A stretch of DNA of 44,158 nucleotides, from NCBI RefSeq assembly GCF_018918095.1, contig NZ_JAHLPV010000024.1:1-44158 (forward strand), written 5' to 3'. The notes beneath the pieces are model-generated. The model had not been told where the DNA came from and did not search any database. It saw only the letters and a program-made list of their open reading frames with translations. The stretch's first letter is position 1, and every line of letters starts with the position of its first letter. The stretch is from Acetivibrio sp. MSJd-27. Its GTDB lineage: Bacteria; Bacillota; Clostridia; UMGS1840; HGM11507. Made by a program: the position numbers and the translations under genes. Below, in pieces: positions 1 to 44,158 of the stretch.

Positions 1-129
1 GCTGGCCATGTGGAAGTGGCGGGATGGGAACCATGGCACGCTGCATCGGATACTCATGTTTTTATTCCCAATAGACACAAAAACGCGTGGATTCGCTTGA
101 TGGAATCCATGCGTTTTTCGACAGGCTGA
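1..129 (+). CDS. possible 3' end of a gene entering from the left (uncertain)
   Basis: All three forward frames are open at the window start. Frame 1 stops at 127-129, frame 2 at 98-100 and frame 3 at 72-74. Frame 3 ends five bases before the first hairpin terminator and frame 1 ends just before the second one, so either could be the true C-terminus of a gene lying mostly outside the window. No family can be recognised from so short a tail. Confidence 0.2.
   Translation, partial: AGHVEVAGWEPWHAASDTHVFIPNRHKNAWIRLMESMRFSTG
79..118 (+). terminator. Rho-independent terminator
   Basis: Arms at 79-94 and 103-118 pair over 16 positions with one G-T wobble around an 8-base loop, ending in GTTTTT on the plus strand. 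The A-rich start means it could also work on the minus strand. It probably ends the gene entering from the left. Confidence 0.7.
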
Positions 130-162
130 CCTATCGAAAATATATTTTCGATAGGTTTTTTT
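130..162 (+). terminator. second tandem Rho-independent terminator
   Basis: Positions 130-155 form a perfect 26-base palindrome (CCTATCGAAAATA and its complement) followed at once by seven T residues. Placed right after the first terminator, it makes a strong double stop for rightward transcription. Confidence 0.85.
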
Positions 163-283
163 GTTCAAAATTCCGCGTTTTGCGTGGACTGCAGAGATTG
201 AAACTTACTAAGGAATGATTCTGTATCAAACGTGTTTTGACAGATTTCATTGTATGATCAATAAAATTTTAGTCATAGAAAAA

Positions 284-308
284 GGGCAGCCGATCAAATC
301 GGCTACCC
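284..308 (-). terminator. terminator of the toxin-antitoxin operon
   Basis: Arms at 284-294 and 298-308 (GGGCAGCCGAT against ATCGGCTACCC, one wobble) enclose the loop CAA. On the minus strand the hairpin is followed by TTTTTC. It lies just downstream of the minus-strand antitoxin gene. Confidence 0.85.
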
Positions 309-328
309 TTAAGATGAATAGATGCTGT

Positions 329-616
329 TTATTCTTTTGGATTAAGCGGAACAATTGATATTGTATATCCGAGAGGGTTTAATATTTTGAATAAGGTGTC
401 AATTTGCGGTGTTGCTTTCATGCTTTCAAGCCGTGCAATAGCAGGCTGTTTTACCCCGCTTATTTGAGCAAGCTCTCTTTGCGACAAGCCTTTTTCTTCT
501 CTTGCTTCAATCATTTTTCCGATAAGTTCAATTTCAAAATTTATTTTCTCTTTCTCGGCAGGGGATACTCTTGTTTCATCATTCATATACTCGGAAAAAG
601 TTTTGACTTGTTTCAT
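329..616 (-). CDS. HigA-like antitoxin, XRE family
   Basis: A 95-residue protein with a Cro/CI-type helix-turn-helix in the central and C-terminal part (SQRELAQISGVKQPAIARLE). It matches antitoxins of HigB/RelE-type systems, which bind and block the toxin and repress their own promoter. Its ATG overlaps the TGA of the upstream toxin gene as ATGA, so the two are translationally coupled in toxin-first order, which is typical of higBA. A terminator follows directly. The helix-turn-helix and the pairing are seen in the sequence; the antitoxin role is inferred from the family and the neighbour. Confidence 0.85.
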   Translation of the reverse strand: MKQVKTFSEYMNDETRVSPAEKEKINFEIELIGKMIEAREEKGLSQRELAQISGVKQPAIARLESMKATPQIDTLFKILNPLGYTISIVPLNPKE

Positions 617-978
617 ACATTATCATTCCTTTCCATAAAATCTTTAAGGTTGCTTTTTGCTTTTGCGATCTCTTTCGGCGGTGTTTTCTGCGTCTTTTTC
701 ATAAAGTGATGTAAAAGCACAAATTTATTATCTTTCCAATAAAAGAAAAATATACGGTTTCCCAAAGGCCGAAGTTCCCATATTTCGCCGTCAATATGCT
801 TTACATACGGTTTCCCTATCCTTGTTCCGAAGCGGGCAAGTGCACCGATGTATGCAAGGATTTTTTCACGGTTTATCCTGTCTGCTTTGCTTGTTTTGGA
901 TTTTGCTTGTAATTCATCAAGAAAATCAACTATTTGTGATTTTCCGCTTTTATCATAGTAAAATTCCACCTCATACAA
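613..978 (-). CDS. HigB/RelE-type toxin (phage-derived Gp49-like)
   Basis: The protein has the layout of HigB-type mRNA interferases: an N-terminal YEVEFYYDKSGKSQ followed by a VKHIDGEIWELRP core, then an IFFFYW strand and a FMKKTQKTP tail. Such toxins cleave mRNA on ribosomes and are held in check by the partner antitoxin. The frame is open up to 1026, but that extension overlaps the promoter and operator. I prefer the TTG start at 978, which lies 9 bases after AGAGG and gives 121 residues, the usual size. Its stop overlaps the antitoxin start. Confidence 0.82.
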   Translation of the reverse strand: MYEVEFYYDKSGKSQIVDFLDELQAKSKTSKADRINREKILAYIGALARFGTRIGKPYVKHIDGEIWELRPLGNRIFFFYWKDNKFVLLHHFMKKTQKTPPKEIAKAKSNLKDFMERNDNV

Positions 979-996
979 AGATTGCACCCTCTTTCT

Positions 997-1026
997 ATTA
1001 TATGATAACATATTTGTTATCGACAA
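997..1026 (-). promoter_or_regulatory. toxin-antitoxin promoter with embedded operator
   Basis: On the minus strand TTGTCG (1021-1026) and TATAAT (997-1002) are 18 bases apart. The spacer is almost filled by a perfect inverted repeat, GATAACA-TATT-TGTTATC at 1004-1021. An inverted repeat between -35 and -10 is where a toxin-antitoxin complex would bind to shut off its own transcription. Confidence 0.7.
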
Positions 1027-1028
1027 TC

Positions 1029-1047
1029 AACATGTTTATAACATGTT
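1029..1047. repeat. paired AACATGTT palindromes upstream of the toxin promoter
   Basis: The 8-base palindrome AACATGTT occurs at 1029-1036 and 1040-1047, 11 bases apart, so both face the same side of the helix. They lie just upstream of the toxin-antitoxin -35 box and may be a second regulator site. No function is shown. Confidence 0.4.
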
Positions 1048-1058
1048 TTATCGTTTAA

Positions 1059-1088
1059 AAAATGCCGAAGCGTATCGCTCGGCATTTG
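1059..1088 (-). terminator. terminator of the small repressor gene
   Basis: AAATGCCG and CGGCATTT pair, with an inner AGCG/CGCT stem and a TAT loop. On the minus strand the hairpin runs into a T tract. It lies directly after the repressor stop codon. Confidence 0.75.
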
Positions 1089-1090
1089 TC

Positions 1091-1303
1091 TTATATTTGT
1101 CTTCCAGTATCTCGATAGGTAAAAATGCCATCATAGTCACAGTTGAGAGCCTCAGCCATATCACGCAATTCTTTTTCTGAAAAATTATCGCGTGATAGTT
1201 TGTTGCTTAAATTATTTCCCGTTGTCCCGATTTTTTCAGCAAGTTCTTTTATTGTCATCCCACGTTCCAAGAGAATGGTTTTTATTTTCAAAGTCATTGC
1301 CAT
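1091..1303 (-). CDS. small Cro/CI-family repressor
   Basis: A 70-residue protein made up of little more than one helix-turn-helix: LKIKTILLERGMTIKELAEK for the first helices, then GTTGNNLSNKL as the recognition segment. Size and pattern fit phage- or conjugative-element-type repressors. The start is supported by AGGAGGAG eight bases upstream. It is divergent from the small gene at 1508, and the region between contains a direct repeat that could be its operator. No partner gene of an integrated element is visible, so it may be a remnant of one. Confidence 0.8.
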   Translation of the reverse strand: MAMTLKIKTILLERGMTIKELAEKIGTTGNNLSNKLSRDNFSEKELRDMAEALNCDYDGIFTYRDTGRQI

Positions 1304-1333
1304 ATTGTGTCTCCTCCTATTCCGATTATCAAT

Positions 1334-1367
1334 GTAATTTTACACGATAATAAGTAATTATACACGA
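1334..1367. promoter_or_regulatory. candidate repressor operator: direct repeat GTAATTNTACACGA
   Basis: GTAATTTTACACGA at 1334-1347 and GTAATTATACACGA at 1354-1367 match at 13 of 14 bases and are 20 bases apart, two helical turns. They lie just upstream of the minus-strand repressor gene, as expected for autoregulation. Confidence 0.5.
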
Positions 1368-1425
1368 AATAGTGTTATTTATCAAGTATAAAAAAAGAAC
1401 AACATTTTAAAGTGATAAATAATAT

Positions 1426-1454
1426 TTGACAAAACAAACTTAATAGTGTAAAAT
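1426..1454 (+). promoter_or_regulatory. sigma-A promoter for the small gene at 1508
   Basis: TTGACA (1426-1431), a 17-base spacer and TAAAAT (1449-1454) form a near-consensus promoter about 50 bases upstream of the start codon. Confidence 0.75.
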
Positions 1455-1507
1455 AACATTTGAAAGAGCATTTAATCACTATAAAATGTGAAAGAGGAGA
1501 AAATTTT

Positions 1508-1819
1508 ATGGATTACGTTGATGAAATTTTTGCGAGGTCAGATTTACAGCAAATCAGAGAGTTTCTTTTACACGGGACAGAGTGCATTAAAATAAGTCCG
1601 TTTTCTTATAAAGAGCGGATAGAGCATACCCTAAAAAAATTAATGGTACGTTTACATGAAGAATATCCCAATGAGCAGGAGTATGAGGAAATCACAGCTC
1701 TTGTTTTTGATTATGCGAGTGCGCTGGAAGAAGTGAATATGGAAATTGGTTTGCAGGTGGGCGCAGCGCTTTGCGGGCAGATGTATCAAAATTTTAAAAA
1801 CGCTCTTGCGGGGGAATGA
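1508..1819 (+). CDS. small acidic protein of unknown function (resembles DUF6809-type)
   Basis: The reading frame is open from 1460, but the strong site GAAAGAGGAGAAAA before the ATG at 1508 sets the start, giving 103 residues. The protein looks all-helical and rich in Glu: MDYVDEIFARSD at the N-terminus and EEVNMEIGLQVGAALCGQMY near the C-terminus. This ending resembles small Clostridia proteins of the DUF6809 type often found near mobile elements; that match is from memory and unverified. It is divergent from a small repressor, which probably controls it. No enzymatic motif is visible. Confidence 0.65.
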   Translation: MDYVDEIFARSDLQQIREFLLHGTECIKISPFSYKERIEHTLKKLMVRLHEEYPNEQEYEEITALVFDYASALEEVNMEIGLQVGAALCGQMYQNFKNALAGE

Positions 1820-1882
1820 AAAGGAAAGGGGAAGATAGATTCCATTCTGCAATGGAAAAAATTTCTTTCCGATCATTTCATT

Positions 1883-3001
1883 CTATTTCCTTTTTGTTTT
1901 CTCCAGCCTTTGGTTCACGGCGGTTCCGACCAGCTTATAAAGAACTGCGAAGACAGGGATGCCGATCAACACCCCCATAAATCCAAACAGTCCTCCTCCC
2001 ACGGTGATGGCAAAGATGACCCAAAGCCCGGACAGACCGATGGAGTTCCCCACAATTTTGGGGGCGATCAGGTTTCCCTCTATCTGCTGCAAAATGAAGA
2101 TCAGAAGAAGAAACCAAAGGGCTTTGGAGGGTTGTGCCATTAAAACAATGAAAAAAGCCGGTACAGCGCCGATAAAAGGACCAAAAATAGGGATAATGTT
2201 GGTTATGCCGATAATGGTACTGTTTAGAAGCGGATAGGGCATTCGGAAAATCCACATTCCCAGAAAGGTAAGGCAGGCAATGATTAGCGAGTCAATCAGC
2301 TGCCCGCGGACAAAGGAGCTGAATACACAGTCCGTAAGCTGTACCATACAGGTCGCCTTGTGATGTATCTTCTGCGGAAGAAGCGCGCAGGACAATTTTT
2401 TCACCTGCAATTTCAGCCGTTCCTTCTCAGAGAGCAGATAGGCGGACACAATGATACCGATCAGCACGTTAAAAACGCTTGTGGCGAATGTTTTTGTCAT
2501 TCCGTACACCTGGGGAAGGGAAGAAGAAAAAGATGCGTTGAGGCTCTCTGAGAGCTTTGTACCCCATTTTTCCAGATGTGCATAGATACCGGCATTGCTT
2601 TGCAGAAAACGGTGAAGCCTTCCTGTCATGGACTGTAAGGAATCCAGGTAGGAGGGGAGATTGTTCACAAGGGTTTGCATGCTCTCCATCAACTGAGGGA
2701 TGATCAGATAAACGAAAAGACCGGCCGCCAGCAAAAGGATAAAATAGGTCATAAAAAGGGCGAGCGGTTTTTGGAGTTTTGACAGAAATTTTCGCTTGCA
2801 GAAGGAGGAGAGCAGCCGCTCCCGAATTCTTGTATACAGTCCGTCCAGCAGATAAGCAAAAAGAAACCCGATAAAAAAGGGGGTTAGAACAGAAAAAAGA
2901 ATCCCAAGGGCCTGAAACAGTTTTGCGATATGCAGCAGCAAAAAGAAGAGAATGATAGAATAGGTTGCCGTAAGTAAATTGTTTTTCAGAGTGGCTGGCA
3001 T
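1883..3001 (-). CDS. AI-2E family transporter (UPF0118)
   Basis: A 372-residue integral membrane protein. It has two hydrophobic helices in the first 50 residues, another near 80-105 and four or more in the C-terminal half. The family-typical stretches GQLIDSLIIACLTF and ITNIIPIFGPFIGAVPAFF are present, with a conserved GNLIAPKIVGNSIGLS segment. Members of this superfamily (YtvI, TqsA, PerM) are proposed to export small molecules or exchange ions; the substrate cannot be read from sequence. The start is supported by AAGGAGG. It looks monocistronic and converges with the gene at 1508. Confidence 0.9.
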   Translation of the reverse strand: MPATLKNNLLTATYSIILFFLLLHIAKLFQALGILFSVLTPFFIGFLFAYLLDGLYTRIRERLLSSFCKRKFLSKLQKPLALFMTYFILLLAAGLFVYLIIPQLMESMQTLVNNLPSYLDSLQSMTGRLHRFLQSNAGIYAHLEKWGTKLSESLNASFSSSLPQVYGMTKTFATSVFNVLIGIIVSAYLLSEKERLKLQVKKLSCALLPQKIHHKATCMVQLTDCVFSSFVRGQLIDSLIIACLTFLGMWIFRMPYPLLNSTIIGITNIIPIFGPFIGAVPAFFIVLMAQPSKALWFLLLIFILQQIEGNLIAPKIVGNSIGLSGLWVIFAITVGGGLFGFMGVLIGIPVFAVLYKLVGTAVNQRLEKTKRK

Positions 3002-3138
3002 AACAACGCCTCCTTCCGAAATAGTATGGACGAAATCAAAAGAAATATAACCTTGTTAAGATTTAAGCAGCTGGGCTTCTTCTTTCCAGCATATGACAAA
3101 TAAATATCCTCCTTGCGGCGAGGCCGCTTTTTCACAAT

Positions 3139-3241
3139 GAAAAACTTTTTTACAACATAGAAAATTGCGCGGAATCGTGCGCAATTGCATGTTTCAAAAA
3201 ACAGCGTGCGAAGCGCGTCTGTGCTTTTCGAAAAACTTTTT
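3139..3241 (+). repeat. dispersed intergenic repeat, family 1, copy 1
   Basis: About 100 bases that recur in reverse orientation at 36084-36187. A core of 53 bases (3162-3214) is identical in the two copies, and identity stays high on both sides. The repeat can fold into two hairpins: AATTGCGC/GCGCAATT, and an imperfect one around CAGCGTGCGAAGCGCG. Copy 1 is bounded by GAAAAACTTTTT at both ends. It lies between the AI-2E gene and the elaA terminator. No coding potential was seen. Confidence 0.85.
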
Positions 3242-3318
3242 ATTTTATGATAGATGGAACTTTTTCTGTTGAAACACGGTCTAATGATACTGAAACATTA
3301 AAATAACACACAATCACA

Positions 3319-3360
3319 AAAAAACAGGATTTCCGAAAAAAGGTGGAAATCCTGTTTTTT
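3319..3360. terminator. bidirectional terminator after elaA
   Basis: Perfect 16-base arms, AAAAAACAGGATTTCC at 3319-3334 and its complement at 3345-3360, surround a 10-base loop. Poly-T follows the hairpin on either strand. Confidence 0.88.
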
Positions 3361-3374
3361 CTGAAAATAGGAAG

Positions 3375-3815
3375 TTATGGATGAACCATTTCGATATGTA
3401 TGATGCCATCCTCCAGATACTCGCCGGAATCCTGGACAAAACCGACGCTTTCATAAAAACCCTTTGCGTATTTTTGGGCGGAGATGCGAATACGTTCCTC
3501 CCCGAGGGTCGTCTTAATGAAATGGACCGCCTTTTCCATACACAGTTTGCCGAGACCCCTTCCGCGGTATTCCCGGGCGGTTATCACCCGCCCGATGCTG
3601 ATTTCCGGAAATTTTTTCTCTTTATCCAGAATCCGCAGGCAGCCCGCCAACTGTCCATTGTCCCAGAGCAGCAGATGCCATGCGTCCTGATCTTTGTTAT
3701 CACAGTCCTGATAAACACAGTTCTGCTCCACACAGAACACTTCGATGCGCAGTTGGATGAGCTGGTATAATTCTTTATTGGTAAGCTAAGAAAAGGGTTT
3801 GATTTGTAAATCCAT
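3375..3815 (-). pseudogene. elaA: ElaA-like GNAT acetyltransferase with an in-frame amber codon
   Basis: The frame from the ATG at 3815 (after GAGAGG) reads MDLQIKPFS, then TAG at 3786-3788. It continues in the same frame as LTNKELYQLIQLRIEV and joins FCVEQNCVYQD, the N-terminal signature of ElaA-type acetyltransferases. The acetyl-CoA loop YRGRGLGK and the C-terminal YESVGFV are intact. One G-to-T change (GAG to TAG) explains the break. Translation could restart at the GTG at 3740, giving a 121-residue protein without the first strand and helix. TAG ends many other genes here, so readthrough is unlikely. The substrate of ElaA is unknown. Most likely this is a recent pseudogene or a sequencing error. 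Confidence 0.8.
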
Positions 3816-3836
3816 TTGTGCTACCTCTCTGTTGTG

Positions 3837-4020
3837 AAAGCATTGGAGAGTTAAACCCCATATGCTTAAAGATTTCTTTTCATCATTGTAGCATATAAAA
3901 TGTGATTCGCCAAGTATCCGCATAGAATTGCTTTCCACAGGCAAACTTTCCGCAGTTCTGCGGCAAAATGCCATACAATTGGGTGATAATCCGTCCAGAT
4001 TATCTGTGCTTTTTCCTTGC
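3837..4020 (+). repeat. dispersed repeat, family 2, partial copy
   Basis: 3837-3867 matches the terminal repeat of the element at 28211-28488, in the form AAAGCATTGGAGAGTT then CCCCATATGC. 3930-4020 matches that element's left body (TTTCCACAGGCAAA, CAAAATGC, TTATCTG then GCTTTTTCCTTG). About 60 unmatched bases lie between the two blocks. The right half of the element is missing. The repeat ends at the -35 box of the rlmN promoter. Confidence 0.7.
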
Positions 4021-4045
4021 AAAAGTGTTTTTATCTTGTTATAAT
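4017..4045 (+). promoter_or_regulatory. sigma-A promoter of the rlmN-prkC operon
   Basis: TTGCAA (4017-4022), a 17-base spacer and TATAAT (4040-4045) lie about 70 bases upstream of rlmN. The first bases of the -35 box lie in the end of the dispersed repeat, so the repeat may have supplied part of this promoter. Confidence 0.75.
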
Positions 4046-4113
4046 AGTTCTGTTACTATGGGGGATTCTATCAAAGAAGAAGGTTTATGGATGGAAGCTA
4101 TTGGAGAAAATAG

Positions 4114-5133
4114 ATGAAGAAGAATATAAAAGACTTTACCCTGGAAGAGCTGCAGCAATGTTTTTTGGAGATGGGAGAAAAAAAGTTTCGTGCTCTGCAG
4201 TGCTTTGCATGGCTGCAGCAGGGAGTGGAATCGTTCCACGAAATGACAAACCTGTCAAAAGAGCTGCGCCAAAAGCTGGAGGACACATTTTTTGTGAGTG
4301 TTCCAAAAGTGAAAAAGAAGCAAATTGCCAGGGACGGAACCATAAAGTATCTTTTTGAGAACCATGACGGGACGTTGATTGAAACGGTTATCATGGAGTA
4401 TAAGCACGGGATAAGCGCCTGTATTTCCACTCAGGTGGGGTGCAATATGGGCTGCCGTTTCTGTGCCTCCACCATCGGCGGCAAGGAGAGGGATCTGACA
4501 GCGGGGGAAATTTTGGATCAGCTGATCTTTGCGTCCAAGGATATGGGCCGAAGGATTTCCAATGTGGTGCTGATGGGAATCGGTGAACCGCTGGATAATT
4601 ATGAGAATGTGATTCGTTTTTTGAAAAATGTCAATCAGAAAAGTGGATTGAATATTGGTTACCGGCACATATCCCTGTCTACCTGCGGTTTGGTGGATAA
4701 GATTGAGAAACTGGCCGGGGAGCAGATGCCCATCACACTATCCATCTCCCTGCACAGCACGAATAACGCGGACAGAAGCAGTATTATGCCGGTAAACCGG
4801 AAATATCCCATAGAGGTTCTTTTAAGGACCTGCCGGGAATATACTGCAAGGACAAAAAGAAGAATTTCATTTGAATATACATTGATCCGGGGCGTCAACG
4901 ATGATAAGCCGCATGCGAGGGAACTGGCAGGACTTCTTCGCGGGATGCTCTGCCATGTCAACCTGATACCGGTCAACGCGGTGAAGGAAACCGGCCTGAA
5001 AAGGCCAACCCGGGAAGCGGTGGAGATGTTTCAGCAGGAACTGCTCAAAAACGGTATCAACGCCACTGTGCGCAGGGAACTTGGGACTGATATTGACGCG
5101 GCCTGCGGACAGCTTCGGAAAAACAATCAATAA
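4114..5133 (+). CDS. rlmN: dual-specificity rRNA/tRNA adenine-C2 methyltransferase RlmN
   Basis: A 339-residue radical SAM enzyme that methylates C2 of A2503 in 23S rRNA and A37 in some tRNAs, by a ping-pong mechanism through a methylated cysteine. The CX3CX2C iron-sulfur motif is at Cys110, Cys114 and Cys117 (CNMGCRFC). A second conserved Cys lies near the C-terminus in DIDAACGQL. The motif MGIGEPLDNYENV is typical of the family. Length is normal. It heads the operon with prpC, prkC, rsgA, rpe and thiN, the order known from Bacillus. The start follows GGAG seven bases upstream. Confidence 0.97.
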   Translation: MKKNIKDFTLEELQQCFLEMGEKKFRALQCFAWLQQGVESFHEMTNLSKELRQKLEDTFFVSVPKVKKKQIARDGTIKYLFENHDGTLIETVIMEYKHGISACISTQVGCNMGCRFCASTIGGKERDLTAGEILDQLIFASKDMGRRISNVVLMGIGEPLDNYENVIRFLKNVNQKSGLNIGYRHISLSTCGLVDKIEKLAGEQMPITLSISLHSTNNADRSSIMPVNRKYPIEVLLRTCREYTARTKRRISFEYTLIRGVNDDKPHARELAGLLRGMLCHVNLIPVNAVKETGLKRPTREAVEMFQQELLKNGINATVRRELGTDIDAACGQLRKNNQ

Positions 5134-5148
5134 AGCGAGGTGTTTTCA

Positions 5149-5862
5149 TTGGAATTTGGTTACAAATCCGACAGAGGAAGAAAAAGGGAGTTAAATGAGG
5201 ACAGCTATCTTCTGTTCGGCAATGACGACTATGTACTCTGCGCCATCGCAGATGGTATGGGCGGGCACAATGCCGGGGAGATCGCCAGTTCTATGGCGAT
5301 CCGGAAGCTAAAGGAATTTGATGAGACAGAAGGATTCTTTACGGACACGGAGAACAAGCTCCGCAAATGTATTGCCGAAATCAATACATATGTATACAAA
5401 CAATCGGTCAGTGCCAGTCAGTATGCGGGGATGGGTACAACCCTGACCGTTGCCGTGGTTACAAAACAGAGATTATATTTTGCCCATGTCGGCGACTCAC
5501 GCGCGTACCTGATTGACGAGGGGATCCGTCAGGTGACAAAGGATCACTCCTATGTCTCCGAGCTGGTGGCCAGCGGCAGTATCACCGAGGAGGATGCAAA
5601 GACGCACCCTGACCGAAAGGGTATCACCAAAGCCATTGGTACGGAAAAAAACGTGGAGCCGGATATCTTTGTGATGGAAAGCGATATCCCCCGAACGATT
5701 TTTCTGTGCAGTGACGGGCTGACGGACTATTTGAGCAAAGAAGAGATTTATGAGATGATAAAAAGATCCCCATCCCTTCAGCTGGCGGTTGACAAATTGG
5801 TTGACATGGCCAATGAAGACGGGGGCAGCGACAATATTACCGTTGTCGCGGTGAGAATATGA
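5149..5862 (+). CDS. prpC: PP2C-family Ser/Thr protein phosphatase (Stp/PrpC)
   Basis: A 237-residue PPM/PP2C phosphatase that removes phosphates placed by the PrkC kinase encoded next. Metal-binding motifs are in place: RELNEDS near the N-terminus, ADGMGGHNAGEIAS, GDSRAYL, and the C-terminal CSDGLTDYL and DGGSDNITVV. The frame is open from a GTG at 5140, but that codon overlaps the ribosome-binding site GCGAGG. A TTG at 5149, eight bases after it, gives the expected N-terminus MEFGYKSDRG. It is 13 bases from prkC. It acts in the cytoplasm on cell-wall and growth regulators. Confidence 0.95.
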   Translation: MEFGYKSDRGRKRELNEDSYLLFGNDDYVLCAIADGMGGHNAGEIASSMAIRKLKEFDETEGFFTDTENKLRKCIAEINTYVYKQSVSASQYAGMGTTLTVAVVTKQRLYFAHVGDSRAYLIDEGIRQVTKDHSYVSELVASGSITEEDAKTHPDRKGITKAIGTEKNVEPDIFVMESDIPRTIFLCSDGLTDYLSKEEIYEMIKRSPSLQLAVDKLVDMANEDGGSDNITVVAVRI

Positions 5863-5875
5863 TGGGGGTGAAAAA

Positions 5876-7927
5876 ATGAGTTTGGTAGGAAAGATACTGA
5901 GTAACCGCTATGAGATCATAGAGGAGATAGGAAACGGCGGAATGGCCGTTGTATATAAAGCCAGATGCAGACTGCTGAACCGGTATGTAGCGATCAAGGT
6001 GCTGCGGGATGAATATAAGGTGGACAAGGAATTTGTCAAACGGTTCAACCGGGAATCCCAGGCCGCGGCCAGCCTCTCCAACCCGCATATCGTTTCTGTT
6101 TACGACGTGGGGAACGACAACGGCATTTATTATATTGTAATGGAGCTGGTGGAGGGCGTAACCCTGAAGGATTATATCCAAAAAAACGGTATGCTGCCCT
6201 GGCGGCTGGCATTGAAATTTTCTCTGCAGATTTGTTCCGCTTTGGATCACGCGCATAAAAACGGGATCGTCCACAGGGATATCAAGCCGCAGAATATTAT
6301 TATCACCCGGGATGGAACCATAAAGGTGACGGATTTCGGGATTGCCCGGATTTCCAATTCCTCCGAGACCAGAAAGATTGACGAGGGAATTATGGGCTCA
6401 GTGCATTATATCTCTCCGGAGGATGCAAAAGGTGTGCTGACCGACGCCAGAAGCGATCTTTACTCGCTGGGCGTCACCATGTATGAGATGCTGACCGGCA
6501 AGGTGCCCTACGACGGGGAGAGCGCGGTCTCCATCGCGATTATGCATCTTCAGTCCAACTATACGCCGATAAAAGAGCTCAATATCACGGTGCCTCTGGG
6601 TTTTGTCCAGATTGTTGAAAGAGCTATGCAGAAGGATATCAATTTGAGATACCAGACCGCCGGCGAGCTTTGGAAGGATCTGATGAGCCTTTCCCAGGAT
6701 CCGGAGCTGTTTGAACCGGATAATGTCAATGCGGCGATTGCCGATCTGGGAGAAACAAAGCTGATCACCAAGGATGAACGGCAGGAGATCAAGAAACAGA
6801 TAGACGATATGAAACAGCCGGAAGCGCCGGCGGAAAAATCGAAGAAGAAGGACGGCAAAAAAAAGAAAAAGAAATCGAGATTCCGGGACTTGTTCAAAGC
6901 GGAGACCAAGCAGGACAAGGTTGCGGTGACAGCCGCGATTGTGACATCGGTTATCCTGTTTGTTGCTATCCTTTCTATCGGGATCGGTATTTTGTTTCCG
7001 AATTTCAGTCTCGGCAACCTCTTTAAAAGGGAAGAATTCACAGTTCCTGATATTGTCGGGCAGAAGCTGGATGACGTGAAGGAACAGTATAAAGATAAGA
7101 AAATAGAATTTGTAGTGGAAGAGGAGCTCTTTGACGAGGAGCATGAAACAGGTACGATTCTGTCACAGAATCCCGAGAAGGATATGACCATCAAACTGCC
7201 TGGCAAGATCAAGATAACCGTCAGCAAAGGCGGAAAAGAGGTCACGGTACCCCGGTTTATTGACAAGGAATACCGGCAGGCTGTATTGGAAATCAACAAT
7301 TTGGGTCTGAAAGCGGATACTAACTTTGTGGTGGACGACTCGGTTCCAGAGGGCTATGTCATATCCCAGACTCCTCAGCCGGACAGCAAAACGACCCAGG
7401 GAAGCACCGTGACTTTGACCATCTCCAAGGGGGCAGAGTCTGAACTGACCGAAGTGCCGAACCTGGTGGGGATGACCACCGCCCAGGCAAAGCGCGCTAT
7501 CAGCACGGCAGGACTGGTGCTGGGAAGCATCATCCGCCAGGAAAGCGATCAGCCGGTGGATACGGTGATCAGCCAAACCATTAAGGAAAAGAGCGAAGTC
7601 AACAAAAAGACAGAGATCAGTATCACGGTCAGCAGCGGAAAAACAGCCACTGAGCCGCCAAAGACCCAGGCTCCGACGCATGAACCGACAAAACCGCCTA
7701 CGACACAAGCGCCCTCCGGCCAGAAGAAGCAGACGATCAACATCGATCTGCCCACCGATCGGAATTCTGTGAGGGTTCGGATCGAGCAGGACGGCAAAAC
7801 CGTTTACAATCAAACGGTCAACACAAGCCAGAAGACCTTGAGTGTTACACTGACCGGTGAGGGCAAAGCGGATATTCTCATCTACTTTGACGATGTTCTG
7901 GCCAGGACAAAAGTGATCAATTTCTAG
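5876..7927 (+). CDS. prkC: membrane Ser/Thr protein kinase PrkC with three PASTA domains
   Basis: A 683-residue eukaryotic-like kinase that senses peptidoglycan fragments and controls growth, cell wall and spore germination. The kinase domain is roughly residues 12-272, with loop GNGGMAVVYKA, Lys41 in VAIKVL, catalytic IVHRDIKPQN and VTDFGIARI. A strongly basic juxtamembrane stretch (about 322-346) leads into one membrane helix (about 350-374). Three PASTA domains follow (about 388-453, 454-521, 526-592). A Pro/Thr-rich linker and an extra C-terminal beta-rich domain of about 60 residues complete it. The prpC partner is just upstream. Confidence 0.97.
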   Translation: MSLVGKILSNRYEIIEEIGNGGMAVVYKARCRLLNRYVAIKVLRDEYKVDKEFVKRFNRESQAAASLSNPHIVSVYDVGNDNGIYYIVMELVEGVTLKDYIQKNGMLPWRLALKFSLQICSALDHAHKNGIVHRDIKPQNIIITRDGTIKVTDFGIARISNSSETRKIDEGIMGSVHYISPEDAKGVLTDARSDLYSLGVTMYEMLTGKVPYDGESAVSIAIMHLQSNYTPIKELNITVPLGFVQIVERAMQKDINLRYQTAGELWKDLMSLSQDPELFEPDNVNAAIADLGETKLITKDERQEIKKQIDDMKQPEAPAEKSKKKDGKKKKKKSRFRDLFKAETKQDKVAVTAAIVTSVILFVAILSIGIGILFPNFSLGNLFKREEFTVPDIVGQKLDDVKEQYKDKKIEFVVEEELFDEEHETGTILSQNPEKDMTIKLPGKIKITVSKGGKEVTVPRFIDKEYRQAVLEINNLGLKADTNFVVDDSVPEGYVISQTPQPDSKTTQGSTVTLTISKGAESELTEVPNLVGMTTAQAKRAISTAGLVLGSIIRQESDQPVDTVISQTIKEKSEVNKKTEISITVSSGKTATEPPKTQAPTHEPTKPPTTQAPSGQKKQTINIDLPTDRNSVRVRIEQDGKTVYNQTVNTSQKTLSVTLTGEGKADILIYFDDVLARTKVINF

Positions 7928-7938
7928 CGGGGTGAAGT

Positions 7939-8811
7939 ATGCAAGAAGGGCTGATTGTCAAGGGAATCGGAGGATTCTATTACGTCAAATGCGGTGAAAA
8001 GATCTACTCCTGCCGTGCGAGAGGGAAATTCCGGAAGGATATCAAAACACCCTTTGTGGGGGATCGAGTCAAAATACGCCTGATTGACGGCGAGGAAGGA
8101 TATGTGGAGGAGATTGAACCGCGCAAAAACTGTTTAATCCGGCCTCCGGTCTCCAACATTGACCGGCTGATGATTGTAGCGGCGCTGAAGGATCCAAAAC
8201 CGGATACCAATTTTATCGATAAGCTGCTTGTGATATGCGGTTTTCACGGAATTGAACCGGTATTGTGCTTCAACAAAGTGGATTTGAACGACGATTTGAC
8301 GATTCCGGAGGTTTACCGTTCCATTGGCTATCCGGTACAGATTACCAGCACAAAGAAAAATTATGGAATGGAAGCCTTTAAAAATATGGTTTCTGACGGA
8401 ATTACCGCTGTGGCCGGCTTTTCCGGTGTGGGAAAATCCAGCCTGCTGAATATGGTGGACGAGAGCTTCGGCTTAAAAACCGGCGGGGTCAGCGAAAAAC
8501 TGCAGCGGGGAAAGCATACCACCCGCCATGTGGAGCTCTATGAACTGGAAAGCGGGGGATATCTGGCGGATACCCCGGGCTTTTCCAATCTGGATATCGA
8601 CATGGTGCGGGCGGAAGAATTGAAAGAATTTTATCCGGAATTTGCCCCTTATACGGAAAGCTGCCGTTTTGCAGACTGCAGCCATACCAAAGAAAAGGGC
8701 TGTTCGGTTCTGGCGGCGGAAGCGGAGGGCAAGATTGCTTCTTTCCGTTTGGAAAGCTACCGGATGTTTTATGAACGGTTAAAAGAAATTAAGGAATGGG
8801 AACGAAAATGA
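7939..8811 (+). CDS. rsgA: ribosome small-subunit GTPase RsgA
   Basis: A 290-residue circularly permuted GTPase that helps mature the 30S subunit. The motif order is G4 first (NKVDL), then the P-loop GFSGVGKSS (about residue 160) and DTPGFS, as expected for the family. An N-terminal OB-fold and a C-terminal zinc site (CRFADCSHTKEKGC) flank it. Length is typical. It lies 11 bases after prkC and overlaps rpe by four bases, so it is part of the same transcript. Its activity in Bacillus is modulated by PrkC, which fits the operon. Confidence 0.97.
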   Translation: MQEGLIVKGIGGFYYVKCGEKIYSCRARGKFRKDIKTPFVGDRVKIRLIDGEEGYVEEIEPRKNCLIRPPVSNIDRLMIVAALKDPKPDTNFIDKLLVICGFHGIEPVLCFNKVDLNDDLTIPEVYRSIGYPVQITSTKKNYGMEAFKNMVSDGITAVAGFSGVGKSSLLNMVDESFGLKTGGVSEKLQRGKHTTRHVELYELESGGYLADTPGFSNLDIDMVRAEELKEFYPEFAPYTESCRFADCSHTKEKGCSVLAAEAEGKIASFRLESYRMFYERLKEIKEWERK

Positions 8812-9461
8812 AACATACAATCAAGATAGCGCCTTCTTTACTGTCAGCGGATTTCTCCTGTCTCAGCGCGGAATTAAAGACGGTGGAAAAAGCGGAGTTT
8901 CTTCATATTGATATCATGGATGGGCATTTTGTGCCAAACATCACTTTTGGTCCTCCGCTGGTAAAAGCCATCCGCAAGGAGAGCGGTTTGTTTTTTGACT
9001 GCCATCTGATGGTGACCAATCCCCTGAAATTTATTCCCGCTTTCGCGGAGGCGGGGGCAGATATCATTACGGTGCATGTGGAGGCGGAGGATGACACCGC
9101 AAAGTGCCTGCAGGCCATCAAAGCCTGCGGGAAAAAATGCGGGATTGTTTTAAATCCGGATACTCCCGCCGAGGCGGCGGAACCCTATCTGGACGATGTG
9201 GATATGGTGCTTTTGATGTCGGTCTATCCCGGCTTTGGAGGACAGAAATATATTCCTGCCGTAACCGCTAAAATCAAGGCCTTGAAGGAAAAAATCGGCG
9301 ATCGGGAGATCGATTTGGAGATTGACGGCGGCATCAATCTGGAAACCATCCGGCAGGCAGCGGAGGCGGGAGCCAATGTGATTGTAGGTGGGACAGCCGT
9401 GTTCGGAGCGGAAAACCGTCCGGCTGCGATTCAGAAACTGCGGGAAGCCGCCGTGCTATGA
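8808..9461 (+). CDS. rpe: ribulose-phosphate 3-epimerase
   Basis: A 217-residue TIM-barrel enzyme that interconverts D-ribulose 5-phosphate and D-xylulose 5-phosphate in the pentose phosphate pathway. Visible motifs are APSLLSADF, HIDIMDGHFVPNITFG, DCHLMV, MSVYPGFGGQ and LEIDGGI, which carry the metal and catalytic residues. The frame opens at 8796, but the ATG at 8808 overlaps the rsgA stop as ATGA and gives the expected N-terminus MKHTIKIAPS. It ends in ATGA overlap with thiN. Confidence 0.96.
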   Translation: MKHTIKIAPSLLSADFSCLSAELKTVEKAEFLHIDIMDGHFVPNITFGPPLVKAIRKESGLFFDCHLMVTNPLKFIPAFAEAGADIITVHVEAEDDTAKCLQAIKACGKKCGIVLNPDTPAEAAEPYLDDVDMVLLMSVYPGFGGQKYIPAVTAKIKALKEKIGDREIDLEIDGGINLETIRQAAEAGANVIVGGTAVFGAENRPAAIQKLREAAVL

Positions 9462-10081
9462 GGTGTGTGATATTCGGTGCGGCGCCGATCACCGATTACG
9501 GATATTACCGCGACAAAATCAGCGATAAGGACTTTGTCATCTGTGCCGACGGCGGTCTGAAGTATGCGGAGGCTATTGGGAGAAATCCTGATTTGATTCT
9601 GGGGGATTTTGATTCTTACCGGGAAAAAGTGTCACACCAGGGAGTTGTTTTTTATCCCAGTGAGAAGGATGACACCGATATGGGACTTGCCGTCAAGTAT
9701 GCGCTGACGCATGGAATGAAGGAGCTCTGCATTTTCGGCGGGCTGAACGGACGTCTGGATCATACCATCGCCAATATCCATCTGCTGAAATATGCCTTGG
9801 ACTGCGGCGCGCGTGCGTATCTGATGGACGAAAACATGTTTGTCACTGTCTTTGAAGGGGAGTACACCATTCGCAGAAACGAGTATAAATATATCTCCGC
9901 TCTGCCCTTTGGCGGTAGCGTGACCGGAATCACCTATGAGGGCTTGAAATATCCCCTGAAAAACGCCGTGTTCGAAACAGGAGATCCCTATGGCGTGAGC
10001 AATGAAATGATTCTGGACACGGCAAAAATGACGATTCAGAGCGGCACCATGCTCTTGATTATGACAAAGGATATTGGATAG
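9458..10081 (+). CDS. thiN: thiamine pyrophosphokinase
   Basis: A 207-residue enzyme that transfers pyrophosphate from ATP to thiamine, giving the cofactor thiamine diphosphate. Family motifs are CADGGLKYA, PDLILGDFDS, EKDDTDMGLA and FGGLNGRLDHTIANI; the DD-T-D acidic cluster binds Mg-ATP. The C-terminal beta-rich half matches the thiamine-binding domain. The start overlaps rpe (ATGA), with no strong ribosome-binding site, so coupling is likely. No TPP riboswitch is seen upstream, as expected inside this operon. Confidence 0.95.
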   Translation: MRCVIFGAAPITDYGYYRDKISDKDFVICADGGLKYAEAIGRNPDLILGDFDSYREKVSHQGVVFYPSEKDDTDMGLAVKYALTHGMKELCIFGGLNGRLDHTIANIHLLKYALDCGARAYLMDENMFVTVFEGEYTIRRNEYKYISALPFGGSVTGITYEGLKYPLKNAVFETGDPYGVSNEMILDTAKMTIQSGTMLLIMTKDIG

Positions 10082-10092
10082 GAGTAATGTAT

Positions 10093-10212
10093 ATGCGCTT
10101 ATTGCATGTAAGCCTTATGATTTTTGAACCACCACCGTTTTTTGTAATAATTGCAATGGCAGTGGTCGCAGTCACTATTGTCATTTGGCTTATTTGCCAT
10201 TGGCTCACTTAG
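10093..10212 (+). CDS. 39-residue single-pass membrane protein after thiN
   Basis: A short open frame starting at an ATG eight bases after GGAG, which overlaps the end of thiN. The first 17 residues (MRLLHVSLMIFEPPPFF) are followed by about 20 strongly hydrophobic residues (VIIAMAVVAVTIVIWLI) and a short CHWLT tail. This predicts one membrane helix. In Bacillus subtilis the gene at this place is spoVM, which encodes a 26-residue amphipathic peptide. This protein has the position but not the sequence or the amphipathic character, so I do not call it SpoVM. Function unknown. Confidence 0.6.
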   Translation: MRLLHVSLMIFEPPPFFVIIAMAVVAVTIVIWLICHWLT

Positions 10213-10236
10213 CACTCCTATAAAAAACGGTACAAA

Positions 10237-10288
10237 TAATGTCTACTGAACAAAATGGTTTCGCAAAACGATTTGTTCAGCAGACATT
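10237..10288 (+). other. long hairpin after the small membrane gene
   Basis: AATGTCTACTGAACAAA at 10237 onward pairs with TTTGTTCAGCAGACATT ending at 10288, with one A-C mismatch and a small inner stem (GTTT/AAAC). There is no T tract, so this may be an mRNA-stabilising structure or a processing site ahead of the terminator at 10308. Confidence 0.55.
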
Positions 10289-10307
10289 AAAATATGGAAA
10301 ACGGTGC

Positions 10308-10348
10308 AGCGCTTCTTATCAAAATTTGAGTGATAAGAGGCGCTTTTT
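10308..10348 (+). terminator. terminator of the rlmN-thiN operon
   Basis: AGCGCTTCTTATCA (10308-10321) pairs with TGATAAGAGGCGCT (10331-10344) with one wobble and a 9-base loop, followed by T residues. It ends the operon about 100 bases after the small membrane gene. Confidence 0.85.
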
Positions 10349-10563
10349 GCTGTTCCGGAGAAATGCAATCTCCCGCTGAATCTTTGCATAACAGGACAAA
10401 ATTCCTGTGAAAAATATTTTCCATAGCCGATGGATGCCGCAGAATGTCTTTTTACCGCAGCTTAACGGGCATACACTGCCGCTCAAAATAAAATTTATTT
10501 CAGAGAGTATTTCTTTCAAAAAGGCAGATACTATTTTCAGATTCAAAAAAGGAGAGAGAAAAA

Positions 10564-11580
10564 ATGGCGGAAAAACTGAGATTAGGCGTTATTGGCATCG
10601 GGTTTGCCTGGGATAGACTGCATTACCCCGCATTCCGGGAACTTGCGGATAAATATGAAATTAAGGCAGTGTGCAATAAGACTGTTGACAAAGCGCAGGG
10701 GTTTGCAAAAGGGATCGGGCTGGGTGACGAGAATATCTACAGCGATTACAGGGAAATGATAAAAAGGGATGATCTGGACGTGATAGATGTTCTGGTTCCT
10801 ATTTCCGAGAACTTCGAGGTGGCAAGGGACGTGCTCCAGGCAGGCAAAAACTTGATTGCTGAAAAGCCTTTTGCCTCCACGCCCGAGGCGGCGAAGGAAT
10901 TGATTGCACTGAAAAACAACAAGCAGTTAAAAGTGATGGTTGCGGAAAATCTGCGCTATGATGAGGGCGCCGGTATGATAAAAGACATTCTGTCAAGCGG
11001 GCAGATTGGCGAAGTGATCCAGTTTGTTTATCAAAAAGGGGCCGATTTTGAGAAAGAAAAGACGAAGGATACGTTTGCGGCCAAAGAGTGGCGGCAGCAT
11101 CCTGTTTTTTATGGAGGGATTTTTCTGGATGGCGGAATTCATGATATTTCCCTGATGAGGTTTTTGTTCGGGGATGCGGAAAGTGTCTGCAGTGTGGGGC
11201 GGCCGCAGCGGGAAGAGGACTGCCCCTATCAGGCCATCAGCAGTATTCTTCAGTTTCAGAATGGAGTGATTGGCAGTTTCTCTTATCTTTCCCAGCAAGC
11301 TGAATTCACAAAGCCTCCCGTCGGGCTTCGCATCTTTGGAACATTGGGGGATATCTATCTGGAGGATATCAAAAGCGGAACCCTTCAGATTCACTACAAA
11401 GACGGAAGGAAAGAGCAGAAAAGTTTTCGGCCGGGCAGAGGATATTATCATGAACTTTCAAATTTTTATGACGGAAATATCGTCTCAACTCCTGAAAAGG
11501 AACTGGGGGATATCCAGCTTGTGTTTGATATTCTGAAATCAATAGAGGACAGGGAGGTGAAAAGATATGTCGCACAATGA
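10564..11580 (+). CDS. Gfo/Idh/MocA-family NAD(P)-dependent oxidoreductase
   Basis: A 338-residue protein with an N-terminal Rossmann fold (LGVIGIGFAWDRLHYPAF) and the EKP signature (LIAEKPFAST) near residue 100, followed by the C-terminal alpha/beta domain (GGIFLDGGIHDISLMRFLFG). Members oxidise or reduce sugars, inositols and related compounds; the substrate is not readable. The start has a strong site, AAAGGAGAGAG. It heads a run of four overlapping genes ending at 13201 with unrelated predicted activities (HD hydrolase, RNase Z-like). Confidence 0.92.
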   Translation: MAEKLRLGVIGIGFAWDRLHYPAFRELADKYEIKAVCNKTVDKAQGFAKGIGLGDENIYSDYREMIKRDDLDVIDVLVPISENFEVARDVLQAGKNLIAEKPFASTPEAAKELIALKNNKQLKVMVAENLRYDEGAGMIKDILSSGQIGEVIQFVYQKGADFEKEKTKDTFAAKEWRQHPVFYGGIFLDGGIHDISLMRFLFGDAESVCSVGRPQREEDCPYQAISSILQFQNGVIGSFSYLSQQAEFTKPPVGLRIFGTLGDIYLEDIKSGTLQIHYKDGRKEQKSFRPGRGYYHELSNFYDGNIVSTPEKELGDIQLVFDILKSIEDREVKRYVAQ

Positions 11581-11707
11581 GAAGAGGAGTACCAGGAACC
11601 ATAAGAAAGAGGATGGAACGTTCCGTTCCAAAAAAGTGAAGCATGACCCTCAGGCGGAGAGTGCAAGGGCTGTTTTCGGATTGCATGACCAGCCGGATAA
11701 AAAATGA
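11567..11707 (+). CDS. 46-residue basic protein (CPC_1213-like)
   Basis: A short gene with a strong ribosome-binding site (GGGAGGTG, about eight bases before the ATG). Its start overlaps the end of the oxidoreductase gene and its stop overlaps the ATG of the HD gene as ATGA. The protein is Lys/Arg/His-rich and hydrophilic, with a central FRSKKVKHDPQAESARAVFG. That segment resembles a family of about 40-residue clostridial proteins named CPC_1213, as I remember it; unverified. The tight overlap on both sides argues it is truly translated. Function unknown. Confidence 0.75.
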   Translation: MSHNEKRSTRNHKKEDGTFRSKKVKHDPQAESARAVFGLHDQPDKK

Positions 11708-12321
11708 AACGAGATTTGTTTTTTGCAATAGAACAGCATCTGATGAGGGATGAAAACCCCTCTGAATATCTTGAGACGCTTTTAGAGAATCCCGCGCTCC
11801 AGGAGCCCCCCTTTGACATGCTGTTCCAATTAAAAAGGATCCGGCAATCCCCTAAATACCATCCGGAGGGAAATGTCTGGATTCATACCATGATGGTTAC
11901 TGACTGGGCCGCCCGCGTAAAAGAGCAGTCCTCCGATAAAACGGTGTTCCTGTGGGCGGCTTTACTGCATGACATCGGCAAGGGAAGAACGACAAGAATA
12001 CGCAAGGGAAAGATTACCTCTTACGATCACGATAAAGTGGGTAAGGAAATGGCAAAGAAATTCTTTTCTCACTTTGAGGTGTCACCGATTTTCGTGGAGA
12101 AGGTTGCCGCGCTGGTGAGATGGCACATGCAGATTTTATATGTGGTAAAGGACCTGCGGTTTGCGGACATCCAATCTATGGAGGAACAGACCGATATCCG
12201 TGAGGTAGCTTTGCTGGGACTCTGTGACCGCATGGGAAGGGTGGGAACAGACTTAAAGAAGGAAGAGGAAAATATCCGTATTTTTTTGCAGAAATGCGGG
12301 AGGCAGATGCGGGATGGTTGA
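11704..12321 (+). CDS. HD-domain phosphohydrolase
   Basis: A 205-residue protein with the metal-binding HD pattern: WIHTMMV, then ALLHDIGKG, then YDHDKVGKEMA and a later VRWHMQ. The layout is close to HD domains of CCA-adding enzymes and small nucleotidases, which act on nucleotides or RNA 3' ends. The specific substrate is unknown. It overlaps the small basic gene by four bases and the RNase Z-like gene by eight. The pairing with an RNase Z-like enzyme hints at RNA metabolism, but this is inference only. Confidence 0.88.
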   Translation: MKRDLFFAIEQHLMRDENPSEYLETLLENPALQEPPFDMLFQLKRIRQSPKYHPEGNVWIHTMMVTDWAARVKEQSSDKTVFLWAALLHDIGKGRTTRIRKGKITSYDHDKVGKEMAKKFFSHFEVSPIFVEKVAALVRWHMQILYVVKDLRFADIQSMEEQTDIREVALLGLCDRMGRVGTDLKKEEENIRIFLQKCGRQMRDG

Positions 12322-13201
12322 AGTTTTTCTGCCTGGCACAGGAGGGGTAATGCCCCTGAAAAACCGCCATTTAGCATGCTGCTGGATGGAACATAACGGA
12401 CGTGCACTTTTGATTGACTGCGGCGAGGGCACGCAGGTTGCATTAAATAAATGCGGCCGCAGGCTAAGCCGGCTTAAAACGATCCTTTTCACTCATTTTC
12501 ACGCCGATCATATTGCGGGACTGCCGGGACTTCTCCTGTCATTAGGAAACTGCGGAAAAACAGATGAGCTCATGGTTGCCGGACCTCCCGGACTCAGAGA
12601 GACGGTGAAAAGCCTGTTGGCAATTGCTCCTCAGCTTCCGTTTCCCATCCGGCTGATGGAACTGGAAGGGGCGGAGAAATTTGAATCTTGCGGCTATCAA
12701 ATCTCCAGCCTGGTTTTACAGCACGGCATTCCCTGTCTGGCGTACTGCCTTATCCTGCGAAGAAAACCGGTTTTTAATCCCGAAAAGGCTCGAAAGCGGA
12801 ATGTGCCGCGGGAATTTTTCAAATTGCTTCATGAGGGGGAGTGTGTCACAAACACAGAGGGAGAGCGGATAAGCCCTGATATGGTTTTGGATGGCATGAG
12901 GCCTCCAATCAAAATTTGTTATATCACGGATACAAGGCCGGTGAAGGAGATGGATGCCTTTGCCAAAGATGCAGATTTGCTCATCAGTGAGGGGATGTAT
13001 GGTGTGGTAAATCCGGAGGACAAAAAACATATGTGTATACCGGAAAGTATTCGGCTTGCGGAGAATGCGCGGGTTGGAAAGCTTTGGGTGACACATTACA
13101 GCCCTTCCTTTCAGCAGCCAGAGAAATATATCCCAGCGGATAAAAAAACACTGGTCACGGCAGGATATGACGGGATAAGCTGTATTTTAAAAGGAAAATA
13201 A
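12314..13201 (+). CDS. RNase Z-like metallo-beta-lactamase-fold hydrolase
   Basis: A 295-residue protein with an RNase Z-type layout: N-terminal PGTGGVMP, LIDCGEGTQVAL, the zinc motif THFHADHIAGLPGLL (close to HxHxDH), CYITDTRPV and a C-terminal VTHYSP. RNase Z cleaves the 3' trailer of tRNA precursors lacking CCA. The exosite arm of true RNase Z is not obvious, so a related hydrolase is possible. It overlaps the HD gene and is the last gene of its operon. Confidence 0.85.
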   Translation: MVEVFLPGTGGVMPLKNRHLACCWMEHNGRALLIDCGEGTQVALNKCGRRLSRLKTILFTHFHADHIAGLPGLLLSLGNCGKTDELMVAGPPGLRETVKSLLAIAPQLPFPIRLMELEGAEKFESCGYQISSLVLQHGIPCLAYCLILRRKPVFNPEKARKRNVPREFFKLLHEGECVTNTEGERISPDMVLDGMRPPIKICYITDTRPVKEMDAFAKDADLLISEGMYGVVNPEDKKHMCIPESIRLAENARVGKLWVTHYSPSFQQPEKYIPADKKTLVTAGYDGISCILKGK

Positions 13202-13380
13202 TTATATGATAATGAAAAGAATAGGTTCTCCGGAGCTATAAGAGACTGGTGGATTTGCCAATAATCCTCATAGAGCCTTGAAACAAAGTTGATTACGGAG
13301 GCGGGACCCGCTTCCTATCTTCAGCAGAGTTGCAGTTTTTTGCTGAAACGCTGTATAGCAGGACAAAATTTCTTGCTGAG

Positions 13381-13420
13381 AAAGGGTATCCGCATGTATT
13401 TATACATGCGGATACCCTTT
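13381..13420. terminator. bidirectional terminator between the RNase Z-like gene and spoIVA
   Basis: AAAGGGTATCCGCATGTAT at 13381-13399 pairs perfectly with 13402-13420. It lies between convergent genes and has short T tracts on both strands. The upstream 13202-13380 holds only a small GGAGGCGGG/CCCGCTTCC hairpin near 13300. Confidence 0.85.
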
Positions 13421-13439
13421 CATGGTTAAACGTCATTTT

Positions 13440-14918
13440 TCAGAGAATAATACAGATCAGTCCTCCGCTTCCCTCGTTGATGATCTTTTGCAGGGTTTCC
13501 TGCAGTTTGATTTGAGCGTCCTCCGGCATTCGATAGAGTTTGTTGTGCAGTCCTTCATTCACCAGCTCATGCAATGATTTTCCGAAGATGTTGGACTGCC
13601 AAATCTGTTTTGGATCGACTTCAAATTCCTGCAGCAGATAGTGTACCAGCTCTTCCGACTGTTTTTCTGTGCCGACGATAGGAGAGACCTCGGTTTCAAT
13701 ATCCGCACGAATCATGTGGATAGACGGTGCGCTGGCTTTCAGGCGCACACCGAAACGGTTGCCCTGCTTTACAATCTCGGGTTCTTCTAAAGAAAGCTCG
13801 TCGATGGTAGGCGATACAATGCCGTAGCCTTTACGCTTCACTTCACTGATAGCAACAGAAATTTTGTCATATTCTTTTTTTACTTCCGCCAACTCGGTCA
13901 GCAGGGACAGAAGCTGATCATCACTGGTGATGTCAAAACCGGAGGATTCGCTGACGATCTGATAAAACAGTTCCTCCTTGGTATCCAGTTTCACTCGCAT
14001 TTTGCCTTCGCCCAGACTGATGTTAGAAACGTTCACATCCTTGGTAAAATCAAATTCCCTGAGTGCGCCAATGGAATTTTTTACTTCCCGCACATTGGTG
14101 GTTGTTTTCACAATATCCTTGATTGCTCCGAACACGGAAGACTTCAGCCAATGGTCTACCGAGAGGCCTTCCAGCCATTTGGGAACATCAAAGCCGATTT
14201 CTTTCAGCGGAAATTCATAAAGCACGTTTTCAATCACGGACAGAATTTCCTGACTGCTGACCTCCTGACAGTTCAGAGGCATAACGGGAACGTTGTATTC
14301 CGCTTCCATGGAGGCTTTGATTTCCAGCGTCTCATCGGCGCTGGGATGTCTGGAATTCAGGACGACGATAAAAGGCTTTTTCAGCTCCTTCAGTTCGTGA
14401 ATCACCCGTTTCTCCGCCTCCACATAGTCGTCCCTTGGGATCTCAGAAATACTGCCGTCGGTGGTCACCACAAGGCCGATGGTGGAGTGTTCGTTGATGA
14501 CTTTCTTGGTTCCAATCTCCGCCGCCTGCGCGAAGGGAATGGGCTGTTCAAACCAGGGAGTGCTGACCATCCGCGGCTGATCGTTTTCAATGTGCCCCAG
14601 AGCGCTGTCTACAATATAGCCCACACAGTCAATCAGTCGTACATTGAATTTGCTGTTTTCATTCAAGCTGATTTCCACTGCTTCATTGGGAATGAATTTC
14701 GGCTCTGTTGTCATAATTGTCCGGCCCTGTGCACTTTGAGGAAGCTCATCTTTCGCACGTTCTTTTTTGAATGCGTTGGAGATGTTTGGGATCACAAGCT
14801 GATCCATAAACTTTTTGATAAAAGTACTCTTTCCGGTTCGGACAGGTCCCACAACACCTATATAGATATCTCCCTGCGTCCTTTTGGCGATATCTTCCAA
14901 AACGTCATAGTTCTGCAT
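13440..14918 (-). CDS. spoIVA: stage IV sporulation protein A (spore coat ATPase)
   Basis: With the ATG at 14918 (after AAGGGAGG) the protein is 492 residues, the same length as in Bacillus subtilis. SpoIVA hydrolyses ATP and polymerises on the forespore surface as the base layer of the spore coat; SpoVM recruits it there. The Walker A motif GPVRTGKST places Lys30 exactly as in Bacillus. The C-terminus ends in the hydrophobic GGLICIIL expected for forespore targeting. It is monocistronic with a sigma-E-like promoter. This shows that the organism, or a recent ancestor, sporulates. Confidence 0.98.
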   Translation of the reverse strand: MQNYDVLEDIAKRTQGDIYIGVVGPVRTGKSTFIKKFMDQLVIPNISNAFKKERAKDELPQSAQGRTIMTTEPKFIPNEAVEISLNENSKFNVRLIDCVGYIVDSALGHIENDQPRMVSTPWFEQPIPFAQAAEIGTKKVINEHSTIGLVVTTDGSISEIPRDDYVEAEKRVIHELKELKKPFIVVLNSRHPSADETLEIKASMEAEYNVPVMPLNCQEVSSQEILSVIENVLYEFPLKEIGFDVPKWLEGLSVDHWLKSSVFGAIKDIVKTTTNVREVKNSIGALREFDFTKDVNVSNISLGEGKMRVKLDTKEELFYQIVSESSGFDITSDDQLLSLLTELAEVKKEYDKISVAISEVKRKGYGIVSPTIDELSLEEPEIVKQGNRFGVRLKASAPSIHMIRADIETEVSPIVGTEKQSEELVHYLLQEFEVDPKQIWQSNIFGKSLHELVNEGLHNKLYRMPEDAQIKLQETLQKIINEGSGGLICIIL

Positions 14919-14961
14919 TTTATTTCCTCCCTTAATGGTGATTCGATGATCTCGTTTGTAA

Positions 14962-14991
14962 CATGTATATGTCGCTTTGATGGAAATATGA
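14962..14991 (-). promoter_or_regulatory. candidate sigma-E promoter of spoIVA
   Basis: On the minus strand TCATATT (14985-14991) matches the sigma-E -35 consensus KMATATT fully. About 15 bases on, TATACATG (14962-14969) resembles the -10 consensus CATACANT. It lies roughly 45 bases before the ATG. spoIVA is sigma-E-dependent in Bacillus. Confidence 0.6.
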
Positions 14992-15030
14992 CAGAACTTA
15001 TCCAAAAAATTTCCGCAGGCAAAGATCCTG

Positions 15031-15059
15031 TTGACAGATGAAGAAAAGCTGATTATACT
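15031..15059 (+). promoter_or_regulatory. sigma-A promoter of the AraC-family gene
   Basis: TTGACA (15031-15036), exactly 17 bases of spacer and TATACT (15054-15059) are a near-perfect vegetative promoter 20 bases upstream of the start codon. Confidence 0.85.
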
Positions 15060-15079
15060 GAAAGCAAAAAAGGAAGGGA

Positions 15080-15898
15080 ATGAATACCGTGACACAGGAT
15101 GTCAGCAACCCGCTTTTTTATAAGGATGTCAATTTTTCCATTGTCGGCGAAATGATGGTGTTCCGTTCCCATCCGAACCGGATTGAATGGTATTATAAAA
15201 ACAAAAGCGACAAAAAGAATTTTATTATATACATACTGGACAATTGGCTTTTTGCCACATACAATGGAGAGAAGCACTTTGTAAAAAAGGGGGATGTCTT
15301 TATCATCCCCAAGCTGACGGAGCAAACCGTTTACGAATCCATCGGCACCGACTGTATCCCGCAGTTTTTGGTTATTGAATTTTTTATTGAAGAAAAAGTG
15401 TTTCCATTTCCATATATCTATCATAATGTTTCAAAGAAAATATTTAATCTTATGTGCGAGATAGAGAAAAAATATTTTTCCAACAGCTTCTGCAGTAAGC
15501 TGGATCTCAAGTCTATGACCTATCAGCTTGTCAGGATGCTGGCGGAGGAATACTTTACGAGAAACTATTTCTCCAAGCAATATAACCGGATTAAGGAATC
15601 TATGCATTATATGGATGAAAATTACTTCCGGCATAATTTGAGCATCGAACAGATTGCCCAGACTTCATCCCTGAGCGTCAGCCATTTCCGCAAACTGTTT
15701 AAGGAAGTGACCGGACAGACACCCATTCAGTATTTGACCCAGTTAAAGCTCAAGCAAGCATTTGCGCTGCTGGGGCAGACAAATACTCCGGTTTCGGAGA
15801 TTGCAGCTATGCTTGGATTTGAAAATCAATACTATTTCTCCAATTTTTTTAAAAAACATGCAGGGCTTAGTCCTCTGTCTTATCGCAATGGAAAATAG
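15080..15898 (+). CDS. AraC-family transcriptional regulator
   Basis: A 272-residue regulator. The N-terminal 150 residues form a cupin-like sensor (YIYHNVS, KKGDVFIIPKL). The C-terminal 100 residues hold the two helix-turn-helix motifs of AraC/XylS proteins (LSIEQIAQTSSLSVSHFRKL and VSEIAAMLGFENQYYFSNFF). Such proteins usually activate sugar-use genes in response to a carbohydrate. The downstream secreted GLUG and heparinase-like proteins are the obvious targets. Start: ATG at 15080 after AAGGAAGGG; a GTG at 15089 is also possible. A terminator separates it from the next genes. Confidence 0.93.
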   Translation: MNTVTQDVSNPLFYKDVNFSIVGEMMVFRSHPNRIEWYYKNKSDKKNFIIYILDNWLFATYNGEKHFVKKGDVFIIPKLTEQTVYESIGTDCIPQFLVIEFFIEEKVFPFPYIYHNVSKKIFNLMCEIEKKYFSNSFCSKLDLKSMTYQLVRMLAEEYFTRNYFSKQYNRIKESMHYMDENYFRHNLSIEQIAQTSSLSVSHFRKLFKEVTGQTPIQYLTQLKLKQAFALLGQTNTPVSEIAAMLGFENQYYFSNFFKKHAGLSPLSYRNGK

Positions 15899-15980
15899 CT
15901 CCCATAAAATAAAATCTAAAAATATATTTTAATAGAGAAATCGAAAATGTGAAAAAAATAACATAAATCAGTTGTCATCC

Positions 15981-16012
15981 GTTCTCTGCTCTTATGCAGA
16001 GAACTATTTTTT
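15981..16012 (+). terminator. terminator after the AraC-family gene
   Basis: GTTCTCTGC (15981-15989) pairs with GCAGAGAAC (15996-16004), followed by TATTTTTT. It separates the regulator from the next transcription unit. That unit has a TATACT -10 at 16082-16087 but no good -35, as for an activator-dependent promoter. Confidence 0.85.
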
Positions 16013-16139
16013 GAACAAAATAATAAGCGAAAATTATAAAAAATAATGGGAATTTCTATTTTTCTTTCCAGATTGAAATGATATACTAAAATTAGATTTT
16101 TAGAATATGACAGATCAAGCAGGAAAGAGGTGAAATGAT

Positions 16140-16289
16140 ATGAAATATGAGAGGCCGGTCATCGGTATAAGGCCTTTTTACAGCGAGGAACCCATTGCGG
16201 CTGGCACATTGGAGGATTATCTTGCGGAACATTCGATTCAGTCACATGCTCCGATTGCTTCCTATGAAGTGACATCATTGGCTAATTAA
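16140..16289 (+). CDS. 49-residue open frame ahead of the secreted proteins
   Basis: The ATG follows a good site (AAGAGGTG, seven bases). The peptide starts MKYERPVIGIRPFYSEEP and ends SYEVTSLAN; it has no signal peptide or membrane helix. The start recalls the N-terminus of L-fucose-isomerase-type enzymes (IGIRP followed by a helix), so this could be a deletion relic of a sugar isomerase with its ribosome-binding site kept. It could also be a true small protein. No firm homology is claimed. It lies 41 bases before the GLUG gene and is probably co-transcribed. Confidence 0.45.
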   Translation: MKYERPVIGIRPFYSEEPIAAGTLEDYLAEHSIQSHAPIASYEVTSLAN

Positions 16290-16330
16290 AAATCTGTAAA
16301 GATATATAAATCATAACAAGGAGGGTAAAT

Positions 16331-19270
16331 ATGAAACAAAAAATTTCAATGTTGCTATGTGTGGTTCTTTTGCTGGGAAGCCTTTTGGTTGTCGGGAGCG
16401 CGGAAGAGATGATTCCTTCTGCTTCTCTGACGCAGAAAAGCATTGACGGTGCTGTTTGGTATGAGATTGCGTCCAGTGAAGACTTTTATGCAATTGCAAC
16501 GGTCGGTACTGACAAAAATTATGCGCTGACCTCCGATACGGTTTCTCTGAGAACAGAGGAAGGGTATACGCCAATTGCGGACTTTGCAGGAAAACTGGTT
16601 GGATGCAATAAAGCGGCTTTTGATGCCGGAATACTGCAGGAAGAAATGAGGACCATCACGCTGGAACTCAGCGGAACGGCAGACAAGCTTGGTGTTTTTG
16701 AATCTGCCGGAACGGGTTTCTCCATACGCAATCTTCATCTGAATGGTACGGTCAGCAATACACAAACATACACCGGATCTCTGTTCGGCATCATTGCATG
16801 TGCAGGGGAACTAAAAAACTGCGTCAATGACTGTAAGATTAACGGAAAAAATTATACCGGCGGGCTGGTTGGCTCCTATGCGGCCACCAGCACGGTGACA
16901 GTCAATTTTGAAAATGTTGTCAATCACGGGGACATTTCCGGCGGAACCGGTGTGGGGGGAATTATGGGAAACATGAGCAGAGGTTCCGTTTCCAATGCAG
17001 CCAACTATGGTTCGGTTACCGGAAATCAGGCGGTCGGGGGTATTTTCGGAAACTGCCGGCACACGATTACGGTTGAAAAGGCTTTCAATGCGGGAACCAT
17101 TCAGGCAACCGGCACGGACAGCAGCAAAAATCCGGGAGCCGGAGGGATCATCGGAGGTTTGAAACTGGGGTGGTCAAACCATGTTGTTTTAACTCTGAAA
17201 AATGCGTTTAATACAGCTTCGGTCACCAATGGCGCGGGGACTGCATATGCCGGCGCGCTGATTGGAAATCAAGCGAATGCGGAGAATCTGACGATCACAA
17301 ACACCATTTCCAATTGTTATAATGCGGCGCAGGGAACCGCACTGTTTGGAACGGCGGTTGACGGGAGCAAAACAAATATTTATTATATCAGTGATATCAC
17401 GGACTTACCCTCCGGAGGGCTGACGGAGAGCGAAATGAAAAAGGCGGAGAGCTTTAACGGCTTTGATTTTGAAACGGTCTGGGAGATGAACGCGGCCGGT
17501 TCGGATTATCCTTATCCGCAGCTGAAAGAAAATACATATATTTATACCGTTAGTTGGGGCACCGAGGAACATCCCTATGAAATTGATTCGTCTCAAAAAT
17601 TTCAAGAGATGATTTCTGCCCATGGTACGGAGGGGGTATATTTTAAACTGACGCAGGATATCGCGCTTCCCGATACCTACACGCCTCTTCCGTTCTCTGG
17701 AAACTTCGACGGAAACGGAAAAACAATCACAGTAGACATGACTCTTCCGGATCAGGATAATGTTGGACTGTTTTCAGAGCTTTCCGGAAAGACCGTGATT
17801 GAAAATCTTACGGTTGACGGCACCATATCAGCGCGGGGAAATGTGGGGGGCTTTGCCGGAATAACCAATACAAGCACGCTTGACTCCGCATCTGTAATCC
17901 GAAATTGCGTGAACCGTGCCAATATCACGGGGACAAAGAATTATATCGGAGGAATTATCGGCAACAGCCCGCTGACAGGCAGCTGTACCATCACGGTTTC
18001 CAACTGTGAGAATCACGGCAACATTACGGCGGCAATCTTTGCCGGCGGGATTGCGGGATTGCTGTCACGGGCGGAGAACTGCCGGAATTTCGGAAAGGTT
18101 GAGTCTGTGACCTCAGCAGCCGGAGGAATCGCAGGGAATATCAGACAGTGCGTCACAAGCTATAACAAGGGCGAAATCCGCAGCAATACCAATTCAGCGG
18201 GAGGAATTGCAGGGTATCCAAGCAGCGGATCCGGTGTATTGCTTCGGGATTGCTACAATACAGGAGATATTTATCTGAATTCTGCAGAGGATAATCGGAT
18301 CGGCGGGATTGTCGGAGAAATAAAATCGCTTACGAACAGCACGATCCAAAATTGTTATACCGTGGGAAACCTTTATAAAAACAATACATTGGTTTCCAAT
18401 GCTGCGTTTCCAAGCAATTATGCTGCAGAGTTGAAGACAGCCGCCAACATTTATTTTCTGTCATCTGCTGAGGGCGGCATAACCTTGGCTCAGATGAGAG
18501 CAATGACCTCTGCCGAGCTTTCCGATTCCTTTTCCGTATCAGAGGACGGCGCATATCCATTCCCGGTTCTCCGTTCGAATCCAAATCAGGGGGGAGTGAC
18601 AATCCATACCGTTAACCTGTCGGCTGATACGGCAAACGGAAGAATAACTCCTTCCGGCACTCTCTATCTGAAAGACGGAGACAGGTTGAAAATAGAACTG
18701 ATGCCGGATGAAAATTATATGCTGAGCCAATTCCTGATTGACGGCACCGATCTCAAGGCCTTGGTCAGCAAGGAGGGGATATATACCACTCTGGTTCAGA
18801 ATGACATGGTAATCTCGGCAGAGTTTGTTTTGGATGAGAGGGAGCCGGTGGTTTCTTCTCCGCTGGAAGCGTTTTCTGCTAATATTTCTGCCGTCTCCCT
18901 GTCCGGCAAGCTGTCTGAAACAGAACTGCAGGCAGTGATCGGCAAACCGGTTCTTCTGGCTTTTGCCGCGACAAGCGGTTCCAATGCGGCATACACTTTG
19001 ATTGATTACGGAATGGTCATTTCAAAAACCGATGCGATGCCTGAGATGAATAAAGCGGGCTGTGTCACAGCCAGCATAAAAGATCATTTTGATGTGTTCC
19101 GGACACAGTACGGAATTCTGTTTTATGGCGATGGATTTATCGAAGACGGAACGGTTTACTATATTCGTCCCTATGCAGTGTATCAGAAAGGGAGCGAAAC
19201 AGTAGTCATTTACGGAGAAAATGTGATGACTGCGAATCCCTTTTCCATTACAGAAGGAAGTGCGGAATAG
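16331..19270 (+). CDS. large secreted GLUG-repeat protein
   Basis: A 979-residue protein with a signal peptide (hydrophobic core LLCVVLLLGSLLVVGSA, cleavage near residue 25). It contains many GLUG-type beta-helix repeats of the form GGIIGN or GGFAGI followed by a Cys-Asn turn (for example NVGGFAGIT, AGGIAG). These lie in two blocks of about 130-340 and 430-720, split by a YTVSWGTEEHPYEI linker typical of GLUG proteins. A compact beta repeat (about 755-835) and a C-terminal domain of about 140 residues follow. No anchor motif or S-layer domain is seen. It probably binds or holds surface glycans. The start is set by AAGGAGGG. The heparinase-like gene follows 24 bases on. Confidence 0.88.
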   Translation: MKQKISMLLCVVLLLGSLLVVGSAEEMIPSASLTQKSIDGAVWYEIASSEDFYAIATVGTDKNYALTSDTVSLRTEEGYTPIADFAGKLVGCNKAAFDAGILQEEMRTITLELSGTADKLGVFESAGTGFSIRNLHLNGTVSNTQTYTGSLFGIIACAGELKNCVNDCKINGKNYTGGLVGSYAATSTVTVNFENVVNHGDISGGTGVGGIMGNMSRGSVSNAANYGSVTGNQAVGGIFGNCRHTITVEKAFNAGTIQATGTDSSKNPGAGGIIGGLKLGWSNHVVLTLKNAFNTASVTNGAGTAYAGALIGNQANAENLTITNTISNCYNAAQGTALFGTAVDGSKTNIYYISDITDLPSGGLTESEMKKAESFNGFDFETVWEMNAAGSDYPYPQLKENTYIYTVSWGTEEHPYEIDSSQKFQEMISAHGTEGVYFKLTQDIALPDTYTPLPFSGNFDGNGKTITVDMTLPDQDNVGLFSELSGKTVIENLTVDGTISARGNVGGFAGITNTSTLDSASVIRNCVNRANITGTKNYIGGIIGNSPLTGSCTITVSNCENHGNITAAIFAGGIAGLLSRAENCRNFGKVESVTSAAGGIAGNIRQCVTSYNKGEIRSNTNSAGGIAGYPSSGSGVLLRDCYNTGDIYLNSAEDNRIGGIVGEIKSLTNSTIQNCYTVGNLYKNNTLVSNAAFPSNYAAELKTAANIYFLSSAEGGITLAQMRAMTSAELSDSFSVSEDGAYPFPVLRSNPNQGGVTIHTVNLSADTANGRITPSGTLYLKDGDRLKIELMPDENYMLSQFLIDGTDLKALVSKEGIYTTLVQNDMVISAEFVLDEREPVVSSPLEAFSANISAVSLSGKLSETELQAVIGKPVLLAFAATSGSNAAYTLIDYGMVISKTDAMPEMNKAGCVTASIKDHFDVFRTQYGILFYGDGFIEDGTVYYIRPYAVYQKGSETVVIYGENVMTANPFSITEGSAE

Positions 19271-19294
19271 AACCCGCCTAAGGAGGAATGCATA

Positions 19295-22200
19295 ATGTTG
19301 AAAAAAGTGCTTGGCACCATTCTTGCGTGCAGTTTTTTGTTCTCCTGCTTTCCGGCACCGCCGGCTTCGGCGGCGGACGGACCATTTTCTGACTGGACAG
19401 AGATAAAGGGTTTAGGAAATTTAAATAATTCGGATCTATACTGGGAGACCGAGGACACTGCGGAAGGACTGACGATAAACAAGGGATACTTCACCAATAT
19501 GACCTACGGATCCAATATTACCCAGATGCCCACTTTCCGGTGGTGCGTCGGAGGAACGCCGGAAGGCTATCCGGACAGCGATTTTACCGCGAATCCTCAG
19601 CTTGTCGAGATAGCTGAGGAGGAAGGGGAAAAGGCAGTCCATATAGATTCCCCGGTAAACGGCTACGGCATCACGCTTCAGTTTCCGGTGCTGGAGTTTG
19701 ACGGGACATACACAAAGGATCATTATTACAAGATTACATACAAGGCGAAGAAAAAGGACGGCGGCATTGTGGAGGGCGGCAACAATCGTTTCTTCACTAT
19801 GGTCGACTTCAAGGACAGTGCGAATAAAAGACTTTCTACAACGCGCTCCGTCTTTGTTAATCCCTCCGATTCCTTTCAGGAATACGAGATGTATGTGGCA
19901 AATATTCCGGAGACTGCCACCAAAATGACGGTGTTTTTCGCCCTGTCAGCGGCCAGTGCGGTGCGGGATGTCTATATCGCGGATGTGAAGGTATATGTGA
20001 AAGACGGCTCAAAACCCCTTGTCTTGTATGACATGCCGGCTTTTACGCCGCCGGCAAACCAGCATCCCCGGGTATACTTTACAAAGCAGGATATTCCGAA
20101 CATTCTCGCCAATTATGATCATCCGCAGAATGCAAATGCAAAGGCGCAGTTTGAGGAGGATCTGAGCAAGCCGGTGGACGGGAACCTTTCCGGTGGGATG
20201 CTGAATTCCGCAACACTGGGACTGATTCAGAGCAGGGCTTTCCACTATGCAGTCTGGGGAAATCGGGAATCCGGCGAAATGGCCGTCAAAGCCATGCGGG
20301 ATTTTGTCAACACGGTGAACTATGCCGCTTCGGAATACAACAATCAGGGCTTTCTGATTTTTACCATCGGTGCGGTGTACGACTGGTGCTTTCCTCTGCT
20401 GTCGGAAGAGGATAAAACGTTTTTCCAGAACAAGGCGGAGGACGTGATGCGGGTGTGGGAGGTTGGTTACCCGGTTCCGGCGCAAAGCGTCATCAATACA
20501 CACTCCGCCGAGGCAATGCTGATGAGGGACCAGCTTGCGCTGGCGATCGCCATGTATGACGAGCGGCCGGATATCTATCAGAACATTGGCGGACGGTACT
20601 TTGCCGAAATGGTGGAAGCCCGCAAGTTTATGGCGCAGGCACAGATATTCGTGCAGAGCAGCTGTTATATGGGGATGCGCTTCCAGTGGGAGATTCTGTC
20701 TTCTATCATGATGGATAAGATAGGGATGCCAAATGTGTTCGGTGAGGATCTGCACAAGGTGCTGTACGGCTTTCTGTATGCACGGCGCGCAGACGGTCAG
20801 CTTCTGCGGTGGGGGGATTCCGATCAGAACAATACAAAGCCTGGTGTTTACGATACGGATGCAACACGCGCGTTGTTTTTGGCTGGAAATTATTACAAGG
20901 ACCCCTATCTGAAAGGGCAGGCTCTGCTGCAAAATCCAGGGATTCAGGTTTCTCCTACAAGCGGAAATCAGACCATGACCTCGATTGAGGTTCTGCTTTT
21001 TAACGATCCGTCGGTGGAGGGAAAAGCGGTCAGCGATCTGCCGCTTTCCGCTTATTATCCTTCCCCCAGAGGCGGCATGATCGCCCGGACCGGATGGCAG
21101 GACGGGATAGATTCCCCTGCTGTGGTAGCGGATATGAAGGTGAATGAATATTGGACGATGAACCATCAGCATCTGGACGCCGGATCGTTTCAGATTTACT
21201 ATAAGGGGGCGCTTGCCAACGATACCGGCTACTATCAGGCAGGCCGGAGCGGAGATCCCAAGAAGAACGAGGGAAACACGGTATACGGAACCGTCCATTT
21301 TCACAATTATGCCCGACGGACCATTGCCCACAACTGTATGCTGGTCTATGATCCCGACGAACTGGACATGTATTTCAACGGTTATGTGAACGATGGAGGC
21401 CAGCGGCTGCCAAACAATGACTGCTATCCAATGAACATAGAGGAATATCTGGAACTGGAGAAGGAATACCGCACCGGAACCGTGCTGGGACAGGAATTCG
21501 GCCCCGATCCCTATGTACCCGATTACACCTATCTGAAGGGGGATATTGCGGCTGCCTATTCCGATAAAGTATCCGAGTATGAGAGGAGCTTCCAGTTCCT
21601 CAATCTGAAGGATGAGGAGCATCCCGCGGCCATGCTGGTGTTTGACCGGGTGGTGTCCGCCGATCCGGCTTTTAAGAAAAGCTGGCTGCTGCACGGACTG
21701 GAGGAGCCGGAGATCACTGGAAATCAGACGGTATTCCGTGATACCCGGGAGGGATACAACGGCAAGCTGACGGTGGATACCCTCCTTCCCTTGCCGGACA
21801 ATACCTCTATTGAAGCGGTGGGCGGCGAAGGCAAAGAATTTTTGGTGAATGGCACCAATTACTGGGCGGAAACGCTTAAGGGAGGAGTCAACGAGGGAGG
21901 AGGATACCGGATTGAGGTATCTCCAAAAAAAGCGGCCGCAGAGGATTATTTCCTGAATGTCCTGCAGGTGGGGGATAATGAACCGGATACCCCACCTCTG
22001 GAGGTCACGAAGCTGGAAACCGAAAAATTTGTCGGGGCGAAGCTGGCTGATCGGGTTGCACTGTTCGGAAAATTCCGCGACCGGACAGCGGAAAGCGTGA
22101 ACTTCTCCTTTGAGGGAGAGGGGAGATATCAAATCACAGTGGCCGATCTGCAGTGCGGAACCTGGGCGGTTCAACGAAACGGAGAGACTCTTGCCGAGGT

Positions 22201-23113
22201 TTTTGCAACGCAGGAGGGCGGCATTGTCTCCTTTGAAGGGGAAGCAGGGGACTACCGGCTTACCTATGCGGGAGCCTGCGGAAGCAGAGAAGAACCGTCA
22301 GGACAGCCTCCGCAGCAGGATGAGGGAATCCGTATCAGAGTGAACAACCGGCTGATTTATTCCGATGTTGCTCCCGTCACTATCAATGACCGAACGATGG
22401 TACCCATGCGGGCCGTATTTCAGAACCTTCAGGCGGAAGTGGAATGGGATGAGGCAACCATGAGCGCCACCGCTGTGAAAGAGAATACCACCATCCGGAT
22501 TACCGACGGTTCGGAAACGGCTTATGTCAATGGAGAAGCTGTGACACTCGATTCGCCGGCTGTGATACGGGACGGAAGATTTCTTGTTCCGGTACGGTTT
22601 GTCTCCGAGAGTTTCGGGGCCAGGGTTGTCTGGGAGGAATTCTCAAAAACGGTGGACATCACTTATAACGCCGGCGTTTCGGAGGAAAATTATCACAATA
22701 TCACGGGATGGCTCCCTGTGGCTGCTATGGAGCAGAGCGGTGACGACGGGGCAGGCAATGTGATTGAACAGACAAGAGACGGAGCGTTCTCCACATCCTG
22801 GGGTGTTCAGGGGGTGGAAGGCTCCGACAGTGCATGGGGAATTTATGATTTTGGTCAAATCCGTGAGGTCGAAAAAGTTATGATTGCCTTTATCAAGGGG
22901 ACAGAACGGATATATACCTTCACTCTGCAAACCTCTGAGGACGGGAAGTCCTGGAAAACGGTTTTGGATCAGGCGAAATCCAGCGGAACTTCCAATCAGT
23001 TTGAAACATTTGCCTTTGATAAAACCAAAGCCAGATATATGAAATATATCGGATATGGAAATTCAGTGAACTTATGGAGCAATATCAGCGAAATTGTATT
23101 TATAGGGAAATAA
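19295..23113 (+). CDS. secreted heparinase II/III-like polysaccharide lyase, multidomain
   Basis: A 1272-residue exported protein (signal peptide ending PASA|AD near residue 27). An N-terminal carbohydrate-binding-like beta domain (about 30-240) precedes an (alpha/alpha) toroid and the heparinase II/III beta-sandwich. The motif MNHQHLDAGSFQIYY (about 620) and AHNCML (about 678) fit the lyase catalytic region. Residues 1014-1125 look like a copper amine oxidase N-terminal-type domain (two repeats with MVPMRAVF and LVPVRFV), and 1149-1272 like an F5/8 discoidin domain. Likely an acidic-polysaccharide lyase; the substrate is not predictable. The start has AAGGAGG. Confidence 0.9.
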   Translation: MLKKVLGTILACSFLFSCFPAPPASAADGPFSDWTEIKGLGNLNNSDLYWETEDTAEGLTINKGYFTNMTYGSNITQMPTFRWCVGGTPEGYPDSDFTANPQLVEIAEEEGEKAVHIDSPVNGYGITLQFPVLEFDGTYTKDHYYKITYKAKKKDGGIVEGGNNRFFTMVDFKDSANKRLSTTRSVFVNPSDSFQEYEMYVANIPETATKMTVFFALSAASAVRDVYIADVKVYVKDGSKPLVLYDMPAFTPPANQHPRVYFTKQDIPNILANYDHPQNANAKAQFEEDLSKPVDGNLSGGMLNSATLGLIQSRAFHYAVWGNRESGEMAVKAMRDFVNTVNYAASEYNNQGFLIFTIGAVYDWCFPLLSEEDKTFFQNKAEDVMRVWEVGYPVPAQSVINTHSAEAMLMRDQLALAIAMYDERPDIYQNIGGRYFAEMVEARKFMAQAQIFVQSSCYMGMRFQWEILSSIMMDKIGMPNVFGEDLHKVLYGFLYARRADGQLLRWGDSDQNNTKPGVYDTDATRALFLAGNYYKDPYLKGQALLQNPGIQVSPTSGNQTMTSIEVLLFNDPSVEGKAVSDLPLSAYYPSPRGGMIARTGWQDGIDSPAVVADMKVNEYWTMNHQHLDAGSFQIYYKGALANDTGYYQAGRSGDPKKNEGNTVYGTVHFHNYARRTIAHNCMLVYDPDELDMYFNGYVNDGGQRLPNNDCYPMNIEEYLELEKEYRTGTVLGQEFGPDPYVPDYTYLKGDIAAAYSDKVSEYERSFQFLNLKDEEHPAAMLVFDRVVSADPAFKKSWLLHGLEEPEITGNQTVFRDTREGYNGKLTVDTLLPLPDNTSIEAVGGEGKEFLVNGTNYWAETLKGGVNEGGGYRIEVSPKKAAAEDYFLNVLQVGDNEPDTPPLEVTKLETEKFVGAKLADRVALFGKFRDRTAESVNFSFEGEGRYQITVADLQCGTWAVQRNGETLAEVFATQEGGIVSFEGEAGDYRLTYAGACGSREEPSGQPPQQDEGIRIRVNNRLIYSDVAPVTINDRTMVPMRAVFQNLQAEVEWDEATMSATAVKENTTIRITDGSETAYVNGEAVTLDSPAVIRDGRFLVPVRFVSESFGARVVWEEFSKTVDITYNAGVSEENYHNITGWLPVAAMEQSGDDGAGNVIEQTRDGAFSTSWGVQGVEGSDSAWGIYDFGQIREVEKVMIAFIKGTERIYTFTLQTSEDGKSWKTVLDQAKSSGTSNQFETFAFDKTKARYMKYIGYGNSVNLWSNISEIVFIGK

Positions 23114-23118
23114 ATACA

Positions 23119-23163
23119 AGGGCTGCAGCAGAAAGAAAATCTGCTGCAGCCCTGTTTTTTTCT
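23119..23163 (+). terminator. terminator of the secreted-protein operon
   Basis: AGGGCTGCAGCAGA (23119-23132) pairs perfectly with 23140-23153, then a run of T residues follows. Confidence 0.92.
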
Positions 23164-23212
23164 CTTTTCAATTTTTCGATTATCATTGCGTCGAAATTTG
23201 CGAACTCATGAA

Positions 23213-23245
23213 AAGAGCACTGCGGATAAATAGCGCAGTGCTCTT
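23213..23245 (-). terminator. terminator of nagA
   Basis: AAGAGCACTGCG (23213-23224) pairs perfectly with 23234-23245 around a 9-base loop. Short T tract on the minus strand, directly after the nagA stop codon. Confidence 0.82.
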
Positions 23246-23257
23246 GCTTTCAAAAAA

Positions 23258-24391
23258 TTATTTAAATTTTTTGCCTTTTATGAAGACTTTCTCTACCTCT
23301 AAATCGTCATTTAAAACGACGATGCTTGCAATCTTACCGGTTTCCAGACTTCCGTAATCCTTATCAATACCGATGGCTCTCGCCGGATTTAAGCTGGCGC
23401 ATTTCACCGCCTTTTCCAGCGGGATATCGAACTCATAAGCCTTTCTGACACAGCCCATCAGATTGGTTGCGGAGCCGGCCAGTGTGCCGTCCTTCAGCGT
23501 CGCGGTGTTGCCTTTTACATAGACGGTTTGACCGCCCAGATCATATTCGCCATCCGCCATCCCGGTAGCGCGCATAGAATCACTGATCAGAACCAATCTG
23601 TCCTCGCCGACCGCGCGGAACGTGTTGCGCACGATGACCGGATTGATATGGATTCCGTCACAGATAAGTTCGGTTGTGGCGTCACTGTCAATGATGGTGC
23701 CGACGACAGAGGGATCCCTGTGGGAAAAGCCTGGCATCCCGTTATAAAGATGTGTGCAGTGGGAAGCACCGTTGTCATAAGCCATCTTTGTGGACTCGTG
23801 GGTACCGTTGGTGTGACCGACGGAAACGGTGCAGAACTTGGAAGCTTCCTTGATGAACTCTTCGGCTCCTGGGAGTTCCGGAGCCAAGTCAACCAGGCGG
23901 ATATTTTCTCCGCTGGCCTTGTACAGCCGTTTGAACATTTCGATGTCGGGCTCACGGATCCATTCGCCGTTCTGCGCGCCTTTTTTTGCCATGGAGAAGA
24001 AGGGACCTTCCATATTGATTCCCTGGACGGTGGCGCCTTCGGTCTGCTCCTCTTTAAATTCCTTTACCGTAGCCATAACTTTCATCAGATCTTCCTCCAG
24101 AATGGTCATGGTTGTCGGAAGAAAAGAGGTCACGCCGTTTTCCGCTTCATAGTTTGCAACGGCCTGCAAGCCCTCTTTGGTGTTGTCACAAGCGTCAAAT
24201 CCTACTGCGCCATGGGTGTGAACGTCCACGAGGCCAGGGATTACTTTTTTGAAATGGACGTCGACCACTTCCTCGCCAGGGTTTGGTTCCAGTGTTTTGG
24301 CAATTTCAGAAATCCGTTCCTCCTCAATTCGGATATCACCGGAGGCAAAGATAAATTTGCTGTTTAGATAGTTACAGTTTTTTAATAGCAT
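23258..24391 (-). CDS. nagA: N-acetylglucosamine-6-phosphate deacetylase
   Basis: A 377-residue amidohydrolase that removes acetate from GlcNAc-6-phosphate in amino-sugar use and cell-wall recycling. Motifs: VDVHTHG with His58 and His60, NMEGPF carrying a metal ligand, SVGHTNGT, CTHLYNGMPGFSHR and LISDSMRATGM with the catalytic Asp. Length is typical. The start has AAAGGAGTG. No nagB lies next to it. It is transcribed away from the two-component system and converges on the secreted glycan-active genes. Confidence 0.96.
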   Translation of the reverse strand: MLLKNCNYLNSKFIFASGDIRIEEERISEIAKTLEPNPGEEVVDVHFKKVIPGLVDVHTHGAVGFDACDNTKEGLQAVANYEAENGVTSFLPTTMTILEEDLMKVMATVKEFKEEQTEGATVQGINMEGPFFSMAKKGAQNGEWIREPDIEMFKRLYKASGENIRLVDLAPELPGAEEFIKEASKFCTVSVGHTNGTHESTKMAYDNGASHCTHLYNGMPGFSHRDPSVVGTIIDSDATTELICDGIHINPVIVRNTFRAVGEDRLVLISDSMRATGMADGEYDLGGQTVYVKGNTATLKDGTLAGSATNLMGCVRKAYEFDIPLEKAVKCASLNPARAIGIDKDYGSLETGKIASIVVLNDDLEVEKVFIKGKKFK

Positions 24392-24416
24392 TTCAGCTCA
24401 CTCCTTTTGTATAAAA

Positions 24417-24494
24417 TACTGCGGAAATAGATTGCCGCAGTACGGTATTTCTATATCTTTTGATATTATACCACAATTTATTTTAAGCAAGTAA
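24417..24494 (-). promoter_or_regulatory. nagA promoter and 5' leader hairpin
   Basis: On the minus strand TATAAT (24465-24470) is preceded by TTACTT (24489-24494) at 18 bases. In the leader, TACTGCGG (24417-24424) and CCGCAGTA (24435-24442) pair as an 8-base stem ahead of the ribosome-binding site. This could be an operator or an mRNA structure. Confidence 0.55.
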
Positions 24495-24541
24495 AATCCG
24501 GCAGCAGCCGGGTTTTGTGCAACAAAACAAATTGATGATTC

Positions 24542-24594
24542 AATAAAGACTCAGCCGTCGGAAGAGAATCTTCCGCTCACGTCGTGTCTTTATT
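24542..24594. other. two-tier hairpin between nagA and the response regulator
   Basis: AATAAAGAC (24542-24550) pairs with GTCTTTATT (24586-24594), enclosing a second GGAAG/CTTCC stem (24560-24574). A small CCGGC-AGCA-GCCGG hairpin lies nearby at 24498-24511. No gene or promoter explains it; it may be a small RNA or a mobile-element relic. The rest of 24392-24788 is AT-rich promoter region. Confidence 0.45.
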
Positions 24595-24683
24595 ATACCG
24601 CAATTGTTTCCAAAAATCAATCAAAGATGTATAATTAGTATGGTATGATTCACAACAATAAATAACGGCAAAAGAAAATTTCG

Positions 24684-24740
24684 TTGTAAGAAATTTGTAA
24701 GAATTTTATCCGACTGTTTGTAAAGTGCGCATTTTACAAT
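24684..24740 (+). promoter_or_regulatory. autoregulatory box and promoter of the two-component genes
   Basis: TTGTAAG occurs at 24684-24690 and 24695-24701, exactly 11 bases apart, with a looser copy TTGTAAA at 24718-24724. TACAAT (24735-24740) may be the -10, without a -35. Direct repeats at 11-base spacing upstream of a poor -35 are typical binding sites of OmpR/PhoB-type regulators. Confidence 0.6.
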
Positions 24741-24788
24741 GAATGCGTCAATCAAACAGGAGGACATTTCATAAAAGGGGAGAAAACA

Positions 24789-25481
24789 ATGAACATTTTA
24801 GTGTGTGACGATGACAGAGAAATCGTGGACGCGATTGACATTTATTTATCCAATGAAGGATATCATATCCTGAAAGCTTACGATGGCATTCAGGCATTGA
24901 AAGCAGTGGAGGAAAATGAGATCCATTTGATTATCATGGATATTATGATGCCGAATCTGGACGGCAACCGCGCCACAAAAAAGATCCGGGAGGAATACAG
25001 CATTCCCATCATCATGCTGTCTGCAAAATCCGAGGATGTGGATAAGATTCTTGGGCTAAACATTGGTGCGGATGATTATATCACCAAGCCCTTTAATCCC
25101 TTGGAGCTGATTGCAAGAGTGAAATCAGCGCTTCGCAGATATACCAGCCTGGGCAGTATGGTGCAGAAAAGCAACACCTATGTATCGGGAGGGCTTGTGC
25201 TGGATGACGACTTAAAGACAGTCACACTGGACGGGGAGGATGTCAAGCTGACGCCGCTGGAATACAAAATCCTTCGTCTGCTGCTGAAAAATGCGGGCAA
25301 AGTTTTCTCCATTGAAGAAATTTATGAAACGGTCTGGAACGAGCCTTCCTTTTCTCCTGAAAACACCGTATCCGTTCATATTAGACGGATCCGTGAAAAG
25401 ATTGAAATCAATCCGAGAGAACCAAAATATTTAAAGGTGGTGTGGGGAATTGGCTACAAAATCGAAAAATATCGGACATAA
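24789..25481 (+). CDS. OmpR/PhoB-family response regulator
   Basis: A 230-residue regulator with a receiver domain (acidic pocket VCDDD, phospho-acceptor Asp51 in IIMDIMMP, conserved Lys in YITKPF) and a C-terminal winged helix (LTPLEYKILRLLLKNAGKVF, VWNEPSFSPENTVSVHIRRI). The pattern is VanR-like. It is coupled to the histidine kinase, whose start overlaps its last 32 bases. TTGTAAG repeats upstream suggest autoregulation. Confidence 0.95.
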   Translation: MNILVCDDDREIVDAIDIYLSNEGYHILKAYDGIQALKAVEENEIHLIIMDIMMPNLDGNRATKKIREEYSIPIIMLSAKSEDVDKILGLNIGADDYITKPFNPLELIARVKSALRRYTSLGSMVQKSNTYVSGGLVLDDDLKTVTLDGEDVKLTPLEYKILRLLLKNAGKVFSIEEIYETVWNEPSFSPENTVSVHIRRIREKIEINPREPKYLKVVWGIGYKIEKYRT

Positions 25482-27576
25482 TCCCTGGGTGAAAGCGGCG
25501 GCTGTCTTTCTTGTCATTGTGTTTGTGACAGCATTTGGCGTATCATTGATGTATATGGCGGAGAATGAACTGATGCTGTATGCGCCGAAAGAGGAAAGTT
25601 TTTTCGACTCTTATCAGTACGAGCACATGGTGCGCGATAAGGTCAACCTTCTGGAGAAGCTGATCTATGAGTATAAGAGCAGGGACAATGTCCAAAACGG
25701 AGGAACCGTTTCCAGTGAGGATTTGGAGGATAAAATACGAACGGAATTCAACAATTCCAGATCCAGATTTTCTGAAAATTTTTCGGATTACGACAGGCTC
25801 ACCGAGTATCAGAGAGAAGAACTCTATGAAAAATTCAAGGCAGACCGTTCGGAGGAGATCCGGCAATCCATGATTCAGGCCGAATTGTTTCAATTTGAAA
25901 ACATATTGCGAAGACTGAACGAAAAAGAAGGGTTGTACTATTACGCACATCTGGGAGAAAGCACCTTTTCCAACACGGATGACAGCAATGCGGAAACGTT
26001 CCGCGCCATGCCGGCCAGTTTTATCCGCAGAGGCTTTGAGGAGGTGATCAATCCGCCGTTTTCCGATGAAGAAGGCGTCACTTATGAAATTCGTATTTCA
26101 TCCGGACCTTACAATTATAATTCGGAGGCACAAATTTATCTTGGATTTACCGAGGAATACTTTAGTCCCTTTATCGCTGAGTGGTCGGAGGGAAAGGATT
26201 TCACCGACAACATAATACCTCTGTGGATTCTTTGTGGTGTTGGAACCCTGCTTCTGCTTATCTATCTGACAATCTTTGCAGGCCGGAGGGAAAAGAATTC
26301 TCCGATCCATATGAATTATTTTGATCGCATTTATATGGATGTGAACGCTTGTTTGACGGCCGGCATTGCAGCACTTTGTATTATGGCGGCTTACGGACTC
26401 ATCTTTGAACTTACCAATGCTGTATGGAGATATCCCGCCGCTGCGGCTGTTTTGGCTGTGGGGGTGCTGTATTTTCTGATGTTCTATCAGACCGTTGTAA
26501 AACGGCTGAAGACGCACAGCGTTCTCCGACATACCCTGATTGTTCAAGTTTTGTATTGGTTTGTGAAGAAATTCTGGGACATGATGAACCGCCTGTTCAC
26601 AGGAAATGCCGCTCGGCTGAAGGTTGTACTTTTGACTTTGGCAGTCTTGGTGCTTACAGCGGTATCCGTTGTCTTCTTTCCGATCACGATACTGCTGATC
26701 ATCGGCATTTTATATGTCATTGTCAAGATAACGGATGAGTATTTGGACATCAAAAAAGCGACGGAAGAGATCCGAGAGGGCAATGTGGACTATGAGATTG
26801 ATCTGAAAAGGAAACACCTGTTTAAGCCGTTGGCAGAGGATATCAATTCGATGAAAAACGGATTGGAAAACGCTGTGAATGATATGCTGAAAAGTGAGAA
26901 AATGAAGACAGAGCTGGTGACCAATGTGTCCCACGACATCCGCACGCCGCTCACTTCCATTCTGAATTACAGTGACCTGTTGAGGAAAGAGGGCGTGCAG
27001 AGCGGGAACGCTGAGAAATACGTTGATATTATATACGGCAAAGCCCAGCGGCTGAAAGTGCTGACAGATGATCTGTTTGAGGTTTCCAAGGCTACCAGCG
27101 GAAATCTGACGGTTCATCTTGATAAAATAGAGGTCTTTTCTCTGATTGAACAAATGCTGGGGGAACATGACGACCGCATCAAAGAACACCATTTGGATTT
27201 TATCGTCAGCAAGGATGCAGAAAAATACTATGTTCAGGCAGATGGAAGGCATTTCTCCCGCGTGTTTGAAAATATTTTTTCCAATATCTTTAAATATGCG
27301 CTGGATCACTCGAGGGTTTACATCGATCTGAAAGAGCGGGAAGGGAAGACGATGATCGAGGTAAAGAATATTTCAAAATATCCTTTAAATATTGACGCAG
27401 ATACCTTAATGCAGCGTTTTACCCGGGGTGACAGTGCAAGAAGCACCGAGGGCAGCGGTCTTGGTCTTGCGATTGCCTCCTCTCTGATGAAAATCCAGAA
27501 GGGAGAATTGCGGCTCAAAATAGACGGGGATCTATTTAAGGTAATCATAGAAATCGATTCTTACCGTGAAACATAG
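25450..27576 (+). CDS. membrane sensor histidine kinase
   Basis: A 708-residue kinase, partner of the preceding regulator. One N-terminal membrane helix (about 15-35) and an extracytoplasmic domain of about 220 residues are followed by a cluster of five or so membrane helices (about 255-425), more than in a simple VanS-type kinase. Then come a HAMP-like stretch, the phospho-acceptor His495 in NVSHDIRTPLTSILNYSDLL, and the ATPase domain (NIFSNIFKYAL, GSGLGLAIASSLM). The start is a TTG overlapping the regulator gene; a later GTG near 25489 is possible. The signal is unknown; the extracellular loop suggests an envelope ligand. Confidence 0.92.
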   Translation: MATKSKNIGHNPWVKAAAVFLVIVFVTAFGVSLMYMAENELMLYAPKEESFFDSYQYEHMVRDKVNLLEKLIYEYKSRDNVQNGGTVSSEDLEDKIRTEFNNSRSRFSENFSDYDRLTEYQREELYEKFKADRSEEIRQSMIQAELFQFENILRRLNEKEGLYYYAHLGESTFSNTDDSNAETFRAMPASFIRRGFEEVINPPFSDEEGVTYEIRISSGPYNYNSEAQIYLGFTEEYFSPFIAEWSEGKDFTDNIIPLWILCGVGTLLLLIYLTIFAGRREKNSPIHMNYFDRIYMDVNACLTAGIAALCIMAAYGLIFELTNAVWRYPAAAAVLAVGVLYFLMFYQTVVKRLKTHSVLRHTLIVQVLYWFVKKFWDMMNRLFTGNAARLKVVLLTLAVLVLTAVSVVFFPITILLIIGILYVIVKITDEYLDIKKATEEIREGNVDYEIDLKRKHLFKPLAEDINSMKNGLENAVNDMLKSEKMKTELVTNVSHDIRTPLTSILNYSDLLRKEGVQSGNAEKYVDIIYGKAQRLKVLTDDLFEVSKATSGNLTVHLDKIEVFSLIEQMLGEHDDRIKEHHLDFIVSKDAEKYYVQADGRHFSRVFENIFSNIFKYALDHSRVYIDLKEREGKTMIEVKNISKYPLNIDADTLMQRFTRGDSARSTEGSGLGLAIASSLMKIQKGELRLKIDGDLFKVIIEIDSYRET

Positions 27577-27607
27577 CGAACGCCCATTATTTTTCATTTT
27601 TCAACAG

Positions 27608-27660
27608 CAGCTTTTCCGCCGGATGGTGCGCAAGCCGTCCGTCCGGCAAGAGAAAAGCTG
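27608..27660 (+). other. hairpin just before the ribosome-binding site of the next gene
   Basis: CAGCTTTTC (27608-27616) pairs with GAAAAGCTG (27652-27660), and inside it GCCGGA pairs with TCCGGC. There is no T tract. It lies between the kinase stop and the next start, where it could act as an intercistronic or translation-control structure. Confidence 0.45.
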
Positions 27661-27680
27661 TACAGCGGGAGGAATACATT

Positions 27681-28214
27681 TTGAAAAAAATATATATATT
27701 GTTAACCCAAACACAAACCCGGTTTTCAAAATTTTTAAGGATTATGACGCACACGGAATACACCCATGTGTCCATTGCGTTTGACAGCAAATTGGAACAG
27801 CTTTACAGCTTTGGAAGGCGGAGTATGCTGTTTCCCTTTCTTGCGGGACTGGTGAAGGAAGATCCCCGCGGGGGGATTTTTCTGAAATTTAAGGATACCA
27901 AGTGTATGTTGTTTGAAGTGGAGATAAGCAATCAAAAATATGCTCAGCTAAGAAAGCTTTTGGGGGATTTTTTGCAGGAACAGCAGACTTATAAATATAA
28001 TTTCCTGGGACTGGTGTTTATGAAATTGAATATTCCGCTGAGGCGGGAACGGAAATTTGTCTGTTCACAATTTGTGGGATATCTTCTGGAAAAGAGCGGA
28101 ACAGCACAGTTTGAAAAAGAGTATACCCTGCTAAGACCGGAGGATTTTTTGAAACTGGAACAAAAAAGGCTGATTTACAGCGGTCCGCTTCAGGAATATG
28201 CCAATGTGGGTTAA
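27681..28214 (+). CDS. permuted NlpC/P60-like (YiiX/DUF830-type) protein
   Basis: A 177-residue cytoplasmic protein. The N-terminal His motif (THTEYTHVSIAFD) and the C-terminal Cys motif (KFVCSQFVGYLL) are in the permuted order of the circularly permuted papain-like fold seen in YiiX/YebB and LRAT-like proteins. This suggests a cysteine amidase or thioesterase with an unknown substrate. The start is TTG, eight bases after GGGAGGA. The stop codon TAA (28212-28214) lies inside the left terminal repeat of the element at 28211, so the C-terminus may have been set by that insertion. Confidence 0.75.
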   Translation: MKKIYILLTQTQTRFSKFLRIMTHTEYTHVSIAFDSKLEQLYSFGRRSMLFPFLAGLVKEDPRGGIFLKFKDTKCMLFEVEISNQKYAQLRKLLGDFLQEQQTYKYNFLGLVFMKLNIPLRRERKFVCSQFVGYLLEKSGTAQFEKEYTLLRPEDFLKLEQKRLIYSGPLQEYANVG

Positions 28215-28488
28215 GCATTAGAGAGTCGAACACAATATGGTTTCCACAGGCAAATTTTCCGCAATCCCGCGTCAAAATGCTTGTCAATCCGTCAGGATTA
28301 TCTGCGCTTTTTCCTTGTTTTACGAAAAAATTTGCTCTGTGGAAACTCTGCGACCCTGCACATAGGAAAATTTTCGTTTTTTGGTGTGTAAGGGTGCAGC
28401 AAGGCTGACGCCTTGCAAGACCGACAATCCGAAAAGGCGGAAATTTAACAAGTGCAGGGCATATGGGGTCCAACTCCCTAATGCTTAA
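28211..28488 (+). mobile_element. MITE-like element with terminal inverted repeats (repeat family 2, full copy)
   Basis: About 278 non-coding bases. The ends, 28211-28240 (TTAAGCATTAGAGAGT then GAACACAATATGG) and 28461-28488, are inverted repeats of about 30 bases with some 80% identity. Inside, GTTTCCACAGGCAAATTTT (from 28239) pairs with a complement near 28322-28345, and GCAAGGC/GCCTTGC forms a hairpin at 28399-28416. A partial copy lies at 3837-4020. No transposase is in the window. No clear target duplication was found. Confidence 0.7.
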
Positions 28489-28684
28489 GCATACTTAAGA
28501 ACACCGCAGAACATTTTGTGAAGTGCTCTCAAAAAGTGAGACGATATTTCAAAGAAAAAATTTGGTCATGTCAAGCAAAAGTGGACGCAAAGTTAGATTT
28601 TTGAATAAACGTTTCGGTAATCTTTGCATAGAATATTATAGGTTTTTAACCCTATGAATATTTATTATGTGAGGAGAAACAAAA

Positions 28685-29047
28685 ATGTTTTCAGAGCAAG
28701 AAATGTGTTGCAACCAATGCCAGTGTAATGGGTGGGATCAGACACATGTGCATGAAGTTCTTGGAAGTCTGCAAATCGCCGAAAAAGATGATCCCCATAA
28801 TCACCGCTTTGCGACAGTGACGGACGAAGTGATTCGCATCAACAATCAAGATCATGTGCACAACATCAAATTCCGTACAGATTTTTATGAAAATCATTTT
28901 CATGAATTTTGCGGTCAGACACTAGGCGCTATTCCAGTGGGCGATGGCCGGCATGTCCATTTTCTGGAATCTGTTACGGAACTGAGTGACGGGCATAGAC
29001 ATGAATTCAGAGTGGCAACCCTGATAAATGATCCGATTGGCGAATAA
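28685..29047 (+). CDS. ymaF: YmaF-family His-rich protein
   Basis: A 120-residue soluble protein with repeated His pairs: QTHVHEVLG, DPHNHRFATVT, DHVHNI, NHFHEF, GRHVHFLE, DGHRHEF. This regular HxH pattern on beta strands is the mark of the YmaF family of spore formers, function unknown and possibly metal-binding. The N-terminal CCNQCQC adds a Cys cluster. The start has GTGAGGAG. Upstream, CATAGAATA (28627-28635) resembles the -10 of late sporulation sigma factors (CATANNNTA), without a clear -35. This hints at expression in the mother cell, weakly. Confidence 0.85.
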   Translation: MFSEQEMCCNQCQCNGWDQTHVHEVLGSLQIAEKDDPHNHRFATVTDEVIRINNQDHVHNIKFRTDFYENHFHEFCGQTLGAIPVGDGRHVHFLESVTELSDGHRHEFRVATLINDPIGE

Positions 29048-29171
29048 ATTTTTATCTTTCATCCTATATAGATGAGGGAGCCCAGTTTGCCGAAAAGACG
29101 GCGTTTCTCTGCATGAGGAATGCTGCCGTTTCGTCTTATCGCCCTCTTTCAATTTTGTAAAAGTTTAGAAT

Positions 29172-29223
29172 GAAAAACCAAGATGTCCACCACCTGAAGA
29201 GGTGGTGGACATCTTGGTTTTTC
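29172..29223. terminator. very strong bidirectional terminator
   Basis: Perfect 24-base arms (29172-29195 and 29200-29223) around the loop GAAG, with A and T tracts at the ends. A looser hairpin region (GACGGC/GCCGT, about 29072-29152) lies before it. Together they end ymaF transcription. Confidence 0.9.
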
Positions 29224-29543
29224 AGTGAAGTACAATCTCCGCCTGAATTGTTGCATTCTAAGAAAAAGCCCTTATCGAAAGCCGCTTTCGACTGTTTGAT
29301 TGATAAAAAATCTTCGTTTATCAAAATTTCTGTCCCTTTCAAAGAAAACTGCTCTTAAAAGGACGCTGTATATTTTACAATACAATGAATCTGTAAATCT
29401 TTTTCCGTTTGATTCCTATCTTTGTTTGCACCAATATATCATATTGATTGTTCTATTTGACTTTTTCTTTCAAATCACAGAAAAATTTGGATAGAAGAGT
29501 CGGAAAAGTGTTAAAAACATCTTGGTGAAAATTCTTAACACAG

Positions 29544-29572
29544 TTGATTTTAAAGGATTTTTTTGTTATAAT
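29544..29572 (+). promoter_or_regulatory. sigma-A promoter of the EAL-domain gene with a long leader
   Basis: TTGATT (29544-29549), a 17-base spacer and TATAAT (29567-29572). The start codon is 150-170 bases on, so there is an AT-rich leader of about 140 bases. I found no c-di-GMP riboswitch signature in it. The rest of 29224-29543 is AT-rich with no gene seen. Confidence 0.7.
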
Positions 29573-29721
29573 AAAAAATAAATTTTGATCTCTTGTTTTC
29601 GTCTGCAAGATTTGTCTGATTGAAAAAACGTTCATTTTTATGCCCGAGAGAACACAGAAAATTTATATTTTTTCATTGTATTTTTGTTAATCCGTAAAAT
29701 TTGTTAAAAGATTAACAATAA

Positions 29722-31962
29722 ATGGAAGTGATGAAAATTATGAAGGTTCGAACGTATACGAGAGAAAAACCGGTATTTCTCATTATCATATCTATTTTTA
29801 TGATAATAGCCTCTGTCACAACAATTATAAGTGTAATCAAACTGCAAAACGTTATTGGAAATACAACAAAGCTATATATAAATGACATAGCTTATCAAAT
29901 GGGACGAGAGATTGATTCCAGGTTACAGGATGTGACAGAAAATTTAGAAATATTAGAGGATACACTTGAAGAGCATGACAGTATAGAGGATCAAATACAA
30001 TATTTAAACGACAAATTGGATTTCATGGGATTTAGCGCGTTCGGCATAGCAAATCTGGAGGGGGATATTCTTTTTACGGACGGGAAAACGCAGAATATAA
30101 AGCATCTCGACGCGTATACACAGGCTATAAACGGTATGCCCGGCGTTTCATTTTTGCAGGAACAAAGTATTTTATATACCGTACCAAACAAGAATGGGGA
30201 TAAAATTATCGGGGTGTTAGCCGGGGTAATCAACAAAGAGAAAATGCAGCTTTTGCTGGAAAGCCATGCTTTTGGAGGGAACGGGGTATCCTGTATCATT
30301 GACAGCGACTATCATGTTATTATTTCTCCAAGGGATCTGAAGATTTTCATGGCGTTGGACGATGTGTTTCAGGAAAAAAAGGATCCGGTTCTGGTGAGAG
30401 AGATTGAGCAGTTAATGGAAAACATAAAAAAACGTCAGGATGGAAATCTTTCCTTTACAACTGTGAGTGGAGACAATGTATTAATGTCCTATAATGCATT
30501 GACAGTGTATAATTGGACGCTATTGACAATCATTCCGGCGGATTTTATTTCCGCAGAAACAGATAGTTACATGCTGATGGCTTTTGCTATTGCATTTCTG
30601 ATTATTTTGATTTTTGTCATCATCCTTATTTTTATGATGATTAACTGGAGAAAACATAATCGTGACGTGGAGCGAATAGCATATACAGATCCTGTAACCG
30701 GTGACATAAATCTGAATCGCTTTTACCAGATGAGCAAGAAGCTGATTAACAATATGCCCCCCTGCTCTTATTATATGGTTTCGCTGAATGTGAAATCGTT
30801 TAAGTTAATAAACGAAAGATTTGGGTTTGAAGAGGGAAACAATACGATCCGTTATATTTTCAGAACAATAAAGAATAATATTTTTGACGATGAGTTGGCG
30901 ATACATGCAGAGGCAGATAAATTTTTGCTGTGTGTCAGGGCAGAAAAGCCGGAAGCGCTTCGCAAGAGGCTGGCTCAACTTGTCACAGAGATTAACCGTT
31001 TCAATAACGACATCCAGATTCCATATTATTTAACAATATTACGGGGGGCATATTTAATCAATGACCCAAGCATGGATATAAAAGTTATTATTGAACGAGC
31101 AAATATAGCTTGCAGATATCAGCCTGAAGAAGATTCCGCTTGCTTTTTCTACAATGAAGCACTGATACAAAAACTTCAGATGGAGCAGGATTTACTCAAT
31201 CTTATGGAGCCCTCTTTAGAAAATGGGGATTTTAAAATTTACTTACAGCCCAAAGTAAGGCTGTGCGATGGGAAAATAGGCGGGGCAGAGGCATTGATAC
31301 GCTGGCAGCATCCGGGACGGGGCGTGATATATCCATCTGACTTTATACCTCTTTTTGAGAAGAATGGATCCATTTGCAGGCTTGATTTATTCGTTTTTGA
31401 ACAGGTTTGCAATTTTATAAAACATAGGCTGGAAAGCGGAGAAGCTGTTTTTCCGATCTCTGTGAATTTATCCAGGCAGCAATTTAAAATTATGAACTTT
31501 TTATCACAGTTTGAAGCGATTAAAAACCAGTACCATATTCCTGACGGGCTGATTGAACTGGAACTTACAGAATCTGTGATTTTTGATAGTACGGAATTTT
31601 CTTTTGTGAAAAATGTGATTCATCAAATGCACAAGATAGGGTTTCAATGTTCTTTGGATGACTTTGGATTTGGCTATTCATCTTTGAGTCTTTTGAGTGT
31701 AATTGACGTTGATACCATAAAACTGGATCGAAGCTTTTTTAAAGATGAAACGGCAAAGCGTTCGGAATGGGTCGTGGAAACAATCGTAAATTTAAGCAAA
31801 AAACTGAATATACAAACCGTGGCAGAAGGAATTGAGTTTGATTCTCAGCTTGATTTTTTACGGGGCATCAAATGTGATATGGTTCAAGGATATATCTATT
31901 CAAAGCCGCTGCCTGTTGATGAGTTTGAACAGTGGATCAAAGAGAACACTGTGTCAGATTAG
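29722..31962 (+). CDS. membrane c-di-GMP phosphodiesterase (degenerate GGDEF, intact EAL)
   Basis: A protein of about 746 residues; the start may be the ATG at 29722, 29731 or 29740, and the last has the best-placed GGAAG. Membrane helices near 17-37 and 285-310 flank an extracellular Cache-like sensor. The GGDEF-like domain (about 325-475) has AEADKF in place of GGDEF, so it should not make c-di-GMP. The EAL domain (about 490-735) keeps EALIRW with Glu523, SVNLSRQQF, ELTES, DDFGFGYSSL, KLDRSF and AEGIE. It should hydrolyse c-di-GMP to pGpG in response to an outside signal, affecting motility or adhesion. Confidence 0.92.
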   Translation: MEVMKIMKVRTYTREKPVFLIIISIFMIIASVTTIISVIKLQNVIGNTTKLYINDIAYQMGREIDSRLQDVTENLEILEDTLEEHDSIEDQIQYLNDKLDFMGFSAFGIANLEGDILFTDGKTQNIKHLDAYTQAINGMPGVSFLQEQSILYTVPNKNGDKIIGVLAGVINKEKMQLLLESHAFGGNGVSCIIDSDYHVIISPRDLKIFMALDDVFQEKKDPVLVREIEQLMENIKKRQDGNLSFTTVSGDNVLMSYNALTVYNWTLLTIIPADFISAETDSYMLMAFAIAFLIILIFVIILIFMMINWRKHNRDVERIAYTDPVTGDINLNRFYQMSKKLINNMPPCSYYMVSLNVKSFKLINERFGFEEGNNTIRYIFRTIKNNIFDDELAIHAEADKFLLCVRAEKPEALRKRLAQLVTEINRFNNDIQIPYYLTILRGAYLINDPSMDIKVIIERANIACRYQPEEDSACFFYNEALIQKLQMEQDLLNLMEPSLENGDFKIYLQPKVRLCDGKIGGAEALIRWQHPGRGVIYPSDFIPLFEKNGSICRLDLFVFEQVCNFIKHRLESGEAVFPISVNLSRQQFKIMNFLSQFEAIKNQYHIPDGLIELELTESVIFDSTEFSFVKNVIHQMHKIGFQCSLDDFGFGYSSLSLLSVIDVDTIKLDRSFFKDETAKRSEWVVETIVNLSKKLNIQTVAEGIEFDSQLDFLRGIKCDMVQGYIYSKPLPVDEFEQWIKENTVSD

Positions 31963-32088
31963 GGAAATAAGAGTGGTAAGATTCATTTAGAATATTGAGT
32001 GACAATTTCTGTTTTTGTTTTACAAATATTATAAATAACAGCATGGATTTTTAAGCTTTTTGCCAAAACTTTATGAAAAGATTCCGGT

Positions 32089-32124
32089 GAAAAACCCGCA
32101 TATCCTAGAATATGCGGGTTTTTC
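32089..32124. terminator. bidirectional terminator after the EAL gene
   Basis: GAAAAACCCGCATAT (32089-32103) pairs perfectly with 32110-32124 around CCTAGA. Poly-T on either strand. Confidence 0.88.
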
Positions 32125-32247
32125 AAATCAAATTTCTGATTTTTTTCGGCGATGAAATCATAGACGCACTCTTCCGCCACAAATTCGCTTCCAATCTGGA
32201 CAAGGAATTGTGGCAAAAGAAAGACAAAAAAGAGTTTTTTGCTTAAT
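32125..32247 (+). other. possible gene relic in an intergenic region
   Basis: A frame open from within the terminator stays open to TAA near 32245 and encodes a plausible protein tail (DEIIDALFRHKFASNLDKE then WQKKDKKEFFA). There is no start codon with a ribosome-binding site. The opposite strand also has an open frame of 91 codons. I cannot name a family; this may be a remnant of a lost gene. Confidence 0.25.
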
Positions 32248-32349
32248 TCTCTATTCAATTTGTTTGCCTATGCTATATTGCTTTTTTGTTAGTATTCGAC
32301 ATATCGGGAGAGAAAAAATAAATAATTTTATCATATCTGCGCAACTGCA

Positions 32350-32378
32350 TTGAAAAACTTCTTATAATATGATATGAT
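32350..32378 (+). promoter_or_regulatory. sigma-A promoter of putP
   Basis: TTGAAA (32350-32355), a 17-base spacer and TATGAT (32373-32378) end 60 bases before the putP ATG at 32439. Confidence 0.7.
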
Positions 32379-32438
32379 TTATGATATATGAAAGAAAGTA
32401 TGCACCGGTTGGTGACACTGAAAAAGGGGAAAAATAGA

Positions 32439-33995
32439 ATGAATGCAAGCACAGTACAAATTCTTATCGCCATGTGTATTTATATGGCTGTGGTCATCGG
32501 TATAGGGATTGCCTTTGCCAAACGTGCGAGTCAAAGCTCGGAAAATTATTTTCTTGGCGGACGAACTTTAGGGCCTTGGGTGGCAGCCATGAGCGCCGAG
32601 GCCTCGGATATGAGCGGATGGCTTCTTATGGGGTTGCCCGGAGTCGCTTATTGGTGTGGTCTTGCCGACGCGGCATGGACCGCTATCGGATTGGGAGTCG
32701 GTACATACATCAATTGGCTTTTGGTTTCCAAACGTCTGCGCCGGTACAGTGTAAAAGCTGGAAATTCCATTACGCTTCCTGAATTTTTTTCCAATCGTTT
32801 TCATGAGAAGAAAAAAATTATTATGACAATTTCAGCGATTTTTATCCTGATTTTTTTCACTGTCTATGCCGCCAGCTGCCTGGTGACCTGCGGAAAATTA
32901 TTTTCCTCCCTGTTTGGCGCACCTTATGTGCCTATGATGATTTTGGGAGCGGTATTTGTTTTAATCTATACGATTCTTGGAGGATTTCTGGCGGAGAGCG
33001 CCTCTGATTTCATGCAGGCGATTGTTATGATTATCGCCTTGGTGTGTATCGTGGCGGTTAGCACCATATCTGCGGGAGGACCTTCCGCGGTATTGGAGAA
33101 TGCAAGAAGTATTCCTGGATTTTTTGAATTCTTCGGGATTGCCACTCCGGTAACAGTGGACGGGGTGCAGCAAGCTGCAAATGGGGTTCCTTTGTTCGGA
33201 GAAGCGGGCAGCTATGGATTCATCACCATTTGCTCCACATTGGCATGGGGGCTCGGCTATTTTGGAATGCCTCAGGTATTGTTGCGCTTTATGGCGATCC
33301 GCGATGAGAGAGAGCTTGCTAGTTCCCGGCGGATAGCCACAATCTGGGTTGTCATATCCCTTACGGTTGCCGTGTTTATTGGAATTGTGGGACGGGCGCT
33401 TATGCCGACTGCACTAACGACAAGTGCAGCCGCTGAGAATATATTTATCGTTTTGTCTACAAAACTCTTGCCTCCGCTGCTTGCAGGCTTTGTGATGGCG
33501 GGAATTTTGGCTGCTACGATCAGTTCCTCGGACTCTTATCTGCTGATTGCTGCCTCGTCATTTGCAAAAAATTTGTTTCAGGGTATCTTTAAGAAAAATG
33601 CCAGTGATCGGCAAGTAATGATGGTTTCCCGTATCACACTTTTGGCTATTTCGGTTATTGCCATTATCATTGCCTTGGATGAAAACAGTGTTATCTTCAC
33701 GATTGTGTCCTTTGCCTGGGCTGGGTTTGGCGCTACCTTTGGTCCTTTGGTATTGTTTTCTTTGTTCTGGAAACGAATCAATCAGGCTGGTGCGGTTGCC
33801 GGAATGATCGGCGGCGGTGTCATGGTCTTTTTCTGGAAGCTAGTGATGCGGCCTTTGGGCGGTGCGTTCAATATTTATGAATTGCTGCCAGCCTTTTTAT
33901 TCTCCTGCCTGTGCATTGTGGTCGTTTCTTTGCTTACACCCGTTCCGCCGAAACAGGTTCAGCAGGAATTTGATGAGGTTCGGGCTGGAAATTAA
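32439..33995 (+). CDS. putP: sodium/proline symporter
   Basis: A 518-residue inner-membrane transporter of the solute:sodium symporter family with 12-13 hydrophobic helices. Signatures: SSENYFLGGRTLGPWVAAMS, ASDMSGWLLMGLPG, YTILGGFLAESASDFMQA, GYFGMPQVLLRFMA and ISSSDSYLLIAASS, which include the Na+-site residues. It imports proline with Na+. The frame starts earlier at 32388, but that is at the predicted transcript start; the ATG at 32439, after AAAAAGGGG, gives the usual N-terminus. It is monocistronic. Proline could serve as an osmolyte or a fermentation substrate. Confidence 0.93.
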   Translation: MNASTVQILIAMCIYMAVVIGIGIAFAKRASQSSENYFLGGRTLGPWVAAMSAEASDMSGWLLMGLPGVAYWCGLADAAWTAIGLGVGTYINWLLVSKRLRRYSVKAGNSITLPEFFSNRFHEKKKIIMTISAIFILIFFTVYAASCLVTCGKLFSSLFGAPYVPMMILGAVFVLIYTILGGFLAESASDFMQAIVMIIALVCIVAVSTISAGGPSAVLENARSIPGFFEFFGIATPVTVDGVQQAANGVPLFGEAGSYGFITICSTLAWGLGYFGMPQVLLRFMAIRDERELASSRRIATIWVVISLTVAVFIGIVGRALMPTALTTSAAAENIFIVLSTKLLPPLLAGFVMAGILAATISSSDSYLLIAASSFAKNLFQGIFKKNASDRQVMMVSRITLLAISVIAIIIALDENSVIFTIVSFAWAGFGATFGPLVLFSLFWKRINQAGAVAGMIGGGVMVFFWKLVMRPLGGAFNIYELLPAFLFSCLCIVVVSLLTPVPPKQVQQEFDEVRAGN

Positions 33996-34032
33996 ATAAA
34001 AAGTTCCGATTCATAATTTTTTTGTGTTAGTT

Positions 34033-34063
34033 AAGAGTGCTCATATGAGCACTCTTGTTTTTT
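34033..34063 (+). terminator. terminator of putP
   Basis: AAGAGTGCTC (34033-34042) pairs with GAGCACTCTT (34047-34056) around ATAT, then GTTTTTT. Confidence 0.9.
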
Positions 34064-34174
34064 ATGCAGCAAAATATGATGTGGGAATAATTAGGATATA
34101 TTAGTGGTATGGCTGTCATTTTGGGAGGCAGTTTTTCTGTAAAATAGTATAAAATCTGCTGTTTTGGGAAACCT

Positions 34175-34207
34175 AGATCTCATAAAAATAAAAGGATTAT
34201 GAGCTCT
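34175..34207. promoter_or_regulatory. inverted repeat upstream of hcp
   Basis: AGATCTCATAA (34175-34185) pairs with TTATGAGCTCT (34197-34207) with one mismatch, ending just before the hcp ribosome-binding site. It could be a repressor operator or an mRNA hairpin. A TATAAA-like -10 lies near 34149, without a clear -35. Confidence 0.4.
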
Positions 34208-34234
34208 TGAACAGGAAAAATAGGAGGTAGATTT

Positions 34235-35809
34235 ATGCCAGATATGTTTTGCTTTCAATGCCAGCAGACAGCTGGAAACAAAGGTTGTGTCCGCACAGGC
34301 GTCTGCGGCAAACAGCCGGAAACCGCAAATCTGCAGGACGAACTGGTATGTGAACTGATTCGCCTTGCCGAGGCTGTGACAGAGAAGCAGTATCGAACCA
34401 AAGAATCGGATCGTCTTGTAATAGACGGACTGTTTACAACGCTTACCAACGTGAATTTTGACAATATGTCCATCCGTAGCTTTATCAAACGCATTGTCTC
34501 TGAAACGAAAGCTATCGGCGGCTTCAAAGAGCGGCCAGTTGTGGAATTGTTTCATGGTGAAACGGATATTGTCTCCTTGCGTTCGACGCTGCTCTTCGGG
34601 ATGAAGGGAATGGCGGCTTATGCGCATCACAGCATGAATCTGGGATATGAGTACGATGAGGTAACCGCTTGGTTTTATAAAGGATTGACTGCAATAAACA
34701 CGGAGCATACCATTGAGGAATGGCTTGCGCTTATCATGGAGTTTGGACAGGTCAATTTAAAATGTATGGAGATGCTGGATCGCGCAAACACAGAATCTTT
34801 TGGTATGCCGGTGCCCACAAGAGTAAACACCGATATCAAAAAGGGCCCGTTTATCGTCGTGTCAGGACATGACCTGAGGGACTTATCACTGTTGCTGGAA
34901 CAGACCAAAGATAAGGGAATCAATGTTTATACCCACAGTGAAATGCTCCCCGCCCATGGCTATCCAGAACTGAAGAAGTATTCCCATCTGGCAGGCAATT
35001 TCGGGACAGCATGGCAGAGTCAGCAAAAAGAGTTTGAAAATATTCCGGCTCCTGTTTTGTTTACCACCAATTGTCTTATGCCGCAGCGTCCGAGCTATCA
35101 GGATCGCATATATACCACTTCGGTTGTGGGATACGAAGGGCTGACGCATATCACAGCCGATGAGCATGGAAATAAGGATTTTACGCCCTTAATGGAACAA
35201 GCGCTGGAACTGGGCGGCTATGAACACGATCACAGCATGAGCGGCATCAATGGCGGACATATCCTGACAACGGGTTTTGCGCATGGAACGGTACTGGCTA
35301 ATGCGGATAAGGTTATCCGTGCCATAAAGGATGGAGCCGTTAAGCATATCTTCCTTGTAGGGGGGTGTGACGGCGCACATCCCGGCCGAAATTATTATAC
35401 GGAATTTGTGAAACAGACACCCATGGATACGCTGGTATTGACGCTTGCCTGCGGAAAATACCGGTTTAATGATCTGGATTTGGGCGAGATTGACGGACTT
35501 CCCCGGATTTTGGATATGGGACAGTGCAATGACGCTTACAGTGCCATAAAAGTAGCCTTGGCTTTGGCGGATGCGTTCGAATGTACGGTAAACGATTTGC
35601 CGTTGACATTGGTGCTGTCATGGTATGAACAGAAAGCGGTTTGTATCCTGCTGACCCTTTTGTCCCTGGGAATTAAAAATATGTATTTGGGGCCAACGCT
35701 TCCCGCATTTCTATCCGAAAGCGTTGTAAAGGTGTTAGTAGATACCTATGGGCTGCAGCCCATTACAGCGCCGGAGCAGGATATGGATGCTATTCTAAAA
35801 AGAGGTTGA
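34235..35809 (+). CDS. hcp: hybrid cluster protein (hydroxylamine reductase)
   Basis: A 524-residue Hcp. The N-terminal cubane cluster ligands are Cys6, Cys9, Cys18 and Cys24, the same spacing as in the Desulfovibrio protein. The hybrid-cluster region shows GINGGHIL, VGGCDGAHPGRNYY, TLACGKYRFN and a late LPLTLVLSWYEQKAV. Hcp reduces hydroxylamine in vitro and nitric oxide in vivo, protecting anaerobes from nitrosative stress; it acts in the cytoplasm. It is monocistronic, and no hcr reductase gene lies next to it. The start is set by TAGGAGG. No HcpR-type or NsrR site was recognised. Confidence 0.96.
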   Translation: MPDMFCFQCQQTAGNKGCVRTGVCGKQPETANLQDELVCELIRLAEAVTEKQYRTKESDRLVIDGLFTTLTNVNFDNMSIRSFIKRIVSETKAIGGFKERPVVELFHGETDIVSLRSTLLFGMKGMAAYAHHSMNLGYEYDEVTAWFYKGLTAINTEHTIEEWLALIMEFGQVNLKCMEMLDRANTESFGMPVPTRVNTDIKKGPFIVVSGHDLRDLSLLLEQTKDKGINVYTHSEMLPAHGYPELKKYSHLAGNFGTAWQSQQKEFENIPAPVLFTTNCLMPQRPSYQDRIYTTSVVGYEGLTHITADEHGNKDFTPLMEQALELGGYEHDHSMSGINGGHILTTGFAHGTVLANADKVIRAIKDGAVKHIFLVGGCDGAHPGRNYYTEFVKQTPMDTLVLTLACGKYRFNDLDLGEIDGLPRILDMGQCNDAYSAIKVALALADAFECTVNDLPLTLVLSWYEQKAVCILLTLLSLGIKNMYLGPTLPAFLSESVVKVLVDTYGLQPITAPEQDMDAILKRG

Positions 35810-35848
35810 TAAATGCTTTCAGTTCTTGATTCGTAGAAGAGGGTATAA

Positions 35849-35947
35849 ATGTTCAGAAACGCTTTTTCCGAAAGCCCTGAACAATTGAAAAGAATTGAAT
35901 TTGAAAGGAAAAGGCTCAAATTGTATCCGCAAGAGAAGATGCGTTAG
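35849..35947 (+). CDS. 32-residue highly charged open frame (doubtful)
   Basis: ATG six bases after AGAAGAGGG. The peptide reads MFRNAFSESPEQLKR and then IEFERKRLKLYPQEKMR: helical, basic, no membrane segment. There is no known family I can name. It lies alone between hcp and repeat copy 2, with no terminator of its own, and may be a remnant. The rest of 35810-36253 holds the repeat at 36084 and the metA terminator. Confidence 0.35.
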   Translation: MFRNAFSESPEQLKRIEFERKRLKLYPQEKMR

Positions 35948-36083
35948 TGACAAAAAGATAACCTTTTTATATCCTCCATTTTCATCGGAAAAGCTAATAT
36001 TTTTTCGATAGTAATGAAAAGCAAGATATCTTTGGGAATATCATTTTCTGATGGATCATTCAATGACAAGGTGATCCTCCTTT

Positions 36084-36187
36084 ATAAAAAAGTTTTCATT
36101 CCGAAAAACGCAGCCGTGCTTCGCACGCTGTTTTTTGAAACATGCAATTGCGCACGATTCCGCGCAATTTCCTATGTTATAAAAAAA
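36084..36187 (-). repeat. dispersed intergenic repeat, family 1, copy 2 (inverted)
   Basis: Reverse-complement copy of 3139-3241, with the 53-base core unchanged and a few differences at each side. The same two hairpins are possible. It abuts the metA terminator, so its A tract may serve that terminator. Confidence 0.85.
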
Positions 36188-36223
36188 GAGTTCCAGGCGA
36201 TTATAAAATGCCTGGAACTCTTT
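36185..36223 (-). terminator. terminator of metA
   Basis: AGAGTTCCAGGC (36187-36198) pairs perfectly with GCCTGGAACTCT (36210-36221). On the minus strand the hairpin ends in at least seven T residues, supplied at the repeat border. Confidence 0.9.
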
Positions 36224-36253
36224 GTATGTGAATCAAAACAATTTGTTTTATGA

Positions 36254-37171
36254 TTACTTAATTTTGGTCACATCATAAGGTGTTGTCTGGTAAACATAAT
36301 AATTCAGCCAATTGGAGTACAGCAGACTGGCATGCGCGCGCCAGGTGACTACCGGCTTGTTTTTGGGGTTGTCGCCGGGATAATAGTTGACAGGAACGGC
36401 AATCTTCAGTCCTTTTTGGACGTCTCTTTCATATTCCAGTGCCAGTGTATTCGCATCGTATTCCGAATGACCTGTCACAAAGATTTGCCGTCCGTCCTTG
36501 GAAGCGGCTATATAAACGCCGGCCTCCTTGGAATAAGCCAAAATTTCAAGTTTTTTTATTTTTTTGATATCTTCTGTGCGCACTTCCGAGTGACGGGAAT
36601 GGGGTGCATAGAAATAATCGTTAAAGCCTCTCATCAGCTTGGAGGTAGGTTTGTTGACCTTGTGGGAGAAAATGCCGAACATCTTCTCTGGAAGCGGATA
36701 CTTTGGAATACCATAATGGTAATACAGCCCTGCCTGGGCTCCCCAGCAAATATGGAAAGTGGAGTAGACATGCGTCTTGGACCATTCCATGATTTCACAG
36801 ATTTCATCCCAGTAATCCACCTCTTCATATTCGAGATTTTCGACCGGTGCACCAGTGATAATCAAACCATCAAATTTTTGTTCCCTGAATGCGTCAAAGG
36901 TTTCATAAAAATTGACCAGATGTTCATGCGGGGTGTTTTTTGAGGTGTAGGACTTGGTGGTCATAAAGTGAACCTCTACCTGCAAAGGAGTATTGCCCAG
37001 AAGACGCAGAATTTGCGTTTCCGTGACGATTTTTGTCGGCATCAGGTTGAGCAGTATAATGCGAAGCGGACGGATATCCTGCTTGGCAGCTTTCTTATCC
37101 GTCATGACAAATATATTTTCGGATTCCAGCGTTTTTTTGGCCGGAAGTTCATTGGGTATCTTAATTGGCAT
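36254..37171 (-). CDS. metAA: homoserine O-acetyltransferase (MetA family)
   Basis: A 305-residue enzyme that acylates homoserine, the first committed step of methionine synthesis. With the ATG at 37171 the catalytic cysteine is Cys142 (HICWGAQAG), the usual number. Residue 111 is Glu (GAPVE): family studies link Glu111 to acetyl-CoA and Gly111 (as in E. coli) to succinyl-CoA, so acetyl transfer is predicted. The HSEYD and PHSRHSEV motifs carry the His and Glu of the active site. No SAM riboswitch is visible in the short leader; a weak promoter lies at 37248-37275. Confidence 0.95.
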
Positions 37172-37247
37172 ACTTATCACTCTCTCGTTATTCTTATTTT
37201 TTTATTTTATCAAAATTCGGAGTATTAATCAATCATAATCACACAAA

Positions 37248-37297
37248 ATAATAGTAAGTATATAAAATATTTGAATAGAACCTCGCTTTGCGAGGTT
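37248..37297 (-). promoter_or_regulatory. metA promoter and adjacent hairpin
   Basis: On the minus strand TTCAAA (37270-37275), 16 bases, TATTAT (37248-37253). Next to it AACCTCGC (37279-37286) and GCGAGGTT (37290-37297) form an 8-base hairpin followed on the plus strand by GTTTTT, which could separate or attenuate the divergent tepA side. Confidence 0.4.
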
Positions 37298-37366
37298 GAA
37301 ACGTTTTTACAGTGGATTTTTTGCAAGGCAAAAGTGTTATCATCTTATTAAGACGGAGGGATTTTG

Positions 37367-38044
37367 TTGTCAGATAAAAAATCAAAAGAAAAGAAGCAGC
37401 AGGAAATCATGGAAACAGGCTCTACAGATATCACTACAAAAAAAGGAAAGGTACATTGCCTTTCGATCATTGGGCAGGTTGAAGGGCATATTATATTGCC
37501 GCCGCAAACGAAGACAACCAAGTATGAGCATGTGATTCCTCAGCTGGTTGCGATCGAGGAGGCGGAGGATATCAAAGGACTGCTTATTATTCTGAACACC
37601 GTGGGTGGTGATGTGGAGGCAGGGCTGGCTATCGCTGAGATGATCTCCACCATGCGAAAGCCGACGGTTTCCCTTGTTCTCGGCGGCGGACATAGCATTG
37701 GAGTTCCATTGGCCGTTTCAGCGGATTATTCTTTTATTGCCCCGTCTGCAACGATGACCATTCATCCTGTACGGATGAACGGGGTGATTATTGGTGTGTC
37801 CCAAACCTTTCAGTATTTCGATAAAATGCAGGAGCGGATCGCCTCTTTTGTAGCGAACAATTCCAGAATCACTAAGGAAAAGTTTACCTCCCTGATGCTG
37901 AAAACGGGGGAGATTGCCAATGATGTGGGCTCTATTCTCTTTGGGCAGGACGCTGTACGGGAAGGAGTCATTGATGAGTTGGGGGGAATCTCCAACGCAT
38001 TGGACAAACTTTATGAACTCATTGACAGGGACGGAGGAAAATAG
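37367..38044 (+). CDS. tepA: ClpP-like translocation-enhancing protein TepA
   Basis: A 225-residue ClpP/crotonase-fold protein. Visible segments are [68 protein letters not shown] (with the nucleophile-position Ser) and [10 protein letters not shown]. It matches Bacillus YmfB/TepA, a cytoplasmic protein linked to preprotein export and to spore germination. The start is probably the TTG at 37367, six bases after GGAGGG; a TTG three bases earlier is too close. ylzJ follows as in Bacillus. Confidence 0.93.
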
Positions 38045-38045
38045 A

Positions 38046-38258
38046 ATGCTTTATTCAATCTATGACTACAATGCGCTCAGCGGCCTTTCCTATTCGGTGG
38101 AAAGACAACCCGAAATGTCTATCAATGGCGGAAAGCTTTTTCTCAAGAAAGACAGAAAGGGAGATCTGGTGATCGATGGCATGTTCAGCACGGATCCCAG
38201 TGATTATTTGAAAGAAGAATATGAAACCGGAAGAAAGTGTGATGGCTTCAGAATTTGA
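38046..38258 (+). CDS. ylzJ: YlzJ-like protein
   Basis: A 70-residue soluble protein, MLYSIYDYNALSGL then a beta-rich middle and a C-terminal DPSDYLKEEYETG. Size and the position immediately after tepA match YlzJ of Bacillus, where the order is ymfB-ylzJ-spoIIIE; spoIIIE is not next here. Function unknown. The ribosome-binding site GACGGAGG lies within the end of tepA, one base before its stop codon, so the two are coupled. Confidence 0.8.
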   Translation: MLYSIYDYNALSGLSYSVERQPEMSINGGKLFLKKDRKGDLVIDGMFSTDPSDYLKEEYETGRKCDGFRI

Positions 38259-38358
38259 GGGAAATCATCCAATTTTCATATTTTTTTCACATCTGCTTCA
38301 AACTTTTTTCACTTTTTTAGAGTATGATAAAAATATCAAAAGAAGGAGGTCCTGAAAA

Positions 38359-39537
38359 ATGTATGATATGATTCCACAAAATAATAATGAATCTTGGAAA
38401 CCGAACTGTAATCCGAAAAAGGAAACGGTTTTTTTGAGCAAAAAAATGGCAGCCTGCCTGCTTGCTATGTGCGTGCTAATTTCCTCAGCTGTCGGATTTG
38501 GGGGCGGATATCTGGCGGCAAATTTAAATGAAAAGACGCAAAATGTTACCCAGACGGCCTCGGCATCATCCGCTCTCGTGAATACTGCCCTGTTCACTGG
38601 AAGCAATTTGAGCGTGGCTCAGATCGCCGAAATGAACCGGGACACTGTGGTAGAGATCACCACAGAAACAGTGCAAACAAATCAGATGATGCGTCAAGTA
38701 ATCCAGAGCGGTGCGGGAAGCGGTGTGATTGTATCCACCGATGGTTATATTGCCACCAATCATCATGTTATTGAAAATGCAAGCAAAATTACAGTGCGCC
38801 TCCACAATGGGGAGAGCTATGAGGCTACCCTAGTGGGAACCGATGCGAAAACGGATATCGCGGTGATCAAGATCAAGGAAAATAACCTGAAGGCGGCAAC
38901 CATCGGATCTTCTGCTGATTTGCAGGTGGGAGAACTGGCGGTAGCTATCGGAAACCCGCTGGGGCAACTGGGCGGAACAGTAACCGATGGTATCATCAGT
39001 GCACTTGATCGGCAAATCACAATTGACGATACTACCATGACCCTGCTGCAGACCAATGCGGCGATCAATCCGGGTAATTCCGGCGGTGGTTTGTTCAATG
39101 GAAAAGGCGAACTGATCGGAATTGTCAATGCGAAATCTTCGGGTGAAGGTGTAGAAGGTCTTGGATTTGCCATTCCGATTGACACGGCGAAAGAAATTAT
39201 TCAGCAGCTGACCCAATACGGTTATGTCAAAGGCAGGGTAGATCTGGGCATGAGTTTAGTGGATGTATCGAACATTCAGATGGCCTGGATTTATAGAGTA
39301 GGAACACCCGGCCTCTATGTGCAGAATGTGGAACAGGGTTCCAATGCCCAGAAGGCGGGATTCCAGTCTGGCGACCGTATCATCGCAATTGATGGGACGG
39401 AAGTTTCCAGCAGTTCCGCTCTGAAGCAAAAACTGGATGGTTATCAGGTAGGGGACAATGTCACTTTCACAATATCCAGAAACGGTCAAACCGCAAAACT
39501 CAGTATGAAACTTGCAGAATATACACCATCAAAGTAA
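38359..39537 (+). CDS. membrane-anchored HtrA/DegP-type serine protease with PDZ domain
   Basis: A 392-residue protease with a cytoplasmic N-terminus of about 28 residues, one membrane helix (about 29-55), a trypsin-like domain and a C-terminal PDZ (about 290-385). The triad is His136 (ATNHHVIENA), Asp166 (AKTDIAVIKI) and Ser241 (NPGNSGGGLF). Such enzymes degrade or refold damaged exported proteins outside the membrane. The start is set by AGAAGGAGG. The hairpins at 39548-39568 and 39585-39611 and the terminator at 39694 follow. The promoter is not clear; TATGAT lies near 38323. Confidence 0.94.
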   Translation: MYDMIPQNNNESWKPNCNPKKETVFLSKKMAACLLAMCVLISSAVGFGGGYLAANLNEKTQNVTQTASASSALVNTALFTGSNLSVAQIAEMNRDTVVEITTETVQTNQMMRQVIQSGAGSGVIVSTDGYIATNHHVIENASKITVRLHNGESYEATLVGTDAKTDIAVIKIKENNLKAATIGSSADLQVGELAVAIGNPLGQLGGTVTDGIISALDRQITIDDTTMTLLQTNAAINPGNSGGGLFNGKGELIGIVNAKSSGEGVEGLGFAIPIDTAKEIIQQLTQYGYVKGRVDLGMSLVDVSNIQMAWIYRVGTPGLYVQNVEQGSNAQKAGFQSGDRIIAIDGTEVSSSSALKQKLDGYQVGDNVTFTISRNGQTAKLSMKLAEYTPSK

Positions 39538-39584
39538 CTCTGCAAAGTCATTCCTTCGGAATGACTGACAGCAGTTTATATAGA

Positions 39585-39733
39585 TGAGAGCTGCCGTTCT
39601 GGCAGCTCTCAGTCTGTCGAAAAACTCGGTCTACCGCAAGGGATAACAGAGAAAAGATAAAAAGAAACAGATTGCATGCATTTCACTATGCAAAATGCCA
39701 ATGGCTCCATCGAGAAACCATTGGCATTGCTTG
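39585..39733 (+). terminator. hairpin and terminator region after the HtrA gene
   Basis: TGAGAGCTGCC (39585-39595) pairs with GGCAGCTCTCA (39601-39611) but has no T tract. AATGCCAATGG (39694-39704) pairs with CCATTGGCATT (39718-39728), followed by GCTTGTTTTT, and is the likely true terminator. Confidence 0.7.
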
Positions 39734-39835
39734 TTTTTCGCAGCCTGCTCTTTTTCTCAATATAGAAAGTTGTGTGAATTTCTCTGACACAGAATTTTTT
39801 GTGAAATGTCGTAAAATCTTCTCTGAAGGGAAAGC

Positions 39836-39865
39836 TTGACAATGAAAAGATACTTGTGTTATACT
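39836..39865 (+). promoter_or_regulatory. sigma-A promoter of the tyrS leader
   Basis: TTGACA (39836-39841), an 18-base spacer and TATACT (39860-39865). Transcription should start near 39872, about 200 bases before tyrS and about 38 bases before the leader peptide. Confidence 0.8.
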
Positions 39866-39909
39866 CTGTGGTATATGAATTTATCTCTCCGAAAAGGATG
39901 TAGTTTCCG

Positions 39910-39999
39910 ATGAATGATATACTGTTAAAAGTTATCTATTACTATCTGCCTGTTTATCCGAACAGGCCTGGATTGCTGCGTCCGTTTTCAAGGGGATAA
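39910..39999 (+). CDS. tyrosine-rich leader peptide of tyrS
   Basis: A 29-codon frame, ATG at 39910 nine bases after AAAAGGATG and TAA at 39997-39999. It begins MNDILLKVIYYYLPVYPN: three Tyr codons in a row (TAT TAC TAT, 39937-39945) and a fourth at 39955-39957, just ahead of the gene for tyrosyl-tRNA synthetase. The rest of the frame overlaps the attenuator hairpins. Such a peptide would let a ribosome sense charged tRNA-Tyr. The reading frame and the codons are seen; the control role is inferred. Confidence 0.75.
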   Translation: MNDILLKVIYYYLPVYPNRPGLLRPFSRG

Positions 40000-40050
40000 G
40001 CGGAAAAAACACAGACAGTCCAAGGCTTTTCAGAGTCTTGGACTTTTTTA
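39948..40050 (+). promoter_or_regulatory. transcription attenuator of tyrS
   Basis: Hairpin 1 (GCCTGTT 39948-39954 with AACAGGC 39961-39967) starts just after the triple Tyr codons. Segment GCCTGGATTG (39966-39975) can instead pair with CAGTCCAAGGC (40016-40026) as an antiterminator, using bases of both hairpin 1 and the terminator. The terminator itself is AGTCCAAG (40017-40024) with CTTGGACT (40037-40044) followed by six T residues. A stalled ribosome on the Tyr codons would block hairpin 1 and favour readthrough. No T-box sequence (GGTGGNACCGCG) is seen. Confidence 0.7.
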
Positions 40051-40071
40051 TTTGTAAAAAAGGAGAAGAAA

Positions 40072-41253
40072 ATGAGAGAAATGAATGCAAAGGAAGTTAT
40101 GGAGAGAATTCGGAGAGATGCCGTTTCTATCTATTCAGAAGATAGCCTTCAAAAGAAGCTGGAAAGCGGCAGGAAACTTAGAATCAAATTGGGCGCGGAT
40201 CCATCACGGCCCGATCTTCATCTTGGGCATTCCGTTGTTCTGCGAAAACTTCGTCTTCTGCAGAAACTAGGGCATGAGATCATCTTTGTTATCGGAGATT
40301 TTACCGGTATGATCGGTGATCCATCCGGAAGAAGCAAAACCCGTCAGCCTTTGACCTTTGAACAGACGAGAGAAAACGGGGAAACCTATTTAAAGCAGGT
40401 CACAAAAATTTTAGATGCGGATAAAACCAAAATTACATATAACTCCCAGTGGCTTTGTGAAATGACTTTTTCCGATGTGATTCAGCTGGCAGGAAAATAT
40501 ACATTGGCCCGTATTATGGAACGGGATGATTTTGAGAAGCGTTACCGGGAGAACGCCCCCATCGGGCTTCATGAAATTTTTTATCCCTTGATGCAGGGAT
40601 ATGACTCAGTTGCCCTGCATGCGGATATTGAGGTGGGAGGAAGCGATCAGACCTTTAATCTGCTGGTAGGAAGGGAACTGCAGAAGGACTATGGGCAGGA
40701 ACCCCAGGATGTGCTCACCTTTCCTCTTCTGCCCGGACTGGACGGCGTGGAAAAGATGAGTAAATCATTGGACAATTATATTGGAATTGATGAAGCATCG
40801 GAAATTATGTTTGAAAAGGCAATGAAGGTACCCGACTCCATTCTGGAGGATTACTTCCGTCTGACAACAGACTTTGCGGAGGAAGAATTCCAGCCGCTGC
40901 TAAGGGAGGATATACGCAAGGCACATTTCCTGTATGCGGAAGAGATCGTCTCGATGTATCACAGTAAACAGGCGGCACAGGAAGCAAAAATAAGGTATGA
41001 GAAGGTGGCCGCAGGAAAAGTTCCCGAACAGATGAATACCTTTGAAACGTCAGCTTCCAACAACGGCATCATTGAACTTTTGAAGCTTGCAGGTTTTGCC
41101 TCATCGAATTCGGAAGCCAGAAGGCTGATTCAGGGAAATGGGATCAAAGTTGACAATAAGCCGATAACCGACGTCAACTTTTTAGTGGAGGGAAAGTCGG
41201 AAGTTGTCTTGAAAAAAGGGAAAGCCGGATTTGCCAGAATTCGTTTTCAATAA
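40072..41253 (+). CDS. tyrS: tyrosyl-tRNA synthetase
   Basis: A 393-residue class I synthetase that charges tRNA-Tyr with tyrosine. The HIGH-type motif is HLGH (residues 50-53) in GADPSRPDLHLGHS, and KMSKS is residues 228-232. GGSDQTFNLLVGRELQ lies in the tyrosine-binding half. A C-terminal S4-type RNA-binding domain (NSEARRLIQGNGIKVD) completes it. This is the shorter N-terminal type (DPSRPDLHLGH) rather than the Bacillus TyrS type. The start has AAAGGAGAAG. It is preceded by the Tyr-codon leader and ends in a terminator shared with xth. Confidence 0.97.
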   Translation: MREMNAKEVMERIRRDAVSIYSEDSLQKKLESGRKLRIKLGADPSRPDLHLGHSVVLRKLRLLQKLGHEIIFVIGDFTGMIGDPSGRSKTRQPLTFEQTRENGETYLKQVTKILDADKTKITYNSQWLCEMTFSDVIQLAGKYTLARIMERDDFEKRYRENAPIGLHEIFYPLMQGYDSVALHADIEVGGSDQTFNLLVGRELQKDYGQEPQDVLTFPLLPGLDGVEKMSKSLDNYIGIDEASEIMFEKAMKVPDSILEDYFRLTTDFAEEEFQPLLREDIRKAHFLYAEEIVSMYHSKQAAQEAKIRYEKVAAGKVPEQMNTFETSASNNGIIELLKLAGFASSNSEARRLIQGNGIKVDNKPITDVNFLVEGKSEVVLKKGKAGFARIRFQ

Positions 41254-41310
41254 AAACTTTGTTTTTGCACGAAATATGTTTCAGAAGAATGATTGTGTTT
41301 TTGAAAAAAA

Positions 41311-41335
41311 GCCCGCCTTTAAAAAAGAGGCGGGC
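41311..41335. terminator. terminator between tyrS and xth
   Basis: GCCCGCCT (41311-41318) pairs with AGGCGGGC (41328-41335) around an A-rich loop; poly-T on the minus strand directly follows. It mainly serves xth. Confidence 0.85.
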
Positions 41336-41347
41336 ATCCTTTATCTG

Positions 41348-42112
41348 TTATTCCTGCTTCATATTGAGTTTAAGAGAGACAGGGCAGTGATCGCTTCCCA
41401 TAATCTCAGTGTGAACAGCGGTCTCCTCGATGCGGTCTTTCAGCCGCTCGGATACAATAAAATAGTCAATACGCCAACCCGCATTCTTGGCGCGGGCACT
41501 GAAACGATAGGACCACCAAGAATAAATTCCTTCCGCCTCCGGGTAAAGCAAACGGAAGGTGTCGATAAAGCCGCTGTTTAAAAGCTCCGTCATCTTTCCG
41601 CGCTCCTCGTCCGAAAAACCGGCATTTCCACGGTTCGGTTTGGGGTTCTTCAAATCGATTTCCTTGTGGGCTACATTCATATCGCCGCAGAGAATGACCG
41701 GCTTTTTTTGATCCAGCCCTTTTAAATAGGCGCGCAGATCATCCTCCCACTTCATGCGGTAATCCAGCCGCTTTAAGCCTTCCTGTGCATTGGGGACATA
41801 TACATTTACAAGAAAAAAAGACTCAAATTCCAGTGTAATTGCCCGGCCTTCCTGATTGTGTTCCTCCTGAGGAAGTCCATACATCACATTGATAGGCTTT
41901 TTCTTGGTAAATACAGCAGTGCCGGAGTAACCTTTTTTTCCCGCACTGTTCCAATACGGAAGGTAATCCGGAAGTTCGACTTGTGCTTGTCCCTGCTGCA
42001 TTTTTGTTTCTTGCAGACAGATAATATCCGCATGCAGTGACACCACTGATTCCAAAAAGCCTTTCTGGAGACAGGCACGCAAACCATTTACATTCCATGA
42101 GATCAGTTTCAT
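41348..42112 (-). CDS. xth: exodeoxyribonuclease III / AP endonuclease
   Basis: A 254-residue ExoIII-family nuclease for base-excision repair: it cuts DNA at abasic sites and removes 3' blocks. Motifs: SWNVNGLRA, CLQETKM, NVYVPNAQ, GDMNVAH, WWSYRFSAR and the C-terminal GSDHCPV with the catalytic Asp-His. The frame is open from 42148, but the ATG at 42112 after AAGGAG gives the normal N-terminus MKLISWNVNG. It is monocistronic and convergent with tyrS. Confidence 0.96.
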   Translation of the reverse strand: MKLISWNVNGLRACLQKGFLESVVSLHADIICLQETKMQQGQAQVELPDYLPYWNSAGKKGYSGTAVFTKKKPINVMYGLPQEEHNQEGRAITLEFESFFLVNVYVPNAQEGLKRLDYRMKWEDDLRAYLKGLDQKKPVILCGDMNVAHKEIDLKNPKPNRGNAGFSDEERGKMTELLNSGFIDTFRLLYPEAEGIYSWWSYRFSARAKNAGWRIDYFIVSERLKDRIEETAVHTEIMGSDHCPVSLKLNMKQE

Positions 42113-42221
42113 TGTTTTCACTCCTTTTCTATAAATGATAAATATCATAGCCCAGTATAGTACCTGTCGTATTCAGAATGAAATCGACCATTTCACTTAC
42201 ACCTGTGGCTAGAGATTCCTT

Positions 42222-42539
42222 TCAGAAGTCCTCTATCTGAAGAATACGGCGGACCGCTTTCTGCATATCTTCCTGTCTGCGGAACGCTTCGATCAAATTC
42301 CATTCATTCTCTGTCAGAACAGGATCGGATACTTCGTTTTCTTTAAACCCCTGAAGCACTGCAATGGAAATCTGAAGCCCCCTGCATATCTTTATCACAT
42401 TGTCCACCGACGCGCCGCCCACCGATGTATTTAAAATCGAGAGCAGTGTGCTGTACGGCATCTCAATCTTTTTGGCAAAGTCTTTTAAGGTGATTCCCCT
42501 CTGTTTGATGAGCGACTTTAAATAGTCTTCTCTGGTCAT
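42222..42539 (-). CDS. XRE-family transcriptional regulator
   Basis: A 105-residue protein with an N-terminal Cro/CI helix-turn-helix (GITLKDFAKKIEMPYSTLLSIL) and a helical C-terminal half (LTENEWNLIEAFRRQEDM) likely for dimerisation. The start is set by AAGGAGTGG. It is divergent from the small gene at 42702, with four AACGAAAT/ATTTCGTT-type half sites between them. This looks like a phage-type repressor switch outside a full prophage. The target is unknown, perhaps only its own promoter region. Confidence 0.88.
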   Translation of the reverse strand: MTREDYLKSLIKQRGITLKDFAKKIEMPYSTLLSILNTSVGGASVDNVIKICRGLQISIAVLQGFKENEVSDPVLTENEWNLIEAFRRQEDMQKAVRRILQIEDF

Positions 42540-42597
42540 GTAAAACCACTCCTTTTTCTCATCATATCATGTTCAGCTTTCTTCTTCAACAAAATAA

Positions 42598-42686
42598 AAC
42601 GAAATCTTATTGCAGAATAACGAAAATAATTTGACAATAATATTATTTCGTGTTATTATACTTTCTATAAAACGATATTTCGTGTT
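42598..42686. promoter_or_regulatory. divergent promoter region with repeated operators
   Basis: TTGACA (42631-42636), 17 bases and TATTAT (42654-42659) drive the rightward gene. ATTTCGTGTT occurs at 42645-42654 (overlapping the -10) and 42677-42686, 32 bases apart (three helical turns). Inverted half sites AACGAAAT (42598-42605) and AACGAAAA (42619-42626) face the other way. These are likely repressor sites. Confidence 0.65.
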
Positions 42687-42701
42687 GAGAGGTGGGATAA
42701 G

Positions 42702-42899
42702 ATGTATCCTCAGCTGGAAGCGAGCCTTTGGAAGATAGGAAAATCAAAATACGAATTTGCCAAAGATTTGGGCATCAGCTATCATAGCTTTCTTAGAAAG
42801 CTGAAGGGCTATAGTTATTTTACACTGGATGAGGCACTGGCTATTCAACAATTTCTCAATGACGGAAAAAGTGTGGAAGAATTATTTCAGAAGAGATGA
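42702..42899 (+). CDS. small phage-type HTH protein
   Basis: A 65-residue protein, MYPQLEASLWKIGKSKYEFA then LGISYHSFLRKLKGYSYFTL: a compact helix-turn-helix like small Cro-type regulators of phages and conjugative elements. The start has GAGAGGTGGG. It pairs with the divergent repressor at 42222 and shares its operators. It overlaps the possible start of the next frame. Confidence 0.8.
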   Translation: MYPQLEASLWKIGKSKYEFAKDLGISYHSFLRKLKGYSYFTLDEALAIQQFLNDGKSVEELFQKR

Positions 42900-42910
42900 G
42901 GGTTATTTGG

Positions 42911-44053
42911 ATGATTATAGCGAAAAGCAAGATGTTCGCCGCTCTTTCCGGCGGCGGGAACTACTTTCTTTTTTCGGCGGGGGAGAAGTATCCCGCTAAA
43001 TCGTTGCATTCCGGGGCATTACCCCTTATGAAGCAAGACAGGTGTTTTTGCGAGGCAAAAGCTATTAAAAAGGCAGTTCAGCCTTGCCAAGCAGGGAATA
43101 TCTTGTCACTTAAAGAGGCGGAGAGCGTATTCGGCAAGGTTATACTGGTTGCGTTTTATAATCAAAATGCCATAGGGGTGCGCTATTTGGAAAAAGCGCT
43201 CCAGCGGGCGGGCTATCAAGTCAAACTTATTTTTTTCAAATCCTATCACAGCACAAAGCCGTCTCTGCCTACAGAAAAAGAGCTGGCTCTGCTAAGCCAT
43301 ATGGTACGGGAAGAAAAACCTCTGTTTGTCGGCCTCAGCGTCATGAGCACCTTATATCTGGAAGCGGTTTCTCTTGTCAGCCGCAGACTGCGGTGCGGAA
43401 AATCACTGGTCGTGTGGGGAGGCGTATATCCAACCATGTTCCCGGAGCGGGCGCTTAAGGAAGCAGATTTTGTGATACGAGGCGAGGGAGAGCAGGCTAT
43501 CGTGGAACTCTGCAGAGCATTGGAGGGAAAATTGGATTTTTCGGAGGTGGGAAATCTCGTATACCGAAGAGAAGATCAAGTTATGAAAAATTCTCTTTAT
43601 CCGCTGACAGAAAATCTGGATGTTTTATCCTATCCTAGTATCGGCGGGCGAAACAAGATAACCATTGATAAGGACAAGATTTCTGCCGGTGATCCGGCTG
43701 TCCGGGGCTTGGGGTATGAAACAGCTGCTTCGAGGGGCTGTCCGTATGTTTGCTCTTACTGCTGTGCAGTCAGCTTAAAGCGGATCTACAAAGGAAAGTA
43801 TGTTCGTCTGCGCAGTGTGGATCATGTCATTGAGGAACTCCTAACGGCAAAAGAGAGAATGAAACATTTTTATTATATTCATTTCTGGGATGAAATTTTT
43901 TCTGAGGACTTGGATTGGGTTCGGGAATTTTCTGAAAAATACAGAAGGAAGATAGGGCTTCCCTTTATCATATGGGCGCATCCGCTGAAGGTAAATCAGG
44001 AAGCGCTTTCGATTTTGGTAAATGCCGGACTTTATGAGGTGACTAACTATTAA
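42911..44053 (+). pseudogene. B12-binding radical SAM protein, truncated at the C-terminus
   Basis: A B12-binding Rossmann domain (KVILVAFYNQNAIGVRYL, WGGVYPTMFPERAL, VIRGEGEQAIVEL) is followed by a radical SAM core with CX3CX2C (ASRGCPYVCSYCC). The barrel reaches ILVNAGLYEVT, where the family goes on with a glycine-rich GIQSG-type strand. Here it reads NY and stops at 44053, and the next DNA is AT-rich and unlike the gene, so the 3' part seems lost to an insertion or deletion. The N-terminus is uncertain: ATGs at 42896 or 42911 add about 65 unusual residues; a TTG at 43103 would be more normal. The substrate is unknown. Confidence 0.75.
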
Positions 44054-44158
44054 AAGTCAAGACATTTTTAAAAAAATTAAGTAATTGAAAAATAGGCGCA
44101 CTTAAACAAGCCCTATGTTTCAAGGACTAAAAAAATATTAGATAAAGATTATCTCAAA
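44045..44158. other. AT-rich DNA after the truncation point
   Basis: From 44045 the sequence turns AT-rich (poly-A, AAATTAAG, AATATTAG), in contrast to the preceding gene, with no open frame or ribosome-binding site. It may be the edge of an inserted mobile element or a deletion scar. Too short to classify. Confidence 0.45.

Follow-up and report, generated by a model that had tools for sequence, protein, structure and literature searches.

The window analysed here, a stretch of 44,158 nt from the genome of Acetivibrio sp. MSJd-27 (contig C24), contains two copies of a short repeat in opposite orientation. Copy 1 is flanked by an AI-2E transporter gene on one side and a GNAT acetyltransferase gene on the other, in agreement with its placement between the AI-2E gene and elaA by an initial annotation of the sequence. 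Copy 2 adjoins the 3' side of the metA terminator hairpin (36220-36188), a contact that had likewise been recorded. The two inverted copies of about 100 bases are real: the arms 3146-3233 and 36099-36186 are 92% complementary, and the longest ungapped inverted pair measures 88 nt. The postulated 53-base invariant core has exactly this length, 3162-3214 (+) being identical to 36118-36170 (-). Its folding into two hairpins stood with regard to the hairpins but not to their number, as we found three (H1, H2 and H3). The refined features are:

3114..3152, + strand: right-end remnant of an upstream tandem copy, 39 bases, from local alignment to the consensus
3154..3243, + strand: copy 1 of the element, 90 nt, slightly degenerate, right end TTTTTAT, refined borders
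3162..3214, + strand: 53-base core of copy 1, identical to the core of copy 2
3163..3186, + strand: H1, left-end hairpin AATTGCGC...GCGCAATT, from the fold and compensatory changes
3202..3221, + strand: H2, middle hairpin CAGCGTGCGAAGCGCGTCTG, from the fold
3223..3243, + strand: H3 and T-tract, right-end hairpin GCTTTTC/GAAAAAC, then TTTTTAT
36084..36178, - strand: copy 2 of the element, 95 nt, near consensus, refined borders
36118..36170, - strand: 53-base core of copy 2, identical to the core of copy 1
36181..36187, - strand: T-tract of the metA terminator (TTTTTTT, then AT), landing site of copy 2
36188..36220, - strand: metA terminator hairpin GAGTTCCAGGC...GCCTGGAACTC, -23.2 kcal/mol
36254..37180, - strand: homoserine O-succinyltransferase gene (metA, Pfam HTS), upstream of copy 2

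The start originally assigned to copy 1 falls inside the remnant 3114-3152. The remnant derives from an older tandem copy, of which it is the right end, and copy 1 used its hairpin and T-tract as landing site. Two more dispersed direct repeats, D2 and D3, are present in the window (3929-4019 and 28238-28317; 81-86% identical).

Copies were then counted across the whole host genome (3.05 Mb, 104 contigs), as the initial annotation had proposed. BLAST alone detected 44 places. A covariance model (R1) built from 32 copies gave 89 matches at E < 0.01, one of which is an opposite-strand shadow, leaving about 88 places rather than merely two; a chance repeat is thereby ruled out. R1 scores form a graded series from 135 down to about 34 bits, and the family thus comprises both young copies and old ones. 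Seven pairs lie in direct tandem, with a period of 96-97 bp where both members are intact.

The element is non-coding, measures about 96 bp and runs AACATAGG...CTTTTTTAT. From left to right it consists of AACATAGG, the left hairpin H1, an A-tract, H2, the right hairpin H3 and CTTTTTTAT; the aligned copies give the full unit as AACATAGGAAATTGCGCGGAATCGTGCGCAATTGCATGTTTCAAAAAACAGCGTGCGAAGCGCGGCTGCGTTTTTCGGAATGAAAAACTTTTTTAT. Upstream lies a T-tract followed by AT, the last base of the tract being T in 72% and C in 22% of cases and G or A in the rest. At the right border conservation stops at T6AT, while the left T-tract varies by site. Terminal inverted repeats are lacking, that is, AACATAGG and CTTTTTTAT are not inverted copies of each other and H1 and H3 are subterminal. 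Both strands of the element carry terminator-like hairpins. With a length of 90-116 nt it is too short for a transposase, and none of the approximately 88 host copies and more than 80 foreign copies is a long autonomous version.

Landing sites consist of a hairpin, a T-tract and AT, in most cases an intrinsic terminator, with the element directly 3' of it. Scoring hairpins of -10 kcal/mol or lower that end just before the junction, we found one upstream of 65% of the non-tandem host copies (n=40), against 12% at positions 100 nt further upstream and 20% and 28% in the right flank on either strand. Other TTTTNAT sites in the window served as a further control and had a hairpin in 14% of cases. 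Foreign copies gave 71% (n=62), versus 19% and 14% in the controls. About one third of the copies are without a strong upstream hairpin. Orientation is constant, the terminator stem always lying left of the element's left end. The element also lands behind its own right end, which results in the direct tandem arrays, and the copy at L307 sits behind a hairpin and T-tract inside the right end of an IS200-like element. Given this last site, the target rule seems to be a hairpin plus T-tract rather than termination per se. Targeting of terminator-type sites by the element is, in our judgement, almost certain; the initial annotation had noted the contact between copy 2 and the metA terminator but missed the general rule.

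Empty and filled versions of the same site were available in four comparisons. A terminator that is repeated within the host genome is empty in L129, L130 and L133-L136 (GGCATTTTTCATAGTAGAATTC and similar) and filled in L131, L132 and L128, the last of which has lost the left end of the element but retains an intact right junction (CTTTTTTATAATGGAATTC). Two further comparisons involve orthologous places in a pair of congeners: in genome G130 the element lies behind a terminator on contig C97, while G250 is without it at the corresponding place, and G130 C82 is filled where G250 C26 has its own terminator only. The G250 counterpart of the C97 site holds TTACATAGGA, the first bases of the left end in that genus, which possibly reflects a past loss there. 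Finally, the right end of an IS200-like element is empty in L304 and filled in L307. None of the four comparisons revealed a duplication beyond the ambiguous AT, which stands on both sides of the junction and is compatible with a two-base duplication. Full target duplication was rejected because left and right T-tracts do not co-vary, and a terminal TA duplication as in IS630-type MITEs because the base before AT can be T, C, G or A. A classical MITE of a DDE transposon was dismissed as well, since terminal inverted repeats and target duplication are both lacking. The copy number of about 88, the tandem arrays, the empty sites and the presence or absence between sister species bear out the reading as a mobile unit, and we regard the mobility of the element as established beyond reasonable doubt.

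The repeated terminator (ten copies, L127-L136, including window 39692-39741) serves as target for an IS200-like element as well as for the present one, and most of its copies keep the downstream sequence GGTAGACCGAG...GACAGTCTG. A second dispersed family inserts at TATAA without duplication (CTGCGGGCAAGATGTCCCCCGCC...GGGGCAAGCCCTTATTGAA; L147 1501-1640, corresponding to G000 C51:7612-7740, and about 40 other host places). Its insertions interrupt the present element at the right end and at one tandem junction, and the window repeats at 10353, 13320, 29220 and 42973 may be related to it.

Relatives of the element occur in other genomes. The exact left-end pattern was found at 62 loci, spread over some twenty records of Clostridia that comprise Oscillospiraceae and 'Clostridia bacterium' MAGs, Lachnospiraceae V9D3004 and a Blautia isolate. 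It gave no match in viral contigs. A left-end model was positive in 17 of 391 Clostridia genomes, distributed over seven families, and revealed no relative in three sampled genomes of the host's own family. This patchy distribution fits loss or horizontal transfer. Only two copies and no spread in relatives, the outcome that the initial annotation had set against its own reading, is not what the 88 or so copies and 17 positive genomes show. Elements of other lineages have different middles (often CCCCCAAGATTGGGGG...GGGGGTTGA) and different right hairpins, but in nearly all of them the end is a hairpin with CTTTTTTAT, or a sequence close to it, behind. G305 has longer forms, of about 160 nt, which are still too short to encode a transposase; these (L344, L345 and L343) carry an extra module, GCAAGCGGTTACCGCCGACCGAAGCAAAACTGAGAC, between the two G-runs. 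L199/L260 holds a threefold 313-bp tandem repeat (at 134, 447 and 760) with a hairpin plus T-tract and the element in every unit, and with a tRNA gene detected in the first.

Folded as single-stranded DNA, the element formed H1, H2 and H3 and was more stable than shuffled sequences (z -3.0 to -7.3); the upstream T-tract was able to pair with the internal A-tract. The initial annotation had suggested looking for compensatory changes in the stems, and these were found in two places. H1 displays double compensatory changes across lineages. In addition, the trinucleotide that follows the A-tract is complementary to the one preceding the right T-tract in 40 of the 54 foreign elements (mean 16.5 and maximum 26 in 5,000 shuffles). 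Relatedness among the sequences inflates such a count, yet several pair types recur (GCG/CGC, GTG/CAC, GTT/AAC and GAT/ATC). Judged by the sequences compared, the left hairpin and the pairing between A-tract and right end are thus shown to be maintained by compensatory changes. The latter bases can alternatively pair with the local right hairpin, a switch that a guide pairing with a cleavage site would presumably call for. Rfam contained no credible match for the element at gathering or relaxed thresholds; a Termite-leu match (E 0.13) was discarded, as it overlaps a host terminator and reaches half the gathering score.

IS200/IS605 transposition is characterized by insertion 3' of a short motif without duplication, by subterminal hairpins and by a lack of inverted repeats (PMC7290912, PMC8612924), and the same traits are on record for the transposase-free PATEs (PMC3119063). 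Since the present element inserts 3' of a motif, creates no duplication, has subterminal hairpins and lacks inverted repeats, a Y1 enzyme is a candidate for its mobilization. With modest confidence we favour a transposase-free element of the PATE type (palindrome-associated transposable element) that would be moved as single-stranded DNA by a Y1 enzyme acting in trans, with terminators mimicking its right end. A Y1 (HUH) transposase of the IS200/IS605 type would excise and paste the element and would recognize its right end by a hairpin with TTTTTTAT behind it. In single-stranded DNA, a terminator would imitate this right end and be taken as the target. As each insertion brings its own hairpin and T-tract, termination would be kept and a new landing site made. 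Mimicry of the right end would explain target, orientation, tandem arrays and host tolerance alike. The parts of this reading differ in strength: for Y1 as the mobilizing enzyme the balance is even, right-end mimicry as the target rule is put forward tentatively, and it is somewhat doubtful that the enzyme reads 'hairpin then TTTTTTAT', such that terminators genome-wide would be counterfeit right ends and every insertion would add a fresh landing site.

Several observations bear on the enzyme. All five IS200-like left ends of the host genome lie in hairpin plus T-tract sites, and an IS200-like element in G194 sits behind TTTTTAT and appears to end in TTTTTAT, like the present elements. A Y1 gene was detected in 10 of 10 well-assembled element-bearing genomes versus 199 of 309 class-wide, which is weakly significant given a base rate of 64%; three incomplete element-bearing genomes yielded no Y1. 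Y1 subtypes differ among host genomes, none being common to all, and the Y1 matches of G190 and G305 are RAYT-like only. A Y1-encoding element with matching ends was not found in the genomes examined; draft assemblies break at such elements. The five host left ends belong to two types (L051-L055: C16 end, C30:29413, C66 start, C7 end and C42 end), and each runs into or near a contig end.

An element of the same anatomy and target rule could also be moved by another agent, for instance a transposase of the DEDD/IS110-like or DDE kind that targets the two bases AT, or along an RNA-based route. The AT on both flanks would suit such an enzyme, no Y1 element shares the ends of the present one, and G320 harbours about ten near-identical copies with a degenerate Y1 match only. 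However, an autonomous partner of any kind was not found, the geometry follows the Y1 pattern (no long duplication, no terminal inverted repeats, subterminal hairpins, insertion 3' of a motif) and the IS200-like elements of the host genome occupy the same type of site. We consider a non-Y1 mover possible, though on the improbable side. Amplification as a strict REP/REPIN family by a host RAYT-like transposase is very improbable. The search for such a transposase, which the initial annotation had recommended, did reveal two RAYT-like genes (C7:23308 and C7:79334; NCBIfam REP_Tyr_transpos 65 bits, cut-off 80), and the repeats are short, intergenic and hairpin-forming. But the hairpin foot is ACATAGGAAA instead of GTAG/GTGG, tandems are direct instead of inverted pairs, and neither gene is flanked by element copies: the nearest clear ones (C7:15209 and C7:75963) are at least 3 kb away from the RAYT genes, which bear repeats of their own. 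'REP-like' in the strict sense was hence abandoned. The RAYT genes' repeats are of the GTAGGGGCG type and occur inside and around the coding sequences (C7:23308-23691 and C7:79334-79561; L056 and L057).

A structured RNA or bidirectional terminator cassette that is useful to the host and kept at gene ends by selection, with spread being secondary, would account for the compensatory changes, the terminator-like hairpins on both strands and the position, always at transcript ends. Structural constraint is, however, equally expected of transposon ends, and the host terminators upstream are already complete. Copies decay in a graded manner (135 to about 34 bits), the distribution is patchy and the element is absent from orthologous terminators of a sister species; no Rfam family matches, and a promoter-like site was absent by copy 1 and at chance level by copy 2. 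We judge this explanation very unlikely. A group II intron was rejected given the length of about 96 nt, the lack of coding sequence and of an Rfam match.

Few mobile DNAs exploit transcription terminators as safe harbours; the element is an addition to these few and one of the smallest. Near-identical copies occur in several Clostridia genomes from animal guts, forming a patchy family. Its insertions change how many transcripts end at the 3' side and can mislead the annotation of terminators and small RNAs. Compensatory changes together with natural empty sites make it a testable case for structure-guided insertion.

A description of the present family was not found in the open-access literature searched, which held background on PATEs, Y1 enzymes and class C introns only. 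PATEs are known from Haloquadratum walsbyi, with a PATE-like element in Halanaerobium, and their presumed movers are IS200/IS605-type enzymes acting in trans (PMC3119063, PMC7290912). Like them, the present element has near-terminal palindromes, no terminal inverted repeats and no target duplication (with the AT ambiguity), and is too short for a transposase. In contrast to PATEs, it targets hairpin plus T-tract sites, in Clostridia, and builds up direct tandems behind its own right end, and a search for a parent IS200/IS605 element sharing its ends found none. It thus fits the PATE definition, the link to a parent element excepted. With IS200/IS605 elements (IS608, ISDra2) it shares insertion 3' of a motif without duplication, hairpins at both ends and a right end that carries the T-rich motif of the target, and IS200-like copies of the host likewise lie behind terminators; unlike them it measures about 96 bp, encodes neither tnpA nor tnpB and has ends that are not similar to those of the resident IS200-like elements. 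REP/REPIN sequences with RAYT are comparably short, dispersed, intergenic, hairpin-forming and non-autonomous, but the GTAG/GTGG foot, inverted doublets and adjacency to a RAYT gene are features the present element does not have. Group IIC (bacterial class C) introns are specific in inserting downstream of Rho-independent terminators (PMC3522654, citing Robart et al. 2007). The present element resembles them in its insertion behind intrinsic terminators and differs in being a 96-nt unit without intron domains, reverse transcriptase or Rfam group II intron match. What is new here is the rule by which terminators are targeted, how large and widespread the family is, and the structural constraint across species. 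Mimicry, if true, would mean that a minimal element has its targets chosen by structure and not by sequence, and that it has reached the niche of group IIC introns independently.
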